The notes below the pieces were generated by a model. The model ran no database searches and was not told the origin of the DNA. It saw only the letters and a list, made by a program, of their open reading frames with translations. The position numbers and the translations under genes are program-made. From Variovorax sp. YR216 (lineage in GTDB: Bacteria > Pseudomonadota > Gammaproteobacteria > Burkholderiales > Burkholderiaceae_C), in NCBI RefSeq assembly GCF_900107745.1, contig NZ_FNRO01000002.1, positions 1 through 64,000 on the forward strand: a stretch of DNA of 64,000 bases, in the 5' to 3' direction. Below are positions 1-64,000 of the stretch, piece by piece (the first letter of the stretch is position 1; the number at the start of each line of letters is the position of its first letter).

Positions 1-43
1 GATAGTGCGGGTTCCCGTGTGAAAGTAGGTCATCGTCAGGCTC
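1..43 (+). rRNA. rrf: 5S ribosomal RNA, 3' end (partial)
   Basis: The first 43 bases match the 3' part of a betaproteobacterial 5S rRNA, including the GTGAAAGTAGGTCATCG segment and the closing CAGGCT that pairs with the 5' end of the molecule. The rest of the gene, and presumably the 16S-23S part of the operon, lies upstream of the window. A strong intrinsic terminator follows 10 bases later, as expected for the end of an rRNA operon. Confidence 0.9.
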
Positions 44-53
44 TTACAGCCCC

Positions 54-93
54 AAAAAGCCCAGCCCCACAAGGCTGGGCTTTTTGCTTTTTG
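54..93 (+). terminator. Rho-independent terminator of the rRNA operon
   Basis: AAAAAGCCCAGCC (54-66) pairs perfectly with GGCTGGGCTTTTT (73-85) across a six-base loop and is followed by further T-rich sequence. The stem is 13 bp. It sits just behind the 5S rRNA. The arms are A- and T-flanked on both sides, so it could work in both directions. Confidence 0.92.
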
Positions 94-111
94 CGGGGTG
101 CTTCGCGTCAT

Positions 112-680
112 CGACAAGAAGGCAAGCAGTCGTTGCTCAGTTGCACGTAGATGACGCCGATTTCGGGACCTACGTGAAATCCTGTCCCATAGCGCCTTCG
201 ATTTCCTTGAATCCGAAATGAGCGCTCCAGCGAGCTCAAGCACCGCTGGGTGCACGTACGCCTTCCTGCAGACCGCAGGCGTATTGCCGAGTCGCGCGGC
301 GACCGCGCACAGGAGCATCCTTGATGCTCACCCACCCGGACGGACGATTGGGTCCACATCATCACAGGCGAATCGGACGCGGATCCACTCGAACGCCTGA
401 ACCGTTCCGTGCCAAGTCCTGAAGTCTTTGGCGCTGAAATCTCTTCCCGCGATCTCGCGCAGGTAGTCGTTAACGTCGGTCGATGAGATGCTCCGCGGAT
501 TGCCGTCCTGCCTTCGTACTGAAACAGCTCCTGCCCCGCCAATAGCTGGCAACGCCGAACCACCTTGGCGATGCGCGGATCATCGATCCTCGTCTCGTGA
601 AGGACGCCGCTCTTCCCGCGGAAACGCAACCGAAGGCTGCTTCCGCGCAGGTCAACGTGTCTGTTGCGGAGCGTGGTGAG
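112..680 (-). pseudogene. Decayed type IB DNA topoisomerase gene, C-terminal remnant with frameshifts
   Basis: Minus-strand translation gives consecutive pieces of a bacterial (poxvirus-like) topoisomerase IB in different frames. 680-513 reads LTTLRNRHVDLRG, LRFRGKSG and GQELFQYE. About 510-400 reads DVNDYLREIAG, FSAKDFRTWHGTV in a second frame. About 300-220 reads AARLGNTPAVCRKAYVHPAV in a third; in this family that segment carries the active-site tyrosine. The N-terminal half, which should precede LTTLRNRHV, is absent: upstream of 680 the frame gives unrelated sequence. At least two frameshifts and a 5' truncation make a functional protein impossible. The remnant lies directly after the rRNA operon terminator. 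The order of the pieces is correct, so this is one decayed gene, not scattered fragments. Confidence 0.87.
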
Positions 681-857
681 TGGCGTGGGGCAGGCATGGC
701 CTTTGCAAAAAATTGCGGTCACGGCAAACGCCGCAGCTGAAAATCCCCGAAAGAGTGCTCATCCGCTGCGCCAGCCGCTGTAGGACGCCGCATCGGCTTC
801 CGGTCCGCCACCGCCCAGCGTCCTGCACCCCCTTCTTCTTGCCAACGAAAGAATCCC

Positions 858-1886
858 ATGTCGCTCCTCTGGTCCAGCCGCGCCCGCGCCTTCGCGCTTT
901 CAGCAGCCGTCGTGCTTTTCGCCGGCTGCGCTTCCACGACCCAGCCGCGCGCAACCGAGCCGGTGAAGGTCAAGGTCTTCGTCGCCGCGATGTTCGAGAT
1001 AGGCCAGAACACCGGCGACCGCGCCGGTGAGTTCCAGCACTGGTACGAGCGCTACTGGAAGGGCGCGACGCCGATTGCCGTCCCAGGTGCCTTGCAGCCT
1101 GTGTACTGCAATGCGGATGGCGTCTGCGGCGCAGTCCTCGGCATGGGCAAAGTGAATTCGTCCTCATCCATGCAAGCGATCCTGCTGAATCCGAAGTTCG
1201 ATTTCTCGCAGACCTACTACGTCATCTCGGGCGTGGCCGGCACGCCGCCTTCTCGCGGGACCATCGGGGAGGTGAGCTGGGCCACGTGGCTTGTCGACTA
1301 CGACCTCGGACATCGTTGGGCGCCGGAGGAAAACAAGGCCGGGGAGCCGACCTTCATGCCGCGCAAAGGCTACGAGGAGTACCGCCGATTCAAGCTCAAC
1401 CCGGATCTGGTGGCGTGGGCGATGAAGCTCTCTGCCGACACCCCCCTGAAGGACTCGGACTCGGCCCGCGCCTACCGCCTTCGCTACCCGCAGGCCGCAG
1501 CGCGCCGCGCGCCCTTCGTTGGCACCGGCACCCACATGACCGGCGACACCTTCTTCCACGGCCCCGGCATGTCCAACCAGGCGCAGTACATCGCCAAGCT
1601 GTACGGCGCGGACGACTATGTCATCACCGAAATGGAAGCCGCGGCCGTGACCCTGGTGATCAAGCGCACCCACGGCACCGATCGCGTGATGAGCCTGCGT
1701 GGCGCCGTCAATTTCGATCAGGGCAATCCTCGCGAGACCACGCTGCAGCATCTCGACCCGGCGCCGGGCGAGACCGCCGGTGGCTTCGCAGAGACGGTGG
1801 AGAACATCGAACTGGTGGGCAGCCGGGTCGTGGATCACATCGTCGCGAACTGGCCCCAGTGGCAGAACGGCGTGCCAGCCCGCTGA
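858..1886 (+). CDS. Purine nucleoside permease (NUP) family lipoprotein
   Basis: 342 residues. The N-terminus (SLLWSSRARAFALSAAVVLFAGC) is a signal peptide ending in a lipobox-like FAGC, so the mature protein is probably a lipoprotein anchored at Cys24. The body resembles the NUP family first described in yeast as purine nucleoside permease and structurally related to nucleoside phosphorylases; the GMGKVNSSSSM and TEMEAAAVTLV segments fit that fold. In bacteria the family is periplasmic and its reaction is not settled, so transport should not be assumed. The gene stands alone between the topoisomerase remnant and convergent dinB, 26 bp apart. No close nucleoside-salvage gene is nearby. Confidence 0.82.
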   Translation: MSLLWSSRARAFALSAAVVLFAGCASTTQPRATEPVKVKVFVAAMFEIGQNTGDRAGEFQHWYERYWKGATPIAVPGALQPVYCNADGVCGAVLGMGKVNSSSSMQAILLNPKFDFSQTYYVISGVAGTPPSRGTIGEVSWATWLVDYDLGHRWAPEENKAGEPTFMPRKGYEEYRRFKLNPDLVAWAMKLSADTPLKDSDSARAYRLRYPQAAARRAPFVGTGTHMTGDTFFHGPGMSNQAQYIAKLYGADDYVITEMEAAAVTLVIKRTHGTDRVMSLRGAVNFDQGNPRETTLQHLDPAPGETAGGFAETVENIELVGSRVVDHIVANWPQWQNGVPAR

Positions 1887-1912
1887 AGCAGCCGGCGCGG
1901 CGGGCAGCCAGG

Positions 1913-3169
1913 CTAGAAGAGCGAAGCCGTCCTGGCCGTGGCGTCGAGGGTGTCCGCGGCTTGGCGCCCTCCGCCCGGATTCGCGCGCGCCAGCTTCGCC
2001 GCATCCGCCTCTGTCGCCTTCAGCAGCGCACCCACGCGCACGCCGAGCAGCCTCAGCGGCCGCTCCAGCGGCACCCGCTTGAGGCACTGTCCCCCGACCT
2101 GCCGGATCGCCTTCGCATCGGCCGTGAAATGGTCGATGGTCTGGTCGCGCGTCGCGATCTTGAAATCGTCGTAGCGCAGCTTGATGCCGATGGTCTTGCC
2201 CACGTAGCCCTTGCGCTGGAGATCTTCCGCGACTTTCTCGCACAGGTGCGTGAAGATGGCGCCCAACTCGGCGCGATCCCGCACCGCGTGCAGGTCCCTG
2301 TCGAACGTGGTCTCGCGGCTCATCGACACCGGCTCGCTCTCCGTGACCACCGGCCGCTCGTCGCGCCCCCAGGCCACTTCGTGCATCCATGCGCCCGTGG
2401 CCTTGCCGAAGTTCGCGATCAGCCAGTCGCGATCGCGTGCCGCGAGCTCGCCGATGGTGCGGATGTCGTGACGTTGCAGCTTCTCATCGGCCTTCGGCCC
2501 GATGCCATTGACCTTGCGGCAGGGGAGCGGCCAGATGCGGCCCTGGAGGTCGTTCTCGAACACCACCGAGATCCCGTTCGGCTTGTCGAACTCGCTCGCC
2601 ATCTTCGCGATGAGCTTGTTGGGCGCCACGCCGATCGAGCACGTCAGACCCGTGGCCTCGAAGATCGACTTCTGGATCAGCCGCGCCAGCACGCGGCCGC
2701 CCTCGCGCTGACCGCCCGCCACCTGGGTGAAGTCGATGTAGACCTCGTCGACCCCACGGTCTTCCATCACCGGCGCGATCTCGGTGATGACCTGCTTGAA
2801 GCGACGGGAATACTTGCGGTACTCGTCGAAGTCCACAGGCAGGATGATCGCCTGCGGGCACAGCTTCGCTGCCTTCATGAGCCCCATCGCCGATCCGACG
2901 CCGAACTGCCGCGCCGGATAGGTTGCGGTGGTGATCACGCCGCGTCCGACGTAGTCCTTGAGCAGGGGAAAGGCTCCGACGGGAATATCGGCGAGCGTGC
3001 CGCCGTCGGGGACGTCGCGCAACGCCTCGTCGATTTTGCGCCGCCCGCCGCCGATCACCACCGGCAGCCCCTTGAGCTGCGGATAGCGCAGCAACTCGAC
3101 GGAAGCATAGAAGGCGTCCATGTCGAGATGGGCAATACGGCGGATCGGGGCGGCACTCACGGATGTCAT
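1913..3169 (-). CDS. dinB: DNA polymerase IV (Y-family translesion polymerase)
   Basis: 418 residues from ATG at 3169; an earlier in-frame ATG at 3220 would add 17 residues that look non-homologous. The palm motif HLDMDAFYASVEL near the start supplies the first metal-binding aspartate, and the DRGVDEVYIDF segment supplies the catalytic Asp-Glu pair. IGVAPNKLIAKMAS is a conserved finger/palm segment and the KVNGIGPKADEKL region is the thumb helix-hairpin-helix. The protein ends TASLF, a plausible beta-clamp-binding tail. It copies past damaged bases with low fidelity, normally under SOS control; I saw no clear LexA box upstream. Its start is about 60 bp from the divergent neighbour. Confidence 0.95.
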   Translation of the reverse strand: MTSVSAAPIRRIAHLDMDAFYASVELLRYPQLKGLPVVIGGGRRKIDEALRDVPDGGTLADIPVGAFPLLKDYVGRGVITTATYPARQFGVGSAMGLMKAAKLCPQAIILPVDFDEYRKYSRRFKQVITEIAPVMEDRGVDEVYIDFTQVAGGQREGGRVLARLIQKSIFEATGLTCSIGVAPNKLIAKMASEFDKPNGISVVFENDLQGRIWPLPCRKVNGIGPKADEKLQRHDIRTIGELAARDRDWLIANFGKATGAWMHEVAWGRDERPVVTESEPVSMSRETTFDRDLHAVRDRAELGAIFTHLCEKVAEDLQRKGYVGKTIGIKLRYDDFKIATRDQTIDHFTADAKAIRQVGGQCLKRVPLERPLRLLGVRVGALLKATEADAAKLARANPGGGRQAADTLDATARTASLF

Positions 3170-3231
3170 TTTCGCCGCGACACTGCTGGTTGGTTGCCCA
3201 GGGTTGCGCACAGCGGGCACCCGGTGCCATC

Positions 3232-3801
3232 ATGCGCCGTATGCAGTCCGTTGCCTTCATGCTCTGGCGCCGCCTCGATGCTCCGGGACACGACGTCTGT
3301 CGCCTGGACCGCAACGGCGACAACTGGCAGATCGATGGCGCCGCGGCCTTTCGCCACGAGGATGGCCGCGCCGCGCAACTGCACTACCGGGTACGCTGCG
3401 ATCGCGCCTGGCACACGCAGTGGAGCACGGTGCGCGGCTGGCTCGGCAACGAGCAGATCGATTTCTCCATCGTGCACGACGCGCACGGCGCGTGGAAGCT
3501 CAACGATGCGCCGCTACCCGATCTCGGGCACTGCGTCGATCTCGACCTTGGCTTCACGCCGGCCACCAATCTGCTGCCGCTGCGCCGCCTGCATCTCGCG
3601 CAAGGCGAAGCGGCCGACGCACCTGCTGCATGGCTCGATCTCGAGAGCGGCAGCCTGGTCGAACTCAAGCAACGTTACGAGCGACGCGGCGAATCAGACT
3701 ACTGGTACATCTCCCCGCGCTTCGACTACGCCGAGATGCTGAAGGTCACCGGCGACGGCTTCGTGAGCCGCTATCCGAAGCTCTGGGAAGCCGAGGCCTG
3801 A
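3232..3801 (+). CDS. Putative glycolipid-binding domain protein (PF06475-type)
   Basis: About 189 residues. ATG at 3232 is preferred over a frame opening at 3163, because that one would overlap the start of divergent dinB and adds an unlikely leader; ATG at 3241 is also possible. The sequence (FMLWRRLDAPGHDVCRL, VDLDLGFTPATNLLPLRRL, ending RFDYAEMLKVTGDGFVSRYP) matches the small cytosolic family annotated as putative glycolipid-binding, distantly similar to a Pseudomonas protein of known structure but unknown physiological role. There is no signal peptide. It converges on the MHS transporter gene with a 7-bp gap. Confidence 0.8.
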   Translation: MRRMQSVAFMLWRRLDAPGHDVCRLDRNGDNWQIDGAAAFRHEDGRAAQLHYRVRCDRAWHTQWSTVRGWLGNEQIDFSIVHDAHGAWKLNDAPLPDLGHCVDLDLGFTPATNLLPLRRLHLAQGEAADAPAAWLDLESGSLVELKQRYERRGESDYWYISPRFDYAEMLKVTGDGFVSRYPKLWEAEA

Positions 3802-3808
3802 GCGCCGC

Positions 3809-5146
3809 TCAGTGATCGTGGCGCAGGTAGGTCGCCTGGCGGGGCAGCCGCAGACTCACCAGGAAGGCGATCACCATCATGGCCGTGACGTACCAGTAGA
3901 AGGCCGTCTCGTGGCCGATCGACTTGAGGCCCAGTGCCACGTATTCGGCTGACCCGCCGAACAGCGCATTCGCCACCGCATACGCCAACCCGACGCCGAG
4001 TGCGCGCACTTCGGGCGGGAACATCTCGGCCTTCACGATGCCGCTGATCGAGGTGTAGAAGCTCACGATCGCCAGCGCCAGGATGATCAGCACGAAAGCC
4101 ACCAACGGACTCGTGACCCCTTGAAGCGCGGTGAGGATCGGCACGGTGCACAGCGCGCCGAGGCCGCCGAACAGCAGCATGTTGTTGCGCCGGCCGATGC
4201 GGTCCGACAGCGCGCCGAACGCCGGCTGAATGCACATGTAGACGAAGAGCGCGAAGGTCATCACGTAGCTGGTCGTCTTGATCGGAAGGCCCACCGTGTT
4301 GACCAGGTACTTCTGCATGTACGTGGTGAAGGTATAGAAGATCAGCGAGCCACCGGCGGTGTAGCCCAGCACGGTGAAGAACGCGGCCTTGTGGTGGCGG
4401 AAGATGCCCGCCAGCGAGCCCGCCTCCTTGTTCGCACGCGATTCGGCAGTCTGCGTCTCGTGCAGTGTGCGGCGCAGGAACAGCGCCACCACCGCCGCGA
4501 TCGCGCCGATCACGAACGGGATGCGCCAGCCCCAGGCCTTGAGTTCGGCTTCGCTCAGCAGCTGTTCGAGCACGACGATCACGAGCACCGCGAGCAACTG
4601 CCCGCCGATCAGCGTGACGTACTGGAAGGACGAGAAGAAGCCGCGCTGTCCGCGAAGCGCAACTTCGCTCATGTACGTGGCCGTGGTGCCGTATTCGCCA
4701 CCGACCGAGAGGCCCTGGAACAGCCGGCAGATCAACAGGAGGAAGGGCGCCCACGCGCCGATGGCCGCGTAGGTGGGAAGGCAGGCAATCGCGAGCGAAC
4801 CGGCGCACATCATCGTCACCGAGATCAGCATGGAGGTCCTGCGGCCGTACCGGTCCGCGACGCGGCCGAAAAGCCATCCGCCGATCGGGCGCATCAGGAA
4901 GCCCGCTGCGAACACCCCCGCGGTGTTCAGGAGCTGCGCCGTCGGGTCCGACTTCGGAAAGAACGATGGCGCGAAGTACAGCGCGCTGAAGGCATAGACA
5001 TAGAAGTCGAACCACTCGACCAGGTTGCCCGACGAGGCCGCCATGATCGCGAAGATGCGATGGCGTTTCTCTTCGCTGGTGTAGGCGCGTGAGGAAATCG
5101 CGGAATCGACGATGGCCGATCCCGCGGAGGATGTGACGGAGCTCAT
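3809..5146 (-). CDS. MFS metabolite:H+ symporter (MHS family), alpha-ketoglutarate permease-like
   Basis: 445 residues with about 12 hydrophobic segments. Family marks are [13 protein letters not shown] at the first membrane helix, [18 protein letters not shown] in the first cytoplasmic loop, [17 protein letters not shown] in helix 5 and ALSDRIGRR between the halves. These place it with KgtP/ProP-type proton symporters of the inner membrane that import organic acids or osmolytes. The neighbouring lactate genes suggest a carboxylate substrate, but this is inference from context. It is read in the same direction as lldD, 88 bp downstream, and could share its transcript. Confidence 0.9.
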
Positions 5147-5234
5147 GCGGGTGCCTCTCTGCGTGTTGCTAGGGCAATCCCCTAGTTTGCCCCGCCGCAG
5201 GAGCCGGCGCCGTCAGCCGGTGCCGTAACCCTGC

Positions 5235-6392
5235 CTAGAAAGTGCCGGGCAGCAGGATGCTCGAGTCGACCTCGTCGACCTGCGTGCGCCCGCAGAAGGC
5301 CATGGTGATGTCGAGTTCCTTGTGGATGATCTGCAGCGCGCGGGTCACGCCCGCTTCGCCGAAGGCACCGAGCCCGTAGAGGAAGCTGCGGCCGATCAGC
5401 ACGCCACGCGCACCGAGCGCGCGTGCCTTCAGCACGTCCTGCCCGCTGCGGATGCCGCCGTCCATCCACACCTCGATCTCCGTGCCGACCGCCTCGGCGA
5501 TCGCCGGGAGCGCGGCGATGGAGGAGGGCGCGCCGTCGAGCTGCCGGCCGCCGTGGTTGGACACGATCAGGGCATCCGCGCCGCTGGAGGCCGCGAGGCG
5601 CGCATCCTCCACGTCCATGATCCCCTTCAGGATCAGCTTGCCGCCCCAGAGCTTCTTGATCCATTCGACGTCGGCCCAGCTCAGCGTCGGGTCGAACTGC
5701 TCTGCGGTCCACGACGACAGCGACGACAGGTCCTTCACGCCCTTCGCATGGCCGGCGATGTTGCCGAAGGTGCGGCGCTTGGTGCCCAGCATGCCCATGC
5801 ACCAGCGCGGCTTGGTCGCGAGGTTCATGAGGTTCTTCAGCGTGGGCTTGGGCGGGGCGGTCAGGCCGTTCTTGATGTCCTTGTGCCGCTGGCCGAGGAT
5901 CTGCAGGTCGAGCGTGAGCTGGAGCGCCGAGACGTTCGCGGCCTTCGCGCGCTCGATCAGCTGCTCGATGAACTCGCGATCGCGCATCACATAGAGCTGG
6001 AACCAGAAGGGATGGCGGTCGGTGTGCTCCGCGATGTCTTCCAGCGAACAGATGCTCATCGTCGAGAGCGTGAACGGAATGCCGAAGGCCTTCGCGGCGC
6101 GGGCGCCGAGGATCTCGCCGTCCGCGTGCTGCATGCCGGTGAGGCCCGTGGGCGCGATCGCCACGGGCATTGCAACTTCCTGGCCGATCATCGTCGTGCG
6201 GGTCGAGCGGCCCTCCATGTTGACCGCCACGCGCTGGCGCAGCTTGATCTTCTGGAAGTCATCCTCGTTGGACCGGTAGGTGCCTTCGGTCCATGCTCCC
6301 GAGTCGGCGTAGTCATAGAACATGCGTGGCACGCGGCGTTCGGCAATGACTCGCAGGTCTTCGATGTTCGTGATCTTGGAGAGGTCTGGCAC
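5235..6392 (-). CDS. lldD: FMN-dependent L-lactate dehydrogenase / alpha-hydroxy-acid oxidase
   Basis: 385 residues, the normal length for the family. FYDYADSGAWTE and APTGLTGMQHADGE line the FMN site, and VSNHGGRQLDGAPSS near residue 270 contains the catalytic histidine and substrate-binding arginine. DGGIRSGQDVLKARALGA forms the FMN phosphate site near the C-terminus. The enzyme oxidises L-lactate to pyruvate at the membrane and passes electrons to the respiratory chain. It is divergent from lactate permease, with 94 bp between the starts. A different 2-hydroxy acid substrate (mandelate or glycolate type) cannot be excluded from sequence alone, but the adjacent permease favours lactate. Confidence 0.9.
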   Translation of the reverse strand: MPDLSKITNIEDLRVIAERRVPRMFYDYADSGAWTEGTYRSNEDDFQKIKLRQRVAVNMEGRSTRTTMIGQEVAMPVAIAPTGLTGMQHADGEILGARAAKAFGIPFTLSTMSICSLEDIAEHTDRHPFWFQLYVMRDREFIEQLIERAKAANVSALQLTLDLQILGQRHKDIKNGLTAPPKPTLKNLMNLATKPRWCMGMLGTKRRTFGNIAGHAKGVKDLSSLSSWTAEQFDPTLSWADVEWIKKLWGGKLILKGIMDVEDARLAASSGADALIVSNHGGRQLDGAPSSIAALPAIAEAVGTEIEVWMDGGIRSGQDVLKARALGARGVLIGRSFLYGLGAFGEAGVTRALQIIHKELDITMAFCGRTQVDEVDSSILLPGTF

Positions 6393-6409
6393 AGGGGGTG
6401 GCTCCTAGG

Positions 6410-6438
6410 TTGTCTGATCTTTGCGCGGTGCCTATTAT
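6410..6438 (+). promoter_or_regulatory. Predicted sigma-70 promoter for the lactate permease gene
   Basis: TTGTCT (6410-6415) and TATTAT (6433-6438) are separated by exactly 17 bp and lie about 50 bases before the lctP start codon at 6487. The region is shared with divergent lldD. A short inverted pair TTGTC (6410-6414) / GACAA (6466-6470) brackets the start site and could be part of an operator, but the arms are only 5 bp. A purine-rich ribosome-binding site, AAGGCGG, follows at 6474-6480. Confidence 0.6.
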
Positions 6439-6486
6439 CCGCAGGGCTTCGACCGACCAACTCCTGACAACAAAAGGCGGACATCT

Positions 6487-8154
6487 ATGACATGGCAGCA
6501 GGTCTACAACCCGTTCGGAAACATGGTGCTCTCGACGGCACTGGCGGCCATACCGGTCGTCGTGATGCTGGTGTGTCTCGGCTTCCTCCACATGAAGGCG
6601 CACATCGCCGCCGGGCTCGGGCTGATCAGCGCGCTGCTCATTGCCGTCGTCGCCTTCGGCATGCCGGCCGGTCTCGCGGGCCGCGCAGCCTTCCTTGGCG
6701 GACTCACGGGACTGTTGCCCATCGGCTGGATCGTCCTGAACATCATCTTCCTGCAGCAGCTCGCCGAGCAGAACGGCAGCTTCAAGGTGCTGCAGGACTC
6801 GCTCTCCGACATCACCGAGGACCGTCGTCTCCAGTTGCTGCTGATCGCCTTTGCCTTCGGTGCGTTCTTCGAAGGTGCGGCCGGCTTCGGCACGCCGGTG
6901 GCCGTGACGGCCGCGATTCTCATCGGCCTCGGCTTTTCGCCGCTGGCGGCTTCGGGCCTTTCGCTGATCGCCAACACCGCGCCTGTCGCCTTCGGCGCCC
7001 TGGGCACGCCGGTGATCACGCTCGCCAAGGTGCATGGCTATGACCTGATGGCGGTCACCGCGATGATCGGCCGGCAGTTGCCGTTCTTTTCGCTGCTGGT
7101 GCCTTTCTGGCTGATCTGGGCCTTCGCAGGCCGCAAGGGCATGCTGGAGATCTGGCCCGCCATTCTCGTGACCGGCGCCTCGTTCGCCATCCCGCAGTTC
7201 CTCGTGTCGAACTTCATCGGCCCCGAGCTCGTGGACATCATCGCGGCCATCGTCTCGATGGTGTCGCTCATCCTCTTCCTGCGTGTCTGGCAGCCGCGCA
7301 ACATCTGGCGCTCGGTCTCGCTCAAGGGGCACGAGGACGACGGTGGGACGCCGGCGGCCACGGCCACTGCCAAGCGCTCGCCCCATTCGACGGCCGAACT
7401 CGTGCGCGCATGGACACCGTGGGCGATCATGACCGTCTTCGTGTTCATCTGGGGCCTGCCGCCAGTCAAGACCTGGCTCAACGGTCTCTTCGCGCCCAAC
7501 TTCCCGATCGACGGCCTGCACAACATGGTCGAGAAAGTGCCGCCGATCGTGCCGTCGCCCACCAAGGAGGGCGCGGTCTACGCCTTCACGTTGCTCTCGG
7601 CCACCGGCACCGGCATCCTTCTGTCGGCCATCGTGGGCGGCCTGGTCGCCAAGTACAGCGTCGGTCAGCTCATCGTCGCCTACGGGCGCACGCTCAATCT
7701 TGTGAAGTACTCGCTGCTCACCATCGCGCTGATGCTCGCGCTGGGCACGTTGACGCGTTACTCGGGCCTCGACAGCACGCTGGGTCTCGCATTCGCCAAC
7801 ACCGGCGTCCTCTATCCCTTCTTCGGCACGCTCATGGGCTGGCTCGGCGTGGCGCTGACCGGATCGGACACCGCCTCGAACGTGCTCTTCGGCGGCATGC
7901 AGAAGGTCGCTGCCGACCAGCTGGGCCTGTCGCCGAACCTCATGGGCGCGGCCAACAGTTCGGGTGGCGTCATGGGCAAGATGATCGATGCGCAATCCAT
8001 CGTGGTGGCTTCCACCGCCACGCGGTGGTTCAACCACGAGGGCGACATCCTGCGCTATGTGTTCTTCCACTCCATCGCGCTGGCATCCCTCGTCGGCATC
8101 TTCGTGACGCTGCAGGCCTATGTGTGGCCGTTCACGCTGATGGTCGTGAAGTAG
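6487..8154 (+). CDS. lctP: L-lactate permease (LctP family)
   Basis: 555 residues from ATG at 6487, chosen because AAGGCGG sits 6 bases upstream; an in-frame upstream ATG at 6421 overlaps the predicted promoter. About 13 or more hydrophobic segments. LctP signatures include FGAFFEGAAGFGTPVAVTAA, NTAPVAFGALGTPV and a C-terminal GSDTASNVLFGGMQ with MGKMIDAQSIVVA. The protein imports lactate, and often glycolate, with protons across the inner membrane. It is divergent from lldD and is followed 16 bp later by a ketopantoate-reductase-like gene, so the three form one lactate-use locus. Confidence 0.95.
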   Translation: MTWQQVYNPFGNMVLSTALAAIPVVVMLVCLGFLHMKAHIAAGLGLISALLIAVVAFGMPAGLAGRAAFLGGLTGLLPIGWIVLNIIFLQQLAEQNGSFKVLQDSLSDITEDRRLQLLLIAFAFGAFFEGAAGFGTPVAVTAAILIGLGFSPLAASGLSLIANTAPVAFGALGTPVITLAKVHGYDLMAVTAMIGRQLPFFSLLVPFWLIWAFAGRKGMLEIWPAILVTGASFAIPQFLVSNFIGPELVDIIAAIVSMVSLILFLRVWQPRNIWRSVSLKGHEDDGGTPAATATAKRSPHSTAELVRAWTPWAIMTVFVFIWGLPPVKTWLNGLFAPNFPIDGLHNMVEKVPPIVPSPTKEGAVYAFTLLSATGTGILLSAIVGGLVAKYSVGQLIVAYGRTLNLVKYSLLTIALMLALGTLTRYSGLDSTLGLAFANTGVLYPFFGTLMGWLGVALTGSDTASNVLFGGMQKVAADQLGLSPNLMGAANSSGGVMGKMIDAQSIVVASTATRWFNHEGDILRYVFFHSIALASLVGIFVTLQAYVWPFTLMVVK

Positions 8155-8170
8155 GAGGCGGAAGGCGACG

Positions 8171-9103
8171 ATGCGATTCCTGGTCGTGGGCGCGGGTGCG
8201 CTCGGCGGATATTTCGGCGGCAGGCTGCTCGATGCGGGCGGAGACGTCACCTTCCTGCTGCGCCCCCGCCGCGCCGCGCAGCTCGCGAAGACTGGGCTGG
8301 TGGTGAAGAGCCCGCACGGCAACCTCCGCCTGCCTGCGCCGCCGTCGGTGCAAAGCGCGAACATCGCGGGGCCCTACGACGTCGTGATCGTCGGTTGCAA
8401 GGCCTACGATCTCGGCGAGACCATGGAGTCGTTCGCGCCTGCAGTGGGGCCGGGTACGGCGATCCTGCCGGTGCTCAACGGCATGCGGCACCTCGACGAT
8501 CTCGCGCAGCGCTTCGGCAAGGACCGCATCCTCGGCGGCCTTTGCATGATCTCGGCAGTGCTCGACGGCGAGGGCGCGGTGCTGCACCTCAGCGACGTGC
8601 ATGGACTGACCTATGGCGAGCTGGACGGCGCGCATTCGCCGCGCATGAACGCGCTGCAGGCGGCCTTCGGCAAGGCGCGCTTCGATGCCGTCGCATCGGA
8701 CAACATCCTTCAGGACATGTGGGAGAAGTGGGTGCTGATCGCATCGGCGGCTGGCATGACCTGCCTGATGCGCGCCGCGGTCGGCGACATCGTGCGCGCC
8801 GGCGCGACGGATCTCTGCGTCGGCATGGTCGACGAGTGCGCCGCCATCGCGGCCCGCAACGGCTTTGTGCTGCGTCCCGCGGCACTCGAAAGGGCGCGTG
8901 CGATCGTCACTGCGCCGGACTCACTCATGACGGCCTCCATGTTCAAGGACATCGAACGTGGGGGGCCGATCGAGGCGGATCACATCGTCGGCGACCTGCT
9001 GCGTCGCGGCGGTGCGAGCCAAAGCTTGTCTCTGCTGCGCGTCGCGTATGCCCACCTCAAGGCCTACGAAGCGCGCAGAGCGCGAGAGTCGGCACCGAGT
9101 TAG
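8171..9103 (+). CDS. 2-dehydropantoate 2-reductase family protein (ApbA/PanE-like)
   Basis: 310 residues. The N-terminus MRFLVVGAGALGGYFGGRL is a GxGxxG NADPH-binding Rossmann motif. The lysine and glutamate of the family active site are represented by the WEKWVLIASAAG region, and the C-terminal helical domain contains SMFKDIERGGPIEADHIVG, matching the conserved KDIE..EID pattern. AGGAGG at the end of lctP provides the ribosome-binding site, so the two genes are translationally close and probably one operon. Several paralogues of this fold exist in Burkholderiales. Next to lactate genes the enzyme may reduce a different 2-oxo acid than ketopantoate, which cannot be told from sequence. Confidence 0.85.
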   Translation: MRFLVVGAGALGGYFGGRLLDAGGDVTFLLRPRRAAQLAKTGLVVKSPHGNLRLPAPPSVQSANIAGPYDVVIVGCKAYDLGETMESFAPAVGPGTAILPVLNGMRHLDDLAQRFGKDRILGGLCMISAVLDGEGAVLHLSDVHGLTYGELDGAHSPRMNALQAAFGKARFDAVASDNILQDMWEKWVLIASAAGMTCLMRAAVGDIVRAGATDLCVGMVDECAAIAARNGFVLRPAALERARAIVTAPDSLMTASMFKDIERGGPIEADHIVGDLLRRGGASQSLSLLRVAYAHLKAYEARRARESAPS

Positions 9104-9407
9104 CCGAGCCATCTACTTGAGAGGGCAGAAGGGCCAGCCCTCGACGCTTGCCCAGATGCATGCGCGAATCCAGGCGATGACGACTTGCGGATCCTGCCGT
9201 TGCGGCACGGTTCTCATCGATATCAACATCTCGCACCTCGTTGTGGTGGTGACTGTTGTGAAAGTTATAGATCGCACAAGGGGCGCGCTCCAGCGGCGTC
9301 CTGCGTTCGTCGCCGTGGGCCGGCATGGGCAGCGGCTGTCCGCCATCCGGTGGTGCGGCAGCGTCGGCTGCCGCTGACAGGCGTCGGACGAAACCGCCGA
9401 CCGCCGT
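9104..9407. other. Intergenic region between panE-like gene and pbpC, with one possible small ORF
   Basis: 304 bp with no recognisable gene. One minus-strand reading frame, 9229 to 9113, gives a 38-residue tryptophan-containing peptide (MLISMRTVPQRQ ... EGWPFCPLK) behind GAGGTG a few bases before its ATG, with a TATAAC hexamer (9264-9269, read on the minus strand) about 35 bases upstream. I do not recognise the peptide. The sequence around 9235-9280 is locally AT-richer than its surroundings. pbpC and the panE-like gene converge here, but I found no convincing terminator hairpin. Confidence 0.35.
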
Positions 9408-11579
9408 TCAGCGGCTGGCGTTCTTCGCGCCGGTGGCCGCCACGCCGGCGCCCCGCACTTCCAGGCGGATGCTGTCCGCCACCTGGCCGCGCGCATCGAT
9501 GAGCTCGACGACGTGCCGTCCCGGCCAGGGCAGCCACTGCGCGCGGTTGCCGCGTGCCAAGGGCTTGCCGTCGATGCGCCATTGCACCGCGCGGCCGTCG
9601 GCCTCGAAGCGCACACGCTGGCTGCCGGGGGGAATGTCCGGATCGATGGCGATGATGGTCCCGTCCGCCGGCGAGGCAATGCGTGGCGCCGCCTCGGCGA
9701 CGGCGTCGGGCGCGATCGCGAACACCGCCTGTTCCGTGCCGGCGACGAACCATTCGCTGCGCGCCGCCTCCAGTTCGTCGCCGAAACGCACCTGCTTCTG
9801 CACCACGCCGGCCGGCGGCCTGGGCGCGCGGCTCGGCACGCCGCGATGCAGGAAGCCCATCACCTCGGCCCACACCGGCGCCGCGCCGCTGGTGCCGCTC
9901 ACGTCCCACATCGGCGCGCCGCTCGCGTTGCCGACCCACACGCCGACGGTGTAGCGCTGCGACCAGCCGATCGCCCAGTTGTCCCGCATGTCCTTGCTGG
10001 TGCCGGTCTTCACTGCGGTCCAGAAGCGCGTGCCGAGCACGCTGTCGAGCCCGAACGTGCGTGCCCGCGCATTGGCGTCACTCAGGATGTCGCCGACGAT
10101 GAACGCTGCGCGCGGATCGATGGCCGGCGCACTGCCCGGTTGCGAGGTGGCCGGCGCGGGCAGATAACGCGTCTCGCCGAAGCGCCCGCCGTTCGCCAGC
10201 GTGCGATAGGCATTCGTCAGCGCGAGAAGCGACACCTCCGCGCTGCCGAGCGCGAGGCTGTAGCCGTAGTAGTCGCCGCTCTGCGCCAGCGGCAGGCCGG
10301 CCGCGCGCAGCTGCCGCGCGAAGGCTTCGGGCGACACCATGACCAGCGTGCGCACCGCCGGCACGTTGAGCGAGGCCGCGAGCGCGGTGCGCACCGAGAC
10401 GTGGCCCTTGAACTGCCGGTCGTAGTTCTGCGGGATATAGAGGCCGCTTGCGGTATTGATCTGCGCGGACGAATCGTCGAGCAGCGAAGCCGCAGTGAGC
10501 CGACGCTCGGCGATGGCTTCGGCATAGAGAAAGGGCTTGAGCGTGGATCCGGGCTGCCGTTGCGCCAGCACGCCGTCCACCTCGGCCGCGCGGCTCAGGG
10601 TGCCCGAGGAGCCGATCCACGCGAGCACTTCGCCGCTCGCGTTGTCGAGGACCACCACCGCGCCGTCTTCCACGTTGCGCCCGCGCAGCTCGCGCAGGTG
10701 CCTGTGCAGGGTGTCGAGCGCGAAGCGTTGCAGCGGCGCTCGCAGCGTGGTGCGAACGTCGCCGTGCGTGTCTTCAGTGCGCGCCGCCACCGCGCGGCGG
10801 GCGAGATGCGGCGCGATGCCTTCGCTCGCATCGAAGCTGCGCCGCTGCAGCGCGGCGCTGGTGAACATGTCGACGGCGTCGCAATCCGGCCGACTGCCGG
10901 CTTCCATCGTGCGCATCAGTTCGCAGGCGCGCTGGGCGACCAGGGTGGGCTTCGCGTTCGGCGCGCGCACCAGCGCGGCTGCCACGGCCGCCTCGCGCGC
11001 ATCGAGGCCGTGCGGCGCCTTGCCGAAGAGCGTTCGCGAGAGCGCGTCGATGCCCACGATCTCGCCGCGGAACGGCACGATGTTGAGGTAGGCCTCCAGG
11101 ATCTGGTCCTTGCGCCAGGTGTGCTCCAGCCGCTGCGCCGCGACCGTCTGCCCGAGCTTCTGGCCGAGGCTGCGGCCGCTCCCGCCGCGCCGCAGGTCGT
11201 CGTCCAGCAGCCCGGCGAGCTGCATCGTGATCGTGGAGGCGCCGCGCGTGCGCGTGTTCCAGAGATTGCCCCAGGCGGCGGCAGAGACGGCGCGCCAATC
11301 GACGCCGCTGTGTTCGTAGAAGCGCTGGTCCTCGCTCAGCACCATGGCCGTGCGTAGCGCGGGCGAGATGTCGGCGAGGGCGGTCCATTGACCCCGGCGG
11401 ACCGCCGGATCGATGCGCACGCGCTGCAGCAACTGGCCGTCGCGGTCCAGCACCAGCGTGTCGGACGGGCGGAAGTCGTGCCGAACTTCATCGAAGGTGG
11501 CGAGCGCCCAGACCGGCCGCGCCAGCACGAGGGCAAGCGTCGATAGCAGAAGCGAAACGGACAGACGGGATGGCGACAT
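9408..11579 (-). CDS. pbpC: Penicillin-binding protein 1C (bifunctional-type peptidoglycan synthase)
   Basis: 723 residues from ATG at 11579; a GTG at 11600 is an alternative. The N-terminus is a hydrophobic signal anchor. Transglycosylase (GT51) motifs are SEDQRFYEHSGVDWRAV and RGASTITMQLAG. Transpeptidase motifs follow: the SxxK box in PGSTLKPFLYAEA, the SxN box in AASLNVPA and the KTGTSKDMRDNW box. A C-terminal beta-rich extension of about 100 residues matches the PBP1C-specific tail. The protein works on peptidoglycan in the periplasm. In many proteobacteria pbpC is next to a bacterial alpha-2-macroglobulin gene; here that gene is on the same strand, about 2.9 kb upstream, with five genes in between. 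Confidence 0.93.
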   Translation of the reverse strand: MSPSRLSVSLLLSTLALVLARPVWALATFDEVRHDFRPSDTLVLDRDGQLLQRVRIDPAVRRGQWTALADISPALRTAMVLSEDQRFYEHSGVDWRAVSAAAWGNLWNTRTRGASTITMQLAGLLDDDLRRGGSGRSLGQKLGQTVAAQRLEHTWRKDQILEAYLNIVPFRGEIVGIDALSRTLFGKAPHGLDAREAAVAAALVRAPNAKPTLVAQRACELMRTMEAGSRPDCDAVDMFTSAALQRRSFDASEGIAPHLARRAVAARTEDTHGDVRTTLRAPLQRFALDTLHRHLRELRGRNVEDGAVVVLDNASGEVLAWIGSSGTLSRAAEVDGVLAQRQPGSTLKPFLYAEAIAERRLTAASLLDDSSAQINTASGLYIPQNYDRQFKGHVSVRTALAASLNVPAVRTLVMVSPEAFARQLRAAGLPLAQSGDYYGYSLALGSAEVSLLALTNAYRTLANGGRFGETRYLPAPATSQPGSAPAIDPRAAFIVGDILSDANARARTFGLDSVLGTRFWTAVKTGTSKDMRDNWAIGWSQRYTVGVWVGNASGAPMWDVSGTSGAAPVWAEVMGFLHRGVPSRAPRPPAGVVQKQVRFGDELEAARSEWFVAGTEQAVFAIAPDAVAEAAPRIASPADGTIIAIDPDIPPGSQRVRFEADGRAVQWRIDGKPLARGNRAQWLPWPGRHVVELIDARGQVADSIRLEVRGAGVAATGAKNASR

Positions 11580-11615
11580 GGGAAGCGGTAGCGACCGCAC
11601 CCATGCGGCCGCGCG

Positions 11616-12536
11616 CTAGCTTGCCACAGCCGTGCCTGCGGTGACCGTCGCCATGTGCGCGCAGATCGCGCCGGGCGTGGTGAGCCAGATCTCACCCTCG
11701 TCGCGCAGGCGTGCGAGGTGCTTCAGCGCGCGGCGCAGGTGCCGCAGCCGGTAGGGTTGCCCGACGATGTACGGATGCAGGGCCACGCCCATCACCAGCG
11801 GCTGGCGGCGCGACTGATCGAGCATCTCGTCGGCGTTGTCGATGATCATCTGCGCGAAGTCCTTCGCGTCCATCTGCCGGGCGATGATCATCGGGATGTC
11901 GTTCAGCTCCTGCGGGTAGGGCACCGACCACAGCGTGCGGCCGCTGCGGGTGCGCATCGGAATCGGCTGGTCGTCATGGCACCAGTTCAGCGTATAGCGG
12001 TAGCCGGCCTCGGCGAGCAGGTCGGGCGTGAGGTGGCTTTCGGAGATCCACGGCGACAGCCAGCCCGAGGGCGCCTTGCCGCTTTCCGCGAGCATCCGGG
12101 CGCGGCATCGGGCGAGCAGCGCTGCTTCGCCGGCTTCGTCCATGTCGCCCTGACGCTCCGCATTGCTGTGGCCGTGGCCGATGAGCTCGTCGCCGCGCGC
12201 GACCGACGCCGCGATCAGGTCGGGGCAGTGGTCGTACAGCGCGGTGTTGAGCAGCGTGCCGCAGACCATGCCCAGGCTGTCGAAAAGTTCGAGGCAGCGC
12301 CACGCGCCGACGCGGTTCCCGTATTCGCGCCACGAGAAGTTCAGCACATCCGGATGCGGCGACGCGGGGCCGATGCAGGCGCCCATGCCCTCGCCGAACG
12401 CGAAATGCTCCAGATTGAGGCCGAGGTACACCGCCAGCCGGGCGCCATTGGGCCACGCATGGTCCGCGCGGCGGGTGATCGGCGCGTAGTCGAACCGGCC
12501 GTGCGTGGGCAGCGGGCCGGTGTACTTGGGGCTCAT
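11616..12536 (-). CDS. Polysaccharide deacetylase family protein (NodB-like fold)
   Basis: 306 residues, no signal peptide. The sequence has the PuuE/allantoinase-type deacetylase layout: LGLNLEHFAFG near residue 40, FSWREYGNRVGAWRCLELFD near 70, ELIGHGHSNAERQ near 125 and SGWLSPWISES near 160, which hold the usual metal-binding and acid/base positions. These cytosolic members act on small amide compounds rather than cell-wall polymers; the substrate here is unknown. The gene overlaps no neighbour. It is on the same strand as pbpC (36 bp) and LysE (55 bp upstream). Confidence 0.83.
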   Translation of the reverse strand: MSPKYTGPLPTHGRFDYAPITRRADHAWPNGARLAVYLGLNLEHFAFGEGMGACIGPASPHPDVLNFSWREYGNRVGAWRCLELFDSLGMVCGTLLNTALYDHCPDLIAASVARGDELIGHGHSNAERQGDMDEAGEAALLARCRARMLAESGKAPSGWLSPWISESHLTPDLLAEAGYRYTLNWCHDDQPIPMRTRSGRTLWSVPYPQELNDIPMIIARQMDAKDFAQMIIDNADEMLDQSRRQPLVMGVALHPYIVGQPYRLRHLRRALKHLARLRDEGEIWLTTPGAICAHMATVTAGTAVAS

Positions 12537-12591
12537 TGGGCGACCCTCGCGCAGCGGCCCTTCGGGATTCGCCTACGGGCGGCCGGGCGGC

Positions 12592-13218
12592 TCATGCAGG
12601 GCGACGTGCGAGCAGCGCCCAGACGCCCGCCGCCGACAGCAGCGAGCCGCCCGCCAGGTTGAAGCGCCGCTGCGCACGCGGCGAAGCCAGCAGCCTGCGT
12701 GCCGAACCGGCGAACACCGCATAGAGCGTGGCGTTGAGCGTTGCCATCGTCACGAAGGTGAGGGCGAGGAGCCAGAGCTGGTGCGTCACGTCCGCGCGCG
12801 GGTTGATGAACTGCGGCAGGAAGGCGACGAAGAACACGATGCCCTTGGGGTTCAGCGCCGTCACCAGCCAGGTGTTGGCGAACAGCCGCCAGCGCGACCG
12901 GGGCGCGGCCGGCGCAGCGAGTTCGGCCGGCGAGATGCCCGCGCGCAGCAGCTTCACGCCGAGGTAGAGCAGGTACAGCCCGCCGACCCACTTGATCACC
13001 ATGAACCAGAACGCCGAAGTCGCCAGCAGCGCACCCAGTCCGAGCAGCGAGAGCACCAGCGCGGTCGAGTCGCCCAGCGCGACCGCCGCCACCAGCGGCA
13101 CGTTGGCCCGCCGCCCATGCGCGACGGAATAGCTGATGACCGTGAGGATCGTCGGCCCGGGGATGATCAGCAGCACGGCGGACGCGGCGACGAAGGCGAG
13201 CCAGAGTTCGATGGACAT
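12592..13218 (-). CDS. LysE/RhtB family amino-acid exporter
   Basis: 208 residues with about six hydrophobic segments. IIPGPTILTVISYSVAHGRR at the N-terminus is the family hallmark (PGP motif before a glycine-rich loop), followed by VGGLYLLYLGVKLLRAG and a LNPKGIVFFVAFLPQF segment characteristic of RhtB-type exporters. It exports amino acids or related compounds across the inner membrane; the specificity cannot be read from sequence. It has no adjacent Lrp or LysG-type regulator. Confidence 0.9.
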   Translation of the reverse strand: MSIELWLAFVAASAVLLIIPGPTILTVISYSVAHGRRANVPLVAAVALGDSTALVLSLLGLGALLATSAFWFMVIKWVGGLYLLYLGVKLLRAGISPAELAAPAAPRSRWRLFANTWLVTALNPKGIVFFVAFLPQFINPRADVTHQLWLLALTFVTMATLNATLYAVFAGSARRLLASPRAQRRFNLAGGSLLSAAGVWALLARRPA

Positions 13219-13378
13219 GCGGAAAACCTTCAGGGATGGGGGATGAACATGGATGCTAGCGCGGTGCCTTCGCCGCCTTGCGACGCTTCGGCTTCGAATG
13301 CTTGCGGGGCAGCGCAGCGATCACGAGCGATTCGCGTGCCAGCATGGCTCGAAATCGGACGAAGAGGTCACAGGTGCG
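13219..13378. other. Short intergenic stretch upstream of LysE-family gene
   Basis: 160 bp between the start of the LysE-type gene and the stop of the small membrane protein upstream. It should hold the exporter promoter on the minus strand. I see no conserved hexamer pair or operator that I would defend. Confidence 0.3.
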
Positions 13379-13651
13379 TCAAAAGAGCTTCCACTTCACG
13401 ACCACGAAGGCGGCGCCCGCGAGCGGCAGCAGGTAGATGAGCAGGAAGATCGGCAACTCCTCGCCGAACGAATAGCCGGCCTTGGCGATCCCGATCCACA
13501 TGTTCGCCGCCGCGATCACGAACCAGAGGGCGGCGAATGCGATGAGGCTCATGCGCATGCCGTCGCCGAAGCCCCCCGCCATCGACTTGCCGGCGGCCAG
13601 GCATACGGCCAGCAGCACAAAGCCGCCCAGGATGAAAAGCAGTGTGCGCAT
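13379..13651 (-). CDS. Small inner-membrane protein of unknown function
   Basis: 90 residues with three clear hydrophobic stretches: LLFILGGFVLLAVCLAAGK, SLIAFAALWFVIAAANMWIG and FLLIYLLPLAGAAFVVVKW. The segment between helix 2 and helix 3 (AKAGYSFGEELP) is polar. The layout suggests three membrane crossings with a short KLF tail. I do not recognise a functional family. The gene begins one base after the stop of the upstream thioesterase gene, so the two are very probably co-transcribed. Confidence 0.75.
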   Translation of the reverse strand: MRTLLFILGGFVLLAVCLAAGKSMAGGFGDGMRMSLIAFAALWFVIAAANMWIGIAKAGYSFGEELPIFLLIYLLPLAGAAFVVVKWKLF

Positions 13652-13652
13652 G

Positions 13653-14063
13653 TCAGCCCTCCAGCACGAGTTGCGTCTGCGTCACCACGGCGCAGAGCTT
13701 GCCTTCCTCGGACTTGATGGTGGTCTGCCACACCATCGTGGTGCGTCCGCGATGCAGTGCGACCGATTCACCCACCACCGTGGTGTTCACCTTCGCGCCG
13801 CCGATGAACTTGGTGCTCGAGTCGGTGGTCGTGGTGCGCTTGCCCTTCGGCAGATTGATAATGGTGCCCACGGCGCCGAGCGTGTCGGCGAAGGCCATGT
13901 ACGCGCCACCGTGCATGATGCCGCCGGCCGTGCAGAGATCGGGCCGGACCAGCAGGTTCGCGACGACCCGCTCCGGCTCCAACGTCAAGAGGCGCACCCC
14001 CATCAGGCCGGGAAAGATCGGATCGAGCATCTGCTGGATCTGCTCGACGGTCGGCATGGACAT
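13653..14063 (-). CDS. PaaI-type hotdog-fold thioesterase
   Basis: 136 residues. GGIMHGGAYMAFADTLGAVG near residue 50 is the hotdog-fold signature, in which the HGG loop binds the acyl-CoA thioester and the following acidic residue in the helix is catalytic. NTTVVGESVALHRGRTTMVW matches the second conserved strand. It likely hydrolyses acyl- or aryl-acyl-CoA thioesters in the cytosol; the substrate is not deducible. It is the upstream partner of a small membrane protein gene (1-bp gap). Confidence 0.88.
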   Translation of the reverse strand: MSMPTVEQIQQMLDPIFPGLMGVRLLTLEPERVVANLLVRPDLCTAGGIMHGGAYMAFADTLGAVGTIINLPKGKRTTTTDSSTKFIGGAKVNTTVVGESVALHRGRTTMVWQTTIKSEEGKLCAVVTQTQLVLEG

Positions 14064-14089
14064 GGAACTCCTTCGCAGGTGGACGAGGT

Positions 14090-14365
14090 TCAGTGACTGT
14101 GGCCGAAGCGGACGGACGTGCGTTCGCGCGCCTTCGCGGCCTCGACCTCGCGGTCGCGCGGCCCGGCGGTCGTCACCAGCGATCCGATGAGCGTGCGCGC
14201 CACGGCGGCGACGTCTTCGACCGCGCGATCGAAGGCCGCTTCATTGGCCTTCGACGGATGGTTGAACCCGCTGAGCTTGCGCACGAACTGCAGGGCCGCG
14301 GCGCGCACTTCCTCTTCGGTCGCGGGGGGTTCGAAATTGAACAGGGTCTTGATGCTTCTGCACAT
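14090..14365 (-). CDS. DUF2277 family protein
   Basis: 91 residues. MCRSIKTLFNFEPPATEEEV and the following FVRKLSGFNHPSKANEAAFD are the defining features of the DUF2277 family, small cytosolic helical proteins of unknown function found in many proteobacteria and actinobacteria. The Cys near the start is typical of the family. It lies 26 bp upstream of the thioesterase gene on the same strand and could be the first gene of that small operon. Confidence 0.85.
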   Translation of the reverse strand: MCRSIKTLFNFEPPATEEEVRAAALQFVRKLSGFNHPSKANEAAFDRAVEDVAAVARTLIGSLVTTAGPRDREVEAAKARERTSVRFGHSH

Positions 14366-14446
14366 GGGCGGTGGCCTTCATGGGACGGTCCTGCGTTCCA
14401 TCATGCCGTGGAGTCGTCGCCGGTGGAACCACCGGCAATCGACGTG

Positions 14447-17400
14447 CTACTTCGGCGCCTCCACCTTGATGCGCGGATTGGGCGCCTCGCCGAACATCTC
14501 CGGCGCATACAGCGCCTCGACCCGGCTCGGCGGCATCGCGAATTCGCCCACGTTGTTCAGGCGCACCGTGTATTCCACGCGTGTGAGCCCCTTGGGCAGG
14601 TAGCCGTAGTAGCTGCGGAAGGCCTCGAAGCTGCGCTCCTCGAAGGCCAGCCAACCACCGCCGGCGCGCTTCTCGCCCTGGGTGGCGATCTGTGAATCGC
14701 GCCCGAGCCCGGTGCCGAGGATGGCCGCACCGGCCGGGACCGGGTCGGTAATCGCGACCCAGGTCATGTCCGTGCTCGCGTCCACTTCGAGGCTCACGCG
14801 CAGCACGTCGCCCCGGGTGTAGATGCCCGGCACGGCCTGTTCGACCGGCGTGATCGTCCGCTTGATCGCATAGCCCGCCACGAAGGAGGCCTTGAGCGGC
14901 ACCGCCGCCACCGACTGCAAGGTGAGCCACGGCTTGCCGCTGCCGGTCTGCGTGACGAGCAGCGTGTCATGCGCGGCAGGCGCGGCCGGCCAAGGAATGA
15001 ACATGCTGTTGTTGCGCAGGTTGCCCGGCGAGGCCGGTGCGCCGAACGCGGTCGTCTGGTTCGGGGCGCCGCTCGCGTCGGTGGTCTTCACGCGCTCGAC
15101 CTTGCTCCAGTCCACCTGCGCCTTCGCGCCGCCCAGGCTCGCGGCCGTGACGCCCGTCACCGGCGCGCTCTCGAACTTCTTCGAGAACTTCTCCAGCGCG
15201 AGGCCGCCCCAGAGATTCGCGTTGGTCGTGAGCCACGCACCCTTTTGCTGGCGGCCGATGAAGCCGTTGGCGAGCTTGGGGATGTCGTCCTTCCACGCCG
15301 GGTCGTCCATCACGGTGAGCAGCAGGCGCGCGGTGTTGACGTCGCCATTGGCCATCAGCCACCACCAATGGTCGTCCTGCTCGGTGCTGAAGGCGACGCG
15401 CGTGCCCTGGTAGTTCAGGCGCGCCTTCAGGACGTTCATCGCCTCGTCCTGCCGCTGCTGGCGCTGCGGCACGTCCTGCACGCGCCGGAGGATGTTGATC
15501 CAGTCGATCACCGCGCTGGTCGGCCACTGGTTGGGCGCGATGGTGATGCTGCCGGTCATGCGGCCCTGCGCCTTGCCGTAGCGCGACAGCGCCTCGAGCG
15601 CCGCGAGCTTGCGCACGTCGAGGTCCTTGCGCGGGCTCCAGAAATCGCGCTGGATGCGGCCTTCGACGAAGGCGATCAGCCCTTGCTCCATCGGTGCGCG
15701 CGCCGCATCGGGCAGCGCGAAGGCCGGGTCGAGCGCCGCCGCCTCGTTCGTTGCGGCGAGCAGATAGGCGGTCAGGATGTCGCTGCCCCGGTTGGCCTCG
15801 CCGTCACGCGGCGGGAAGTAGTTCGCGAGGCCGTCGCCGTCGAGATAGCTCGGCAACTGCGCGACCACCGTCTGCCAACCCTTGCCGTCGCGCAGGCCGA
15901 TGGACTTGCTGGCTTTCTGTTCCAGGCAGATGTACGGGTAGGCGGCGAACCAGTCGCGTACGCCGCCCAGGCCTTCTGCCAGCTTCGGCTGCAGCGACAG
16001 GCGCACCCCGCCGCGGCCGGGCAGGGCATCCGCGGGCGCTGCGACATCGAGGGTGAAGGGCCCGTCGATCTGCGCCAGCGTGGCCTGCTGCACGGTGAGT
16101 GGCACCGCGGGCACGATGCGCTGACGCACCTTGAGGGCATCGCGCGCGCCGCTGACCGTGTCATGGGCCTCGATCTCCCACAGGATCGCCTCGGCGCGCA
16201 ACTGCGCGAGCTGCGCCGGCGCGGTCACCATCCACGCGATCTCGCGCGCTTCGCCGGCCGGGATGTCGATCGTCTGCGGCTCGAGCGCGAGCAGCGTGGC
16301 GCGCGGCGTGGCTTCGACCTTCATGTCCTTCTGCGTGGTGTTGCGCAGCGTGATCTGCGCGCGGAACTGGTCGTCCTCGCGCACCAGTGGCGGCAATCCG
16401 CTGATGATTTGCAGGTCCTGCGCGGACTGGATCGATGTCTGGCCGGTGCCGAACAGGCCCACGCCCGAATCGGCGACCGCGACGATCCGGAAGGTGGTGA
16501 GTGCGTCGTTGAGCGGCACCGTCACCGTGGCCTGCCCGTTGCCGTCGAGCACGATCTTCGGGTTCCACATCAGCAGGGTGTCGAGCAGTTCGCGCGTCGG
16601 GCTCTTGCCGCCGCCTCCGCCGGCCGGCACCGCCTTGCGGCCGTAGTGCCGGCGGCCGACGATCTCCATCTGCGCGGTCGATGTGCTCACGCCCCAGCTT
16701 CGCCGCTGCAGCATGGCTTCGAGCAGGTTCCAGCTCTCGTTGGGCATCAGCTCCAGCAGCGCCTGGTCGACCGCGGCCAGCGCCACCTCGGCGCCTGCAG
16801 CGGGCTTGCCGTCGGGCAGCTTGCCGGTGATGGTGATCTGCGCCTTGCCGCGCACCGGGTAGCTGGGCTTGTCGCTCGCGACCTTGACATCGATCTGGTG
16901 CGCCTGGGTGCCGACGCGGATCTCCGCCAGCCCGAGCCGGAAGGCGGGTTTGCTCAGATCGACCAGCGCGGTGGGAGCGACGTATTCCTTGCCCTCGTAC
17001 CAGAAGGCGGTCCACCATTCGCGCGGCGCGCGGAAGCCCCAGGTAAAGAAGCTGTACCACGGCACCTCGCGCAGCCGGCCGCGCAGCGCCAGCACGCTGA
17101 CGTACACGTTCGGCCCCCACTCGGGCTTGATCTGCAGGCTCACCGTCGGGTCCTGTCCGTTGAGCTTCACGACGTGCGTTTCGATCAGGCCCTCGCGCTC
17201 CACCGACACCAGTGCGGTCGCGAAGCGGAAGGGGCTGCGCACCTGGAACTTCGCGACTTCGCCGGGCTGGTAGTTCTTCTTCTCGGGCAGCACGTCGATG
17301 CGGTCGTGATCTTCGCCGCCGAACCAGAGCTCGCCCTGGCGCGTGACGTAGACCGTGCTGGACGCCCGGCTCTCGCGGCCTTCCTTGTCGCTCGCGATCG

Positions 17401-20400
17401 CGATGAGCTCGATCTCCCCGGGCTCTTTCAGCTCCGCCTCGCACAACAGCAGGCCGCGCACATCGCTCTTGCCACTGCAGACCGTGCCGATCTCCTTCGT
17501 CTCGGTCTTGTTGTCGTAGGTGTAGAAGCCGCCCACCATGCGCTTGCGGCTGGTGGTGGTGATGCGGGCGATGGCGCGCACGTTGAGCGTCGCACCTTCG
17601 CGCGGCTTGCCCGCGAGATCGAGCGCCACCGCCTGGAAGCGCAGCTTCTGGCTGGTCGAGACCCAGCCTTCGGTCTTGATGCCCGCGATCACGCCGGCGG
17701 GCCAGAGCGTCTGCGTGCTGCGCAGCGTCTGGATCTCGCCGTTCGGATCGGCGTAGCTCGCTTCGAGCAGCAGCTCGCGCGGCGTGAACCGCGCGGGCGG
17801 GATCTTGTCGATCGTCACCTTGCCCGCACCGTTGCGGTCGAGCGTGAGCGGCAGCTTGTCGGCGACCACGCGCGCGTCGTCGGCGGGGGATTCCGCATCT
17901 TCGGCATTGCCGGTCGCCGCGCCTTCCTTGCGTGGCGGCGAGAAGCTGAAGGCTTCGAAATCAGGGAACGACAGCGACTTGCCGCGCACCATCGCCGACA
18001 CCCGCACCGGCAGGCTTCCCGCACCGCCGCCCGACACATAGTTGATCTGCACATCGACCGGCACCGCCGTCGCTGCGACCAGCGGGTTCTTGTCGCTCGG
18101 GGAGATGCGGCCTTCGAACACCGGCAGGCGGAATTCCTCGACACGGAACTGGCCGGTGCTGTAGTTGCGTTCCGTGTCGCGCGACGCGCCCGAGCCGTTG
18201 CGCAGTTCGACTTCGTAGAGCCCGAGCTTGGCGGCGGGCGGGATCTCGAAGGTGTTCTCGCCGCTTAGCCCGCCGGTCGCGGTCCTGCGCCACTTGAGTG
18301 GCTGCGTGAACTGCTGCCCGCTGCCGACGTGGGTGACGACCATCGTGTCCGGCTGGCTCGTGGGCAAGCCGAAGCCGCTGCGGGTCTGCGTGCGGATCAT
18401 GTGCTTCATCGACACCGTCTCGCCGGCGCGCAGCAGCGTGCGGTCGAAGATGGTGTGGGCCACGCGGTCGGGCTCGGCCTCCTGGCTCGTGGGCACGTTG
18501 AAGCGCCAGGGCTCGATGCCGCGCTGCCAGTCGGTCCAGGTGAAGGCGAGGTCCTCGACGCCGTCGGCATCCTTCGCGCGCGCGCTGACGAAGTAGGCGT
18601 CGGCGCTGTATTCCTCATCGTTGGAGCAGCTCGGCGGATTCACGGGAAGGCTGGCGAAGCGCGCGATGCCGTCCGCATCGGTCGTGCCACTCGCGATCTC
18701 CTTGCCGTCGCAGCCGGACACGCGAACGCTGGCTTTGGGCACCACCTTGCCCTTGTCGAGCGTCGTGACCCAGGCCAGCGAGTTCTCGCGCCCCAGCTTG
18801 AAGTGCACCGCGAGATTGGTCGCGAGCGCGGTGGTGCGCACGTACATCGTGCGGCCGCCGCCGTAGCGTTCGTCGAGCAGGGCATCGCCGAGCTTCTGCG
18901 ATGCGATCTCGAGCACGTGGAAGCCCGGTGTGAGCGGGATGCCGATCACCTCGAACGGCCGCGGATCGCCGCTCTCGCTCCTGGGCATGTCGAGTGTGCG
19001 CACGCCGCCCTGGCCGCCGAGAAGCGACAGCATGCGGGTCTGCACGTTGTCGCGTTCGTCCTTGTCGATCACCTTCGGCAAGGAGCCCTTCACGTCGCGC
19101 GCGGCGGATTTGCGGGAGACCGTGTAGTTGTTGTCGTAGCGGCGCACCTTGCGAAACCACGCGATGATTTCCGCGTCGCTGCGCGGATTGAGATCACTCA
19201 CCTTGCCGGGTGTCAGCGCCTGTACCTGCAGCGCGGGCTCGACGCGGCGGACCGTCACCGGCATCAGGGCCACGCCGCCGGGCTCTGCAAGCCGCTCAAG
19301 CACGCCGAAAGGCGACGCCGCGAACTTGGCGAGCGGCGGCATCGCGCCGGTCGCGACCTTCATCGGAAAACTTCCGGGCGAGGCCAGCATGCGGCCCGAT
19401 GAATCCTCGAACTTCGCTGGCAGCTCGATGGTGAATTGCGTCTGCTCGGGGAAGGGCGGGGCGAAGCTCACGCCATCGACGAGTGCATCCGCGTTGGCCG
19501 TGCTGTCCTCGAACTTCGGCTTGAGCTCCTTGCCGCCGCCCTTGAGCGTGATCTGCGCGGCCAGCTGGCGAGAGACCGAGGCGTTGAAGCGCAGCGCCAT
19601 CGGCCGCAACGGCAGGCAGGCCGACTGCGCGTTCTCGCGCTCGCAGGTGAAGGAGACGGCGAATGGCTCGCGCACCTCGAAGGTGAGGCGCCGCTCGACA
19701 TTGTTGGCCACGCCCGAGGGCGTTGCGACGCCCTTGCCGTAGACGATCTGCACGCGGCCGCCCGGCGGAAGGGTGCGGTTGCATTGCAGCGTGACGAACC
19801 GGCCGGGCTCCTTCGCGGCGTCGCGGTCGCGGCCCAGGACTTTGAGCAATGCGTTGCGCTGCTCGCCTTCGACGAGCCTGACGGGAATGCGCTCGCCGAT
19901 GCCGTCGGCAGAACACCAGACGTTGTCCTGCAGGCTCTGCGGCGCGGCGGCGCCATTGAGCTCGAGCATGAAGAGCTGCTGCTCGTCGATCTTTCCATAG
20001 CTTGGCTGCCAGTTGCGGATGAACGGTCCGCCGCTGTTGAACTGGTAGCGCTCCGGCCCCGTCAGCGCCGAGCCGCTCGCCGACTTGAATCCGTCCACGC
20101 GCGTGACGGTGCAGCGCACGCCGGGCGGCAGGTCGCTCTCGAAGTCGAAGACCCATTGCTTCTCGCCGGTCCAGCGCCCGGTGCCCTTGCCGGCCTGCGC
20201 ATCGGTGCAGCTCACGGTCAGCGGCGCTGGCGCCCGCGGATCGCCGAAGTTCACGGCGGCCTGGTCGAAGCGGGCGACGACCTGCCGGATGCGGGCGACT
20301 TCGCCTTGCGGCGTGAGGCTGGCGATCTGCAGGGCGTGGGCGCTCAGTGCGCCAAAGGCCAGCGCAAGGGCGGCGAAACAGCGCGAAGTCTTTCTTGTGT

Positions 20401-20404
20401 TCAA
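14447..20404 (-). CDS. Bacterial alpha-2-macroglobulin with thioester motif
   Basis: 1985 residues if translation starts at TTG 20404. That start is preferred because GGAG lies 8 bases before it and a classic signal peptide follows (TSRCFAALALAFGALSAHA); no ATG is suitably placed. An N-terminal MG1-type domain is followed by macroglobulin repeats, a bait-like region and the thioester domain with YPYICLEQKASKS, putting the reactive cysteine at about residue 1493 in the C-L-E-Q order of active family members. The signal peptide lacks a lipobox, so the protein should be soluble in the periplasm, unlike the lipoprotein YfhM type. The family traps attacking proteases and is linked to PBP1C. Confidence 0.92.
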   Translation of the reverse strand: MNTRKTSRCFAALALAFGALSAHALQIASLTPQGEVARIRQVVARFDQAAVNFGDPRAPAPLTVSCTDAQAGKGTGRWTGEKQWVFDFESDLPPGVRCTVTRVDGFKSASGSALTGPERYQFNSGGPFIRNWQPSYGKIDEQQLFMLELNGAAAPQSLQDNVWCSADGIGERIPVRLVEGEQRNALLKVLGRDRDAAKEPGRFVTLQCNRTLPPGGRVQIVYGKGVATPSGVANNVERRLTFEVREPFAVSFTCERENAQSACLPLRPMALRFNASVSRQLAAQITLKGGGKELKPKFEDSTANADALVDGVSFAPPFPEQTQFTIELPAKFEDSSGRMLASPGSFPMKVATGAMPPLAKFAASPFGVLERLAEPGGVALMPVTVRRVEPALQVQALTPGKVSDLNPRSDAEIIAWFRKVRRYDNNYTVSRKSAARDVKGSLPKVIDKDERDNVQTRMLSLLGGQGGVRTLDMPRSESGDPRPFEVIGIPLTPGFHVLEIASQKLGDALLDERYGGGRTMYVRTTALATNLAVHFKLGRENSLAWVTTLDKGKVVPKASVRVSGCDGKEIASGTTDADGIARFASLPVNPPSCSNDEEYSADAYFVSARAKDADGVEDLAFTWTDWQRGIEPWRFNVPTSQEAEPDRVAHTIFDRTLLRAGETVSMKHMIRTQTRSGFGLPTSQPDTMVVTHVGSGQQFTQPLKWRRTATGGLSGENTFEIPPAAKLGLYEVELRNGSGASRDTERNYSTGQFRVEEFRLPVFEGRISPSDKNPLVAATAVPVDVQINYVSGGGAGSLPVRVSAMVRGKSLSFPDFEAFSFSPPRKEGAATGNAEDAESPADDARVVADKLPLTLDRNGAGKVTIDKIPPARFTPRELLLEASYADPNGEIQTLRSTQTLWPAGVIAGIKTEGWVSTSQKLRFQAVALDLAGKPREGATLNVRAIARITTTSRKRMVGGFYTYDNKTETKEIGTVCSGKSDVRGLLLCEAELKEPGEIELIAIASDKEGRESRASSTVYVTRQGELWFGGEDHDRIDVLPEKKNYQPGEVAKFQVRSPFRFATALVSVEREGLIETHVVKLNGQDPTVSLQIKPEWGPNVYVSVLALRGRLREVPWYSFFTWGFRAPREWWTAFWYEGKEYVAPTALVDLSKPAFRLGLAEIRVGTQAHQIDVKVASDKPSYPVRGKAQITITGKLPDGKPAAGAEVALAAVDQALLELMPNESWNLLEAMLQRRSWGVSTSTAQMEIVGRRHYGRKAVPAGGGGGKSPTRELLDTLLMWNPKIVLDGNGQATVTVPLNDALTTFRIVAVADSGVGLFGTGQTSIQSAQDLQIISGLPPLVREDDQFRAQITLRNTTQKDMKVEATPRATLLALEPQTIDIPAGEAREIAWMVTAPAQLAQLRAEAILWEIEAHDTVSGARDALKVRQRIVPAVPLTVQQATLAQIDGPFTLDVAAPADALPGRGGVRLSLQPKLAEGLGGVRDWFAAYPYICLEQKASKSIGLRDGKGWQTVVAQLPSYLDGDGLANYFPPRDGEANRGSDILTAYLLAATNEAAALDPAFALPDAARAPMEQGLIAFVEGRIQRDFWSPRKDLDVRKLAALEALSRYGKAQGRMTGSITIAPNQWPTSAVIDWINILRRVQDVPQRQQRQDEAMNVLKARLNYQGTRVAFSTEQDDHWWWLMANGDVNTARLLLTVMDDPAWKDDIPKLANGFIGRQQKGAWLTTNANLWGGLALEKFSKKFESAPVTGVTAASLGGAKAQVDWSKVERVKTTDASGAPNQTTAFGAPASPGNLRNNSMFIPWPAAPAAHDTLLVTQTGSGKPWLTLQSVAAVPLKASFVAGYAIKRTITPVEQAVPGIYTRGDVLRVSLEVDASTDMTWVAITDPVPAGAAILGTGLGRDSQIATQGEKRAGGGWLAFEERSFEAFRSYYGYLPKGLTRVEYTVRLNNVGEFAMPPSRVEALYAPEMFGEAPNPRIKVEAPK

Positions 20405-20489
20405 CGAGGCTTCTCCTTCGGCCGGAAGGGTAGCGCATGGCCGTCGCGCGTCTCTGGCACGCGATGTGCCTCCACTATGATCGATCGAT
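20405..20489. promoter_or_regulatory. Divergent intergenic region between alpha-2-macroglobulin and GT4 genes
   Basis: 85 bp that must hold start signals for both directions. The ribosome-binding site of the minus-strand gene is visible (TCTCCTT, 20412-20418 on the plus strand). On the plus side, TATGAT (20476-20481) is a good -10-like hexamer only 9 bases before the GT4 ATG and no Shine-Dalgarno sequence is present, so a nearly leaderless message is possible. A short self-complementary ATCGATCGAT tract overlaps this spot. Confidence 0.4.
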
Positions 20490-21731
20490 ATGAAACTGCT
20501 GTTCAGCCACCCCGCCGGCAACCAGAACGTTCGTGCCATGCTCGATGGTCTGCAGCGGGAAGACATGCTGGCGCGTTTCGCCACCACCTTCGCCGCCCGG
20601 GAAGACAGCCCGCTGCTCAGGCTGGTGCCGCAGAAGCTCGGCAAGGAGCTGCTCCGCCGTCGCTTCGACGTTCCCCCCGAGAAGATCCTGCAGCATCCCT
20701 CGCGCGAGTTCGCCCGCATGATCTGCTTCCGGTTCGGCTGGAATCACTGGGTGCGCCACGAGGAAGGCTTCGCATCGATCGACGGCGTGTTGCACGATTT
20801 CGATCGCTTCGTGGCCCGGGCGCTTCCCACCGTCCATCGCGAGCACGGCGTCAAGGCGGTCTACAGCTACGAGGATTCCGCGCTCGACACGTTCAGGCAG
20901 GCGAAGTCGCTGGGCATGCGATGCGTCTACGACCTGCCGATTTCCTACTGGGAGGTAGGGCGCCGCCTGATGGAAGAAGAAACGCAACGCCTTCCCGAAT
21001 GGGTCGGCGCGCTCGGCGGCGGCATGTGCGACACCGATGCCAAGCTGGAGCGCAAGGTGCATGAACTCGAGCTCGCGGACCTGGTCGTGGTGCCGAGCAA
21101 GTTCGTTGCCGATTCGCTGCCGGATTGGGCGTCGGGCAAGGCCCGGGTGCTCTCGCCCTTCGGCTCGCCGAGTTCCTCCGGCACCTGGTCGCGCACGGCG
21201 GAAGACCCATCGCGCCCGCTCCGGGTGCTCTTCGCGGGCTCGATGGGGCAGCGCAAGGGACTGGCCGACCTGCTGCAGGCGATGCACCTGCTGGGCGGCG
21301 AGAACATCGAACTGGTGGTGATGGGCGGGCCGCTCGAATCGCTCGATTTCTATCGCAGGCAGTATGCGGGCTTCACCTACGAGCCGGGCCGGCCGCATGC
21401 CGAGGTGCTCAAGCTGATGAACAGTTGCGATGTGTTCTGCCTGCCGTCGCTGTACGAAGGCCGCGCGCTCGTGATGCAGGAGGCCATGAGCCAGGGCTTG
21501 CCGCTGGTCATCACGCCGAACACCGGTGGCGAGGATCTCGTGATCGAGGGCAAGACCGGATTCCTGGTGCCGATCCGCTCGCCCGAGCAGATTGCCGAGA
21601 AGCTCGCCTGGTTCAACCAGAACCGGCAGGCGCTGATGGCGATGAAGGAGCAGGCGATCCGGCACGCCGCCAGCTACACATGGAGCAACTACAGCGCCAC
21701 CGTGATCGACGCGATCCGCGCGCTGGCCTAG
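20490..21731 (+). CDS. GT4-type glycosyltransferase
   Basis: 413 residues of GT-B fold. The C-terminal half carries the donor-binding features of the GT4 family: VLFAGSMGQRKGLADLLQAM, then LPSLYEGRALVMQEAMSQG with the E-x7-E pattern, then LVITPNTGGEDLV. The N-terminal half (MKLLFSHPAGNQNVRAMLDG) is the acceptor domain. It transfers a sugar from an activated nucleotide donor to an unknown acceptor at the cytosolic face of the membrane. It is followed 40 bp later by an OpgC-like gene, and UDP-sugar synthesis genes lie just beyond, so a role in a surface glycan is likely. Confidence 0.88.
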   Translation: MKLLFSHPAGNQNVRAMLDGLQREDMLARFATTFAAREDSPLLRLVPQKLGKELLRRRFDVPPEKILQHPSREFARMICFRFGWNHWVRHEEGFASIDGVLHDFDRFVARALPTVHREHGVKAVYSYEDSALDTFRQAKSLGMRCVYDLPISYWEVGRRLMEEETQRLPEWVGALGGGMCDTDAKLERKVHELELADLVVVPSKFVADSLPDWASGKARVLSPFGSPSSSGTWSRTAEDPSRPLRVLFAGSMGQRKGLADLLQAMHLLGGENIELVVMGGPLESLDFYRRQYAGFTYEPGRPHAEVLKLMNSCDVFCLPSLYEGRALVMQEAMSQGLPLVITPNTGGEDLVIEGKTGFLVPIRSPEQIAEKLAWFNQNRQALMAMKEQAIRHAASYTWSNYSATVIDAIRALA

Positions 21732-21771
21732 CCGCTGGCAAGGACCTGACCATGCGGCCTCCGAGGCCGGC

Positions 21772-22926
21772 ATGCCGACGATGAAACGCTATTGGGAAAT
21801 CGATGCACTGCGCGGGCTGATGCTCCTGCTGATGACCCTGACGCATCTGCCGACGCGCCTCACCGATCCGCTCGGGCAGCCCTTCGGCTTCGTGTCGGCG
21901 GCGGAGGGCTTCGTGCTGCTGTCGGCGTTCGTCTCGGGGCTCGTCTACAGCCGGGTCAGCTACAACCAGGGCGTGGATTCGATGCGGCGTGCCTTCTGGC
22001 GGCGGGCGCTCAAGGTCTACCTCAGCCAGGCCGCGACGCTGCTGTTTCTCTTCACGATCATCTCGGCGGTGAGTCTGCGCATTGACCAGCCGGCGGTGAA
22101 GAACCTGCTGTCGTTCTACCTCGCCAATCCGCGTGAAGGCTTTCTCTATTCGCTGCTATTGATCTACGAGCCGGCGCTGCTCGACATCCTGCCGATGTAC
22201 ATCTTCTTCATGCTGCTCAGCCCGTGGGTGCTGGCCTTCGCGTTGCGGCACGGCTGGACCGGCGTGATGGTCGCGAGCGCGGCGCTGTGGGGGCTGGCGC
22301 AGTTCGGCCTGAGCGAATGGCTGTACGGGCTGGTGGTGCGGTTCACCGGGCTCGACGTGCCATTTCATGAGATGGGCGCTTTCAACGCCTTTGCCTGGCA
22401 GTTCCTGTGGTTCGCGGGCCTGTGGATGGGGGCCAGCCGCAATTCACCCGATGCGCGGCCATTCCGCTTTCCGGCATCGGTGATTGCAATCGCGACCGCC
22501 CTGTTGTTCTATGGCTTCCACTGGCGACACTTCGGCATTCACGGGCAGGCACCCTTCGGTGGCGACGTCGAGCGGAACCTCCTGTTCGACAAATGGCAGC
22601 TCGGTCCGCTGCGCATCGTCAATCTCGTGGTGCTCGGCATCGTCGCGATCCAGTGGGGGCCGGCGTTCATGCGGTGGATTCCGCGCCTTCATTGGCTCGA
22701 AGCGATGGGGCGTGCCTCGCTGCCGGTGTTCTGCGCGCACCTCGTCGCGGTGCTGCTGGTCCTTGCGATCTACGGCGACAGCCAGACCGCGCGCCCCTGG
22801 TGGGGCGATGCGTTGCTGCTGGCGGTCGTGTTCTCTGGGCTCTATGCGGTCGCGCGCGTCAGCCAGTGGCTGGACGGGCGCAAGCCGAAATCGTCGGCGC
22901 CGTCAGCGCAGCCCCTGGGCGACTGA
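21772..22926 (+). CDS. OpgC-domain membrane protein (acyltransferase-3-like)
   Basis: 384 residues; a GAGG tract stands shortly before ATG 21772, and ATG 21781 is an alternative. About ten hydrophobic segments. RYWEIDALRGLMLLLMTLTH at the start, with GFVSAAEGFVLLSAFVSG next, are characteristic of the OpgC_C family, relatives of the enzyme that adds succinate to periplasmic glucans. A role in acylating an exported glycan is inferred from this family and from the flanking GT4 and SGNH genes. The last 24 bp overlap the end of the convergent SGNH hydrolase gene. Confidence 0.85.
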   Translation: MPTMKRYWEIDALRGLMLLLMTLTHLPTRLTDPLGQPFGFVSAAEGFVLLSAFVSGLVYSRVSYNQGVDSMRRAFWRRALKVYLSQAATLLFLFTIISAVSLRIDQPAVKNLLSFYLANPREGFLYSLLLIYEPALLDILPMYIFFMLLSPWVLAFALRHGWTGVMVASAALWGLAQFGLSEWLYGLVVRFTGLDVPFHEMGAFNAFAWQFLWFAGLWMGASRNSPDARPFRFPASVIAIATALLFYGFHWRHFGIHGQAPFGGDVERNLLFDKWQLGPLRIVNLVVLGIVAIQWGPAFMRWIPRLHWLEAMGRASLPVFCAHLVAVLLVLAIYGDSQTARPWWGDALLLAVVFSGLYAVARVSQWLDGRKPKSSAPSAQPLGD

Positions 22927-23655
22927 GGCATCCACGCGCGTCCCCGGCTCCGCGAGGTGCGACGCGATCACCGATTGCCAGAGGCGGTATCCCTCGTCGG
23001 TCATGTGGAGCTGATCCGCGCGGAACAGTTCGGGGCGCGGGCGACCGTCGGCGCCCAGCATCGGCGTGTAGACGTCGATGAATTCTGTGTTGGGCATGCG
23101 GCGCAGGTAGGCTGCGATCGCGTCGTTGGTCTCGCGCATCTGCGTCATGAGCTTCACGCGCGAGGGGCTCGGCTTGATCGAGATGTAGGCGATGCGTGTG
23201 TCCGGCAACTCGCCCCGCACGGTGTTGGCGAAACGGGCGAAGCTCTCGAGCACCTGCATCGGCGTGCGGTTCTCGGCGAGATCGTTGTCGCCCGCATACA
23301 CCAGCACGAGCCGGGGCTTGTAGCGCACGACGAGGTCCTGCGCGAAGAGACTGGCGTCCTCCATCGTCGAGCCGCCGAAGCCGCGGTTGATGACCACCGG
23401 CTGCTGCGGGAAGTCCTGCGCGATATGGGGCCACATCCGGATCGTGGAGCTGCCGACGAACAGCACGCCGCCGGCGGCCGGCGGCCGTTCCCTGTCGGCC
23501 GCGTCGAAGGCGCTCAGCTCCTTCTGCCACCTGGCCTTGGCCGCGACGTAAGCCGGCGTTGCCTGGTGGGGCGCGTCGGCCGGCGCGGTCTGGGCATGCG
23601 ATGCCAGCGCGGTCGCCAGCGCGAGCGAGGAAAGGACGAGGCGGAGGGTGTTCAT
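22903..23655 (-). CDS. SGNH/GDSL-type hydrolase, exported
   Basis: 250 residues from ATG 23655. The N-terminus RLVLSSLALATALASHAQ is a cleavable signal peptide, so the enzyme should be periplasmic or secreted. SGNH blocks are present: VLFVGSSTIRMW (block I serine), NRGFGGSTM (block II glycine), YAGDNDLAENR (block III asparagine) and DQLHMTDEGY (block V Asp-x-x-His). It hydrolyses esters, possibly acyl groups on a glycan. Its ATG overlaps the stop codon of ugd by one base, so it is translationally coupled to UDP-glucuronate synthesis, and its 3' end overlaps the OpgC-like gene. Acyl removal opposed to acyl addition is an attractive but unproven pairing. Confidence 0.88.
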   Translation of the reverse strand: MNTLRLVLSSLALATALASHAQTAPADAPHQATPAYVAAKARWQKELSAFDAADRERPPAAGGVLFVGSSTIRMWPHIAQDFPQQPVVINRGFGGSTMEDASLFAQDLVVRYKPRLVLVYAGDNDLAENRTPMQVLESFARFANTVRGELPDTRIAYISIKPSPSRVKLMTQMRETNDAIAAYLRRMPNTEFIDVYTPMLGADGRPRPELFRADQLHMTDEGYRLWQSVIASHLAEPGTRVDASVAQGLR

Positions 23656-25028
23656 CAGCGGCTGTTCCGCCCGATCCCCTGATAGACGATGCCGGCTTCG
23701 CGCATCGCGGCGGGCTCGTAGAGGTTGCGGCCGTCGAAGATCACCGGCGACTTCATCATCGCCTTGAGCCGGGTCAGGTTCGGGCTGCGGTAGGCCTTCC
23801 ACTCGGTGACGATGATCAGCGCGTCAGCGCCGTCCAGGGCGCTCATCGGGTCCTTGGGGGCGCAGTAGCTGATTTGATTGAGCAGCTCGGGCGCATCGGC
23901 GAAATCCAGCGCCAGCACGCGGCGCGTTTCCTCGACCGCGATCGGGTCGTGCGCCACCACGCGCGCGCCGGCGCGCACCAGCGCATCGATCACCACGCGG
24001 CTGGGCGCCTCGCGCATGTCGTCGGTGTTGGGCTTGAAGGCCAGGCCCCAGAGCGCGAAGGTGCGCCCCTTCAGGTCGGCGCCGAAATGGGCGAGCACCT
24101 TGTTCGTGAGCGCGTGCTTCTGGTCGTTGTTCACCGCCTCGACCGATTCGAGCACGCGCAGCGAATGGCCGTACTCCTGAGCGATGCGGGTCAGCGCCTT
24201 GATGTCCTTCGGAAAGCAGCTTCCGCCGTAGCCGGTGCCCGCGTACAGGAAGCTGTAGCCGATGCGTGGGTCCGAGCCGATGCCCTGGCGCACCGCCTCG
24301 ATGTCCGCGCCCACGCGGTCGGCCAGGTTCGCCAGCTCGTTCATGAAGCTGATGCGCGTGGCGAGCATCGCGTTGGCCGCGTACTTGGTGAACTCGGCCG
24401 AGCGCACGTCCATCACGCGCGTGCGCTCGTGATTGCGATTGAACGGCGCGTAAAGCTTTCGCATGGACGCCAGCGCTTCACGGCCGTCCTCGTCGTCCGC
24501 GCAACCGATGACGATGCGGTCCGGCCGCATGAAGTCCTCCACCGCGGCGCCTTCCTTGAGGAACTCGGGGTTGCTCACCACCGAGAAGCGCAGGTCGGCG
24601 CGCCCGCGCTTGTCCAGCTCTTCCTGGATCACGGCCTTGACGCGGTCGGCCGTGCCCACCGGCACGGTGGACTTGTCCACCACGACCTTGAAGCTGGTCA
24701 TGTAGCGGCCGATGTTGCGCGCGGCGGCCAGCACGTACTGCATGTCGGCGCTGCCGTCCTCGTCGGGCGGCGTGCCCACGGCGATGAACTGGACGTCTCC
24801 GTGCGCGACCGAGGCTTCGATGTCCGTCGAGAAATCGAGCCGTCCGGCATCGACGTTCGATGCAACGAGGTCTTCAAGACCCGGCTCGTAGATGGGGATG
24901 CCGCCCGCGTTGAGCGTGGCGATCTTGCGTTCGTCCACGTCCAGACAGAAGACGTGGTTGCCGAGGTCCGCGAGGCAGGTGCCGGTGACAAGCCCGACGT
25001 AGCCGGTGCCGATGATGGTGATGTTCAT
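23655..25028 (-). CDS. ugd: UDP-glucose 6-dehydrogenase
   Basis: 457 residues from ATG 25028. [20 protein letters not shown] is the NAD-binding site and [19 protein letters not shown] contains the catalytic cysteine that carries out the second oxidation step. The conserved [16 protein letters not shown] segment follows in the C-terminal domain. The enzyme turns UDP-glucose into UDP-glucuronate in the cytosol. It is followed by the SGNH gene (one-base overlap) and preceded by the UDP-xylose synthase gene with a 4-bp gap, so the three are one operon. Confidence 0.96.
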
Positions 25029-25032
25029 GAAT

Positions 25033-26016
<984 letters not shown>

Positions 26017-26024
26017 TCCTTGAA

Positions 26025-26870
26025 TCAGATCTGGGGTTGCTGTTGCTGGCGCTTTTCGTACATCTTCGCGTCAACCAGCATCCGGAACCAAAGGGCCTGG
26101 AAAAAGGCGAAGTAGAAGCCGGTCCTCCCGTCGAGGAAGCCGAGCCGGAACACATAACGGTAGACAAAGTAGCCGAGCGAGCGCAGGCCCGTCGGCAGCT
26201 TGTAGTAGATCTCCTTGATGAAGCGCGTTCGCTCGCGCGCGTCGCCCATCAGTCTCGGCTGAAGCACACTGCCGGATGCCGACGCGGGGCTGAGCTTCTC
26301 CTTGGCCTCGGCGTCGCTCCAGCGGTTGTGGCTCGCGATCCAGTCGGTGAGCTTGGCGGCGTTCTTGTCGTGCATGAAGCCGCGCAGCCGGCCGGCCTTG
26401 GCGGTGCTGATGAAATGCTGGTCGTAGAGCCGCGCCTCGCAGCGCCCGACACCGGAGCGAAACAGGCGCAGATGCCACGGGTTCACACCACTGAAACGCA
26501 GGCGCTTGCCCATGAAGTAGTCGCAGCGCCGGATGAGATAGGCATCGAACCCCGGCTGGCCCGAAAGCAGTGCATCGATCTCGGCGACCGCCCGGTCGTC
26601 GAGCACTTCGTCGGCGTCGAGGTGCAACTGCCATTGGTAGTCCTGCTCGATCTGCGAGATCGCCCAGTTGCGCTGGTCGCTGTAATTGGAGAACGGGCGC
26701 TGCACCACGGTGCAGCCCAGCTCTGCCAGGATGGCGGGAGTTCCGTCCGAGGAATGGGAATCCACCACGTAAACGTGAGGGCTCACCTTCTTCGCCTGGG
26801 CAACCGTTTCGCGAATGATCGAAGCGGAATTGAAGGTCAGGATGACAACGACGCAGCGGGGCTTTTCCAT
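26025..26870 (-). CDS. GT2-type glycosyltransferase, lipopolysaccharide-core-like
   Basis: 281 residues from ATG 26870 (an in-frame ATG at 26906 is less likely). GT-A fold: [20 protein letters not shown] begins the nucleotide-binding domain, [14 protein letters not shown] has the DxD-type metal site, and the C-terminal part ([20 protein letters not shown]) is the amphipathic membrane-associated tail seen in WaaE/KdtX-type transferases. It is the first gene of the operon with uxs, ugd and the SGNH gene, and may use UDP-xylose or UDP-glucuronate, which is inference from context. Confidence 0.87.
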
Positions 26871-26988
26871 AGGCTTGGCTCGATTGCTGCTTCGACAGAA
26901 GCGCAAATCATGCCAAACTTTAGCACTACATTTTTACATTTGGGAACACGTCCGACGGATGGTGTTCCCCCTGCCTATGGCGTATTCC
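26871..26988. other. AT-rich gap with hairpin between argH and the GT2 operon
   Basis: 118 bp. GGGAACAC (26942-26949) and GTGTTCCC (26962-26969) form a perfect 8-bp stem with a 12-base loop, just downstream of argH on the minus strand. The bases after the stem in the direction of argH transcription are A-rich, not T-rich, so it is not a standard intrinsic terminator. The AT-rich bases around 26905-26941 are a likely site for the GT2 operon promoter. Confidence 0.45.
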
Positions 26989-28386
<1,398 letters not shown>

Positions 28387-28435
28387 GGGAGACGGCCGGG
28401 AGGCAATAATGGGTTGGTCACCCAGTGTTTCATTG

Positions 28436-29518
28436 ATGCGCAACCCGTCGATTTTATCGGCCACCCCTTCGCCATCGTCCAGGACGAAACCGGCTTCGGT
28501 CCCGGCCGCTTCCGTACCCGCGCCTCTGGGTTCGGTGGTTTTCGACGCCTGCCAGATCGGCGTCGTGCTGCGCGCGGTGCTTTTCGTCGAAGTCGTGGTG
28601 GCGGTCGCCACGCTGTTTCTGGCGGCCTCGCCGTCCGAATGGCTGCTGCTGGCGGCGACCGTGACGGGTGGCGCGCTGCCGGCGACCCTGCTCTGGCTGC
28701 TCGTCGGATGCGCCCTCAAGAAGCCCCTCGGCCGCCTGCCCCTGCGGGCGCAGTACGGGGCTGGCGCGCTACTCGGCGCGGTGGCGGGGCTCTACGGCTG
28801 CGGTCTGCTGCGGTTGACCGGTGTGATCGCGGCCTCTGCCTGGGTGGCGAGCGCCCTGGCCGGCGCGCTGTTCGCGAGCCTGATCGTTGCCGCACTGGTG
28901 CTGCGCGCGCGGGGGCGAACACCGGCGGCGACCACGGCGCGCCTGGAAGAACTTCAGTCGCGCATCCGACCGCACTTTCTGTTCAACACGCTCAACAGTG
29001 CCATCGCGCTGGTGCGCCACGAGCCGGCCAAGGCCGAAGCCATGCTGGAGGACCTGAGCGAACTCTTCCGGCAGGCGCTGGCGGACCCCGGCGAGTCGGT
29101 CACGCTGGCCGACGAAATCGCGCTCGCGGAGCGCTACCTCGCCATCGAGCAGGTGCGATTCGGCGACCGGATGCGCGTGCGCTGGGACCTCGACCCGGAC
29201 GCCAATTCCGCGCGCCTGCCGCCGCTGCTGCTGCAGCCGCTGGTGGAAAACGCAGTCAAGCATGGCGTGGAGCCAAGCCCCGAGGGCGCCAAGTTGCGCA
29301 TCCGCACGGAACGCCGCGGCAGCATGGTGCTGATCGAGGTCATCAACAGCCTGCCGCCGCTGCGCTGGGCCGACGAACCTTTGCCGCGCGGCCACGGCAT
29401 TGCGCTCGGCAATGTGCGCGACCGCCTGCATCTCCTGCACGACATGCGGGCGCAGTTCAGCGCCGGCCTGGACCAGAAGCACTATCGCGTGCGCATTGCC
29501 ATTCCAGCTGAACCATGA
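28436..29518 (+). CDS. algZ: LytS/AlgZ-type sensor histidine kinase
   Basis: About 360 residues from ATG 28436; ATGs at 28409 and 28385 are alternatives and the first 45 residues are Ser/Pro-rich and poorly conserved. Four hydrophobic segments (for example [19 protein letters not shown] and [10 protein letters not shown]) form the membrane sensor. The kinase region is the His_kinase family: [20 protein letters not shown] holds the phosphorylated histidine, [17 protein letters not shown] the N box and [13 protein letters not shown] the G box. It overlaps the response-regulator gene by ATGA, so the two are a coupled two-component system like AlgZ-AlgR. The signal it senses is unknown. Confidence 0.87.
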
Positions 29519-30264
29519 ATTCTCTTCGCACCTTGATCGTCGATGATGAAGCCTTGGCGCGTTCCCGGATGCGCGCGCTCCTGGCGGATTGCCGCTCGCC
29601 AGCCGCCGACATCGTCGGCGAAGCGGCGAACGGCGAAGCCGCCCTGGAGCAGCTTGGTACGCAGCGTCTCGACCTCGTGCTGCTGGACATCCACATGCCC
29701 GGCATCGATGGCCTCGAGTTCGCGCGCCACCTGCGCAGCCGGCCGGACGCGCCAGCCGTGATCTTCGTCACTGCCTATGCGGCGCACGCGGTGACGGCGT
29801 TCGAGCTCGAGGCGGTCGACTATTTGACGAAGCCGGTGCGCGTCGAACGCCTCCAGCAGGCCTTGCAGAAGGTGGCGCGCCATCTGGGCGACCGCCAGCC
29901 GGCTGCCGTGCAGGAGCCCCAGGACGTGCTGCTGATCCTCGATCGCGGCCGGACCGAGCGCGTGCCGCTGTCGGAGGTGCTCTATCTGAAGTCCGAGTTC
30001 AAGTACCTCACGGTGCGTACCGCGCAGCGCAGCCACATCTTCGATGGCTCGCTCTCCGACCTGGAGGAGCGCTATCCGAAGCGCTTCGTGCGCGTGCATC
30101 GCAACGCGCTCGTGGCGCGGGCCGCGATCCGTGCGCTCGAGAAATACGACGATGGCGAGGAGGCGGAAGGCTGGGCCCTGCGGTTGGACGGCATACCGGA
30201 ACCTGTCGTGGTGTCGCGGCGGCAGCTTCCAACCGTTCGCGAGGTGCTGAAGGAGCCGCGGTGA
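29515..30264 (+). CDS. algR: LytTR-family response regulator, AlgR-like
   Basis: 249 residues. Receiver domain in the first 120: LIVDDEALARSRMRALL holds the acidic pocket, LVLLDIHMPGIDGLEFA the phosphorylated aspartate and AVDYLTKPVRVERL the conserved lysine. The C-terminal LytTR DNA-binding domain includes EVLYLKSEFKYLTVRTA and RFVRVHRNALVARAAI. It is activated by the kinase encoded just upstream. AlgR controls polysaccharide and surface-motility genes in Pseudomonas; here an exopolysaccharide locus is only 8 kb downstream, which makes such control plausible but not shown. Confidence 0.9.
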   Translation: MNSLRTLIVDDEALARSRMRALLADCRSPAADIVGEAANGEAALEQLGTQRLDLVLLDIHMPGIDGLEFARHLRSRPDAPAVIFVTAYAAHAVTAFELEAVDYLTKPVRVERLQQALQKVARHLGDRQPAAVQEPQDVLLILDRGRTERVPLSEVLYLKSEFKYLTVRTAQRSHIFDGSLSDLEERYPKRFVRVHRNALVARAAIRALEKYDDGEEAEGWALRLDGIPEPVVVSRRQLPTVREVLKEPR

Positions 30265-31430
30265 GCGACGGCCCGGACACCAGGAACGAAGCGCCCGAAG
30301 CGCCCCCCGAGGCCGAGCCCGAGCGCGTGTTGCTGCACATGCCGGTGGACGTGCGCAGTGCGTCGCTGGTGGCGCTCGCGGTCCTCGGGAGCGTGTTCGC
30401 GTTGCACTGGGCGGCGGCGGTGTTCATCCCGCTGATGGTGAGCCTGATGCTCACCTACGCCCTGGCGCCGCTGGTCGATCTGCTCGAACGCTGGAAGGTG
30501 TCGCGCTGGGTCGGGTCCGCCGTGATCCTGCTCGCCCTCGGCGGCGCAATGGGATGGACGGGCTATTCGCTCTCCGGCAGTGCGCAGGACCTCGTCGATG
30601 CGCTGCCCGTCGCGGCGCAGAAGCTACGACTCGCCGTGCGCGGCGACGGCCGGGCGAAGGACCCGAGCACGCTCGACACCGTGCAGAAGGCGGCCGCGCA
30701 GATCGAGCAGGCCGCCGAGGAGAATTCGGCCAAGGTCGCTGCGCGCAAGGGCGTCGCGCGCGTGGTCATCGAGCGGCCAGCCTTCAATGTCAGGGACTAC
30801 CTGTGGAGCGGCACGGTCGGCCTGATCGCGGCGGCGGGGCAGCTCACGCTGATCGCCTTCCTGACCTACTTCGCATTGGGCTCGGGGGACACCTTCCGCC
30901 GCAAGCTGGTCAAGATCACCGGCCCAAGCCTGCAGAAGAAGAAGATCACGGTGCATGTGCTCGACGCCATCACGAAGAACATCGAGCGCTTCCTGCTGGT
31001 GCAGATCCTGACCAGCGCGCTCGTCGGCATCGCGACGGGATTGGCGTTCTGGGCCATCGGCCTGGAGAGCGCGGCGGTCTGGGGCATCGTGGCCGGCGTG
31101 ACCAACCTCATTCCCTACATCGGTTCGGTCATCGTGATGGCGACCGCCGGGCTGGTGGCCTTCCTGCAGTTCAACAGCGTGCAGATGGCGCTGCTCGTGG
31201 GCGGCAGTTCGTTGCTCATCCATACCCTGGTGGGCAATCTGCTTCTGCCGATCCTCACCAGCCGGACGAGCCAAATGAACCCGGTGGCGGTGTTCGTCGG
31301 CGTGATCTTCTGGGGCTGGCTTTGGGGCATCTGGGGTCTGCTGCTGGGCATCCCGATCATGATGGTCGCCAAGGCCATCTGCGATCACGTCGAGGACCTG
31401 CAGCCTATCGGGGAACTCCTCGGAGAGTAG
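30261..31430 (+). CDS. AI-2E/PerM family membrane transporter
   Basis: 389 residues from GTG 30261, which overlaps the stop of algR as GTGA; AAGGAG lies 5 bases before it. About eight hydrophobic segments arranged as in PerM proteins: VSLMLTYALAPLVDLLERWK at the N-terminus, LIAFLTYFALGSGDTFRRK in the middle and WGIVAGVTNLIPYIGSVIVM before the C-terminal QMNPVAVFVGVIFWGWLWGI. Members of this family export varied small molecules, and some are Na+/H+ antiporters, so the product is not assigned a substrate. Overlap with algR suggests it is in the same transcript. Confidence 0.88.
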   Translation: MSDGPDTRNEAPEAPPEAEPERVLLHMPVDVRSASLVALAVLGSVFALHWAAAVFIPLMVSLMLTYALAPLVDLLERWKVSRWVGSAVILLALGGAMGWTGYSLSGSAQDLVDALPVAAQKLRLAVRGDGRAKDPSTLDTVQKAAAQIEQAAEENSAKVAARKGVARVVIERPAFNVRDYLWSGTVGLIAAAGQLTLIAFLTYFALGSGDTFRRKLVKITGPSLQKKKITVHVLDAITKNIERFLLVQILTSALVGIATGLAFWAIGLESAAVWGIVAGVTNLIPYIGSVIVMATAGLVAFLQFNSVQMALLVGGSSLLIHTLVGNLLLPILTSRTSQMNPVAVFVGVIFWGWLWGIWGLLLGIPIMMVAKAICDHVEDLQPIGELLGE

Positions 31431-31464
31431 ATCCCATCACCGTCAAGGCCGTGGAGCGTTAGCC

Positions 31465-31556
31465 AGGGCACCCCCGGAACCGGCTTCGCCGGGCCGCCGG
31501 GTGCGCCCCCTGGAAGGGGGTGCAGAGCCACACGAAGTGGGCGAGGCTGGGGGTCA
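31465..31556 (+). repeat. GC-rich palindromic repeat, copy 1
   Basis: About 92 bp between the PerM gene and the 3' end of ppc. It contains CGCCGGGCCGCC, then the imperfect palindrome GCCCCCTGGAAGGGGGTGC (about 31506-31523), then CACACGAAGTGGGCGAG and the closing GGGGGTCA. The final TCA at 31554-31556 is the complement of the ppc stop codon, so the repeat directly supplies the end of that gene. The same elements occur in copy 2 inside ppc. The composition and layout resemble dispersed elements common near gene ends in Comamonadaceae (recalled, not checked here). Confidence 0.7.
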
Positions 31557-34484
31557 GCCCGTATTCCTTAGGCCGGCGGCTACCCCGTTGATGGACATGT
31601 GAATGCCACTGCGGAGCCGTTCGTCGATCTGCCCCGCGCGATAGCGCCGCATCAACTCCACCTGCAGATGGTGCAGCGGATCGATGTACGGGAAGCGGTG
31701 GCGGATCGAGCGTTGCATCTCGGCATTGCCTTCCAGCCGCTGCTTCTCGCCGGTGATGAGCACCAGCGCGTCCGAGGTGCGGTGCCACTCGGCGTCGATC
31801 ATCGAGAACACCTTCTGCCGCAGCTTGCGGTCGGCAACCAGTTCCGAGTAGCGTGAGGCCAGCGCGAGATCGCTCTTGGCAAGCACCATGTCCATGTTCG
31901 ACAGCAGGGTGCGGAAGAAAGGCCACTGCGCGTACATGCGCTGCAGCAGCGCCTGCCGTTCCTTGCGCGCGGCGGGGCTGCCGGCGTTGCCCAGGAACTT
32001 CTCGATCGCCGAGCCGAAGCCGTACCAGCCCGGCAGCGTGAGACGGCACTGGCCCCAGCTGAAGCTCCATGGCACCGCGCGCAGGTCTTCGATGCTGCGG
32101 CTCGGGTTGCGCGAGGCAGGCCGCGAGCCGATGTTGAGCTCCGCGATCTCGCGGATCGGCGTGGCGCTGAAGAAGTAGTCGCCGAAGTTGGGTGTGTCGT
32201 ACACCAGCGCGCGGTACGCGGCCATGCTCGCCGAGGAGAGTTCCGCCGCAGCGGCCATGAAAGTGCTCGGCGCTGCCTTCGCGCTCGGCAGCAGCGTCGC
32301 TTCGAGCGTGGCCGCGACCAGCGTTTCGAGATTGCGGCGCCCGATCTCGTGGTTGGCGTACTTCGAGCCGATCACCTCGCCCTGCTCGGTCAACCGGATC
32401 TGTCCGCGCACCGTGCCCGGGGGCTGCGCGAGGATCGCCTGGTAGCTCGGTCCGCCGCCGCGGCCCACCGTGCCGCCGCGGCCATGGAACATGCGCAGGC
32501 GGATTGGGGCCCCCACGCTCGGCGCTGACGCGTCCTCGCTGCCCCCCGAGGGGGCGCTCGCCCGCTTGGGGCGGCCCGGCGCGGGACTCGGCACGCGGCT
32601 CTCGGCGTTCAGCTCGTCGAACAGCGCCACCAGCGCGAGGCCCGCGCGGTAGAGCTCCCAGTTGCTGGTGAAGATGCCGCCGTCCTTGTTGCTGTCGCTG
32701 TAGCCGAGCATCACGTCCTGCTCGGCGCCCGAGCGCTGGATCAGCCCATGGATGCCCGGCAGCGCATAGAAGGCGCGCACGATCGGCGCGGCGTTGCGCA
32801 AGTCCTCGATGGTCTCGAACAGCGGCACCACGATCAGGTCGCAGGTCGCGCTCTCGGCGAGGGTTCCGCGCAGCAAGCCGACTTCCTTTTGCAGCAGCAG
32901 CGCTTCGAGCAGGTCGCTCACTGTTTCGGTGTGGCTGATGATGTAGTGCCGGATGGCCGCCGCGCCGAAGCGCGCACGCGCGGTGCGTGCGGCGGCGAAG
33001 ATGGCCAGCTCGCTCTTTGCCAATGGGGAGTAGTCCGCATCGGGCACGCGCAGGGGGCGCGCGTCGTCGAGCAGGCGCAGCAGCAGCGTCTGCTTGGCCT
33101 CTTCGGCGAGGGAGGCGTAGCCGGGCTCGATGCGCGCTGTCGCAAGCAGCTCGGCGACGACGGCTTCATGCTTGTCGGAGCTCTGGCGCAGGTCCACCGT
33201 CGCGAGATGGAAGCCGAACACTTCCACGGCGCGGATGAGTGGATGCAGCCGTTGCGCCGCCAGCACCGCGCCATGCTGGTCGACGAGCGATTCCTCGATC
33301 GTGCGCAGGTCGGCAAGGAACTCTTCGGCGTGCAGATAGGGGTTCTGCGGCGGAACCGCGTGACGCGCGGCCTGGCCACCGGTGAGGTCGCGCAAGGTGG
33401 CGGCGAGCCGCGAATAGATGCCGGTGAGCGCGAGGCGATAAGGCTCGTCCACGCGGTGCTCGTTCTTGTCGGGCGAGCGTTCGGCCAGCGCCTGCATCTC
33501 GACCGACACATCCACCAAGGTGGCCGACAACGACAGCTCGCCGCCGAGGTAGTGCACTTCCGTCAGATAGTGGCGCAGCGCCAGTTCGGCCTGGCGCCGC
33601 AGCGCGTATTCGAGCGTCTCTGCGGTGACGTTGGGATTGCCGTCGCGATCGCCGCCGATCCACTGGCCCATGCGCAGGAAAGGCGCCACGGAGGGCACGG
33701 TGTCGCCGTGCGCGAGGGCCTTCTCCAGGTCGGCGTAGACGCGCGGGATCTCGCGCAGGAAGGTGGCTTCGTAGTAGCTCAGCGCGTTCTCGATCTCGTC
33801 GGCGACCGTGAGCTTGGAAAAGCGCAGCAGCCGCGTCTGCCAGAGCTGCGTGACGCGGGTGCGCATCTGCTCTTCGTTCTCCGCGTATTCGATCGGCGTC
33901 AGCGCGTCCTTCTTGCCCGCAAAGGCCAGCTGGCGCAACGCGATCTCGTCGCGCGCCGCGAGCAACTGGGCGATCGCACGTTCGGCATCCAGGATGCTCT
34001 TGCGCTGCACTTCCGTCGGGTGCGCGGTAAGCACGGGCGAGACGTAGCTGTGCGCAAGCGATTCCACGACAGCTTCCGGCTTGATGCCGGCCTTGCGGAT
34101 GCGCGCGAGCGCGGTCTCCAGGCTGCCCTCGGCGCTTTCGCCGGCGCGTTCGGCCTCGGTGCGGCGGCGGATCTGGTGCCGGTCCTCGGCGAGGTTGGCC
34201 AGATGGCTGAAGTAGGTGAAGGCGCGAATCACGCTCACCGTCTCGGCCGCGCTCAGGCCCTTGAGCAGGTTCTTGAGCGCGCGATCGGCGGCATGGTCCG
34301 CATCGCGGCGGAAGGCCACCGAGAGCGTGCGGATCTTCTCGACCAGCGCATACGCCGCTTCGCCTTCCTGCTCGCGGATCACGTCGCCGAGGATGCGACC
34401 GAGCAGGCGGATGTCGGCGATCAGTGGCAGGTCTTCATCGTTGGCTTTCCGCTTGTGGGCGGTCGGGGCGGGGCTCGTCTTCAT
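31554..34484 (-). CDS. ppc: Phosphoenolpyruvate carboxylase
   Basis: 976 residues, longer than the usual 880-930. [20 protein letters not shown] near residue 160 has the catalytic histidine, and [20 protein letters not shown] near residue 666 is the active-site glycine-rich loop. [14 protein letters not shown] and the C-terminal RNTG ending are also typical. The enzyme makes oxaloacetate from phosphoenolpyruvate and bicarbonate, refilling the citric-acid cycle. Residues about 628-659, just before the glycine-rich loop, are a Ser/Pro/Gly-rich segment made by a repeat inserted in frame. The gene runs against the flanking algZR and hem genes. Confidence 0.95.
32509..32600 (-). repeat. GC-rich palindromic repeat, copy 2, inserted in frame in ppc
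   Basis: About 90 bp inside ppc. On the minus strand it reads CGCCGGGCCGCCCC, then AGCGCCCCCTCGGGGGGCAG and AGCGTGGGGGCCCC, in the same order as copy 1. The core palindrome is GCCCCC/GGGGGC around 32541-32555 with a 3-base loop. It translates as about 30 residues between ELNAE and IRLRMFHG with no stop codon, and this explains the extra length of the protein. The repeat sense strand is the ppc coding strand here, whereas copy 1 has the repeat on the plus strand, opposite to ppc. Confidence 0.72.
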
Positions 34485-34580
34485 CTCGAAACTTCTCCTC
34501 GTCGAATAGGCCTGCGGCGAACGTTGCTGCGGCGCAACATGCTAGCATCCCCGCGGTACTTCTCTCTCAATGGAACGGTC

Positions 34581-35486
34581 TTGAGCAACATCGTGATCGC
34601 CACACGCGAAAGCCGTCTGGCGATATGGCAGGCGGAGCACGTGAAGGCGCTTCTGCAAGAACAGGGCCACGCAGTCAGCCTTCTGGGCATGACGACGCGC
34701 GGCGACCAGATCCTGGATCGCTCCCTCAGCAAGGTCGGCGGCAAGGGGCTCTTTGTCAAGGAACTCGAGCTTGCGCTCGAGGAAGGCCGTGCCGACATCG
34801 CAGTGCATTCGCTCAAGGATGTGCCGATGGATCTGCCCGAGGGCTTTGCGCTGGCCTGCGTGCTGGAGCGTGAAGACCCGCGTGACGCGCTCGTCTCGTC
34901 GCGGTTCGATTCGCTCGACGCCTTGCCGCAGGGCGCGGTGGTCGGCACCTCCAGCCTGCGGCGGGTGGTGCTGCTGCGCTCACTGCGGCCCGACCTTCGC
35001 ATCGAACCGTTGCGCGGCAATCTCGACACCCGTCTGCGCAAGCTCGACGAAGGCCAGTACGACGCGATCGTGCTCGCTGCCGCGGGCCTCAAGCGACTGG
35101 GCCTCGGAGGCCGAATCCGCGAGGTCTTCGAACCCGATGCGATGCTGCCCGCGGCCGGGCAGGGCGCGCTGGGCATCGAGGTGCGCGCGGACCGCGCCGA
35201 CCTGATCGAGCTGCTCGCGGCATTGGGGAGCCGGCCCGACTGGCTCGCCACCGCCGCCGAGCGCGCGGTGAGTCGCGCCATGGGCGGCAGTTGCTCGATG
35301 CCGTTGGCCGCACACGCCCGGTGGCAGCCCGGGGGCGAATTGCGCATCGATGCCGCATGGGGCGACCCGGAAGGTGCCGCGCCGCTGGTGCGGGTGCATG
35401 TTGAGGCGAACGTGCCGGACTTCGCGCAGGCGGGCGCGCTGGGTGACAGCGCCGCCGACCTCCTGCGCGCGGGCGGTGCGCACTGA
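34581..35486 (+). CDS. hemC: Hydroxymethylbilane synthase (porphobilinogen deaminase)
   Basis: 301 residues if it starts at TTG 34581, read as [20 protein letters not shown], which matches the usual start of the family; ATG 34539 is a longer alternative. The C-terminal domain has [16 protein letters not shown] with the cysteine that carries the dipyrromethane cofactor, and [13 protein letters not shown] plus [12 protein letters not shown] form substrate-binding loops. It joins four porphobilinogens into the linear tetrapyrrole used for heme. It is divergent from ppc and heads the hemC-hemD-hemX-hemY operon. Confidence 0.95.
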
Positions 35487-35487
35487 G

Positions 35488-36258
35488 ATGCCGCGACGGC
35501 GCGTGATCGTCACCCGTCCTGCGCGGGAAGCCTCGCGGTGGGTGGCCGATCTGCGTGGCGCGGGGGTCGATGCCATCGCACTGCCGCTGATCGAGATCGC
35601 ATCGCTCGAGGACCGGCATCGCGTCGAGGAAGCCTGGCAGCGAATCGCCAGCTACGACGCGCTGATGTTCGTAAGCGCCGCGGCGGCGACGCATTTCTTT
35701 GATGGCGCGAGCATCGACGCAGCCGCCCATTGCCGGTTCTGGGCCACCGGCGCCGGCACCGTGCGCGGGCTGCGCGAGGCCGGCGTGCCCGCGTCGTCGA
35801 TCGACGCGCCTGCGGCCGATGCGGCCCAGTTCGACTCCGAGGCGCTCTGGGCGCTGGTTCGGTCGCAGGTGCGTCCGGGCATGCGCGTGCTGATCGTTCG
35901 AGGCGGCGATGCGACCGGTCAGGCCGTGGGCCGCGAATGGCTGGCGCGCGAGATCGCCGAGGCGGGGGCGACATGCGACGCGGTGGCGGCCTATCGCCGG
36001 CTCGTACCCGCCATCGGTGAGGCCGAGCGGCGCGTGATTGCGGAAGCCGCCGACGGTTCGGCCATCTGGCTCTTCAGCAGCTCGGAGGCGATCGCCAATC
36101 TCCGCGCGCTGGCCCCGACGGTCGAGTGGCACGCCGCAGGTGCACTTGCGACGCACGAGCGCATCGCGCACGCCGCTCGCACCGCCGGCTTCGGCCGCGT
36201 GCGGGTGTCCTCACCTTCCCTGTCGTCGTTGGTCGCGTCGATAGAATCCTTCGCATGA
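35488..36258 (+). CDS. hemD: Uroporphyrinogen-III synthase
   Basis: 256 residues from ATG 35488, one base after the hemC stop. The sequence shows the two-lobed HemD pattern with low overall conservation: RRRVIVTRPAREASRWVADL at the N-terminus, YDALMFVSAAAATHFFDG in the middle, RVLIVRGGDATG at the hinge and AIWLFSSSEAIANL near the C-terminus. It cyclises the linear tetrapyrrole with ring-D inversion. The assignment rests mainly on these segments and on position between hemC and hemX. Confidence 0.92.
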   Translation: MPRRRVIVTRPAREASRWVADLRGAGVDAIALPLIEIASLEDRHRVEEAWQRIASYDALMFVSAAAATHFFDGASIDAAAHCRFWATGAGTVRGLREAGVPASSIDAPAADAAQFDSEALWALVRSQVRPGMRVLIVRGGDATGQAVGREWLAREIAEAGATCDAVAAYRRLVPAIGEAERRVIAEAADGSAIWLFSSSEAIANLRALAPTVEWHAAGALATHERIAHAARTAGFGRVRVSSPSLSSLVASIESFA

Positions 36259-37331
36259 GCGACGCTTCCGTCTTGATCGAGCCTGTGCCAGATCCCGCGG
36301 TGCGCGCTGCAGCGCCTGTTGCCGCGATGGCCGGCCCTGCCGCCGCAGCCGCCCTGTTGTCGAAGTTGCTGATCGGCGTCCTGGCGGTCGTCGCGCTCGT
36401 GGCCCTGGTGATCGCGATCGCGCTGTGGCAGAAGGTCAGCGGCATGCAGGAGCAACTCGCGCGGCAGAGCGCGGACGCCCTCGCGCAGTCGCTCGAGGCC
36501 CGTACCCTGGCACGCCAGGCGCACGAAGTCGTGCGTGATACGGCTGCGCGCCTCGCGCTGGCAGAAACGCGCCTCAACGAGGTCGTGCTCCAGCGGTCGC
36601 AGCTCGAGGAACTCATGCAAAGCCTCTCGCGTTCGCGCGACGAGAACCTCGTGGTCGACATCGAGGCCGCCGTGCGGACCGCCTTGCAGCAGGCGCAGGT
36701 AACGGGCAACGTCCAGCCGCTTCTGGCGACGCTGAAAGCTGGCGACCAGCGCATCGAACGCGCCTCGCAGCCGAGACTCGCGCCGCTGCAGCGCGCGATG
36801 CAGCACGATGCCGACCGGCTGCGCGCATCGGCGAGCGCCGACGTGGGTGAGGCGCTCCAGAAGATCGACGAGCTGATCCGCAGCCTCGACGACCTGCCGG
36901 TGATCAACGCGGTCGCAATGCGCGGAAGCGGCAATGCACTCCAGGCCGAGCCGGTGCCGCCGGGCGCGCCGTGGTGGGAGCGCATCCTGCTGGTGATCCG
37001 CGGCGAGGCGCGCGCGCTGCTGCGCGTGGGCCGCATCGATCGCCCCGAGGCGGTGCTGCTGACGCCCGACCAGACCTTCTTCCTGCGCGAGAACCTGAAG
37101 CTCAAGCTGCTCAATGCACGCCTGTCGATCCTCTCGCGCCAGGTCGAAACGGCGCGCGGCGAACTCGCGGCGGTGTCGGCATCGCTCAATCGCTACTTCG
37201 ACCCGGCATCGCGCCGCGTGCAGGCCGCGGCCACGCTCCTCCAGCAGATCCAGGCGCAGGTGAAGACCACCGAGCCGCCGCGGATCGATGAAACCCTCGC
37301 GGCCCTGGCGACGGCCGCTGCCGGGCGCTAG
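36255..37331 (+). CDS. hemX: HemX-like membrane protein
   Basis: 358 residues; the ATG overlaps the hemD stop as ATGA. One membrane helix (LLIGVLAVVALVALVIAIALW) near residue 40 is followed by a long charged helix, LARQSADALAQSLEARTLAR and onward, likely a coiled coil, and a conserved WWERILLVIRGEARALLRVG segment with TPDQTFFLRENLKLKLLNAR. These are the features of the HemX family, often labelled uroporphyrin-III C-methyltransferase although the methylase fold is absent. The exact role in heme synthesis is uncertain. Confidence 0.88.
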   Translation: MSDASVLIEPVPDPAVRAAAPVAAMAGPAAAAALLSKLLIGVLAVVALVALVIAIALWQKVSGMQEQLARQSADALAQSLEARTLARQAHEVVRDTAARLALAETRLNEVVLQRSQLEELMQSLSRSRDENLVVDIEAAVRTALQQAQVTGNVQPLLATLKAGDQRIERASQPRLAPLQRAMQHDADRLRASASADVGEALQKIDELIRSLDDLPVINAVAMRGSGNALQAEPVPPGAPWWERILLVIRGEARALLRVGRIDRPEAVLLTPDQTFFLRENLKLKLLNARLSILSRQVETARGELAAVSASLNRYFDPASRRVQAAATLLQQIQAQVKTTEPPRIDETLAALATAAAGR

Positions 37332-37336
37332 GGATC

Positions 37337-38620
37337 ATGCGCGCGGCTCTCTGGCTACTCGCACTGTTCGGCATCGCGGCCGCGGTCGCGCTTTTCGCGG
37401 GCAACAACCAGGGCACGATCACCGTCTTCTGGCCGCCGTGGCGGGTCGACCTGTCGCTGAACCTCGTGTTGCTCCTGCTGTTCGCGGCCTTCGTCTTCCT
37501 TCACCTGGCCCTGCGCGGCCTGTCGGCCCTGTTCTCGCTGCCGAAGCAGGCGCGGCAATGGCGGCTCCAGCAGAAGGAGCGCGCCTTGCATGCGTCGCTT
37601 CTCGATGCCGCGGTGCAACTGCTGGCGGGGCGCTTCTCGCGTGCCCGCAAGGCAGCATTGGCCGCTCTGGTGCAGGAGCGGGCGCTGGCCGCGCTCGATG
37701 CCCACTTGCCGGCCGCGCCGCAGGTCCGCGTGATGGCGCACCTGCTGGCGGCGGAGAGTGCGCAAGCCCTGCAGGACAGGCCCGCGCGCGACGCGCATCT
37801 GCAGCAGGCGCTCAACGAAAGCGCGGATCGCGGCGCCATGGCAACGCCGGAGACCCGCGAGGGCGTGCAATTGCGGGCCGCGCGCTGGGCGCTGGACGAT
37901 CGCGATGCGCCCGGTGCGCTCGCGCGCCTGGAAGAGCTGCCGCACGGCGCGCAGCGGCGCACGCTGGCTCTGCGCATCCGACTGAAGGCTGCCCGGCAGG
38001 ACCGGCGGACGCTCGAGGCACTGGAAACCGCGCGTCTCCTCGCGAAGCACCGCGCGTTTTCGGACTCGGGGGCGCAGAGCATCGTGCGCGGCCTGGCGAC
38101 CGAACTGCTGTCGGGTGCGCACGACCCGGCGCAGCTCCTGCGCGCCTGGAACGAGTTCGAGGTGAGCGAGCGCGAGATTCCGGACGTCGCGATTCACGCG
38201 GCCCAACGCATGGTCACCCTGCGCGGCGATCTGTCGGTGGCCCGCGCGTGGCTGTTGCCGATCTGGGAGCGGATGATCCAGCAGCCGCAAAGCCTCGGCG
38301 AGTCGCTGCGCGTCAAGCTGGTGCGTGCGCTCGAAGCGGGGCTGGATTCCGTGGATGCGGAGTGGCTCTCGCGCATCGAGTCCGCCCAGCGCAACAACCC
38401 GCGCGATGCCAATCTGCAGTACCTCGCGGGCATGGCCTGCATGAAGCGCCAGCTGTGGGGCAAGGCGCAACAGTTGCTCACACAGGCCGGCCTCGGCTTG
38501 CAGGACGTCAACCTCCATCGGCGGGCTTGGCAGGCGCTGGCCCAACTCGCCGAGGCGCGCGACGACGCCGATCAGGCGTCCGCCGCCTGGAAGCGCGCCG
38601 CGCAGACAGAGAATCCCTGA
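37337..38620 (+). CDS. hemY: HemY, heme-biosynthesis-associated TPR membrane protein
   Basis: 427 residues, ATG 37337, 5 bp after hemX. Two membrane helices at the N-terminus (LWLLALFGIAAAVALFAGN and LLLLFAAFVFLHLALRGLSAL) match the HemY_N family. A large helical, TPR-like domain follows, with conserved ARDDADQASAAWKRAAQT at the end. This is the betaproteobacterial HemY, which is unrelated to the protoporphyrinogen oxidase of the same name in Bacillus. It ends the hem operon; an imperfect hairpin and AT-rich stretch follow. Confidence 0.93.
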   Translation: MRAALWLLALFGIAAAVALFAGNNQGTITVFWPPWRVDLSLNLVLLLLFAAFVFLHLALRGLSALFSLPKQARQWRLQQKERALHASLLDAAVQLLAGRFSRARKAALAALVQERALAALDAHLPAAPQVRVMAHLLAAESAQALQDRPARDAHLQQALNESADRGAMATPETREGVQLRAARWALDDRDAPGALARLEELPHGAQRRTLALRIRLKAARQDRRTLEALETARLLAKHRAFSDSGAQSIVRGLATELLSGAHDPAQLLRAWNEFEVSEREIPDVAIHAAQRMVTLRGDLSVARAWLLPIWERMIQQPQSLGESLRVKLVRALEAGLDSVDAEWLSRIESAQRNNPRDANLQYLAGMACMKRQLWGKAQQLLTQAGLGLQDVNLHRRAWQALAQLAEARDDADQASAAWKRAAQTENP

Positions 38621-38868
38621 TTCAGCCATGCTGGGTGCGGCTCTGGTGCTACTGAATTTGTAGCGTCGGACTCAAAAGGAGGGCTTTCCGATCCGCTGTA
38701 TGTCGGTAAATTTCTCCTTTTAATGCAGTCTTTTGGCGTACTGCCTTGCAGGCCTTCATCCACCTTACGCACTAAGCCACGAAAGGGTTTGAGTCGTTAT
38801 CTTTCCTGAGGTACAGTGGTAACTGTTTGCAAAAGTATTCATTTCAGGGTCACGATGCGGGGTTGGTT
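38621..38868. other. AT-rich intergenic region between hemY and wza
   Basis: About 250 bp, clearly richer in A and T than its surroundings. It holds, in order, the imperfect palindrome GCTACTGAATTTGTAGC (38648-38664), inverted arms AAAAGGAG (38674-38681) and CTCCTTTT (38714-38721) separated by 32 bases and followed by a T/A tract, and a sigma-70-type promoter (38789-38817). The arms could form a weak terminator for the hem operon. GCTAC..GTAGC elements of this shape recur in Comamonadaceae genomes from memory. Confidence 0.55.
38789..38817 (+). promoter_or_regulatory. Predicted sigma-70 promoter of the wza-wzb-wzc operon
   Basis: TTGAGT (38789-38794) and TACAGT (38812-38817) are separated by 17 bp, each matching four of six consensus positions, including the most conserved. 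Transcription would start near 38824, leaving a leader of about 45 bases before the chosen wza start codon. It lies in an AT-rich stretch, the only one before the export genes. Confidence 0.65.
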
Positions 38869-40029
38869 TTGAAACGTTATTTCCTCCATGCCACTTGCCT
38901 GGCGGCGGCCGCTCTGCTGGTCCAAGGCTGCGCGCCGCTGGGGCCAGGCTTCACCTCCGCGAGCGGTGACGCCGCCAAGGCCGTGTCGCCCTCGGGTTTC
39001 TCCACGAACGAGATCGATCCGCCGCCGGCGGGCGCGATCACCGAGATCACGCCCGAACTGATTCACGCGCAGCGCGCCGCCACAGCGCAATCGACTGTCG
39101 GCCCGGAAGTGAGAAAGCTGATCGGCGACATCGGCCCCTACCGGATCGGCCCGGGTGACGTGCTGGGCATCCTGGTGCTGGATCACCCGGAAATCATCTA
39201 CAGCACGCCCCCCTCGAGCGGCGGCGGAGATGTCGGCAGCGTGTCTGCGGCGCCCGGCTACATCGTGTCGACGACCGGGCAGTTGAGCTTCCCGTACGCC
39301 GGCACGCTGAATGTGAACGGCATGACGATCGAGGAAGTCGAGCAGGCGCTCGTCAAGCGCCTGTCACGTGTCTTCCGGGATCCGCAACTGAGCGTGCGCG
39401 TCAACTCTTTCCGCAGCAAGCGCGCCTATATGGAAGGCGAGGTGCGCACGCCCGGCGTGATCGTCTTCAGCGACATCCCGATGACGCTGGCGGAGGCGCT
39501 CAATCGGGCGGGAGGCCTGACCGCCAACGGCGATCGCTCCGCCGTCGACCTCACGCGCGACGGCAAGATGATGCAGTTGAACCTGGTGGCCATGGCGGAT
39601 GCGGGCATCAATCCCAGCCGGATTCCGCTGAAGCCGGGCGACATGCTGTACATCCGGGGTCGCGACGAAAACAAGGTCGCCGTCTTCGGCGAAGTGAACA
39701 ATCAACTCGGCGTGCCGATGCGCAACGGCCGGCTCAGCCTGAGCGACGCGTTGGTGGAGGCGGGCGGCGTGAACCTCAACACCGCCAATCCGCTGCAGAT
39801 CTTCGTGATCCGCAACGAGCCGACGGGCGGCCAATCGATCTTCCATCTCGATGCGAAGACGCCGACGGCGATCGCGATGGCGGATGGATTTGCGTTGCGA
39901 GCCAAGGACGTGGTCTACGTCGATCCGGTGCAACTGGTCCGCTGGAACCGTGTGCTCAACCTGATCCTGCCGACCGCGACGACCTGGACCTCCTACCGTG
40001 GCGTCGTCAGGTCGGGCTCGAGTCAATGA
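38869..40029 (+). CDS. wza: Outer-membrane polysaccharide export lipoprotein (Wza-like)
   Basis: 386 residues starting at TTG 38869, chosen because GGGG lies just upstream and a lipoprotein signal peptide follows (KRYFLHATCLAAAALLVQGC). TTG 38827 is an alternative in the same frame, but it would leave almost no leader. The Poly_export domain begins with IGPYRIGPGDVLGILVLDHP. Two SLBB domains follow, RAYMEGEVRTPGVIVF and KVAVFGEVNNQLGVPM, and the C-terminal WNRVLNLILPTATTWTSYRG resembles the amphipathic helix that crosses the outer membrane in Wza. It forms the exit channel for exopolysaccharide. Confidence 0.93.
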   Translation: MKRYFLHATCLAAAALLVQGCAPLGPGFTSASGDAAKAVSPSGFSTNEIDPPPAGAITEITPELIHAQRAATAQSTVGPEVRKLIGDIGPYRIGPGDVLGILVLDHPEIIYSTPPSSGGGDVGSVSAAPGYIVSTTGQLSFPYAGTLNVNGMTIEEVEQALVKRLSRVFRDPQLSVRVNSFRSKRAYMEGEVRTPGVIVFSDIPMTLAEALNRAGGLTANGDRSAVDLTRDGKMMQLNLVAMADAGINPSRIPLKPGDMLYIRGRDENKVAVFGEVNNQLGVPMRNGRLSLSDALVEAGGVNLNTANPLQIFVIRNEPTGGQSIFHLDAKTPTAIAMADGFALRAKDVVYVDPVQLVRWNRVLNLILPTATTWTSYRGVVRSGSSQ

Positions 40030-40039
40030 CGGGCTGATC

Positions 40040-40483
40040 GTGACCATCCGCAACGTCCTCGTCGTCTGCCTGGGAAACATCTGCCGAAGCCCGATGGCGG
40101 AAGGGCTCTTCGGCGCTGCGCTGCCGAACGCGCAAGTCGCTTCCGCGGGGCTCCAGGCTCTCGTCGGCAAGCCGGCGGACCCCATTGCCCGCGAGCTCAT
40201 GGAGGAGCGCGGCATCGATATCGCCGATCACCAGGCGCGGCAGCTCGATGCGCAGATGTGCCAGCGCGCGGATCTGATCCTCGTCATGGACCGCGAGCAG
40301 CGCCGTGCGGTCGAGGAGCGCTACCAGTTCGCGAGAGGCAAGGTGTTCCGTCTCGGCGAGTTCAGCGACCGCGACGTGCTGGATCCCTACCGGGCCGGCC
40401 GGGATGCCTTCCTGCACTCGCTCACGCTCATCGAAGACGGCGCCCAGCAGTGGGCCAAACGCATTTCCAGAGTATCCAGTTAA
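40040..40483 (+). CDS. wzb: Low-molecular-weight protein tyrosine phosphatase (Wzb-like)
   Basis: 147 residues from GTG 40040; the reading frame opens earlier at 39998 but that part overlaps wza and is not conserved. VLVVCLGNICRSPMAEG carries the C-x5-R phosphate-binding loop and LDPYRAGRDAF the catalytic aspartate. It removes phosphate from the tyrosine cluster of the kinase encoded next, cycling polymer assembly on and off. Its stop overlaps the wzc start (TAATG), so the two are coupled. Confidence 0.94.
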   Translation: MTIRNVLVVCLGNICRSPMAEGLFGAALPNAQVASAGLQALVGKPADPIARELMEERGIDIADHQARQLDAQMCQRADLILVMDREQRRAVEERYQFARGKVFRLGEFSDRDVLDPYRAGRDAFLHSLTLIEDGAQQWAKRISRVSS

Positions 40484-42738
40484 TGAACTCCACTCTTACC
40501 CCCAAGGCCGGTCCCAGCGCGTTCGAAACGCCGGAGGAAGAGGACTTCGACATCAGTCGATACCTCGAGGTGCTGCAGTCCAACAAGTGGCTGATCGCCG
40601 GGATCGCGCTCGTGGTCTTCGTGGCCGGTTTCATCTATGCGTTTCTCGAAAGGCCCGTGTACGAGGCCGCCATGGTCATCCAGGTCGAAACCTCGGAAGG
40701 CGGCGGTGGCAAGGGCGCCCTGGCCGAGGCCGGCGGGCTGATCGACGTGAAGGCGCCTGCCAGTGCGGAAATCGAGATCCTCCGCTCGCGAATGATCGCG
40801 ACGAAGGCGGCCGAGGCGGCCAATCTCTTCGTCGTCGCGACGCCGCGCTACATCCCGTACATCGGCGGCTGGCTCGCGCGGCGCTCGACCTCGCTGTCGG
40901 ACCCGGGGTTTCTCGGCCAGGGCGGCTACGTCTCCGGCCAGGAAAGCATCGAGGTCTCGAAGTTCAACGTGCCGGAACCGCTCGAAGGCGCGGGCTTCAT
41001 CGTCACCGCGAAGGACGGCGGGCGCTATGCGCTCTCCGGGCCCGGCCTGACCGAGCCGCTGAGCGGAACGGTCGGCACGACGTTGAAAGGCACCAGCACC
41101 CAGGGACCGATCGAGCTGATGGTCACCGAGCTGGCGGGCAAGCCCGGTGCGGAATTCAATCTTCAGTCCCAGCCCAAGCTGCCCACCATCATCGGCCTGC
41201 AGAACAGCCTGAACGTGTACGAGCGCGGCAGGGCATCGGGGATCATCAACGTGTCGCGGCAGGACACCGATCCGCACCAGCTCACGCGTGTGCTGAACGC
41301 CGTGGGCGCGGAATACGTGCGACAGAACATCGAACGCAAGGCGGCGGAAGCGCAAAAGACGCTCGCGTTCCTCGACGTGCAGCTGCCGCAGTTCAAGAAG
41401 CAGCTCGAGGCCTCCGAAGACGTCTACAACCGCTACCGCAACCAGAAGGGCACGGTGGACTTCAGCCAAGCCGCCTCGATTGCGGTCACCCAGTCGGTGG
41501 ACCGCCAGACGAAGCTGCTGGAAGCCCAGCAGCGGCGGCGCGAACTCGAGGCGCGCTTCACCTCCGCCCATCCGCTGGTCCAGACGCTGGACGCACAGAT
41601 TGCCGCGCTCAAGAGCGATCTGGGCGACATCCAGCAGCGCATCAAGCAGCTGCCCGAGGTGCAGCAGGAAGCGGTGCGCATGGAACGCGACGTGAAGGTG
41701 AACACCGAGCTGTATCAGTCGCTGCTCAACAACGCGCTGCAACTGCGGCTGGTGAAGGAAGGCAAGATCGGCAACGTGCGCGTGCTCGACGCGGCTGTCG
41801 TGCCGCAATACCCGATCAAGCCGAACCGCAAGGTGATCATCGGCGCCGCGCTCGCGCTGGGGCTGTTCCTCGGCATCGTCGCGGCCTTCCTGCGCAACGC
41901 CTTCGTCGAACGCCGCATCCGCGATCCGCACGAGGTCGAGGTCAACAGCGGCCTGCCGGTGTTTTCGTCCATTCCGGTGAGCTCGCACCAGGATGCGATC
42001 GCCAAGCGGCGCCTGAGCGGCGCCACGGGTGTGAGGCTGCTGGCAATCGAGCATCCCGACGATCCCGCGGTGGAGAGTCTGCGAAGCCTGCGCACGGCGA
42101 TGCAGTTCGCGATGCTCGAATCGCCGAACAACCGCGTGCTGATCACGGGCCCGACGCCGGGCGTCGGCAAGAGCTTCGTGTCTGCGAACTTCGCGGCGCT
42201 GATGGCGGCTGCCGGGCGGCGCACGCTGCTCATCGACGCGGACCTGCGCCGTGGCCACACGCACCAGTACCTCGGGTTGCAGCGGCACGGCGGTCTGTCC
42301 GAACTGATCGCGGGCAGCCTGACGATCCAGCAGACAGTTCACAAGCAGGTGGTCCAGAACCTCGACTTTCTGGCGACCGGCCAGCTGCCGCCGAACCCGG
42401 CCGAACTGCTGGTGTCGGATTCGTTCAAGACCGCGCTGGAGCGCCTGTCGGAACAGTACGACCTGCTGGTGATCGACTCGCCGCCCGTGCTGGTGGCCGC
42501 CGACACGAGCACCGTGGCTGCGCACACAGGCACCGTGCTGCTGGTGGCGCGCGCCGACCTGTCGACCATGGGCGAAATCAAGGAAAGCACGCGGCGCCTT
42601 GCAATGAGCGGCAAGGCAGCCACCGGGGTGCTTCTGAATGCGATGAATCTCGGCCGCCGGACGCTGTCGGCATCGAAGTACGGCCGCTATCGCTACACCC
42701 ACTACAACTACGAAAGCATCCTGCCCGAAGAGCAGTGA
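40483..42738 (+). CDS. wzc: Polysaccharide co-polymerase and tyrosine autokinase (Wzc-like)
   Basis: 751 residues from ATG 40483. The Wzz domain near residues 25-100 starts with LQSNKWLIAGIALVVFVAGF as the first membrane helix; the second helix is IIGAALALGLFLGIVAAFL near residue 450. The cytosolic BY-kinase follows: Walker A GPTPGVGKSFVSAN near 556, Walker A' LLIDADLRRG, Walker B LLVIDSPP. The C-terminal SKYGRYRYTHYNYES has five tyrosines for autophosphorylation. Together with Wza and Wzb it controls polymer length and export. It converges on the minus-strand glycan operon. Confidence 0.95.
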   Translation: MNSTLTPKAGPSAFETPEEEDFDISRYLEVLQSNKWLIAGIALVVFVAGFIYAFLERPVYEAAMVIQVETSEGGGGKGALAEAGGLIDVKAPASAEIEILRSRMIATKAAEAANLFVVATPRYIPYIGGWLARRSTSLSDPGFLGQGGYVSGQESIEVSKFNVPEPLEGAGFIVTAKDGGRYALSGPGLTEPLSGTVGTTLKGTSTQGPIELMVTELAGKPGAEFNLQSQPKLPTIIGLQNSLNVYERGRASGIINVSRQDTDPHQLTRVLNAVGAEYVRQNIERKAAEAQKTLAFLDVQLPQFKKQLEASEDVYNRYRNQKGTVDFSQAASIAVTQSVDRQTKLLEAQQRRRELEARFTSAHPLVQTLDAQIAALKSDLGDIQQRIKQLPEVQQEAVRMERDVKVNTELYQSLLNNALQLRLVKEGKIGNVRVLDAAVVPQYPIKPNRKVIIGAALALGLFLGIVAAFLRNAFVERRIRDPHEVEVNSGLPVFSSIPVSSHQDAIAKRRLSGATGVRLLAIEHPDDPAVESLRSLRTAMQFAMLESPNNRVLITGPTPGVGKSFVSANFAALMAAAGRRTLLIDADLRRGHTHQYLGLQRHGGLSELIAGSLTIQQTVHKQVVQNLDFLATGQLPPNPAELLVSDSFKTALERLSEQYDLLVIDSPPVLVAADTSTVAAHTGTVLLVARADLSTMGEIKESTRRLAMSGKAATGVLLNAMNLGRRTLSASKYGRYRYTHYNYESILPEEQ

Positions 42739-42751
42739 TCGCGGGGCCGCG

Positions 42752-43984
42752 TCAGCGGCGCGTGTCCGCCACGCAGGCTTTCAGGTCGCGCTCGAACTGC
42801 CTGAGCACTGCGTCGCGGTCGAAGTTCTCTTCCGCATAGGTCCGTGCGCGGATGCCGAGTTCGCGCCGCCGTTCCGGCTGCGAGGCGAGCGAGAGCACCG
42901 CATCGGCAAAGGCTTTCGGATCGTCCGGCGGCACCGCGATGCCGCATTTCGCGGTGACCTGGCCGAGCTCCGTCTCTGACCTGGCGCCCGCGACCACGGG
43001 CCTGCCGCTGCTCAGGATGCCGGTGAGCTTGGACGGCATCACCAGATCGGCGGCGTCGGCGCGCTGCGGCAGCAGATGGATGTCCGCGAGCCCGAGGAGA
43101 TCGCCCAGACGCTCCATCGGCTGCAGGTCGAGGAAGCGCACGTTCGACAATTTCTCGCAGCGCTTCATGAGGTCTGCGCGGCCGGCGCCGTTGCCGCAAA
43201 AGACGAAGTGGATATCTCGATGCCCGGCGAGCAGCGATGCCGTCTCGGCCAGCAGCTCGAGTCCCTGCTTGGCGCCCATGTTGCCCGAATAGAGCGCGAC
43301 GACCGCATCGGGCGCAAGGCCCAGTTCGGCGCGATATGGGCTCGCGCCGGCGAGCGGCCGGATGGCCGAGACGTCGGCCCAGTTGGGCAGCGAGACCAGG
43401 CGCGCATCCTCGGTCCCTTTGCTGGTCGCGCGCTCCATCATCCGCATGGATATCGTCGAGATGCGATCGAAGCAGCGCATGAGCCGGCGTTCCATCGAGG
43501 CGACGATCGAACGCATCCGCCGGCCCTTGAGCAGGCCGAGCTCGAAAGCTGCATCCACCTCGTAGTCCTGGATGTGCAGCCACGCCTTGGCTGAACGCAG
43601 CCGCGCGAAGGCGACCGCGGCCGGCGAGCAGAAAAGCGGCGGCTCGGTCACCCATACCACGTCCGGCTTCCAGTGCCACTGGGCCAGCAGCGCGGGAATG
43701 CTGCTCAGCGCGAAGCTGGCGAGATGGATCAGGCGGCGTGTGCCCGTGACCTTGCGCGGCACCCACAGCGGCGTGCGGATGACCTTGGCGCCGTTCCAGT
43801 TTTCGGTCCTATAGCGCGCCGCGTTGTAGCCGGGCCAGACCGCCCAGTCGGGGTAGTAGGGCGGCGCGGTGACGACGCGCACGTCGTGTCCCTGGGCGGC
43901 AAGCCAAGCGACCATCTCGCCGGTGTACTTGCCGATGCCGGTCAGTTCGGGTGCGAAATTGATGCCGTAGACAAGAAGCTTCAT
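42752..43984 (-). CDS. wcaI: GT4 glycosyltransferase, WcaI-like
   Basis: 410 residues. The N-terminus KLLVYGINFAPELTGIGKYT and TAPPYYPDWAVWPGY are hallmarks of the colanic-acid WcaI family, and VVALYSGNMGAKQGLELLAE is its donor-binding domain. In the colanic pathway WcaI adds a fucose. It is the last gene of the minus-strand operon (6 bp downstream of another GT4 gene) and ends 13 bp from the convergent wzc. Confidence 0.87.
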   Translation of the reverse strand: MKLLVYGINFAPELTGIGKYTGEMVAWLAAQGHDVRVVTAPPYYPDWAVWPGYNAARYRTENWNGAKVIRTPLWVPRKVTGTRRLIHLASFALSSIPALLAQWHWKPDVVWVTEPPLFCSPAAVAFARLRSAKAWLHIQDYEVDAAFELGLLKGRRMRSIVASMERRLMRCFDRISTISMRMMERATSKGTEDARLVSLPNWADVSAIRPLAGASPYRAELGLAPDAVVALYSGNMGAKQGLELLAETASLLAGHRDIHFVFCGNGAGRADLMKRCEKLSNVRFLDLQPMERLGDLLGLADIHLLPQRADAADLVMPSKLTGILSSGRPVVAGARSETELGQVTAKCGIAVPPDDPKAFADAVLSLASQPERRRELGIRARTYAEENFDRDAVLRQFERDLKACVADTRR

Positions 43985-43990
43985 TGACCC

Positions 43991-45202
43991 TCAGGCAGCG
44001 TTTCGATGTTGATTCGAGGCGCGCTCGAGAGGGCCGAAATGCGACGCACCGGGCGAGTGGTCGCTGATGATCCGCACGAGCGTCTCGGCGACCTGCTCGA
44101 TCTGGAAGCGTGCCTGGAAGCAGCGCAGTGCGGCGATGCGCATGGATGCGACGTCGGCGCGCGACAGGGCAAGCCACTCGCGCAGGGTCCCGATGGTGCC
44201 CTCTAGCGTGTCGGGGCCGACCAGCCCGGCGCCGTCCTGCTGGATCTCGCGCCAGATGTTCACCTTGTCGCTGATGAGCACCGGCTTGCCACAGGCGAGG
44301 GCCTCCACCACCGCGATGCCGAAGTTCTCCTGGTGCGAGGGCAGGCAGAACACGTCGCAGGCGTAGAACGCGCCCCATTTGAGGTCGCCTGACAGGAGGC
44401 CGGTCCAGGTGATGCGCTGTGCGATGCCGAGTTGCCCGGCGCGGCTCTTGAGCTGGCTCACGAGGGCGTCGTCGCCGGGCCCTGCCATCACGAGGTGCAG
44501 GTCCGGCGCATCGCCGAGCACGCGCGCGAAGGCATCGATGAGCAGGTCGCCGCCCTTCTTCTCGTGGATGCGGCCGAGATAGAGCAGGACACGCTTGCCC
44601 TGGATTTCCGGATAGGCGTCGGCGAATCCGGCGGCCAGCGCACGCGCGTTGGTCGGCGGCTGCGAAGTGCCATAGGAACCGACGACTTCCCGGGCGCGGT
44701 AGAGCCAGAACGACTGGCGCGCAAGAAGACGCTCCTCCTCGCAGGTGAAGATCACCGCGGCCGCGTCGCGCAGTACGCGGTAGTCAGCCCAGGGCCAGTA
44801 CAGCCACTTCTTCAGGTGCTTCAGCGGGTAGCGGCGCTTGAACCATGGGTCCAGCATCCCGTGCGTGTAGACGAAATAGGGCGTCGCCGAACGGCCGAGC
44901 GCGCGCCAGGTCGCGAAGCCGGCGTATTGCCAGAGCCCGTTGACGATCACGGCGTCGTACTCCGCCGCGTGTGCCTGCAGCCATGGAATCACCCGGTCGT
45001 TGTAGAAATAGCCGCTCGAGGACGGACCCAGGGCGGTCACCTGCCCGGGAAAGCCGGTCACGAAGTCGGCATCTGGGCTGTCGAGGCTCAGGATGTCGCC
45101 CGGATGGCCCATGGCCGCGAGCGCGTCCCGAAGTCGCCTGACGCCTTCGATGGGGCCGCCGCCGTGTGGATTAACTGATGGAACGAAGTGGAGCAGTCTC
45201 AC
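43991..45202 (-). CDS. GT4 glycosyltransferase of the exopolysaccharide operon
   Basis: 403 residues, GT-B fold. LLHFVPSVNPHGGGPIEGVR opens the acceptor domain; VLLYLGRIHEKKGGDLLIDA and LPSHQENFGIAVVEALACGKP give the donor-binding domain with the E-x7-E pattern. The ATG overlaps the stop of the upstream Wzy-like gene as ATGA. The donor is not known; GDP-mannose or GDP-fucose are the sugars the operon can make. Confidence 0.9.
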   Translation of the reverse strand: MRLLHFVPSVNPHGGGPIEGVRRLRDALAAMGHPGDILSLDSPDADFVTGFPGQVTALGPSSSGYFYNDRVIPWLQAHAAEYDAVIVNGLWQYAGFATWRALGRSATPYFVYTHGMLDPWFKRRYPLKHLKKWLYWPWADYRVLRDAAAVIFTCEEERLLARQSFWLYRAREVVGSYGTSQPPTNARALAAGFADAYPEIQGKRVLLYLGRIHEKKGGDLLIDAFARVLGDAPDLHLVMAGPGDDALVSQLKSRAGQLGIAQRITWTGLLSGDLKWGAFYACDVFCLPSHQENFGIAVVEALACGKPVLISDKVNIWREIQQDGAGLVGPDTLEGTIGTLREWLALSRADVASMRIAALRCFQARFQIEQVAETLVRIISDHSPGASHFGPLERASNQHRNAA

Positions 45203-46554
45203 GTTTTCGAGGCACGTCCAGGAAAGATCTCAAGCCTCGGAAACCGGAACAGCAAGAGGGCGAACGCAAGAATGATCCCCAGCAGCCCGTTGGCGGTCAA
45301 CTGGCCGCTGGAGGGCCATGAGAGGATCGCCAGTGCGGCGGTGAGCCAGACGAGCACCGGGTAGGGCGAATGGGTCTTCATCGACAGCCTGAAGCTCTTG
45401 AAGAGGCCGATGACGATCACCAACACCTTCAGGCCCACATAGAGAAATCCCAGCAAGCCGCCTTCCAGCAGGATCCGCCCGCCTTCGGATTCGGCGAGCG
45501 CGAAGTAGCCGGACGAGCCGGTGCGCACGAAGTTGGCGAGGTTGGAGCCGAATCCGACCCCCCCGCCCAGCCAGTTGACGGTCTCGAACACATGCTGCTC
45601 GCCCACCAGGATGGTCCGCACGCGACCCCAGAAGTCTTCCGCTTCCGATGCCTGCTCGAAGCGCGTTTGCGTCACATCGATCGCATCCCGGAAGAAGGTG
45701 GCGAAGATGCCGACCAGCACCAGCGCCATGACGACTCCGACCGCGGCCGCAGGCTTCTGCTGCATCCGGGAGAACACCAGCCTGCCGAGCAGGTAGGCCA
45801 TGAACATCAGCCCCGATGAAATGACGGCCGTTCTGGAGCCGCTGACCAGCGCTCCGACCAGGAAAGCGATGAAGACAGCAGTCGCGAACAGGTAGTGCTT
45901 GTTGCGTGGCTTTCGGGCCGACAGCAGGCCGAAGACCAGCGGCGCCACCAGTCCCATGAACGTCGCATAGCCGGAAGTGAAGCTGAAGGTGCCGGTGGTG
46001 CGAACCACGCCGACCACGACGGTGAAGATGCCTTCCTCGTCATCACTGCCTTCCAGCTGTACGTTGATCCAGGCGCCGGGCGGCGAGTAGTGCTGCAGCA
46101 CGGCGAGCGGCGCCATGAGGATCATCATCCACGCCGCCGTCAGGATGGCTGCGCGATAGTCGGTCTCGTTCATCGAGGCGGCGGCGGCAACGGCAAACCA
46201 GGTGTACAGCAGCCAGAAGCGCAGCCCGATGATGAAGATGAGGGGCGAACTCTGGCCTGCGGCGAGCTGGAGCAGACCCCATCCGAACACAATCAGCGAC
46301 CACGCGAACAGGGCGACGGTGATCTTCATCTGCTGCCGCAGATAGCCGCGCTTCCAGGCGTAGAAGATCAGCCAGGCCGCGCAGAGGTCTCGCAAGCCGA
46401 TCAGCGGCAGCGATGCCGCCGAGGCCACCCATTTACGTACGGCGCCTTCGTAGACGACGATGATGAACACCGCCAGAAACAGCTGTCCGGCGCGGCTGAG
46501 TGCCTGCGGCCTGCTCGCAGCGCGGGGTGGGGCGGATGAAAGCACGGCGCTCAT
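45199..46554 (-). CDS. O-antigen-ligase/Wzy-type polymerase-like membrane protein
   Basis: 451 residues from ATG 46554, with about ten to eleven hydrophobic segments. Loop features include ALVSGSRTAVISSGLMFM and WLGGGVGFGSNLANFV, and the long periplasmic loop (HYSPPGAWINVQLEGSDDEE) has the acidic composition common to this superfamily. Such proteins polymerise or ligate lipid-linked repeats in the periplasm. Position in the operon with an initiating transferase and GT genes favours the polymerase (Wzy) role. The gene overlaps both neighbours by four bases. Confidence 0.83.
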   Translation of the reverse strand: MSAVLSSAPPRAASRPQALSRAGQLFLAVFIIVVYEGAVRKWVASAASLPLIGLRDLCAAWLIFYAWKRGYLRQQMKITVALFAWSLIVFGWGLLQLAAGQSSPLIFIIGLRFWLLYTWFAVAAAASMNETDYRAAILTAAWMMILMAPLAVLQHYSPPGAWINVQLEGSDDEEGIFTVVVGVVRTTGTFSFTSGYATFMGLVAPLVFGLLSARKPRNKHYLFATAVFIAFLVGALVSGSRTAVISSGLMFMAYLLGRLVFSRMQQKPAAAVGVVMALVLVGIFATFFRDAIDVTQTRFEQASEAEDFWGRVRTILVGEQHVFETVNWLGGGVGFGSNLANFVRTGSSGYFALAESEGGRILLEGGLLGFLYVGLKVLVIVIGLFKSFRLSMKTHSPYPVLVWLTAALAILSWPSSGQLTANGLLGIILAFALLLFRFPRLEIFPGRASKT

Positions 46555-47228
46555 GGCGTGAGCTTCTCGCTGCCCGCCGGTGCCGGTCCACCCGGCGGAA
46601 ATGCGTCGGCCGCCGTGACGAGAGCGCCCTTGCTGCGGCCCACCCAGGCCTCGTACGGGGCGAGGAAGATGACCGGGTCGTAATCGAGGTCGTGGGGCCG
46701 GACGTTCAGGCGCACGGTGGCGGGATTGCCGGTCGCGACCGCGAGCGGGGGAACGTCCTTGGCGACGACCGCGCCGGCGCCGACCACGGCCCCATAGCCG
46801 ATCGTGACGCCCGGCAGGATCGTCGCGCCGACCGCGATCCATGCGTAGTCTTCAATGCGCACAGGCTTCCTGAACTGGCGCCATGTCGGATCGCCGACGT
46901 GGTGGCTGCCCGTGAGCACGGTCACCCGGTCATTGATGACCACCCGCGAGCCGATCGAGATCTTTTCCAGCGCGACGAGCTCCGCGTTGTGTGCGATGAA
47001 TGTGCGATCGCCGATGCTGAAGTTGGAGCCCGGCCCCTTCAGGTCTTTCGAATCGATCACCGACAGCAAGCCGATTTCCATGCCGCGGGCACGCAGTCTT
47101 CGTCTGTGCCGCACGATGGTCAGGAGCGAACGAAACTGGAGCGCGCGCTTGGCCCACACCACGAGCCAGCGCTTCGATCCGAACGCAGGACGTTCGCGTG
47201 CGCTCCAGAGAAACTGCAGGTCGTTCAT
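46551..47228 (-). CDS. WcaF-like hexapeptide-repeat acetyltransferase
   Basis: 225 residues. The left-handed beta-helix is visible as hexapeptide repeats such as IGSRVVINDRVTVLTGSHH and VTIGYGAVVGAGAVVAKDVP, followed by the conserved GNPA turn. The family, which includes WcaF and CysE-like enzymes, transfers acetyl groups from acetyl-CoA to sugars. Its ATG overlaps the upstream unassigned gene and its stop overlaps the Wzy-like gene. The first 60 residues are not in the repeat and may be a membrane or acceptor-binding segment. Confidence 0.86.
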   Translation of the reverse strand: MNDLQFLWSARERPAFGSKRWLVVWAKRALQFRSLLTIVRHRRRLRARGMEIGLLSVIDSKDLKGPGSNFSIGDRTFIAHNAELVALEKISIGSRVVINDRVTVLTGSHHVGDPTWRQFRKPVRIEDYAWIAVGATILPGVTIGYGAVVGAGAVVAKDVPPLAVATGNPATVRLNVRPHDLDYDPVIFLAPYEAWVGRSKGALVTAADAFPPGGPAPAGSEKLTP

Positions 47229-48199
47229 TTCTGCACCTCCGCCGCCATGGCCTGCAGCGCGGCGACATGGGCGTCAATGCGATGCGGCTCGTACCACTCG
47301 CGTGCTTCGCGGCCGATGACCTTGGCGTTCGATATCGAGCCGTCCAGCGTATCGAACCCGGGGACGTAGTGCACGTGCGGCGACAGGCCGTCGTACGAAC
47401 CGTATTCCTTGGCGAGCAGCACAGGGCAGATGCCGTGCGCGCAATAGGCTGCAAAGACGCCACTCTTCGAGACGTAGTCGGTTGGATAGGCGAGGGCGCC
47501 GCAGGCCGCGGCGGACAGCTCGATGCTGACCTGTGCGGCGGAGAGCTTGCCGTGCGCCACCACGCCCTCCTGCTCGAACCGCTGGAGCAGTGCCGGGTCC
47601 TGTTGCGGCGGGCCGATGTCGTGGATCTCAAGCCCAGCCGTTCGCGCTCGCCGGAAGATTTCGCCGTCGGCCCACTGATAGACGTTGGCGCGCACGCCCG
47701 AGCTGCCGAACACGACCATGCGCGGCAGGCGCTCGGTTTCGATGCTGTCCGGCTCGCCCACATTCGAGAACACCGGCAACACGCGGTGCGGCGTGTCGTG
47801 ATGCTGGTCGAGCAGCCATCGGGCGGACTCGTCGCGGTTGGTCAGCCAGAAATCGGAAAGAGAGAGCACCTCGCGCGCGATCTGCTTCTGGAGGCCGTTG
47901 AGCCAGAAAGCCGAACCCCACGGCGGCCCGAAGGCGAAGAGCTCGTGAAAGACGACGCCGAAGGACCTGAACTGCTGGCGAAGGCTGCTGATCCGCTTGA
48001 CCAGCCAAAGCGGCACGCCGCGCTTCTGGAAGCCGTAGCCGCTGAAATGCAGCAGCAGCAAGTCACCGGACCACGACGAGGAATCGGTGGTGGGGCTGAG
48101 CTCCATGGGCGGCGCGCGAAGCGGCCCACCGACGACGACCGCGTAATCCTTGACGCCGCCGCTGCCCGGAGGAATGAGCGAGATCGAGGGTCCTTGCAT
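47225..48199 (-). CDS. Unassigned exopolysaccharide-operon protein, possible GT-B-like transferase
   Basis: 324 residues from ATG 48199 (ATG 48274 is an alternative). I do not recognise a named family. The middle shows MVVFGSSGVRANVYQWADG and the C-terminal half SIELSAAACGALAYPTDYVSK and GICPVLLAKEYGSYDG, an arrangement like the donor domain of GT-B glycosyltransferases, but the E-x7-E pattern is missing. No signal peptide or membrane helix. It overlaps wcaF-like by four bases and lies 28 bp downstream of fcl, so it is a full member of the operon. A sugar transferase is the likeliest role. Confidence 0.7.
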   Translation of the reverse strand: MQGPSISLIPPGSGGVKDYAVVVGGPLRAPPMELSPTTDSSSWSGDLLLLHFSGYGFQKRGVPLWLVKRISSLRQQFRSFGVVFHELFAFGPPWGSAFWLNGLQKQIAREVLSLSDFWLTNRDESARWLLDQHHDTPHRVLPVFSNVGEPDSIETERLPRMVVFGSSGVRANVYQWADGEIFRRARTAGLEIHDIGPPQQDPALLQRFEQEGVVAHGKLSAAQVSIELSAAACGALAYPTDYVSKSGVFAAYCAHGICPVLLAKEYGSYDGLSPHVHYVPGFDTLDGSISNAKVIGREAREWYEPHRIDAHVAALQAMAAEVQK

Positions 48200-48227
48200 C
48201 ACGCGAATCGTATCGGGAGATCCCCGC

Positions 48228-49193
48228 TCACGCGACCAGTTCTTCGCTGCGGAAATCTTCGTACGCCTTGGCAACGCCTTCGCGCAAAGGCACTCTGGGC
48301 ATCCAGCCGAGCTGGCGGATGCGGGAGATGTCGAGCAGCTTGCGCGGAGTGCCGTCGGGCTTGCTCGTGTCGTACTGGATCAAGCCTTGGTATCCCACGA
48401 CGTCGCTCACCAGTTGGGCGAGTTCGGCGATCGATTGGTCCTCGCCCGAACCGATGTTGATGTGGCTGCTCATGACCTCGGTGTGCGCGGCATAGACCTC
48501 TCGGGGAAGGTCCATGATGTGGACGCATGCGCTGGCCAGGTCGTCGACGTAGAGGAATTCCCGCTTGGGCGTGCCGGTGCCCCAGATCACGACCGATGGC
48601 GCATCCGACATCTTGGCCTCGTGGAAGCGGCGGATCATCGCCGGCAGCACGTGGCTGTTCTCCGGGTGATAGTTGTCGCCGGGCCCATAGAGGTTGGTCG
48701 GCATCACGCTGCGGTAGTCGCAGCCGTACTGGCGGTTGTAGCTCTCGCACAGCTTGATGCCTGCGATCTTGGCGATCGCGTAGGGCTCGTTGGTCGGTTC
48801 GAGCTTGCCGGTCAGAAGCACGTCCTCCGACATGGGCTGGGCGGCAAGGCGCGGATAGATGCAGCTCGATCCCAGAAACAGCAGCTTGGCAACGCCAGTG
48901 CGCCACGATTCGTGGACCACGTTCGCCTCGACCATCAGGTTCGAGTAGATGAATTCGGCCGGGTAGGTATTGTTGGCATGAATGCCGCCGACCAGGGCTG
49001 CCGCCACGTACACCTCCTGGGGCTTCTCCTTGGCGAAGAAGGCCCTGACCTGCGCCTGGTCGGTCAGGTCAAGCTCGGCGCGGCTGCGGGTGATGATGTT
49101 GGTGTAGCCCCTGCTGGCAAGACCGCGCACGATCGCGCTTCCGACCATGCCGCGATGACCCGCCACGAAGATGGGCTTCTGGAACTCGTTCAT
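48228..49193 (-). CDS. fcl: GDP-L-fucose synthase
   Basis: 321 residues. [20 protein letters not shown] is the NADPH-binding motif, [13 protein letters not shown] the catalytic Ser region and [13 protein letters not shown] the Tyr-x3-Lys pair. The enzyme epimerises and reduces GDP-4-keto-6-deoxymannose to GDP-fucose. Its substrate comes from GDP-mannose 4,6-dehydratase (Gmd), which is not in the window, so that gene must be elsewhere. GDP-mannose itself is made by ManC, encoded 31 bp upstream. Confidence 0.95.
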
Positions 49194-49224
49194 TCAGTAT
49201 CACCTCGATGTTCGCGGATGAGGA

Positions 49225-50664
49225 TCACGCGAGCTTGCGCTGACTGGCGTCGGAGCCCATGCCGTCTTCGTCGTCGAAACGAACGATGTCGTCGTCGGCC
49301 AGGTAGCTGCCCGTCTGGACTTCGATCACTTCGAGCGTGGTCTTGCCGGCGTTCTCCAGGCGGTAGACCGCGCCCACGGGGATGTAGATGGACTCGTTTT
49401 CCTTCACGAGCTGGGCATCGCCGTCGCAGGTCACCCGGGCCGCGCCCTTCACGACAACCCAGTGCTCGGCGCGATGGTGGTGCATCCTGAGCGCGAGCCG
49501 GGCACCGGGCTTCACCGTGAGTCGCTTGACCGCGAAGCGTTCGCCGTCGTCGATGCTGTCGTAAGCACCCCAGGGCCTCGGGACGCGGCGATGGCGAACC
49601 GCCTGGCTCTGGCCCTTGGCGGTGAGCAGTGCGACGACGTCCTTGACCTGTTCGACGCAGTCGTTGTGCACCACCAGCAATGCGTCCGGCGTGTCGATCA
49701 CCAGCAGATCCTTGGTGCCCAGCGTCACGACAGGACGGATGGGCGCATGGATGAAGGTGTTGGCCGAACTCATCGCAAAGCCATTGCCGCTGATGCGATT
49801 GCCGTTCGAATCCAGGTCGTGCAGTTCGGCCACCGCATTCCAGCTGCCGACGTCGGTCCAGCGCCCGCGGAACGGGATGACCGCGACTTGATCGGATTTC
49901 TCGAGAACCGCGTAGTCCATGCTCTGGCTGCGGCAGTGCTCGAAGGCGGACCGCTCCATGCGCAGGAAGTCGCCATCGACCTCGACCGCCGCAGTGGCTG
50001 CCCGGCAGGATTCGAGAATGTCCGGCGCATGCGTTTCCAGTGCCTTGACCAGCACCTTGGCCTGCACGAGCAAGATCCCCGCGTTCCAGAAGTTTCCTCC
50101 TTCGAGCAGCAGTTGCTCCGCACGTGCGGCCGCAGGCTTCTCGATGAACGACGCCACCGTGTGACCTGCTTCCTCGGCCAACGGCCCATCGAGCTTCGTG
50201 CCCTGGCGGATGTAGCCGTACGCGGTGCTGGGAAAGGTCGGCTCGACGCCGAATGTCACCAGATGACCGCGCAACGCAGCGGGAATGCCCTTGCGGATCG
50301 TCTCGGCGAAACCATCGACATCGGGAATGTGATGATCCGCAGGCGCGAAGAGAAGCAACTGGTCCGGCTTGCTCAGCAGTGCCACGGCGGCCATCGCAGC
50401 GGCGGTGTTCCGGGCGACCGGTTCGAGCAGTTGCCGTCCGGTCACTTGCGCTGCATCCACGCATTCCTGCACGAGAAACCGGTGCTCTTCCGATGCCACG
50501 CAGGTCACTTCGGTGTTGAGCTTTCGAAGGCGCTCGAGCGTGAGCACCAGCAGGCTCTTGTCACCGACGAGCGGAACGAACTGCTTCGGAAGCGTCTTGC
50601 GCGAGAGCGGCCACAACCGCGTGCCACTACCCCCGCAGAGAACAACGGGGTGAACGGCTGTCAC
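49225..50664 (-). CDS. manC: Mannose-1-phosphate guanylyltransferase / mannose-6-phosphate isomerase (bifunctional)
   Basis: 479 residues from GTG 50664, which overlaps the stop of the initiating transferase as GTGA; longer frames upstream lack conservation. LCGGSGTRLWPLSRKTLPKQ is the pyrophosphorylase signature and VASFIEKP the second. The C-terminal cupin domain (RPWGAYDSIDDGERFAVKRL, then LRMHHHRAEHWVVVKG) is the isomerase half with its metal-binding histidines. It provides GDP-mannose for the polymer and for Fcl. Confidence 0.94.
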   Translation of the reverse strand: MTAVHPVVLCGGSGTRLWPLSRKTLPKQFVPLVGDKSLLVLTLERLRKLNTEVTCVASEEHRFLVQECVDAAQVTGRQLLEPVARNTAAAMAAVALLSKPDQLLLFAPADHHIPDVDGFAETIRKGIPAALRGHLVTFGVEPTFPSTAYGYIRQGTKLDGPLAEEAGHTVASFIEKPAAARAEQLLLEGGNFWNAGILLVQAKVLVKALETHAPDILESCRAATAAVEVDGDFLRMERSAFEHCRSQSMDYAVLEKSDQVAVIPFRGRWTDVGSWNAVAELHDLDSNGNRISGNGFAMSSANTFIHAPIRPVVTLGTKDLLVIDTPDALLVVHNDCVEQVKDVVALLTAKGQSQAVRHRRVPRPWGAYDSIDDGERFAVKRLTVKPGARLALRMHHHRAEHWVVVKGAARVTCDGDAQLVKENESIYIPVGAVYRLENAGKTTLEVIEVQTGSYLADDDIVRFDDEDGMGSDASQRKLA

Positions 50665-51383
50665 CGCGAACCCTCTCCGCTGACCACTGCGCGGACGGTC
50701 CTGAAGAGGATCTTGATGTCCAGCCAGAGGGACCAGTTGCACACGTATTCGACGTCGAGCTCCACGCGGCGTGCGTAGGAAAGCCTGTTGCGACCGCTCA
50801 CCTGCCACAAGCCGGTGATGCCCGGACGCACGGCGCAGTAGTGCTCCCATCCCTTGCCGTAGAGGCTCCGTTGGCGCTCCATGCAGGGGCGTGGTCCGAC
50901 GAGGCTCATGTCACCCTTCAGGACATTCCAGAACTGGGGGAGTTCGTCCAGGCTCAGCTTGCGGATGAACATGCCGATCGGCGTAATCCGTGGATCCTTC
51001 TCCAGCTTCTGGAACGTGTCCCACTCGGTGCGGGCCATGTCGTTCCGGCTCAGGAACTCATCCAGGACGTCCTCTGAATTCCGCACCATCGAGCGGAATT
51101 TGTAGAAGCGGAAGCGTTGACCGTTCTCGCCGAGCCGGTTCTGCCAGAAGTGGACCGGGCGGCCCATGCTGATCGCCACGCTCAATGCAACGATGACGTA
51201 GAGCGGGCCGAACAGGGCGAAGAACGTCAGCGCACCCAAGATGTCGATCGACCGTTTGGCGGTGCGTTCGAAGTAGGACAGTCGGCGCGGCTGTGCATAC
51301 GTTGCAGGTGCCGAAGAACCGCCCCCGTCGGGAGAAAAACGTCGGACCACGTTGCCGTTTGCGGTCGAGTCAGAACGAAACAT
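50661..51383 (-). CDS. Undecaprenyl-phosphate sugar-phosphate transferase (WcaJ/WbaP C-terminal type)
   Basis: 240 residues, the short PglC-like form without the multi-helix N-terminal part of WbaP. One membrane segment, SIDILGALTFFALFGPLYVI, is followed by the catalytic domain with FYKFRSMVRNSED, LSLDELPQFWNVLKGDMSLV, GPRP and PGITGLWQVSGRN. It starts the repeat by moving a sugar-1-phosphate to undecaprenyl phosphate. It is the first gene of the operon; GGGAGA lies about 8 bases before its ATG. Which sugar it loads is unknown. Confidence 0.92.
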   Translation of the reverse strand: MFRSDSTANGNVVRRFSPDGGGSSAPATYAQPRRLSYFERTAKRSIDILGALTFFALFGPLYVIVALSVAISMGRPVHFWQNRLGENGQRFRFYKFRSMVRNSEDVLDEFLSRNDMARTEWDTFQKLEKDPRITPIGMFIRKLSLDELPQFWNVLKGDMSLVGPRPCMERQRSLYGKGWEHYCAVRPGITGLWQVSGRNRLSYARRVELDVEYVCNWSLWLDIKILFRTVRAVVSGEGSR

Positions 51384-51791
51384 TTGAAATTCTCCCGTAA
51401 CGGGTACTGCTTCAATCAGAGGGCGTTCCAGTGTAACGCTTTACTACTATTCGCAAGAATTTGAACATATGCTGCGGTCGCTGTCGTGTCAACAAAAGCG
51501 CTACATCGTCCGCCAAACGGTCTAGTCTTTGTCTCTGTGTGGTGCGGTTGCTTTGCGGTTGATGCAATGCAGCATGCGTCGATTAAGTGTAGTCCTTTTG
51601 TTTAACAACATGTTAATGCGGAGGGGCCTGAATGTGTTGTTTACATACGCCGTTTGGCGAAACGTGACTTTGTGCAGGCTCTTTTCTTGTGCGGTGCAGC
51701 ATCACAAGTCGCATCGCCCGCGAAATCTCGATACAGGCGCCAGGAGGGGCTGACCCGGCACGGCGCTTCGGGAGCGGGCGCTCACGCATGA
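51384..51791. promoter_or_regulatory. AT-rich upstream region of the exopolysaccharide operon
   Basis: About 410 bp with low GC. It should hold the minus-strand promoter of the operon: TACACT (complement of 51430-51435) with TTGCGA (complement of 51451-51456) is a candidate, but the 15-bp gap is short. A perfect 10-bp inverted pair lies further away: CGCCAAACGG at 51511-51520 and CCGTTTGGCG at 51650-51659. On the plus strand GGAGGGG followed by ATG 51632 opens an 11-codon frame (51632-51667), and AACATGTT (palindrome) is at about 51606-51613. No gene needs a plus-strand leader here, since rne is on the minus strand. Confidence 0.5.
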
Positions 51792-51824
51792 AAAAAGCCC
51801 GGTGCGTACACACCGGGCTTTTTC
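51792..51824. terminator. Bidirectional Rho-independent terminator downstream of rne
   Basis: AAAAAGCCCGGTG (51792-51804) pairs with CACCGGGCTTTTT (51811-51823) around the loop CGTACA. Both strands show a GC-rich 8-bp core followed by a T-tract, so it can stop rne (minus strand, stop at 51864) and any plus-strand transcript from the AT-rich region before it. Confidence 0.93.
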
Positions 51825-51863
51825 TTATGGCTCAGAGAAAGGGGCAGCTGCGGCCCCTTTGGT

Positions 51864-54830
51864 TCAGGGACTGGGGCTTGCGTCCTGCGTTGCCTTCTCG
51901 AAGGGCAGCACGATGCCCGCGAGATCCCGACGCGTTTCGACCAGCACCAGCGGACCGTCGTCAAGCACCATGGCCGGCGGCCGCTCGCGGGGAACATGGA
52001 CCGGCTTGGGCTCCGCCGCGATCGCGGCGCGGACCTGCGCCACGCGGTCGGCGTCGGAGTTCACCCACTGCAGCCCGGAGCCTTCGGCGATCTGGGCCAG
52101 TTCGTCCAACGGCAGGACGAAGGGCTGGATCTTGGGCATCGCGCGGGTGGGTGCGGCGCTCGCCGGAACCACGATCGGTTGCGCTCGCGGCACGGCAATC
52201 GCTTCTGCAAGCTGGGGTGCCGCGGGCAACTGAGGGGCGAGATCTTCGCTTGCTGGACGTTCCGCGGAGACGGCCCCGTTGGTCTCGGCCTGCTCGCGTG
52301 GAGCGCGTTCGCGGCGATCACGGCCGTACCGGTCGCGCGAACGGCCTCGACGCTCTTCGCCTTCACGGCGCGGTGCAGCCTCGGCGCCTTGCTCCTCGGG
52401 CGATGCTCCGCTCGCTTCGGCGACGGACTGCTCCGGAGACAGTTCAGGACGCGCAGCGCCGTCATTGCGGCGCTCGCGGCGGCCTTCGCCTCGCTCGCCG
52501 CGCGGTGCACGTTCTTCACGGCCGCCGCGGCCGGCGCGCTCGCCGGATGCGCCGCCTTCGGCCACCTCTGCGCCGGGTTCACGCGCAGCGTCGTCGCTGC
52601 GATCGCGTCCCGCTTCCGCGCCACGCTCGCCACGATCACGGCGTTCGCCGCGGCCACGCGGCGCGCGTTCGGTCGGGATGGCGGAATCGTTGGCTGCCCC
52701 GGTTGCCGCAAGCGCCTGGGCTTCGAGCTGGGCGTCCAGCGCCTCCACGGGCTGCTGGCGGCCTTCGCCTTCGCGGCGTTCGCCGCCGCGGCCGCGGCGC
52801 TCGCCTTCGCGGCCCTGGCGCGCTTCGCGCGGCTCGCGTGCCTGGTTTTCAGCGCGGGCTTCGTTGCGGCCCTCGCGGCGTTCGCCTCCTTCACGGCGAT
52901 CGCCGTTGCGACCGCCTCGACGCTCGCCATCGCGGCCGCTGCGGCCTTCGGCGCGTCCGCGACGCTGGTCGCCATCACGTTGGGCGCGCTGTCCCTCGCC
53001 GTCGCGGCCACCTGCGCGGCCATCGCGGCGCGGCTTCGGTGCCTCGACGGGAATCGGTGCGGGCTCAGGCGCAGCGGCGGGCGCGGCGCCGAAGACGCGC
53101 TTGATCCAGCCGAAGAAGCCCGTTTCGGCCGCCTTGGCCTGTGCTGCTGAGGCAGCGGCAGCTGTCGCAGCCGGTGCTGCGACGGGCGCCTGCGCCGTTT
53201 CGGGCTTCGGGGCCACGACAGGCGCGGGTGCGTCCGGCAGCACGCCCTTGATCACCGGCGTCTGCTTGTTCGTCGGCTCTTGCGAGCGGCGCGTCACCGA
53301 GGTCGGGTCCTCGAATTCATCGGCCATCTTGTAGCTGGCGTCGATGTGGTCGAGGCGCGGATCGTCGTGCTTCAGGCGCTCGAGCTTGTAGTTGGGCGTC
53401 TCGAGCGTCTTGTTGGGCACCATCAGCACGCTGACGCGCTGCTTGAGTTCGATCTTGGCGATCTCGGTGCGCTTCTCGTTGAGCAGGAAGGAGGCCACTT
53501 CGACCGGCACCTGGACGTGCACCGCCGCCGTGTTGTCCTTCATGGACTCTTCTTGAATGATGCGCAGGATCTGCAGTGCGCTCGATTCGGTGTCGCGGAT
53601 GTGGCCCGAGCCGCCGCAGCGCGGGCAGGGGATCGAAGAGCCTTCGGAGAGCGCCGGCTTCAGGCGCTGGCGGCTCATTTCCATGAGGCCGAACTTGCTG
53701 ATCGAGCCGAACTGCACGCGGGCGCGGTCCTGGCGCAGCGCTTCGCGCAGCCGGCTTTCGACTTCGCGGCGGTTCTTCGACTCGTCCATGTCGATGAAGT
53801 CGATCACGATCAGGCCGCCCAGGTCGCGCAGGCGCATCTGGCGCGCGACTTCGTCAGCGGCTTCGAGGTTGGTGCGGGTCGCGGTTTCCTCGATGTCGCC
53901 GCCCTTGATCGCGCGGGCCGAGTTGACGTCGACCGAGACCAGCGCTTCGGTGTGGTCGATCACGATCGCGCCGCCGCTGGGCAGTTGCACCGTGCGGGCG
54001 TAGGCCGATTCGATCTGGTGCTCGATCTGGAAGCGGCTGAACAGCGCCGCGTCGTCCCGGTAGCGCTTCACGCGGGCTGCGTGCTCCGGCATCACGTGCG
54101 CCATGAACTGCTGCGCCTGGTCGTAGATGTCGTCGGTGTCGATCAGGATGTCGCCGATGTCGTGATTGAAATAGTCACGGATCGCGCGAATGACGAGCGA
54201 GGATTCCTGGTAGATCAGGAAGGCGCCCTTGCCGCCCTTGGCGGCGCCGTCGATGGCGGTCCAGAGCTTGAGCAGGTAGTTCAGGTCCCACTGCAGCTCG
54301 GGCGCCGAGCGGCCGATGCCGGCGGTGCGCGCGATGATGCTCATGCCCTTCGGGTACTCGAGCTGGTCCATCGCTTCCTTGAGCTCGGCCCTGTCGTCGC
54401 CTTCGATGCGCCGGCTCACGCCGCCGCCGCGCGGGTTGTTGGGCATCAGGACGACGTAGCGTCCGGCCAGCGAGATGAAGGTCGTCAGCGCGGCGCCCTT
54501 GTTGCCTCGCTCTTCCTTTTCGACCTGGACGACCAGTTCCTGGCCTTCCTTGATCACGTCCTGGATGCGGGCCTGGCTGGCCGAAACGCCCTCGGCGAAA
54601 TATTGCTTGGAGATTTCCTTGAAGGGGAGGAAGCCGTGGCGGTCCTCGCCGTAGTCCACGAAGCAGGCTTCCAGCGACGGCTCGACGCGCGTCACGACGG
54701 CCTTGTAGATGTTGCCCTTGCGCTGCTCGCGTCCCTCGATCTCGATTTCGTAGTCGAGGAGCTTTTGCCCGTCGACAATTGCCAGGCGGCGTTCTTCGGC
54801 CTGCGTGGCATTGATCAGCATCCGTTTCAT
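51864..54830 (-). CDS. rne: Ribonuclease E
   Basis: 988 residues. The N-terminal half is the catalytic domain: [20 protein letters not shown], an S1-type domain from [20 protein letters not shown], the metal-binding region [20 protein letters not shown] and [20 protein letters not shown], then the zinc-link [12 protein letters not shown] near residue 402. From about residue 560 the chain is disordered, very rich in Arg, Gly and Glu, the scaffold part that binds RNA and degradosome partners. It cuts mRNA and matures rRNA and tRNA. AAGGA lies 10 bases before the ATG. The gene is divergent from rluC, as in E. coli. Confidence 0.96.
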
Positions 54831-55356
54831 GATGCGTTGTCCTTCTAAATGTTTCGTCTCGTCTTACCGGTCCATGACGGACCTAACGATGCACGGACGG
54901 CGCGCCGCGAAACGAAGGAATTGCCGCTATGCCCTGGCTTGAACTGCCGCGCAAACGCCGGCAGCCGCATCGAGATTCAGCTCAATGCGGGCCAGTGCGG
55001 GGGCGCGTGGATGGGTGCGAGCCCGATCGGGTGCTGACTTGCTATCTTTTCGACAGCCAGTGGCGCAATGGTGATGCGCACGGCTGGTGGCTCAATGCCT
55101 GTGCTCGCCGGCATCAGCCAGCGCAGGACAAGTTGAACCAGCAGCATCAACACAAGGTACTCGCTTCGATCCGCCGGAAGCCTGGAGCTGCCGGCTGGGT
55201 ATTCCGTAATGGTGTTTCGTGGGCGTCGGCTTGACTCGGATGAAGCGCCTGCCGCCTTGCGCACTTGCGCGTAGCCTGCGGACTCGACATCAAAGCGGCA
55301 TCGACCTCGCAGCGCCCCGTGCAGTGCTCTAAACTTCTGATTAATCAAGCACTTAC
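54831..55356. other. Divergent intergenic region between rne and rluC
   Basis: 526 bp without a recognisable gene. On the minus side it must encode a long rne 5' leader, as in E. coli where RNase E regulates its own message through such a leader. Near rluC the perfect 10-bp palindrome TGATTAATCA (55338-55347) lies inside larger arms AGTGCT (55323-55328) and AGCACT (55348-55353), ending 4 bases before the rluC ATG and replacing a visible Shine-Dalgarno sequence. I see no clear hexamer pair for either direction. Confidence 0.45.
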
Positions 55357-56421
55357 ATGACCGCGCTGGTGAAAAATATTATAGGTGCGAAGCCAGGCCC
55401 CGGGGCGGCGGAAGTTCGCTTTCTCAGGGTTGACGAGGATTCTGCCGGGCAGCGACTGGACAATTTCCTGTTCCGTCAACTCAAGGGTGTGCCGAAGACG
55501 CACGTGTACCGGATCATCCGTTCGGGCGAGGTGCGTATCAATAAAGGCAGAGCGCAGGCGGAGACCCGGCTCTCCGAAGGCGACGTTTTGCGCCTGCCCC
55601 CGGTGAGGGTCGCCGCGCGTGCGGAAGAGGGCGCGTCGCCGCCCGCCCCACCTCGGGAATTCCCCGTGTTGCACGAAGACGACGCGCTGATTGCCATCAA
55701 CAAGCCCTCGGGCGTCGCGGTGCACGGCGGCAGTGGCGTGAGCTTCGGCGTGATCGAACAATTGCGGCGGGCGCGGCCCGCGGCCCGCTTTCTCGAACTG
55801 GTGCACCGGCTGGACCGGGAGACCTCCGGCATCCTGCTGGTCGCGAAGAAGCGGTCGGCCCTGACTGCGCTGCAGGACCAGTTCCGCGACCGCGAAACCG
55901 GAAAGACCTATCTCGCACTGGTCGAGGGGAACTGGCCGACGAACAAGAAGGTGCTCGACGCGCCTCTTGCGAAATACCTGTTGCCGGGCGCGGCTGGCGG
56001 GGCCGATGCGGGCGAGAGGCGCGTGCGCGTGGTGGCCAAGGATCACCCGGATGCGATGCGGGCCGTGACGCTGGTCAAGGTGCTCGCCCGCTTCAATCTG
56101 TCGGCCGACGCCGAACCGGTGTCGCTGCTCGCGGTCACGATCAAGACCGGCAGGACGCACCAGATCCGGGTTCACCTCGCCTCGGCCGGCCACGCCATCG
56201 CCGGGGACGACAAGTACGGCAACTTCGAGCGCAACCGTGCGCTGCAGAAGATCGGCCTCAAACGCATGTTCCTGCACGCATGGCGCCTGCAGTTCACCCA
56301 TCCCGCGAGCCACCAGCGCATGGCGCTGCAGGCCGATCTTCCGGCGGAGCTGAATGCGCTGATGCCGCCGGAGGCGCTCGAGGTGCTCGCTGCCCATCTA
56401 TCGACAACGCCTCATGACTGA
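55357..56421 (+). CDS. rluC: 23S rRNA pseudouridine synthase C
   Basis: 354 residues from ATG 55357. An S4 RNA-binding domain occupies about residues 25-90 (QRLDNFLFRQLKGVPKTHVY and GEVRINKGR). The catalytic domain carries VHRLDRETSGILLVAKKR, with the essential aspartate in the R-L-D-R motif, and GRTHQIRVHLASAGHAIAGD. It makes pseudouridines at positions 955, 2504 and 2580 of 23S rRNA in the E. coli numbering. It is divergent from rne and overlaps the next gene by eight bases. Confidence 0.94.
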   Translation: MTALVKNIIGAKPGPGAAEVRFLRVDEDSAGQRLDNFLFRQLKGVPKTHVYRIIRSGEVRINKGRAQAETRLSEGDVLRLPPVRVAARAEEGASPPAPPREFPVLHEDDALIAINKPSGVAVHGGSGVSFGVIEQLRRARPAARFLELVHRLDRETSGILLVAKKRSALTALQDQFRDRETGKTYLALVEGNWPTNKKVLDAPLAKYLLPGAAGGADAGERRVRVVAKDHPDAMRAVTLVKVLARFNLSADAEPVSLLAVTIKTGRTHQIRVHLASAGHAIAGDDKYGNFERNRALQKIGLKRMFLHAWRLQFTHPASHQRMALQADLPAELNALMPPEALEVLAAHLSTTPHD

Positions 56422-57082
56422 CCCACGCTCCCGCCGTTTCGATCTGATCGCCTTTGATTGGGACGGGACGCTCTATGACTCCACGCAACTCATCGTCCGC
56501 TGCATTCAGGCCGCTGTGGTCGATGTGGGGGGCGCCAGGCCCAGCGAGAGCGACGCTGCCTGGGTGATCGGCCTCGGGCTTGCCGAGGCGCTTGCCAAGG
56601 CGGCTCCCGATGTTCCGCGCGAAAAGTATCCGGAGCTGGGCGCGCGCTACCGCTACCACTACCTTCAGCACCAGGACGACGTCGTCCTCTTCGACGGCGT
56701 GCTCCCGATGCTGGATGCGCTGCGCGCGCGGGGTCATCTGCTCGCCGTCGCCACCGGCAAGTCGCGCCGGGGGTTGAACGAGGCGCTCGCCACGGTCGCG
56801 TTGCGCGATCGATTCGATGCCTCGCGTACGGCGGACGAGACCTTCGGCAAGCCGCATCCGCGCATGCTGCTGGAACTCATGGACGAGCTCGACGTGCCGC
56901 CTGAGCGCACGCTGATGATCGGGGACACCACGCACGACCTCCAACTCGCGATCAACGCTGGCTGTGCGAGCGTCGGCGTCAGCTACGGGGCGCACGAGCC
57001 GGGTGGCTTCGAGCCGCTTTCGCCGCTGCATGTGGCGCATTCGGTGTCCGGCCTCGCGGAATGGCTACTGGGGAACGCATGA
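56414..57082 (+). CDS. HAD-superfamily hydrolase, phosphoglycolate-phosphatase-like
   Basis: 222 residues. DLIAFDWDGTLYDSTQLI is motif I with the nucleophilic aspartate, VATGKSRRGL motif II with its Ser/Thr and KPHPRMLLELM motif III with lysine; MIGDTTHDLQLAINAG gives the acidic motif IV. The cap is the small helical type of subfamily IA. The substrate is not known; the gene order rluC-HAD-Rieske-S49 peptidase is common in Burkholderiales. It overlaps rluC. Confidence 0.9.
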   Translation: MTDPRSRRFDLIAFDWDGTLYDSTQLIVRCIQAAVVDVGGARPSESDAAWVIGLGLAEALAKAAPDVPREKYPELGARYRYHYLQHQDDVVLFDGVLPMLDALRARGHLLAVATGKSRRGLNEALATVALRDRFDASRTADETFGKPHPRMLLELMDELDVPPERTLMIGDTTHDLQLAINAGCASVGVSYGAHEPGGFEPLSPLHVAHSVSGLAEWLLGNA

Positions 57083-57092
57083 CAATCCGGCC

Positions 57093-57458
57093 ATGAGCGA
57101 GTGCATTCCTCTGTGCAATGCTGGTGAGCTGGTCGAAGGGGGCCGCGCCGTGCCGTTCGACGTGGTGCATGCGGGGCAGACCTGCCGCGCCTTCGCTGTC
57201 CGGTTCGAAGGAGTCGCGCATGCCTACCTGAATCGCTGCAGCCACGTGGCGATGGAGCTGGACTTCCAGCCCGATCGCTTTTTCGACGACAGCGGTCAGT
57301 GGCTCCTCTGCGCGACGCACGGCGCGGTCTACAAGCCCGACACCGGCGAATGCGTCGGCGGCCCGTGTCGCGGAGGCCTGGTGAAGATCGCGCTCAGCGA
57401 GCGTGACGGTGTCGTGCACTGGCATACTGACTGGAACCTCCAACCTCTCGCTTTCTGA
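57093..57458 (+). CDS. Rieske [2Fe-2S] domain protein
   Basis: 121 residues, ATG 57093. The iron-sulphur ligands are clear: NRCSHVAMELDF supplies Cys-x-His and LLCATHGAVYKPDTG supplies Cys-x2-His. It has no signal peptide, and the small size fits a soluble ferredoxin component of an oxygenase or a stand-alone electron carrier. No oxygenase gene is nearby. It is in an operon with the HAD gene 10 bp upstream and the S49 peptidase 1 bp downstream. Confidence 0.9.
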   Translation: MSECIPLCNAGELVEGGRAVPFDVVHAGQTCRAFAVRFEGVAHAYLNRCSHVAMELDFQPDRFFDDSGQWLLCATHGAVYKPDTGECVGGPCRGGLVKIALSERDGVVHWHTDWNLQPLAF

Positions 57459-57459
57459 C

Positions 57460-58503
57460 ATGACAGATTCAAACCGCACGGAGCCCGAAGGTTTCGAACC
57501 CTTCGATCGCGCCGCGCCTTCACCAACCGCCCAGGGGGGCTCGAGAAACATGTCGAGAAACGACCCGACCCAGCAACCGGGATGGGAGCGCGCGACGCTG
57601 GAGAAGCTCGCCTTCGCCGCGCTCAAGGAACAGAGAGCCGCGCGCCGCTGGCGGACCTTCACACGCCTGGCGTGGCTGACCTTCTTCGTCGCGCTGACGT
57701 GGTTCGTGATCGCGCGAGGTTCGCAGACGGCGGCCAAGACGACGGCGCACACCGCCGTGATTGAAATCAAGGGCGAAATCGCCGACGGCGCCGATGCGAG
57801 CGCGGAGTTCGTCGTCGCGGCGATGAAGACCGCGTTCGAGGACGAGGGCGCCAAGGGCGTGATCCTGCTCATCAATTCGCCGGGCGGCAGCCCGGTGCAG
57901 GCCGGCATCATCAATGATGAGATCAAGCGCATGCGGGCCAAGTACAACAAGCCGATCTATGCGGTGGTCGAGGAGACCTGTGCTTCTGCCGCTTACTACA
58001 TCGCGGCAGCGACCGACAAGATCTTCGTCGACAAGGCCAGCATCGTCGGCAGCATCGGCGTGCTGATGGACGGCTTCGGGTTCACCGGGATCATGGAGAA
58101 GGTCGGCGTGGAGCGCAGGCTCCTGACGGCCGGGGAGAACAAGGGATTCCTCGACCCGTTCAGCCCGATGAGCGACGCCCAGCGCGCGCATGCGCAGCAG
58201 ATGCTCGACCAGATCCACACGCAGTTCATCGACGTGGTGAAGACCGGTCGTGGCGATCGGCTCAAGGTCAATTCGCCGGGCCTCTTCAGTGGGCTGTTCT
58301 GGAGCGGCCAGCAGGCCATCGAGCTCGGCCTGGCGGACCAGCTCGGCAACGTGGACTACGTCGCGCGCGAAGTGATCAAGGCCGAAGAACTCATCGACTA
58401 CACCCGCCGCGACAACGTGGCCGAGAAGCTGGCGAAGAAATTCGGTGCCGCCCTCGGCGATGCGTCGGTTCGCGCGTTGCGCACGGCGCCGGCGCTGCGG
58501 TGA
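57460..58503 (+). CDS. S49-family peptidase, SppA/SohB-type signal-peptide peptidase
   Basis: 347 residues from ATG 57460. One membrane anchor, RLAWLTFFVALTWFVIARG, near residue 70. The protease domain is of the single, short form: LLINSPGGSPVQAGIINDEI, the nucleophilic serine in ETCASAAYYIAAATDKIF, and the general base lysine expected in the following SIVGSIGVLMDGFGFTGIME region. It cuts membrane-embedded signal peptides after their removal. It ends the four-gene rluC operon and converges on an MFS transporter gene with one base between. Confidence 0.91.
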   Translation: MTDSNRTEPEGFEPFDRAAPSPTAQGGSRNMSRNDPTQQPGWERATLEKLAFAALKEQRAARRWRTFTRLAWLTFFVALTWFVIARGSQTAAKTTAHTAVIEIKGEIADGADASAEFVVAAMKTAFEDEGAKGVILLINSPGGSPVQAGIINDEIKRMRAKYNKPIYAVVEETCASAAYYIAAATDKIFVDKASIVGSIGVLMDGFGFTGIMEKVGVERRLLTAGENKGFLDPFSPMSDAQRAHAQQMLDQIHTQFIDVVKTGRGDRLKVNSPGLFSGLFWSGQQAIELGLADQLGNVDYVAREVIKAEELIDYTRRDNVAEKLAKKFGAALGDASVRALRTAPALR

Positions 58504-58504
58504 A

Positions 58505-59653
58505 TCAGGCCGAGTCGGCCGAATTGGCGTAGCGCGCGGAAGCCCCGAGCGCTGCCGCAAAGGCCACCACCACGTACAGCGCGGCGGTCAACGAGCTGAT
58601 CTGCGCCAGGAAGCCGATCATCGGCGGCCCCGCCATGAAGCCCAGATAAGCCGCCGCCGAAACCGCCGCAATGCCTTGCGCCGGCTCGACCCCTGGCACG
58701 CGCGCCGATGCCGCGAAAAGAACTGGCACCACATTCGCGAAGCCGACGCCGACCCCCGCGAATCCGGCGAGCGCAACCCAGGAATTGCTGGTGATCAGGA
58801 CGAGCGTCATCGAAGCAGCAGCCAGCAGCGCGCTGCCGCGCAGAAGCACGGCGGGTGCGAATCGGGCCCGCATCGCGTCGCCGCCGAATCGCGCCAGTGC
58901 CATGGCCGCAGAGAAGCTCCCATAGGCAAGCGCCGCCTGTTGCTGCGCGCTGCCGAGTTCCTGCTGGAGGTACAGCACGCTCCAGTCGTAGATCGCGCCT
59001 TCGGCGATCAGGCCCAGCGCGGCCAGAAGACCCAGCACGGCCAGGGCGCCGCGCGGCAGGCGAAAGCCCTCGTCGGAGCGCGGAAACGCAGTGGCCTCCT
59101 TCGGCAGCATCCACCGCGATGAAAGCGCGATCGTGAGCGCCATCGCAACGGCGACGAGTGTCAAGTGGTGCTGCGGCACCATGCCTGCGGCGATTGCAGC
59201 GCCTCCGCTGGTCGCGCCGACCATCCCGCCGAGGCTGAACATGCCGTGCATGCCGCTCATCAGCGGCTTTCCGATGCGCAATTCCAGCTGCGCGGCTTCT
59301 GTGTTGATGGCCACATCGAACACACTCGTCGCGATGCCGAATACGGCGAGCAATGCGAGCACGGCGATGAAGCTTGGCGCGAGCAGCAGGCTGGAGAGCA
59401 GGAGCGCGTAGATGCAACCGCAGACCGCCGCCATGCGGCGCGCACCGTGGCGGCCGATCCAGCGGCTTGCCTGGGTCAGGCCCAGCAATGCGCCAACACC
59501 CGCGGCGAGCATCGCGAAGCCGAGTTGCGCTTCGTTGACGTGGTAGTGCGCCTTCACCGTGGGGATATGCACGCCCCACGTGGCAAAGACGAAACCGGAG
59601 CAGAAGAATTGCGCGCGCGAGGCCCAGCGCATCCGTGCGGAGGTGACCGTCAT
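58505..59653 (-). CDS. MFS transporter, YbjJ/fucose-permease-like
   Basis: 382 residues from ATG 59653 with about 12 hydrophobic segments. GFVFATWGVHIPTVKAHYHV in the first helix and KPLMSGMHGMFSLGGMVGAT in the fifth are typical of the YbjJ branch of the superfamily, whose substrates are mostly unknown. The N-terminal GARRMAAVCG loop carries a short basic patch. A sugar-related role is not supported by neighbours. Confidence 0.86.
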   Translation of the reverse strand: MTVTSARMRWASRAQFFCSGFVFATWGVHIPTVKAHYHVNEAQLGFAMLAAGVGALLGLTQASRWIGRHGARRMAAVCGCIYALLLSSLLLAPSFIAVLALLAVFGIATSVFDVAINTEAAQLELRIGKPLMSGMHGMFSLGGMVGATSGGAAIAAGMVPQHHLTLVAVAMALTIALSSRWMLPKEATAFPRSDEGFRLPRGALAVLGLLAALGLIAEGAIYDWSVLYLQQELGSAQQQAALAYGSFSAAMALARFGGDAMRARFAPAVLLRGSALLAAASMTLVLITSNSWVALAGFAGVGVGFANVVPVLFAASARVPGVEPAQGIAAVSAAAYLGFMAGPPMIGFLAQISSLTAALYVVVAFAAALGASARYANSADSA

Positions 59654-59667
59654 CGTCGAGCGCGGGC

Positions 59668-60435
59668 CTAGCGACCGATCGCGAACACGGCTGGCATGCG
59701 TTCGTCCTGCGGGCCTGGCATTGCGCGCCATGCCTTCACGGTGTGGCTGCGAATCCGGGATGATGAGAGCGTCAGGCCGCTGGCGACTGCCAGACGGGTG
59801 TTGTGCTGCAGCGTCTGCGTCAGGGCCTGCAGCAGTGCGGCGTTTCGGTACGGGGTTTCGATGAAGAGCTGGGTCTGGCCCGTTTTGAGTGCCAGCGCCT
59901 CCAGTTCACGGATCCGGCGGATTCGAGCATCCGCGTCCTGCGGCAGGTAGCCGACGAAGGCGAAGTTTTGCCCGTTGAGCCCGCTGGCGGCGAGCGTGAG
60001 CAGCAGTGACACGGGGCCGACGAGCGGCACGACCGTGATGCCAAGTTCGTGCGCGGCCCTGGCGACGGACGAACCGGGATCGGCGACGGCAGGCATGCCG
60101 GCTTCGCTGAGCAGCCCGATGTCATGGCCGTTGAGCGCCGCGGCAAGAAGCGGTCGGGCGTCGAACTGCCCGCCGTGATCGCCCTTCTTGTGGACCTCGC
60201 GCGGAAGTTCCTGGATCTGCTGCGCCTGGAGCGGTGCCGCAAGGGGCGTGACCACGTCGATGCGTTTGAGATAGGCGCGCGCCGATTTGGCGTTCTCGCA
60301 GATCCAGTGAGTGATGCGTGCGGCGGCTTGCAGCGTGCCGAGCGGCAGGGTTTCCTGGATATCCGGCTGTTCGTCGCACCCGAAGTCCAGCGGGGCAGGG
60401 ACGAGGTATAGCTTGCCGTGGGTCTGGTCGTTCAC
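59668..60435 (-). CDS. RsmI-like SAM-dependent methyltransferase (paralogue)
   Basis: 255 residues of the tetrapyrrole-methylase fold. GKLYLVPAPLD at the start, GHDIGLLSEAGMPAVADPGS as the substrate-binding loop and GPVSLLLTLAASGLNGQNFA are its marks. RsmI methylates cytidine 1402 of 16S rRNA; the usual SDAGTPGISDPG is here SEAGMPAVADPG, which marks the second, less well characterised paralogue found in Burkholderiales. It overlaps the maf gene downstream by four bases. Confidence 0.86.
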   Translation of the reverse strand: MNDQTHGKLYLVPAPLDFGCDEQPDIQETLPLGTLQAAARITHWICENAKSARAYLKRIDVVTPLAAPLQAQQIQELPREVHKKGDHGGQFDARPLLAAALNGHDIGLLSEAGMPAVADPGSSVARAAHELGITVVPLVGPVSLLLTLAASGLNGQNFAFVGYLPQDADARIRRIRELEALALKTGQTQLFIETPYRNAALLQALTQTLQHNTRLAVASGLTLSSSRIRSHTVKAWRAMPGPQDERMPAVFAIGR

Positions 60436-61013
60436 AGCAGGTCGACTCCAGCGGCTCGCAGCATGCGGGCAGTGCGAATCAGCGGCAGGCCGACGAGTGC
60501 GGTTGGATCGTCGCTCTCGATGGCGTCGAGGAGCGCGATGCCCAGGCCTTCGCTCTTGGCGCTCCCGGCGCAGTCATAGGGCTGTTCGGCGACGAGATAG
60601 CGTTCGATCGCTGCGTCACTGAGGTCGCGGAAGACCACACGCACGGGCGCGAGGTCGCATTGCTCGAATGAGGTCGCCTGGCAAACCACGGCCACGGCAG
60701 TCTGGAAGATCAGCGTCTGACCGCGCATGCGGCGCAACTGTGCCGATGCGCGCGCATGGTCCCCCGGCTTGCCGAGGGGCTCGCCGGCAAGGTCGGCAAC
60801 CTGGTCCGATCCGATCACCACGGCTTCCGGGAAGCGGCGCGCGACAGCGCGGGCCTTCTCGAGCGCAAGCCGCTGCGCGAGCGCGCGTGGCGCTTCGCCC
60901 TCGAGCGGGGTTTCGTCGACTTCCGGCGCCTGCACCTCGAAGGGCAGATGCAGGCGGAGCATGAGTTCCCGGCGGTATCGCGAGGTCGAGGCGAGGATCA
61001 CTTGGCGTTGCAT
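60432..61013 (-). CDS. maf: Maf family nucleotide pyrophosphatase
   Basis: 193 residues from ATG 61013. VILASTSRYRRELMLRL is the phosphate-binding loop and AVVIGSDQVADLAGEPLGKP contains the catalytic aspartate; EQPYDCAGSAKSEGLG is the conserved C-terminal site. The family hydrolyses non-canonical nucleotides; motif variants here are closer to the YceF (7-methyl-GTP) than to the YhdE (dTTP) type. The divergent neighbour is yceD, 36 bp away, the arrangement seen in E. coli with yceF. Confidence 0.93.
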   Translation of the reverse strand: MQRQVILASTSRYRRELMLRLHLPFEVQAPEVDETPLEGEAPRALAQRLALEKARAVARRFPEAVVIGSDQVADLAGEPLGKPGDHARASAQLRRMRGQTLIFQTAVAVVCQATSFEQCDLAPVRVVFRDLSDAAIERYLVAEQPYDCAGSAKSEGLGIALLDAIESDDPTALVGLPLIRTARMLRAAGVDLL

Positions 61014-61049
61014 GGCCGCGATTGTGCGCGAGCGGTTTAGACTGGCCGG

Positions 61050-61598
61050 ATGACGAGAGAATTTGTCCCTGGCCGACTCGACGTGAATGGTTTTGCCGAA
61101 GCCGGTGCCTCCATCTCCGGGAGCGAGTTCGTGCGGAGCTACCGGCGACTGCATGCCGAGTTGCTCGAGCCGCGTGACGACCTGGCAGTGCAGTGGGCGG
61201 CGACCGGGGAGCGCCGGAGCAGTGCCGATGGCAGCGCCGTGCCATGGGTGCATCTGACGGCACGCGCGCTGGTTCCCATGGTTTGTCAGCGCTGCCTTGC
61301 GGAGGTCGACGTGGGGCTCGATGTCGATCGGTGGTTCCGCTTCGTCTCGGACGAGACCATTGCCGCTGCGGAAGACGAGGAGGCCGAGGAGGACGTCCTG
61401 GTCGCCAGTCGGGACTTCGATCTGCACGGTCTCATCGAGGACGAACTCCTGATGGAAATCCCGGTGACGCCGCGCCACGAGGTATGTCCCGAACCGGCAA
61501 GGCTGTCGGCGATCGATCCCGATTTCGACGCGGCGGAAGGCGAGAAGCCGAATCCGTTCGCGGTGCTCAAGCAATTGAAGTCGGACGAGGGCAAATAG
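61050..61598 (+). CDS. yceD: YceD family (DUF177) 23S rRNA accumulation protein
   Basis: 182 residues. A zinc-site-like MVCQRCLAEVDVG with a paired HEVCPEP near the C-terminus, and the acidic EDEEAEEDVLVASRDFDLHG, are typical of the family. It is required for normal 23S rRNA levels in E. coli and is encoded just before rpmF. It has no domain of known catalytic type. Confidence 0.92.
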   Translation: MTREFVPGRLDVNGFAEAGASISGSEFVRSYRRLHAELLEPRDDLAVQWAATGERRSSADGSAVPWVHLTARALVPMVCQRCLAEVDVGLDVDRWFRFVSDETIAAAEDEEAEEDVLVASRDFDLHGLIEDELLMEIPVTPRHEVCPEPARLSAIDPDFDAAEGEKPNPFAVLKQLKSDEGK

Positions 61599-61617
61599 AG
61601 GTGCGGGCGAGAGGGGT

Positions 61618-61646
61618 GGCGCTCTTTGGTGCCACTAGGCTATAAT
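61618..61646 (+). promoter_or_regulatory. Predicted rpmF promoter
   Basis: TATAAT (61641-61646) is a perfect -10 hexamer about 94 bases before the rpmF start. The -35 is weak (GGCGCT at 61618-61623, 17 bp upstream). GTGGC (61616-61620) and GCCAC (61631-61635) around it could form a small hairpin that overlaps the promoter. In E. coli rpmF-plsX-fab genes have a separate promoter at this location. Confidence 0.5.
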
Positions 61647-61739
61647 CATGGGCTTCGCGCGCGCCGCCGCTAGTGCTTTTAGAGCGTTATCGCCGCCTCG
61701 CATGCCCGCCAACCCACCCGAATACATCCAGGAGCCATC

Positions 61740-61922
61740 ATGGCCGTCCAGCAAAACAAGAAGTCGCCGTCGAAGCGCGGCATGCACCGCTCGCACAATG
61801 CGCTGGGCGTGCCCGGCATCGCCGTCGAGCCCACGACCGGTGAAACCCACCTGCGTCACCACATCAGCCCGAACGGTTTCTACCGCGGTCGCAAGGTTCT
61901 CAAGACCAAGTCCGAAGCCTGA
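61740..61922 (+). CDS. rpmF: 50S ribosomal protein L32
   Basis: 60 residues, ATG 61740 with an AGGAGCC site just upstream. [20 protein letters not shown] and [20 protein letters not shown] are the invariant L32 sequence. It is the C-minus form without the four zinc-binding cysteines. It is a structural component of the large ribosomal subunit, encoded ahead of the fatty-acid genes plsX and fabH. Confidence 0.98.
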
Positions 61923-61940
61923 GACCGTTTCAAGGTCGAG

Positions 61941-61980
61941 GCCCGAAGCTACTTTTCCCGTAGCGTCGGGCCTTTGTTTT
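61941..61980 (+). terminator. Intrinsic terminator or attenuator between rpmF and plsX
   Basis: GCCCGAAGCTAC (61941-61952) pairs with GTAGCGTCGGGC (61960-61971) with two central mismatches and a 7-base loop, followed by CTTTGTTTT and immediately by the plsX start codon at 61982. The hairpin lies in the only gap (59 bp) between the genes, so it would reduce rather than abolish plsX expression from the rpmF promoter. Confidence 0.7.
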
Positions 61981-61981
61981 G

Positions 61982-63067
61982 ATGGCTACGCCGTCTGCAC
62001 CTTTGTCTGCGCCGTCCGTGATCACGCTTGCCGTTGATTGCATGGGTGGCGACCATGGGCCGCGCGTCACACTCGCGGCCTGCCGTGGCTTTCTCGAGCG
62101 ACATCCCGAGGCGTCGCTGCTTCTCGTCGGAATTCCCGACGCACTTTCCGGCTTTTCCCATCCCCGGGCGACGGTCGTCGCGGCCACCGAGGTTGTCGGC
62201 ATGGACGATCCCATCGAAATCGCACTTCGCAAGAAGAAGGATTCGTCGATGCGCGTCGCCATCCAGCAGGTGAAGGATGGGGCCGCCCAGGCAGCCGTCT
62301 CCGCCGGTAACACGGGCGCGCTGATGGCGATCGCCCGATACCTCCTCAAGACGCTGGACGGCATCGACCGCCCGGCGATTGCGCCCCAGTTGCCCAACAG
62401 CAAGGGCGGTGCGACAACCGTCCTGGATCTGGGCGCGAACGTGGATTGCGACGCGGAAGATCTTCTGCAGTTTGCGGTGCTGGGTTCGGCGCTGGTCTCG
62501 GCGCTGACCGGCAACGAGTCCCCCAGCGTGGGTCTGCTGAATGTCGGCGAGGAAGCGATCAAGGGCAGCGAAACGATCAAAAAAGCGAGTCAACTGCTTC
62601 GAAAAGCGGCCAACTCCCAGGATCTCAACTTCTACGGCAACGTGGAAGGCAACGACATCTTCAAAGGCACGACCGACATCGTCGTGTGCGACGGTTTCGT
62701 CGGCAATGTGACGCTCAAGGCCACCGAGGGCGTTGCTTCGATGATCGTTGATTTCCTGCGTATCGAATATTCCAACGGCCTCTTCAGCAAATTTGCTGCA
62801 ATCGTCTCCTATCCGGTTCTAAAAGCGCTTAAAAGACGCCTTGATCACCGCAGGTACAACGGCGCTGCCTTGCTCGGGCTTCGTGGGCTGGTCTTCAAGA
62901 GCCATGGCTCTGCTGACGAGGTGGCTTTTGGGCATGCCTTGGATCGCGCTTATGATGCCGCTCGCAACAACCTGCTCGATCGCGTGCGGGCCCGCATCGC
63001 CCATGCAGCACCTTTGCTTGCGCGGCAAGAACCTGCGGCCGCCGACGCGGCAGCGCTTCACGTCTGA
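61982..63067 (+). CDS. plsX: Phosphate acyltransferase PlsX
   Basis: 361 residues from ATG 61982. [20 protein letters not shown] is the invariant start, [20 protein letters not shown] and [19 protein letters not shown] are central motifs, and [16 protein letters not shown] the C-terminal one. It converts acyl-ACP to acyl-phosphate, the first step of membrane phospholipid synthesis in this pathway, at the inner membrane surface. The stop overlaps fabH as TGATG. Confidence 0.97.
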
Positions 63068-64000
63068 TGACATCTTTTTCTCGCATTACCGGCACCGGCA
63101 GTTACCTGCCGCCTCGCCGCGTGACCAATGACGATCTGGCGCGGGACCTCGCCGGTCGCGGCATCGAGACCTCCGATCAATGGATCATCGAGCGCACCGG
63201 CATCAAGGCCAGGCATTTCGCTGCCCCTGATGTGACCAGCAGCGATCTCGGGCTGGAAGCCGCCAAGGCTGCTCTCGAGGCCGCCGGCCGAAGCGCAGCC
63301 GAGGTCGATCTGATCATCGTCGCGACCTCCACGCCGGACATGGTGTTCCCGTCCGTTGCGGCCATTCTTCAGAGCAAGCTGGGCATAGCCGGCTGTCCCG
63401 CGTTCGACGTGCAGGCCGTCTGCAGCGGCTTCGTCTATGCGCTGACGGTCGCCGACGCGATGATCCGCACGGGCAGCGCCAAGTGTGCGCTCGTTGTCGG
63501 CGCCGAGGTGTTCTCGCGGATCCTGGATTTCAACGATCGCACCACGTGTGTGCTTTTCGGCGATGGCGCCGGCGCGGTGGTTCTCGAAGCCAGCGCCGAA
63601 CCGGGAATTCTGGCCACCGACCTGCACGCCGACGGCAAGCACGTCGGCATCCTGTGCGTGCCGGGCAACGTGTCTGGCGGCTCCGTGCTTGGAACCCCAT
63701 TCCTCCACATGGACGGACAGGCGGTGTTCAAGCTCGCGGTGCGCGTGCTGGAAGACGCGGCGCGCACGACCTTGCAAAAGGCCGGCAAGACCGATCAGGA
63801 CATCGATTGGCTGATCCCCCACCAAGCCAACATCCGCATCATGGAAGGCACCGCCAGGAAGCTCAAGCTTCCTCGCGAGAAGCTGATCGTGACCGTCGAC
63901 GAGCATGGCAACACGTCGGCGGCATCGGTTCCGTTGGCGCTCGACCACGCAGTGCGATCCGGCAAGGTCAAGAAGGGTGACACCCTCATGCTTGAAGGCG
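63067..64000 (+). CDS. fabH: 3-oxoacyl-ACP synthase III (partial, cut by window end)
   Basis: The first 311 residues are present. The catalytic triad is complete in the part seen: Cys119 in [14 protein letters not shown], His252 in [12 protein letters not shown] and Asn282 in [13 protein letters not shown]. It starts fatty-acid chains by joining acetyl-CoA to malonyl-ACP. It overlaps plsX by one base; fabD and the rest of the fab cluster probably follow beyond the window. Confidence 0.97.

Follow-up and report, generated by a model that had tools for sequence, protein, structure and literature searches.

The phosphoenolpyruvate carboxylase gene (ppc) of Variovorax sp. YR216 carries an in-frame insert that is very probably one copy of a small palindromic repeat, mobile but non-autonomous, landed with the reading frame intact and close to neutral in a loop that tolerates it. 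The gene lies on the reverse strand at 31554-34484 of the window (the 64,000-nt stretch of DNA analysed here, on contig C28 of a 7.37 Mb draft genome of 49 contigs, hereafter G000), and its full-length, 976-codon open reading frame (ORF) encodes a product with a PEPcase domain (Pfam PF00311, 1054.8 bits) and PDB matches including 1fiy, the E. coli enzyme, on whose fold 848 residues can be aligned (Z 34.2, rmsd 3.2). Its nearest named relatives are those of Variovorax. Alignment with relatives defines an insert of 84 nt, or 28 codons, that keeps the frame; it occupies 32508-32591 on the reverse strand (residues 632-659, repeat in sense orientation) and is flanked on its N-terminal side by ELNAESRV, with a boundary ambiguous by about 3 nt because CCG/CCA is found at both ends. 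The same position, called site 1 below, is uninterrupted in five relatives: Variovorax BIN18 (L021), G058 (L127), L022, L028, and G079 (L128). The insert is also set apart by its composition, with 85% G+C vs 68% in ppc. The earlier note had claimed that a palindromic genomic repeat was captured in frame in ppc, and the 84-nt insert, its genomic copies, and the clean empty sites in relatives bear this out; its span of 32509-32600 needs correction, as the insert begins 1 nt outside that start and stops 9 nt short of that end.

A search of the organism's own genome with the insert DNA returned 24 places at E<=0.003, the insert among them. Apart from the insert, the best copy is 84% identical over 89 nt, and the E value of 2e-20 in this single-sequence DNA search excludes chance as the source of the ppc match. 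A covariance model, R1, built from 17 copies, gave 23 matches in G000 at E<1e-3, each 74-90 nt long. It matches ppc end to end at 32509-32590 on the reverse strand with 74.9 bits (E 4.4e-9 in the whole genome), a score that belongs to one of the model's own 17 training rows. A scan with the insert peptide was noisy, and across 31300-32800 there was no Rfam match above the gathering score. The intergenic repeat 950 bp away, described in the earlier note as carrying the same elements as the insert, is related to it but only as a diverged member of the family: it lies 3' of ppc between convergent genes at about 31486-31554 on the forward strand, scores 27 bits with R1 in locus L121, and has inverted matches (I8, I10) to the ppc copy. 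Across the order, R1 matched 22 of 200 genomes, G000 included, at E<=1e-4 under strict filters, and these belong to several families. Tandem arrays of the repeat are seen in ccsB of G084 and at L276 and L302.

The alignment of copies supports four helices. The arms of helix 1 vary among copies yet are often complementary, with nine of ten pairs changed on both sides and 64% of cells paired; the others are a long-range pairing of GCCCC with a 3' GGGGGC, a C5/G5 hairpin, and a third hairpin. For the whole structure, 46 cells were changed on both sides vs 18.7 in shuffles, while one of the five measures, further pair types, was not above shuffles (27 vs 26.0).

Most G000 copies sit where DNA is predicted to be translated (19 of 23). 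Fifteen of them form an ORF of 25-33 codons that bridges two neighbouring genes, beginning on the upstream ORF's stop or no more than about 15 nt from it, and closing on, or close to, the downstream ORF's start. Pfam matches were found for the downstream neighbour in all 15 cases and for both neighbours in 12, and the bridged pairs include Sdh_cyt/FAD_binding_2, HscB/HSP70, FliP/Bac_export_3, AlgH-like/RuvX, and adenylosuccinate lyase/YaeQ. Four further copies are in frame inside genes: ppc, an aldo/keto reductase whose Pfam domain match spans the repeat, an acyl-CoA dehydrogenase with domains on both sides of it, and CcsB. In CcsB, 19 residues separate the repeat from the domain match that follows it, which gives weaker family support for the open frame, and for this reason the case for an in-frame copy there draws on empty sites as well. 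No bridging ORF is formed by three copies found between adjacent ORFs (L170, L182, and L183), and L179 fits neither class. The repeat has no stop codon in the frames used, and only domain-supported frames were counted, as GC-rich DNA gives long spurious frames.

Comparison with relatives yielded empty sites for six copies in all. The ccsB insert is missing from 11 of the 12 relatives compared, and the remaining one, G084, carries a tandem, partly truncated double copy; no insert is present in any of 12 relatives for the aldo/keto reductase or any of four for the acyl-CoA dehydrogenase. In each of these three genes the insert is exactly 81 nt, with an imperfect duplication of about 5 nt at its edges. 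Compared with seven relatives, the insert at the junction L175, in front of a ROK-family gene, measures exactly 86 nt and has an overlapping ATGA on both sides, and the eighth relative, G084, contains a longer compound array.

Similar arrangements are found in other genomes. Among 40 copies from G084, G021, and G095, hand-picked from the best matches, 23 form bridging ORFs. Fourteen of the 40 were classed as spanning a frame, and Pfam was run on 20 of the 33 spanning frames from 13 of these; at least six copies are in frame within the domain architectures of UvrA, RecQ, two HrpA-like helicases, a Mur ligase, and a 2Fe-2S protein, all identified by Pfam only. These counts of frames are indicative only because the copies share ancestry. 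The geometry is variable: L169, an antisense junction copy upstream of a gene, adds 85-89 nt when set against different relatives, among which the spacer differs in length; the small ORFs range from 25 to 33 codons; and a bridging ORF is formed by 11 of the 28 best copies in distant genomes of the order, while among the other 17 some are truncated at contig ends or belong to arrays.

We also analysed the relationship between repeat length and reading frame in copies with NTGA-GCGC at their left end (class A). A script recognised 26 of these in 63 loci of G000, G084, G021, and G095; it misses L185, which shows the same geometry, since its filter demands GGGG. In 24 of the 26, the next NTGA occurs exactly 86 nt on, and in all 25 that have an NTGA within 70-104 nt, it is in frame and closes the small ORF. 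Four copies (L177, L180, L284, and L305) have a 1-nt insertion in the third hairpin together with a right linker shorter by 1 nt, such that the distance of 86 is kept. We put no probability on this pattern because the copies descend from one another. The ppc insert is read in the frame of the class-A small ORF, and 21 of 29 aligned positions are identical to those of L284.

The lengths of 81, 84, and 86 nt, the open frames, the compensated 1-nt changes, and the 19 of 23 positions predicted to be translated allow a geometry selected for passing ribosomes along. Survivorship, with the loss of harmful insertions, accounts for much of this as well, and the lower share of bridging ORFs in distant genomes speaks against a general rule. 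It is as a tentative proposal, to which we give slightly less than even weight, that we describe the repeat as a "translation-transparent" element, whose length and codon content would have been shaped by life in translated DNA: 81 or 84 nt within genes, and 86 nt at NTGA overlaps, where it would supply a 29-codon ORF that hands ribosomes from gene to gene. The same proposal would make PEP carboxylase a preferred landing pad, struck about eight times in one loop, and hence a natural, replicated loop-insertion experiment.

The position of the insert had been regarded as unusual for an enzyme of this kind, which does not hold for the family: the site 1 loop is a recurrent landing site. R1 matches at site 1, all in sense orientation, were found in at least nine genomes of at least eight genera. 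Seven have E<=2e-8 (G000, G084, G369 at L371, G342, G616, G397, and G414), and G408 (6.6e-5) and G649 (0.003) are weaker; the G369 insert is in the same loop as that of Xenophilus E41 (L050). A decayed copy is present in G340 (10.6 bits, E 7.2), and MHTC-1 retains a short peptide remnant. Two further ppc loops have also received the repeat, each in antisense orientation. Site 2, empty in G000 (32850-32853 on the reverse strand, about residue 544), is occupied in three Variovorax (MHTC-1, WS11, and WDL1), in the Xenophilus-like L072/G669, and in a third genus (G461), with a remnant in V. paradoxus ISL-3. Site 3, likewise empty in G000 (32094-32109 on the reverse strand, about residues 792-797; both sets of coordinates were obtained by codon arithmetic), is occupied in G408 and G500 of one genus.

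The G084 insert came from a genus search (101 genomes, best 30 loci, 12 loops read), and the remaining site 1 genomes from a search of the family in which 372 of 399 genomes had a ppc match and the best 30 loci were taken; the numbers of ppc inserts are accordingly lower bounds, and the 27 genomes without a ppc match do not count as negatives. Twelve matches of the family search span the loop, of which eight contain an R1 match, one (G340) is the decayed copy, and three (G001, G353, and G308) have none. The loop was read in all 80 named loci and R1 was run on 79 of them, leaving out L051, a near-copy of L050. The long loops of G071, G001, and G078 were considered as repeat inserts and rejected, being unrelated to the repeat in sequence. 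A rough Poisson estimate of the matches expected on one gene was set aside, as it relied on guessed copy numbers and an ascertained gene.

For seven of the eight genera, we read insert-free sister species (G058/G065/G079; G548/G669/G612/G472; G380/G481; G495/G629/G686; G505; G500; G313/G440); the nearest row to G342 in the tree belongs to a different genus. When 40 PEPCs were placed in a tree after trimming the loop down to its first few residues, nine changes at site 1 were needed, at least eight of them forced by branches with SH-aLRT >=95. All trees (53, 21, and 40 rows) were made by a quick method with SH-aLRT as the only support measure, and the 40-row tree includes two long rows, G308 and G649. 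Within Variovorax, the inserts of G000 and G084 differ at three of 84 positions, two synonymous and one non-synonymous, too few to show constraint. Insert-free G058/L021 group with G000 in the 21-row ppc DNA tree (support 91), leaving G084 outside, whereas in the 40-row protein tree G084 groups with G058/G065. Because the DNA tree places insert-free sequences nearer to G000 than G084 is, possible histories are one gain and one precise loss, two gains, or a tree that is poorly resolved here.

Why one loop should be hit so often can be answered in several ways. If it tolerates extra residues, a mobile copy landing between helix and strand with the frame unbroken would be near neutral, and copies there would survive; the repeated landings at site 1 would then reflect tolerance, perhaps together with a preferred target sequence. 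The main competing reading gives the target the leading part: the right arm of the repeat would pair with the target, the ppc loops would happen to hold good targets, and recurrence would be mutational and not selective. We regard this as unlikely on balance, while taking it more seriously than any other alternative. The covariation of helix 1, the overlap of its outer left arm with the apparent target duplication at ccsB and the reductase, and the constant orientation at each ppc site (sense at site 1, antisense at sites 2 and 3, for all R1 matches) are all consistent with it, and the last of these hints at sequence-directed insertion beyond tolerance alone. However, the argument is based on six empty sites with short, partly mismatched duplications, the left arm may be the element's own, and helix 1 is paired in just 64% of cells.

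To evaluate what the insert might do to the enzyme, we turned to an AlphaFold2 model of the ppc product (mean pLDDT 80.8). Here, a helix (604-627) is followed by a disordered stretch (630-656, pLDDT <50), a strand (662-667), and a glycine-rich loop (668-677). Residues 666-678 (32451-32489 on the reverse strand), which we take to be the PEPC catalytic loop, are invariant in 53 aligned PEPCs. Site 2 is likewise flanked in the model by a helix (522-534) and a strand (551-556). In barrel enzymes, helix-to-strand loops are on the face opposite the active site, and for that reason we infer that the insert is remote in space from the catalytic loop though near to it in sequence. The insert does end about six to seven residues ahead of FHGRGG, as had been noted, so that "beside the catalytic loop" is correct along the chain but not in the modelled fold, in which strand 662-667 intervenes. 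It is probably a floppy 28-residue loop between a barrel helix and the strand that carries the catalytic loop at its far end. As this helix-to-strand loop probably tolerates extra residues, the insertion is expected to be near neutral.

A Ser/Pro/Gly-rich loop could instead alter the regulation or assembly of PEPC, be selected, and be re-acquired at the same place for that reason. The nine changes at one loop, at least eight forced by supported branches, the use of two further ppc loops, and the frame kept in both G084 and G000 might all be expected if this were so. Against it, the copies differ in frame and peptide and some have decayed (G340 and G052), which tolerance fits better than a shared function does, and the model predicts a disordered insert that a strand separates from the catalytic loop. 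We therefore consider adaptive capture improbable; judged from the sequences, and because different peptides are tolerated recurrently, the most likely reading is a tolerated, near-neutral capture.

Still less probable, to the point of being very unlikely, is that the insert acts in ppc as an RNA or DNA structure such as a terminator, an attenuator, or a protein-binding site. The paired helices of the family do covary, but the predicted folding of the ppc copy as single-stranded DNA does not surpass that of shuffled sequence (z -0.42, DNA parameters), and the first arm is altered in G084. Ordinary variation in the length of a PEPC loop, unrelated to the repeat, can be considered refuted: loop length does vary, and G071, G001, and G078 have long loops that are not repeat-derived, but a copy elsewhere in the genome shares 84% identity with the ppc insert over 89 nt (E 2e-20), and no distant PEPC was found to have the same stretch without a repeat origin, related distant loops scoring as repeat copies and other long ones being unrelated in sequence. 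Finally, an assembly error or a pseudogene is refuted in practice, as the draft of 49 contigs is matched by the same insert in the single-contig genome G084, the ppc ORF is full length, and among the matches listed for G000 there is no second of ppc strength (the second is weaker than ~1e-28).

The family would have been moved by an enzyme acting in trans; its frame-compatible geometry may help it to persist in coding DNA and packed operons. A RAYT was considered as this mover, and the search for one in G000 turned up no gene with copies of the repeat beside it. REP/REPIN elements are short palindromes with many copies that are extragenic and flank their RAYT transposase gene. The repeat described here resembles REP/REPIN (PMC2817692) as a short multi-copy palindrome, and Variovorax genomes carry a Y1 transposase gene (one in 18 of the 19 genus genomes searched). 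It differs in G000, where 19 of 23 copies are in predicted translated DNA and none was found beside the Y1 gene: around this gene, at 464669 on contig C36, there is no R1 match between 423394 and 482912, and thus none within ~18 kb. For the hallmarks of MITEs the observations are ambiguous: as to target-site duplication, ATGA is present on both sides of one junction and ~5 nt with mismatches at three genes, and as to terminal inverted repeats, there are paired arms, but one of them is internal.

The closest described family is BRE, the Beta-proteobacterial repeat element of Bordetella and Comamonadaceae (Hot et al., 2011; PMC3110155), which has a full length of 75-91 bp and high G+C, forms tandem arrays, shows signs of mobility, and is usually intergenic, with certain copies reaching over the ends of ORFs and others "located entirely within coding sequences". 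Our repeat is like BRE (PMC3110155) in its length (matches of 74-90 nt; inserts of 81, 84, and 86 nt), in its distribution over several families of Betaproteobacteria, and in its tandem arrays and coding copies. The two are probably the same family, compared here by description and not by sequence, although, as far as the available part of that text extends (PMC3110155), the reading-frame geometry, the bridging ORFs, and the PEPC copies are described for the present repeat only. The mode of action, and that alone, is reminiscent of the Rickettsia palindromic elements (RPE), mobile palindromic repeats of ~150 bp that occupy unrelated metabolic genes in frame (Ogata et al., 2000, 2002, via PMC10969869): according to the portion of this source at hand, both insert into protein genes and keep the frame, but RPE are ~150 bp long and belong to Rickettsia, whereas the elements here are 81-86 nt, occur in another bacterial class, and in G000 are mostly at gene junctions. 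ERIC and RU-1, RU-2, and RU-3 of enterobacteria (Delihas, 2007; PMC2759123), ORF-carrying repeats of 103-168 bp described in the accessible sections as fused largely with hypothetical or small ORFs, are similar in carrying ORFs and different in length and host.

Our search of the open-access literature, by titles and the opening lines of abstracts, found no report of the repeat in PEPC, of its recurrence there, or of bridging ORFs, and no paper printing one peptide word or two DNA words of the repeat. What is new is the recurrence in PEP carboxylase together with the frame-compatible geometry. In-frame capture of mobile palindromes has so far been discussed mainly for Rickettsia. Here it can be followed in a free-living, sequence-rich clade with clean empty sites, in several core genes (ppc and ccsB, and in relatives genes of UvrA, RecQ, HrpA, and Mur-ligase type), and with independent landings of the repeat in the loop of one enzyme. 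Such a setting makes it possible to ask directly if inserts of this kind are useful or make no difference, and how an element that moves can inhabit operons while leaving translation coupled.

The ppc loop that holds the repeat insert in Variovorax sp. YR216 is also long in three other genomes (L123 in G071, L124 in G001 and L125 in G078), where it is rich in Ala, Gly and Lys and unrelated to the repeat. Because the loop is long without the repeat in these genomes, the site is generally length-variable. A diverged member of the repeat family, detected as a model match, lies 3' of ppc between convergent genes (window 31486-31554), and weak matches are also found 3' of ppc in Variovorax BIN18 (L021; 29.5 bits) and in Xenophilus E41 and genome G369, which have the same ppc loop (L050/L371; 22.1 bits).

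The repeat also occurs within other genes. In two species it is located between the DEAD and Helicase_C domains of helicase genes named HrpA-like from their domain order (L294 in G084, L310 in G021), possibly another recurrent landing site. The ccsB gene of G084 (L196, G084:C1:4507120-4508149) carries a tandem double copy, partly truncated, where that of YR216 has a single one. Compound copies were also seen (L314, at the ROK junction of G084, L295 and L296), in which an additional hairpin block resembling AAGTCTGCC...GGCAGACTT replaces the first stem, with GGAGCCGCGGCATTCAG after it; these copies possibly represent a second repeat family or subfamily.

PF01797 is present in 25 of the 31 genomes searched. 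YR216 has a single RAYT-like Y1 transposase gene (L161, G000:C36, 464669-464989), and within this genome no copy of the ppc-insert repeat family was found beside it.

At five antisense junction copies, a Shine-Dalgarno-like motif precedes the downstream gene (GGAGG at L169, L172, L174 and L186; AGGAG at L171), and in each case the motif is contained in one arm of the first stem of the repeat. Translation of the small ORF formed by the repeat could therefore open the stem, making these five copies possible candidates for a translational switch.
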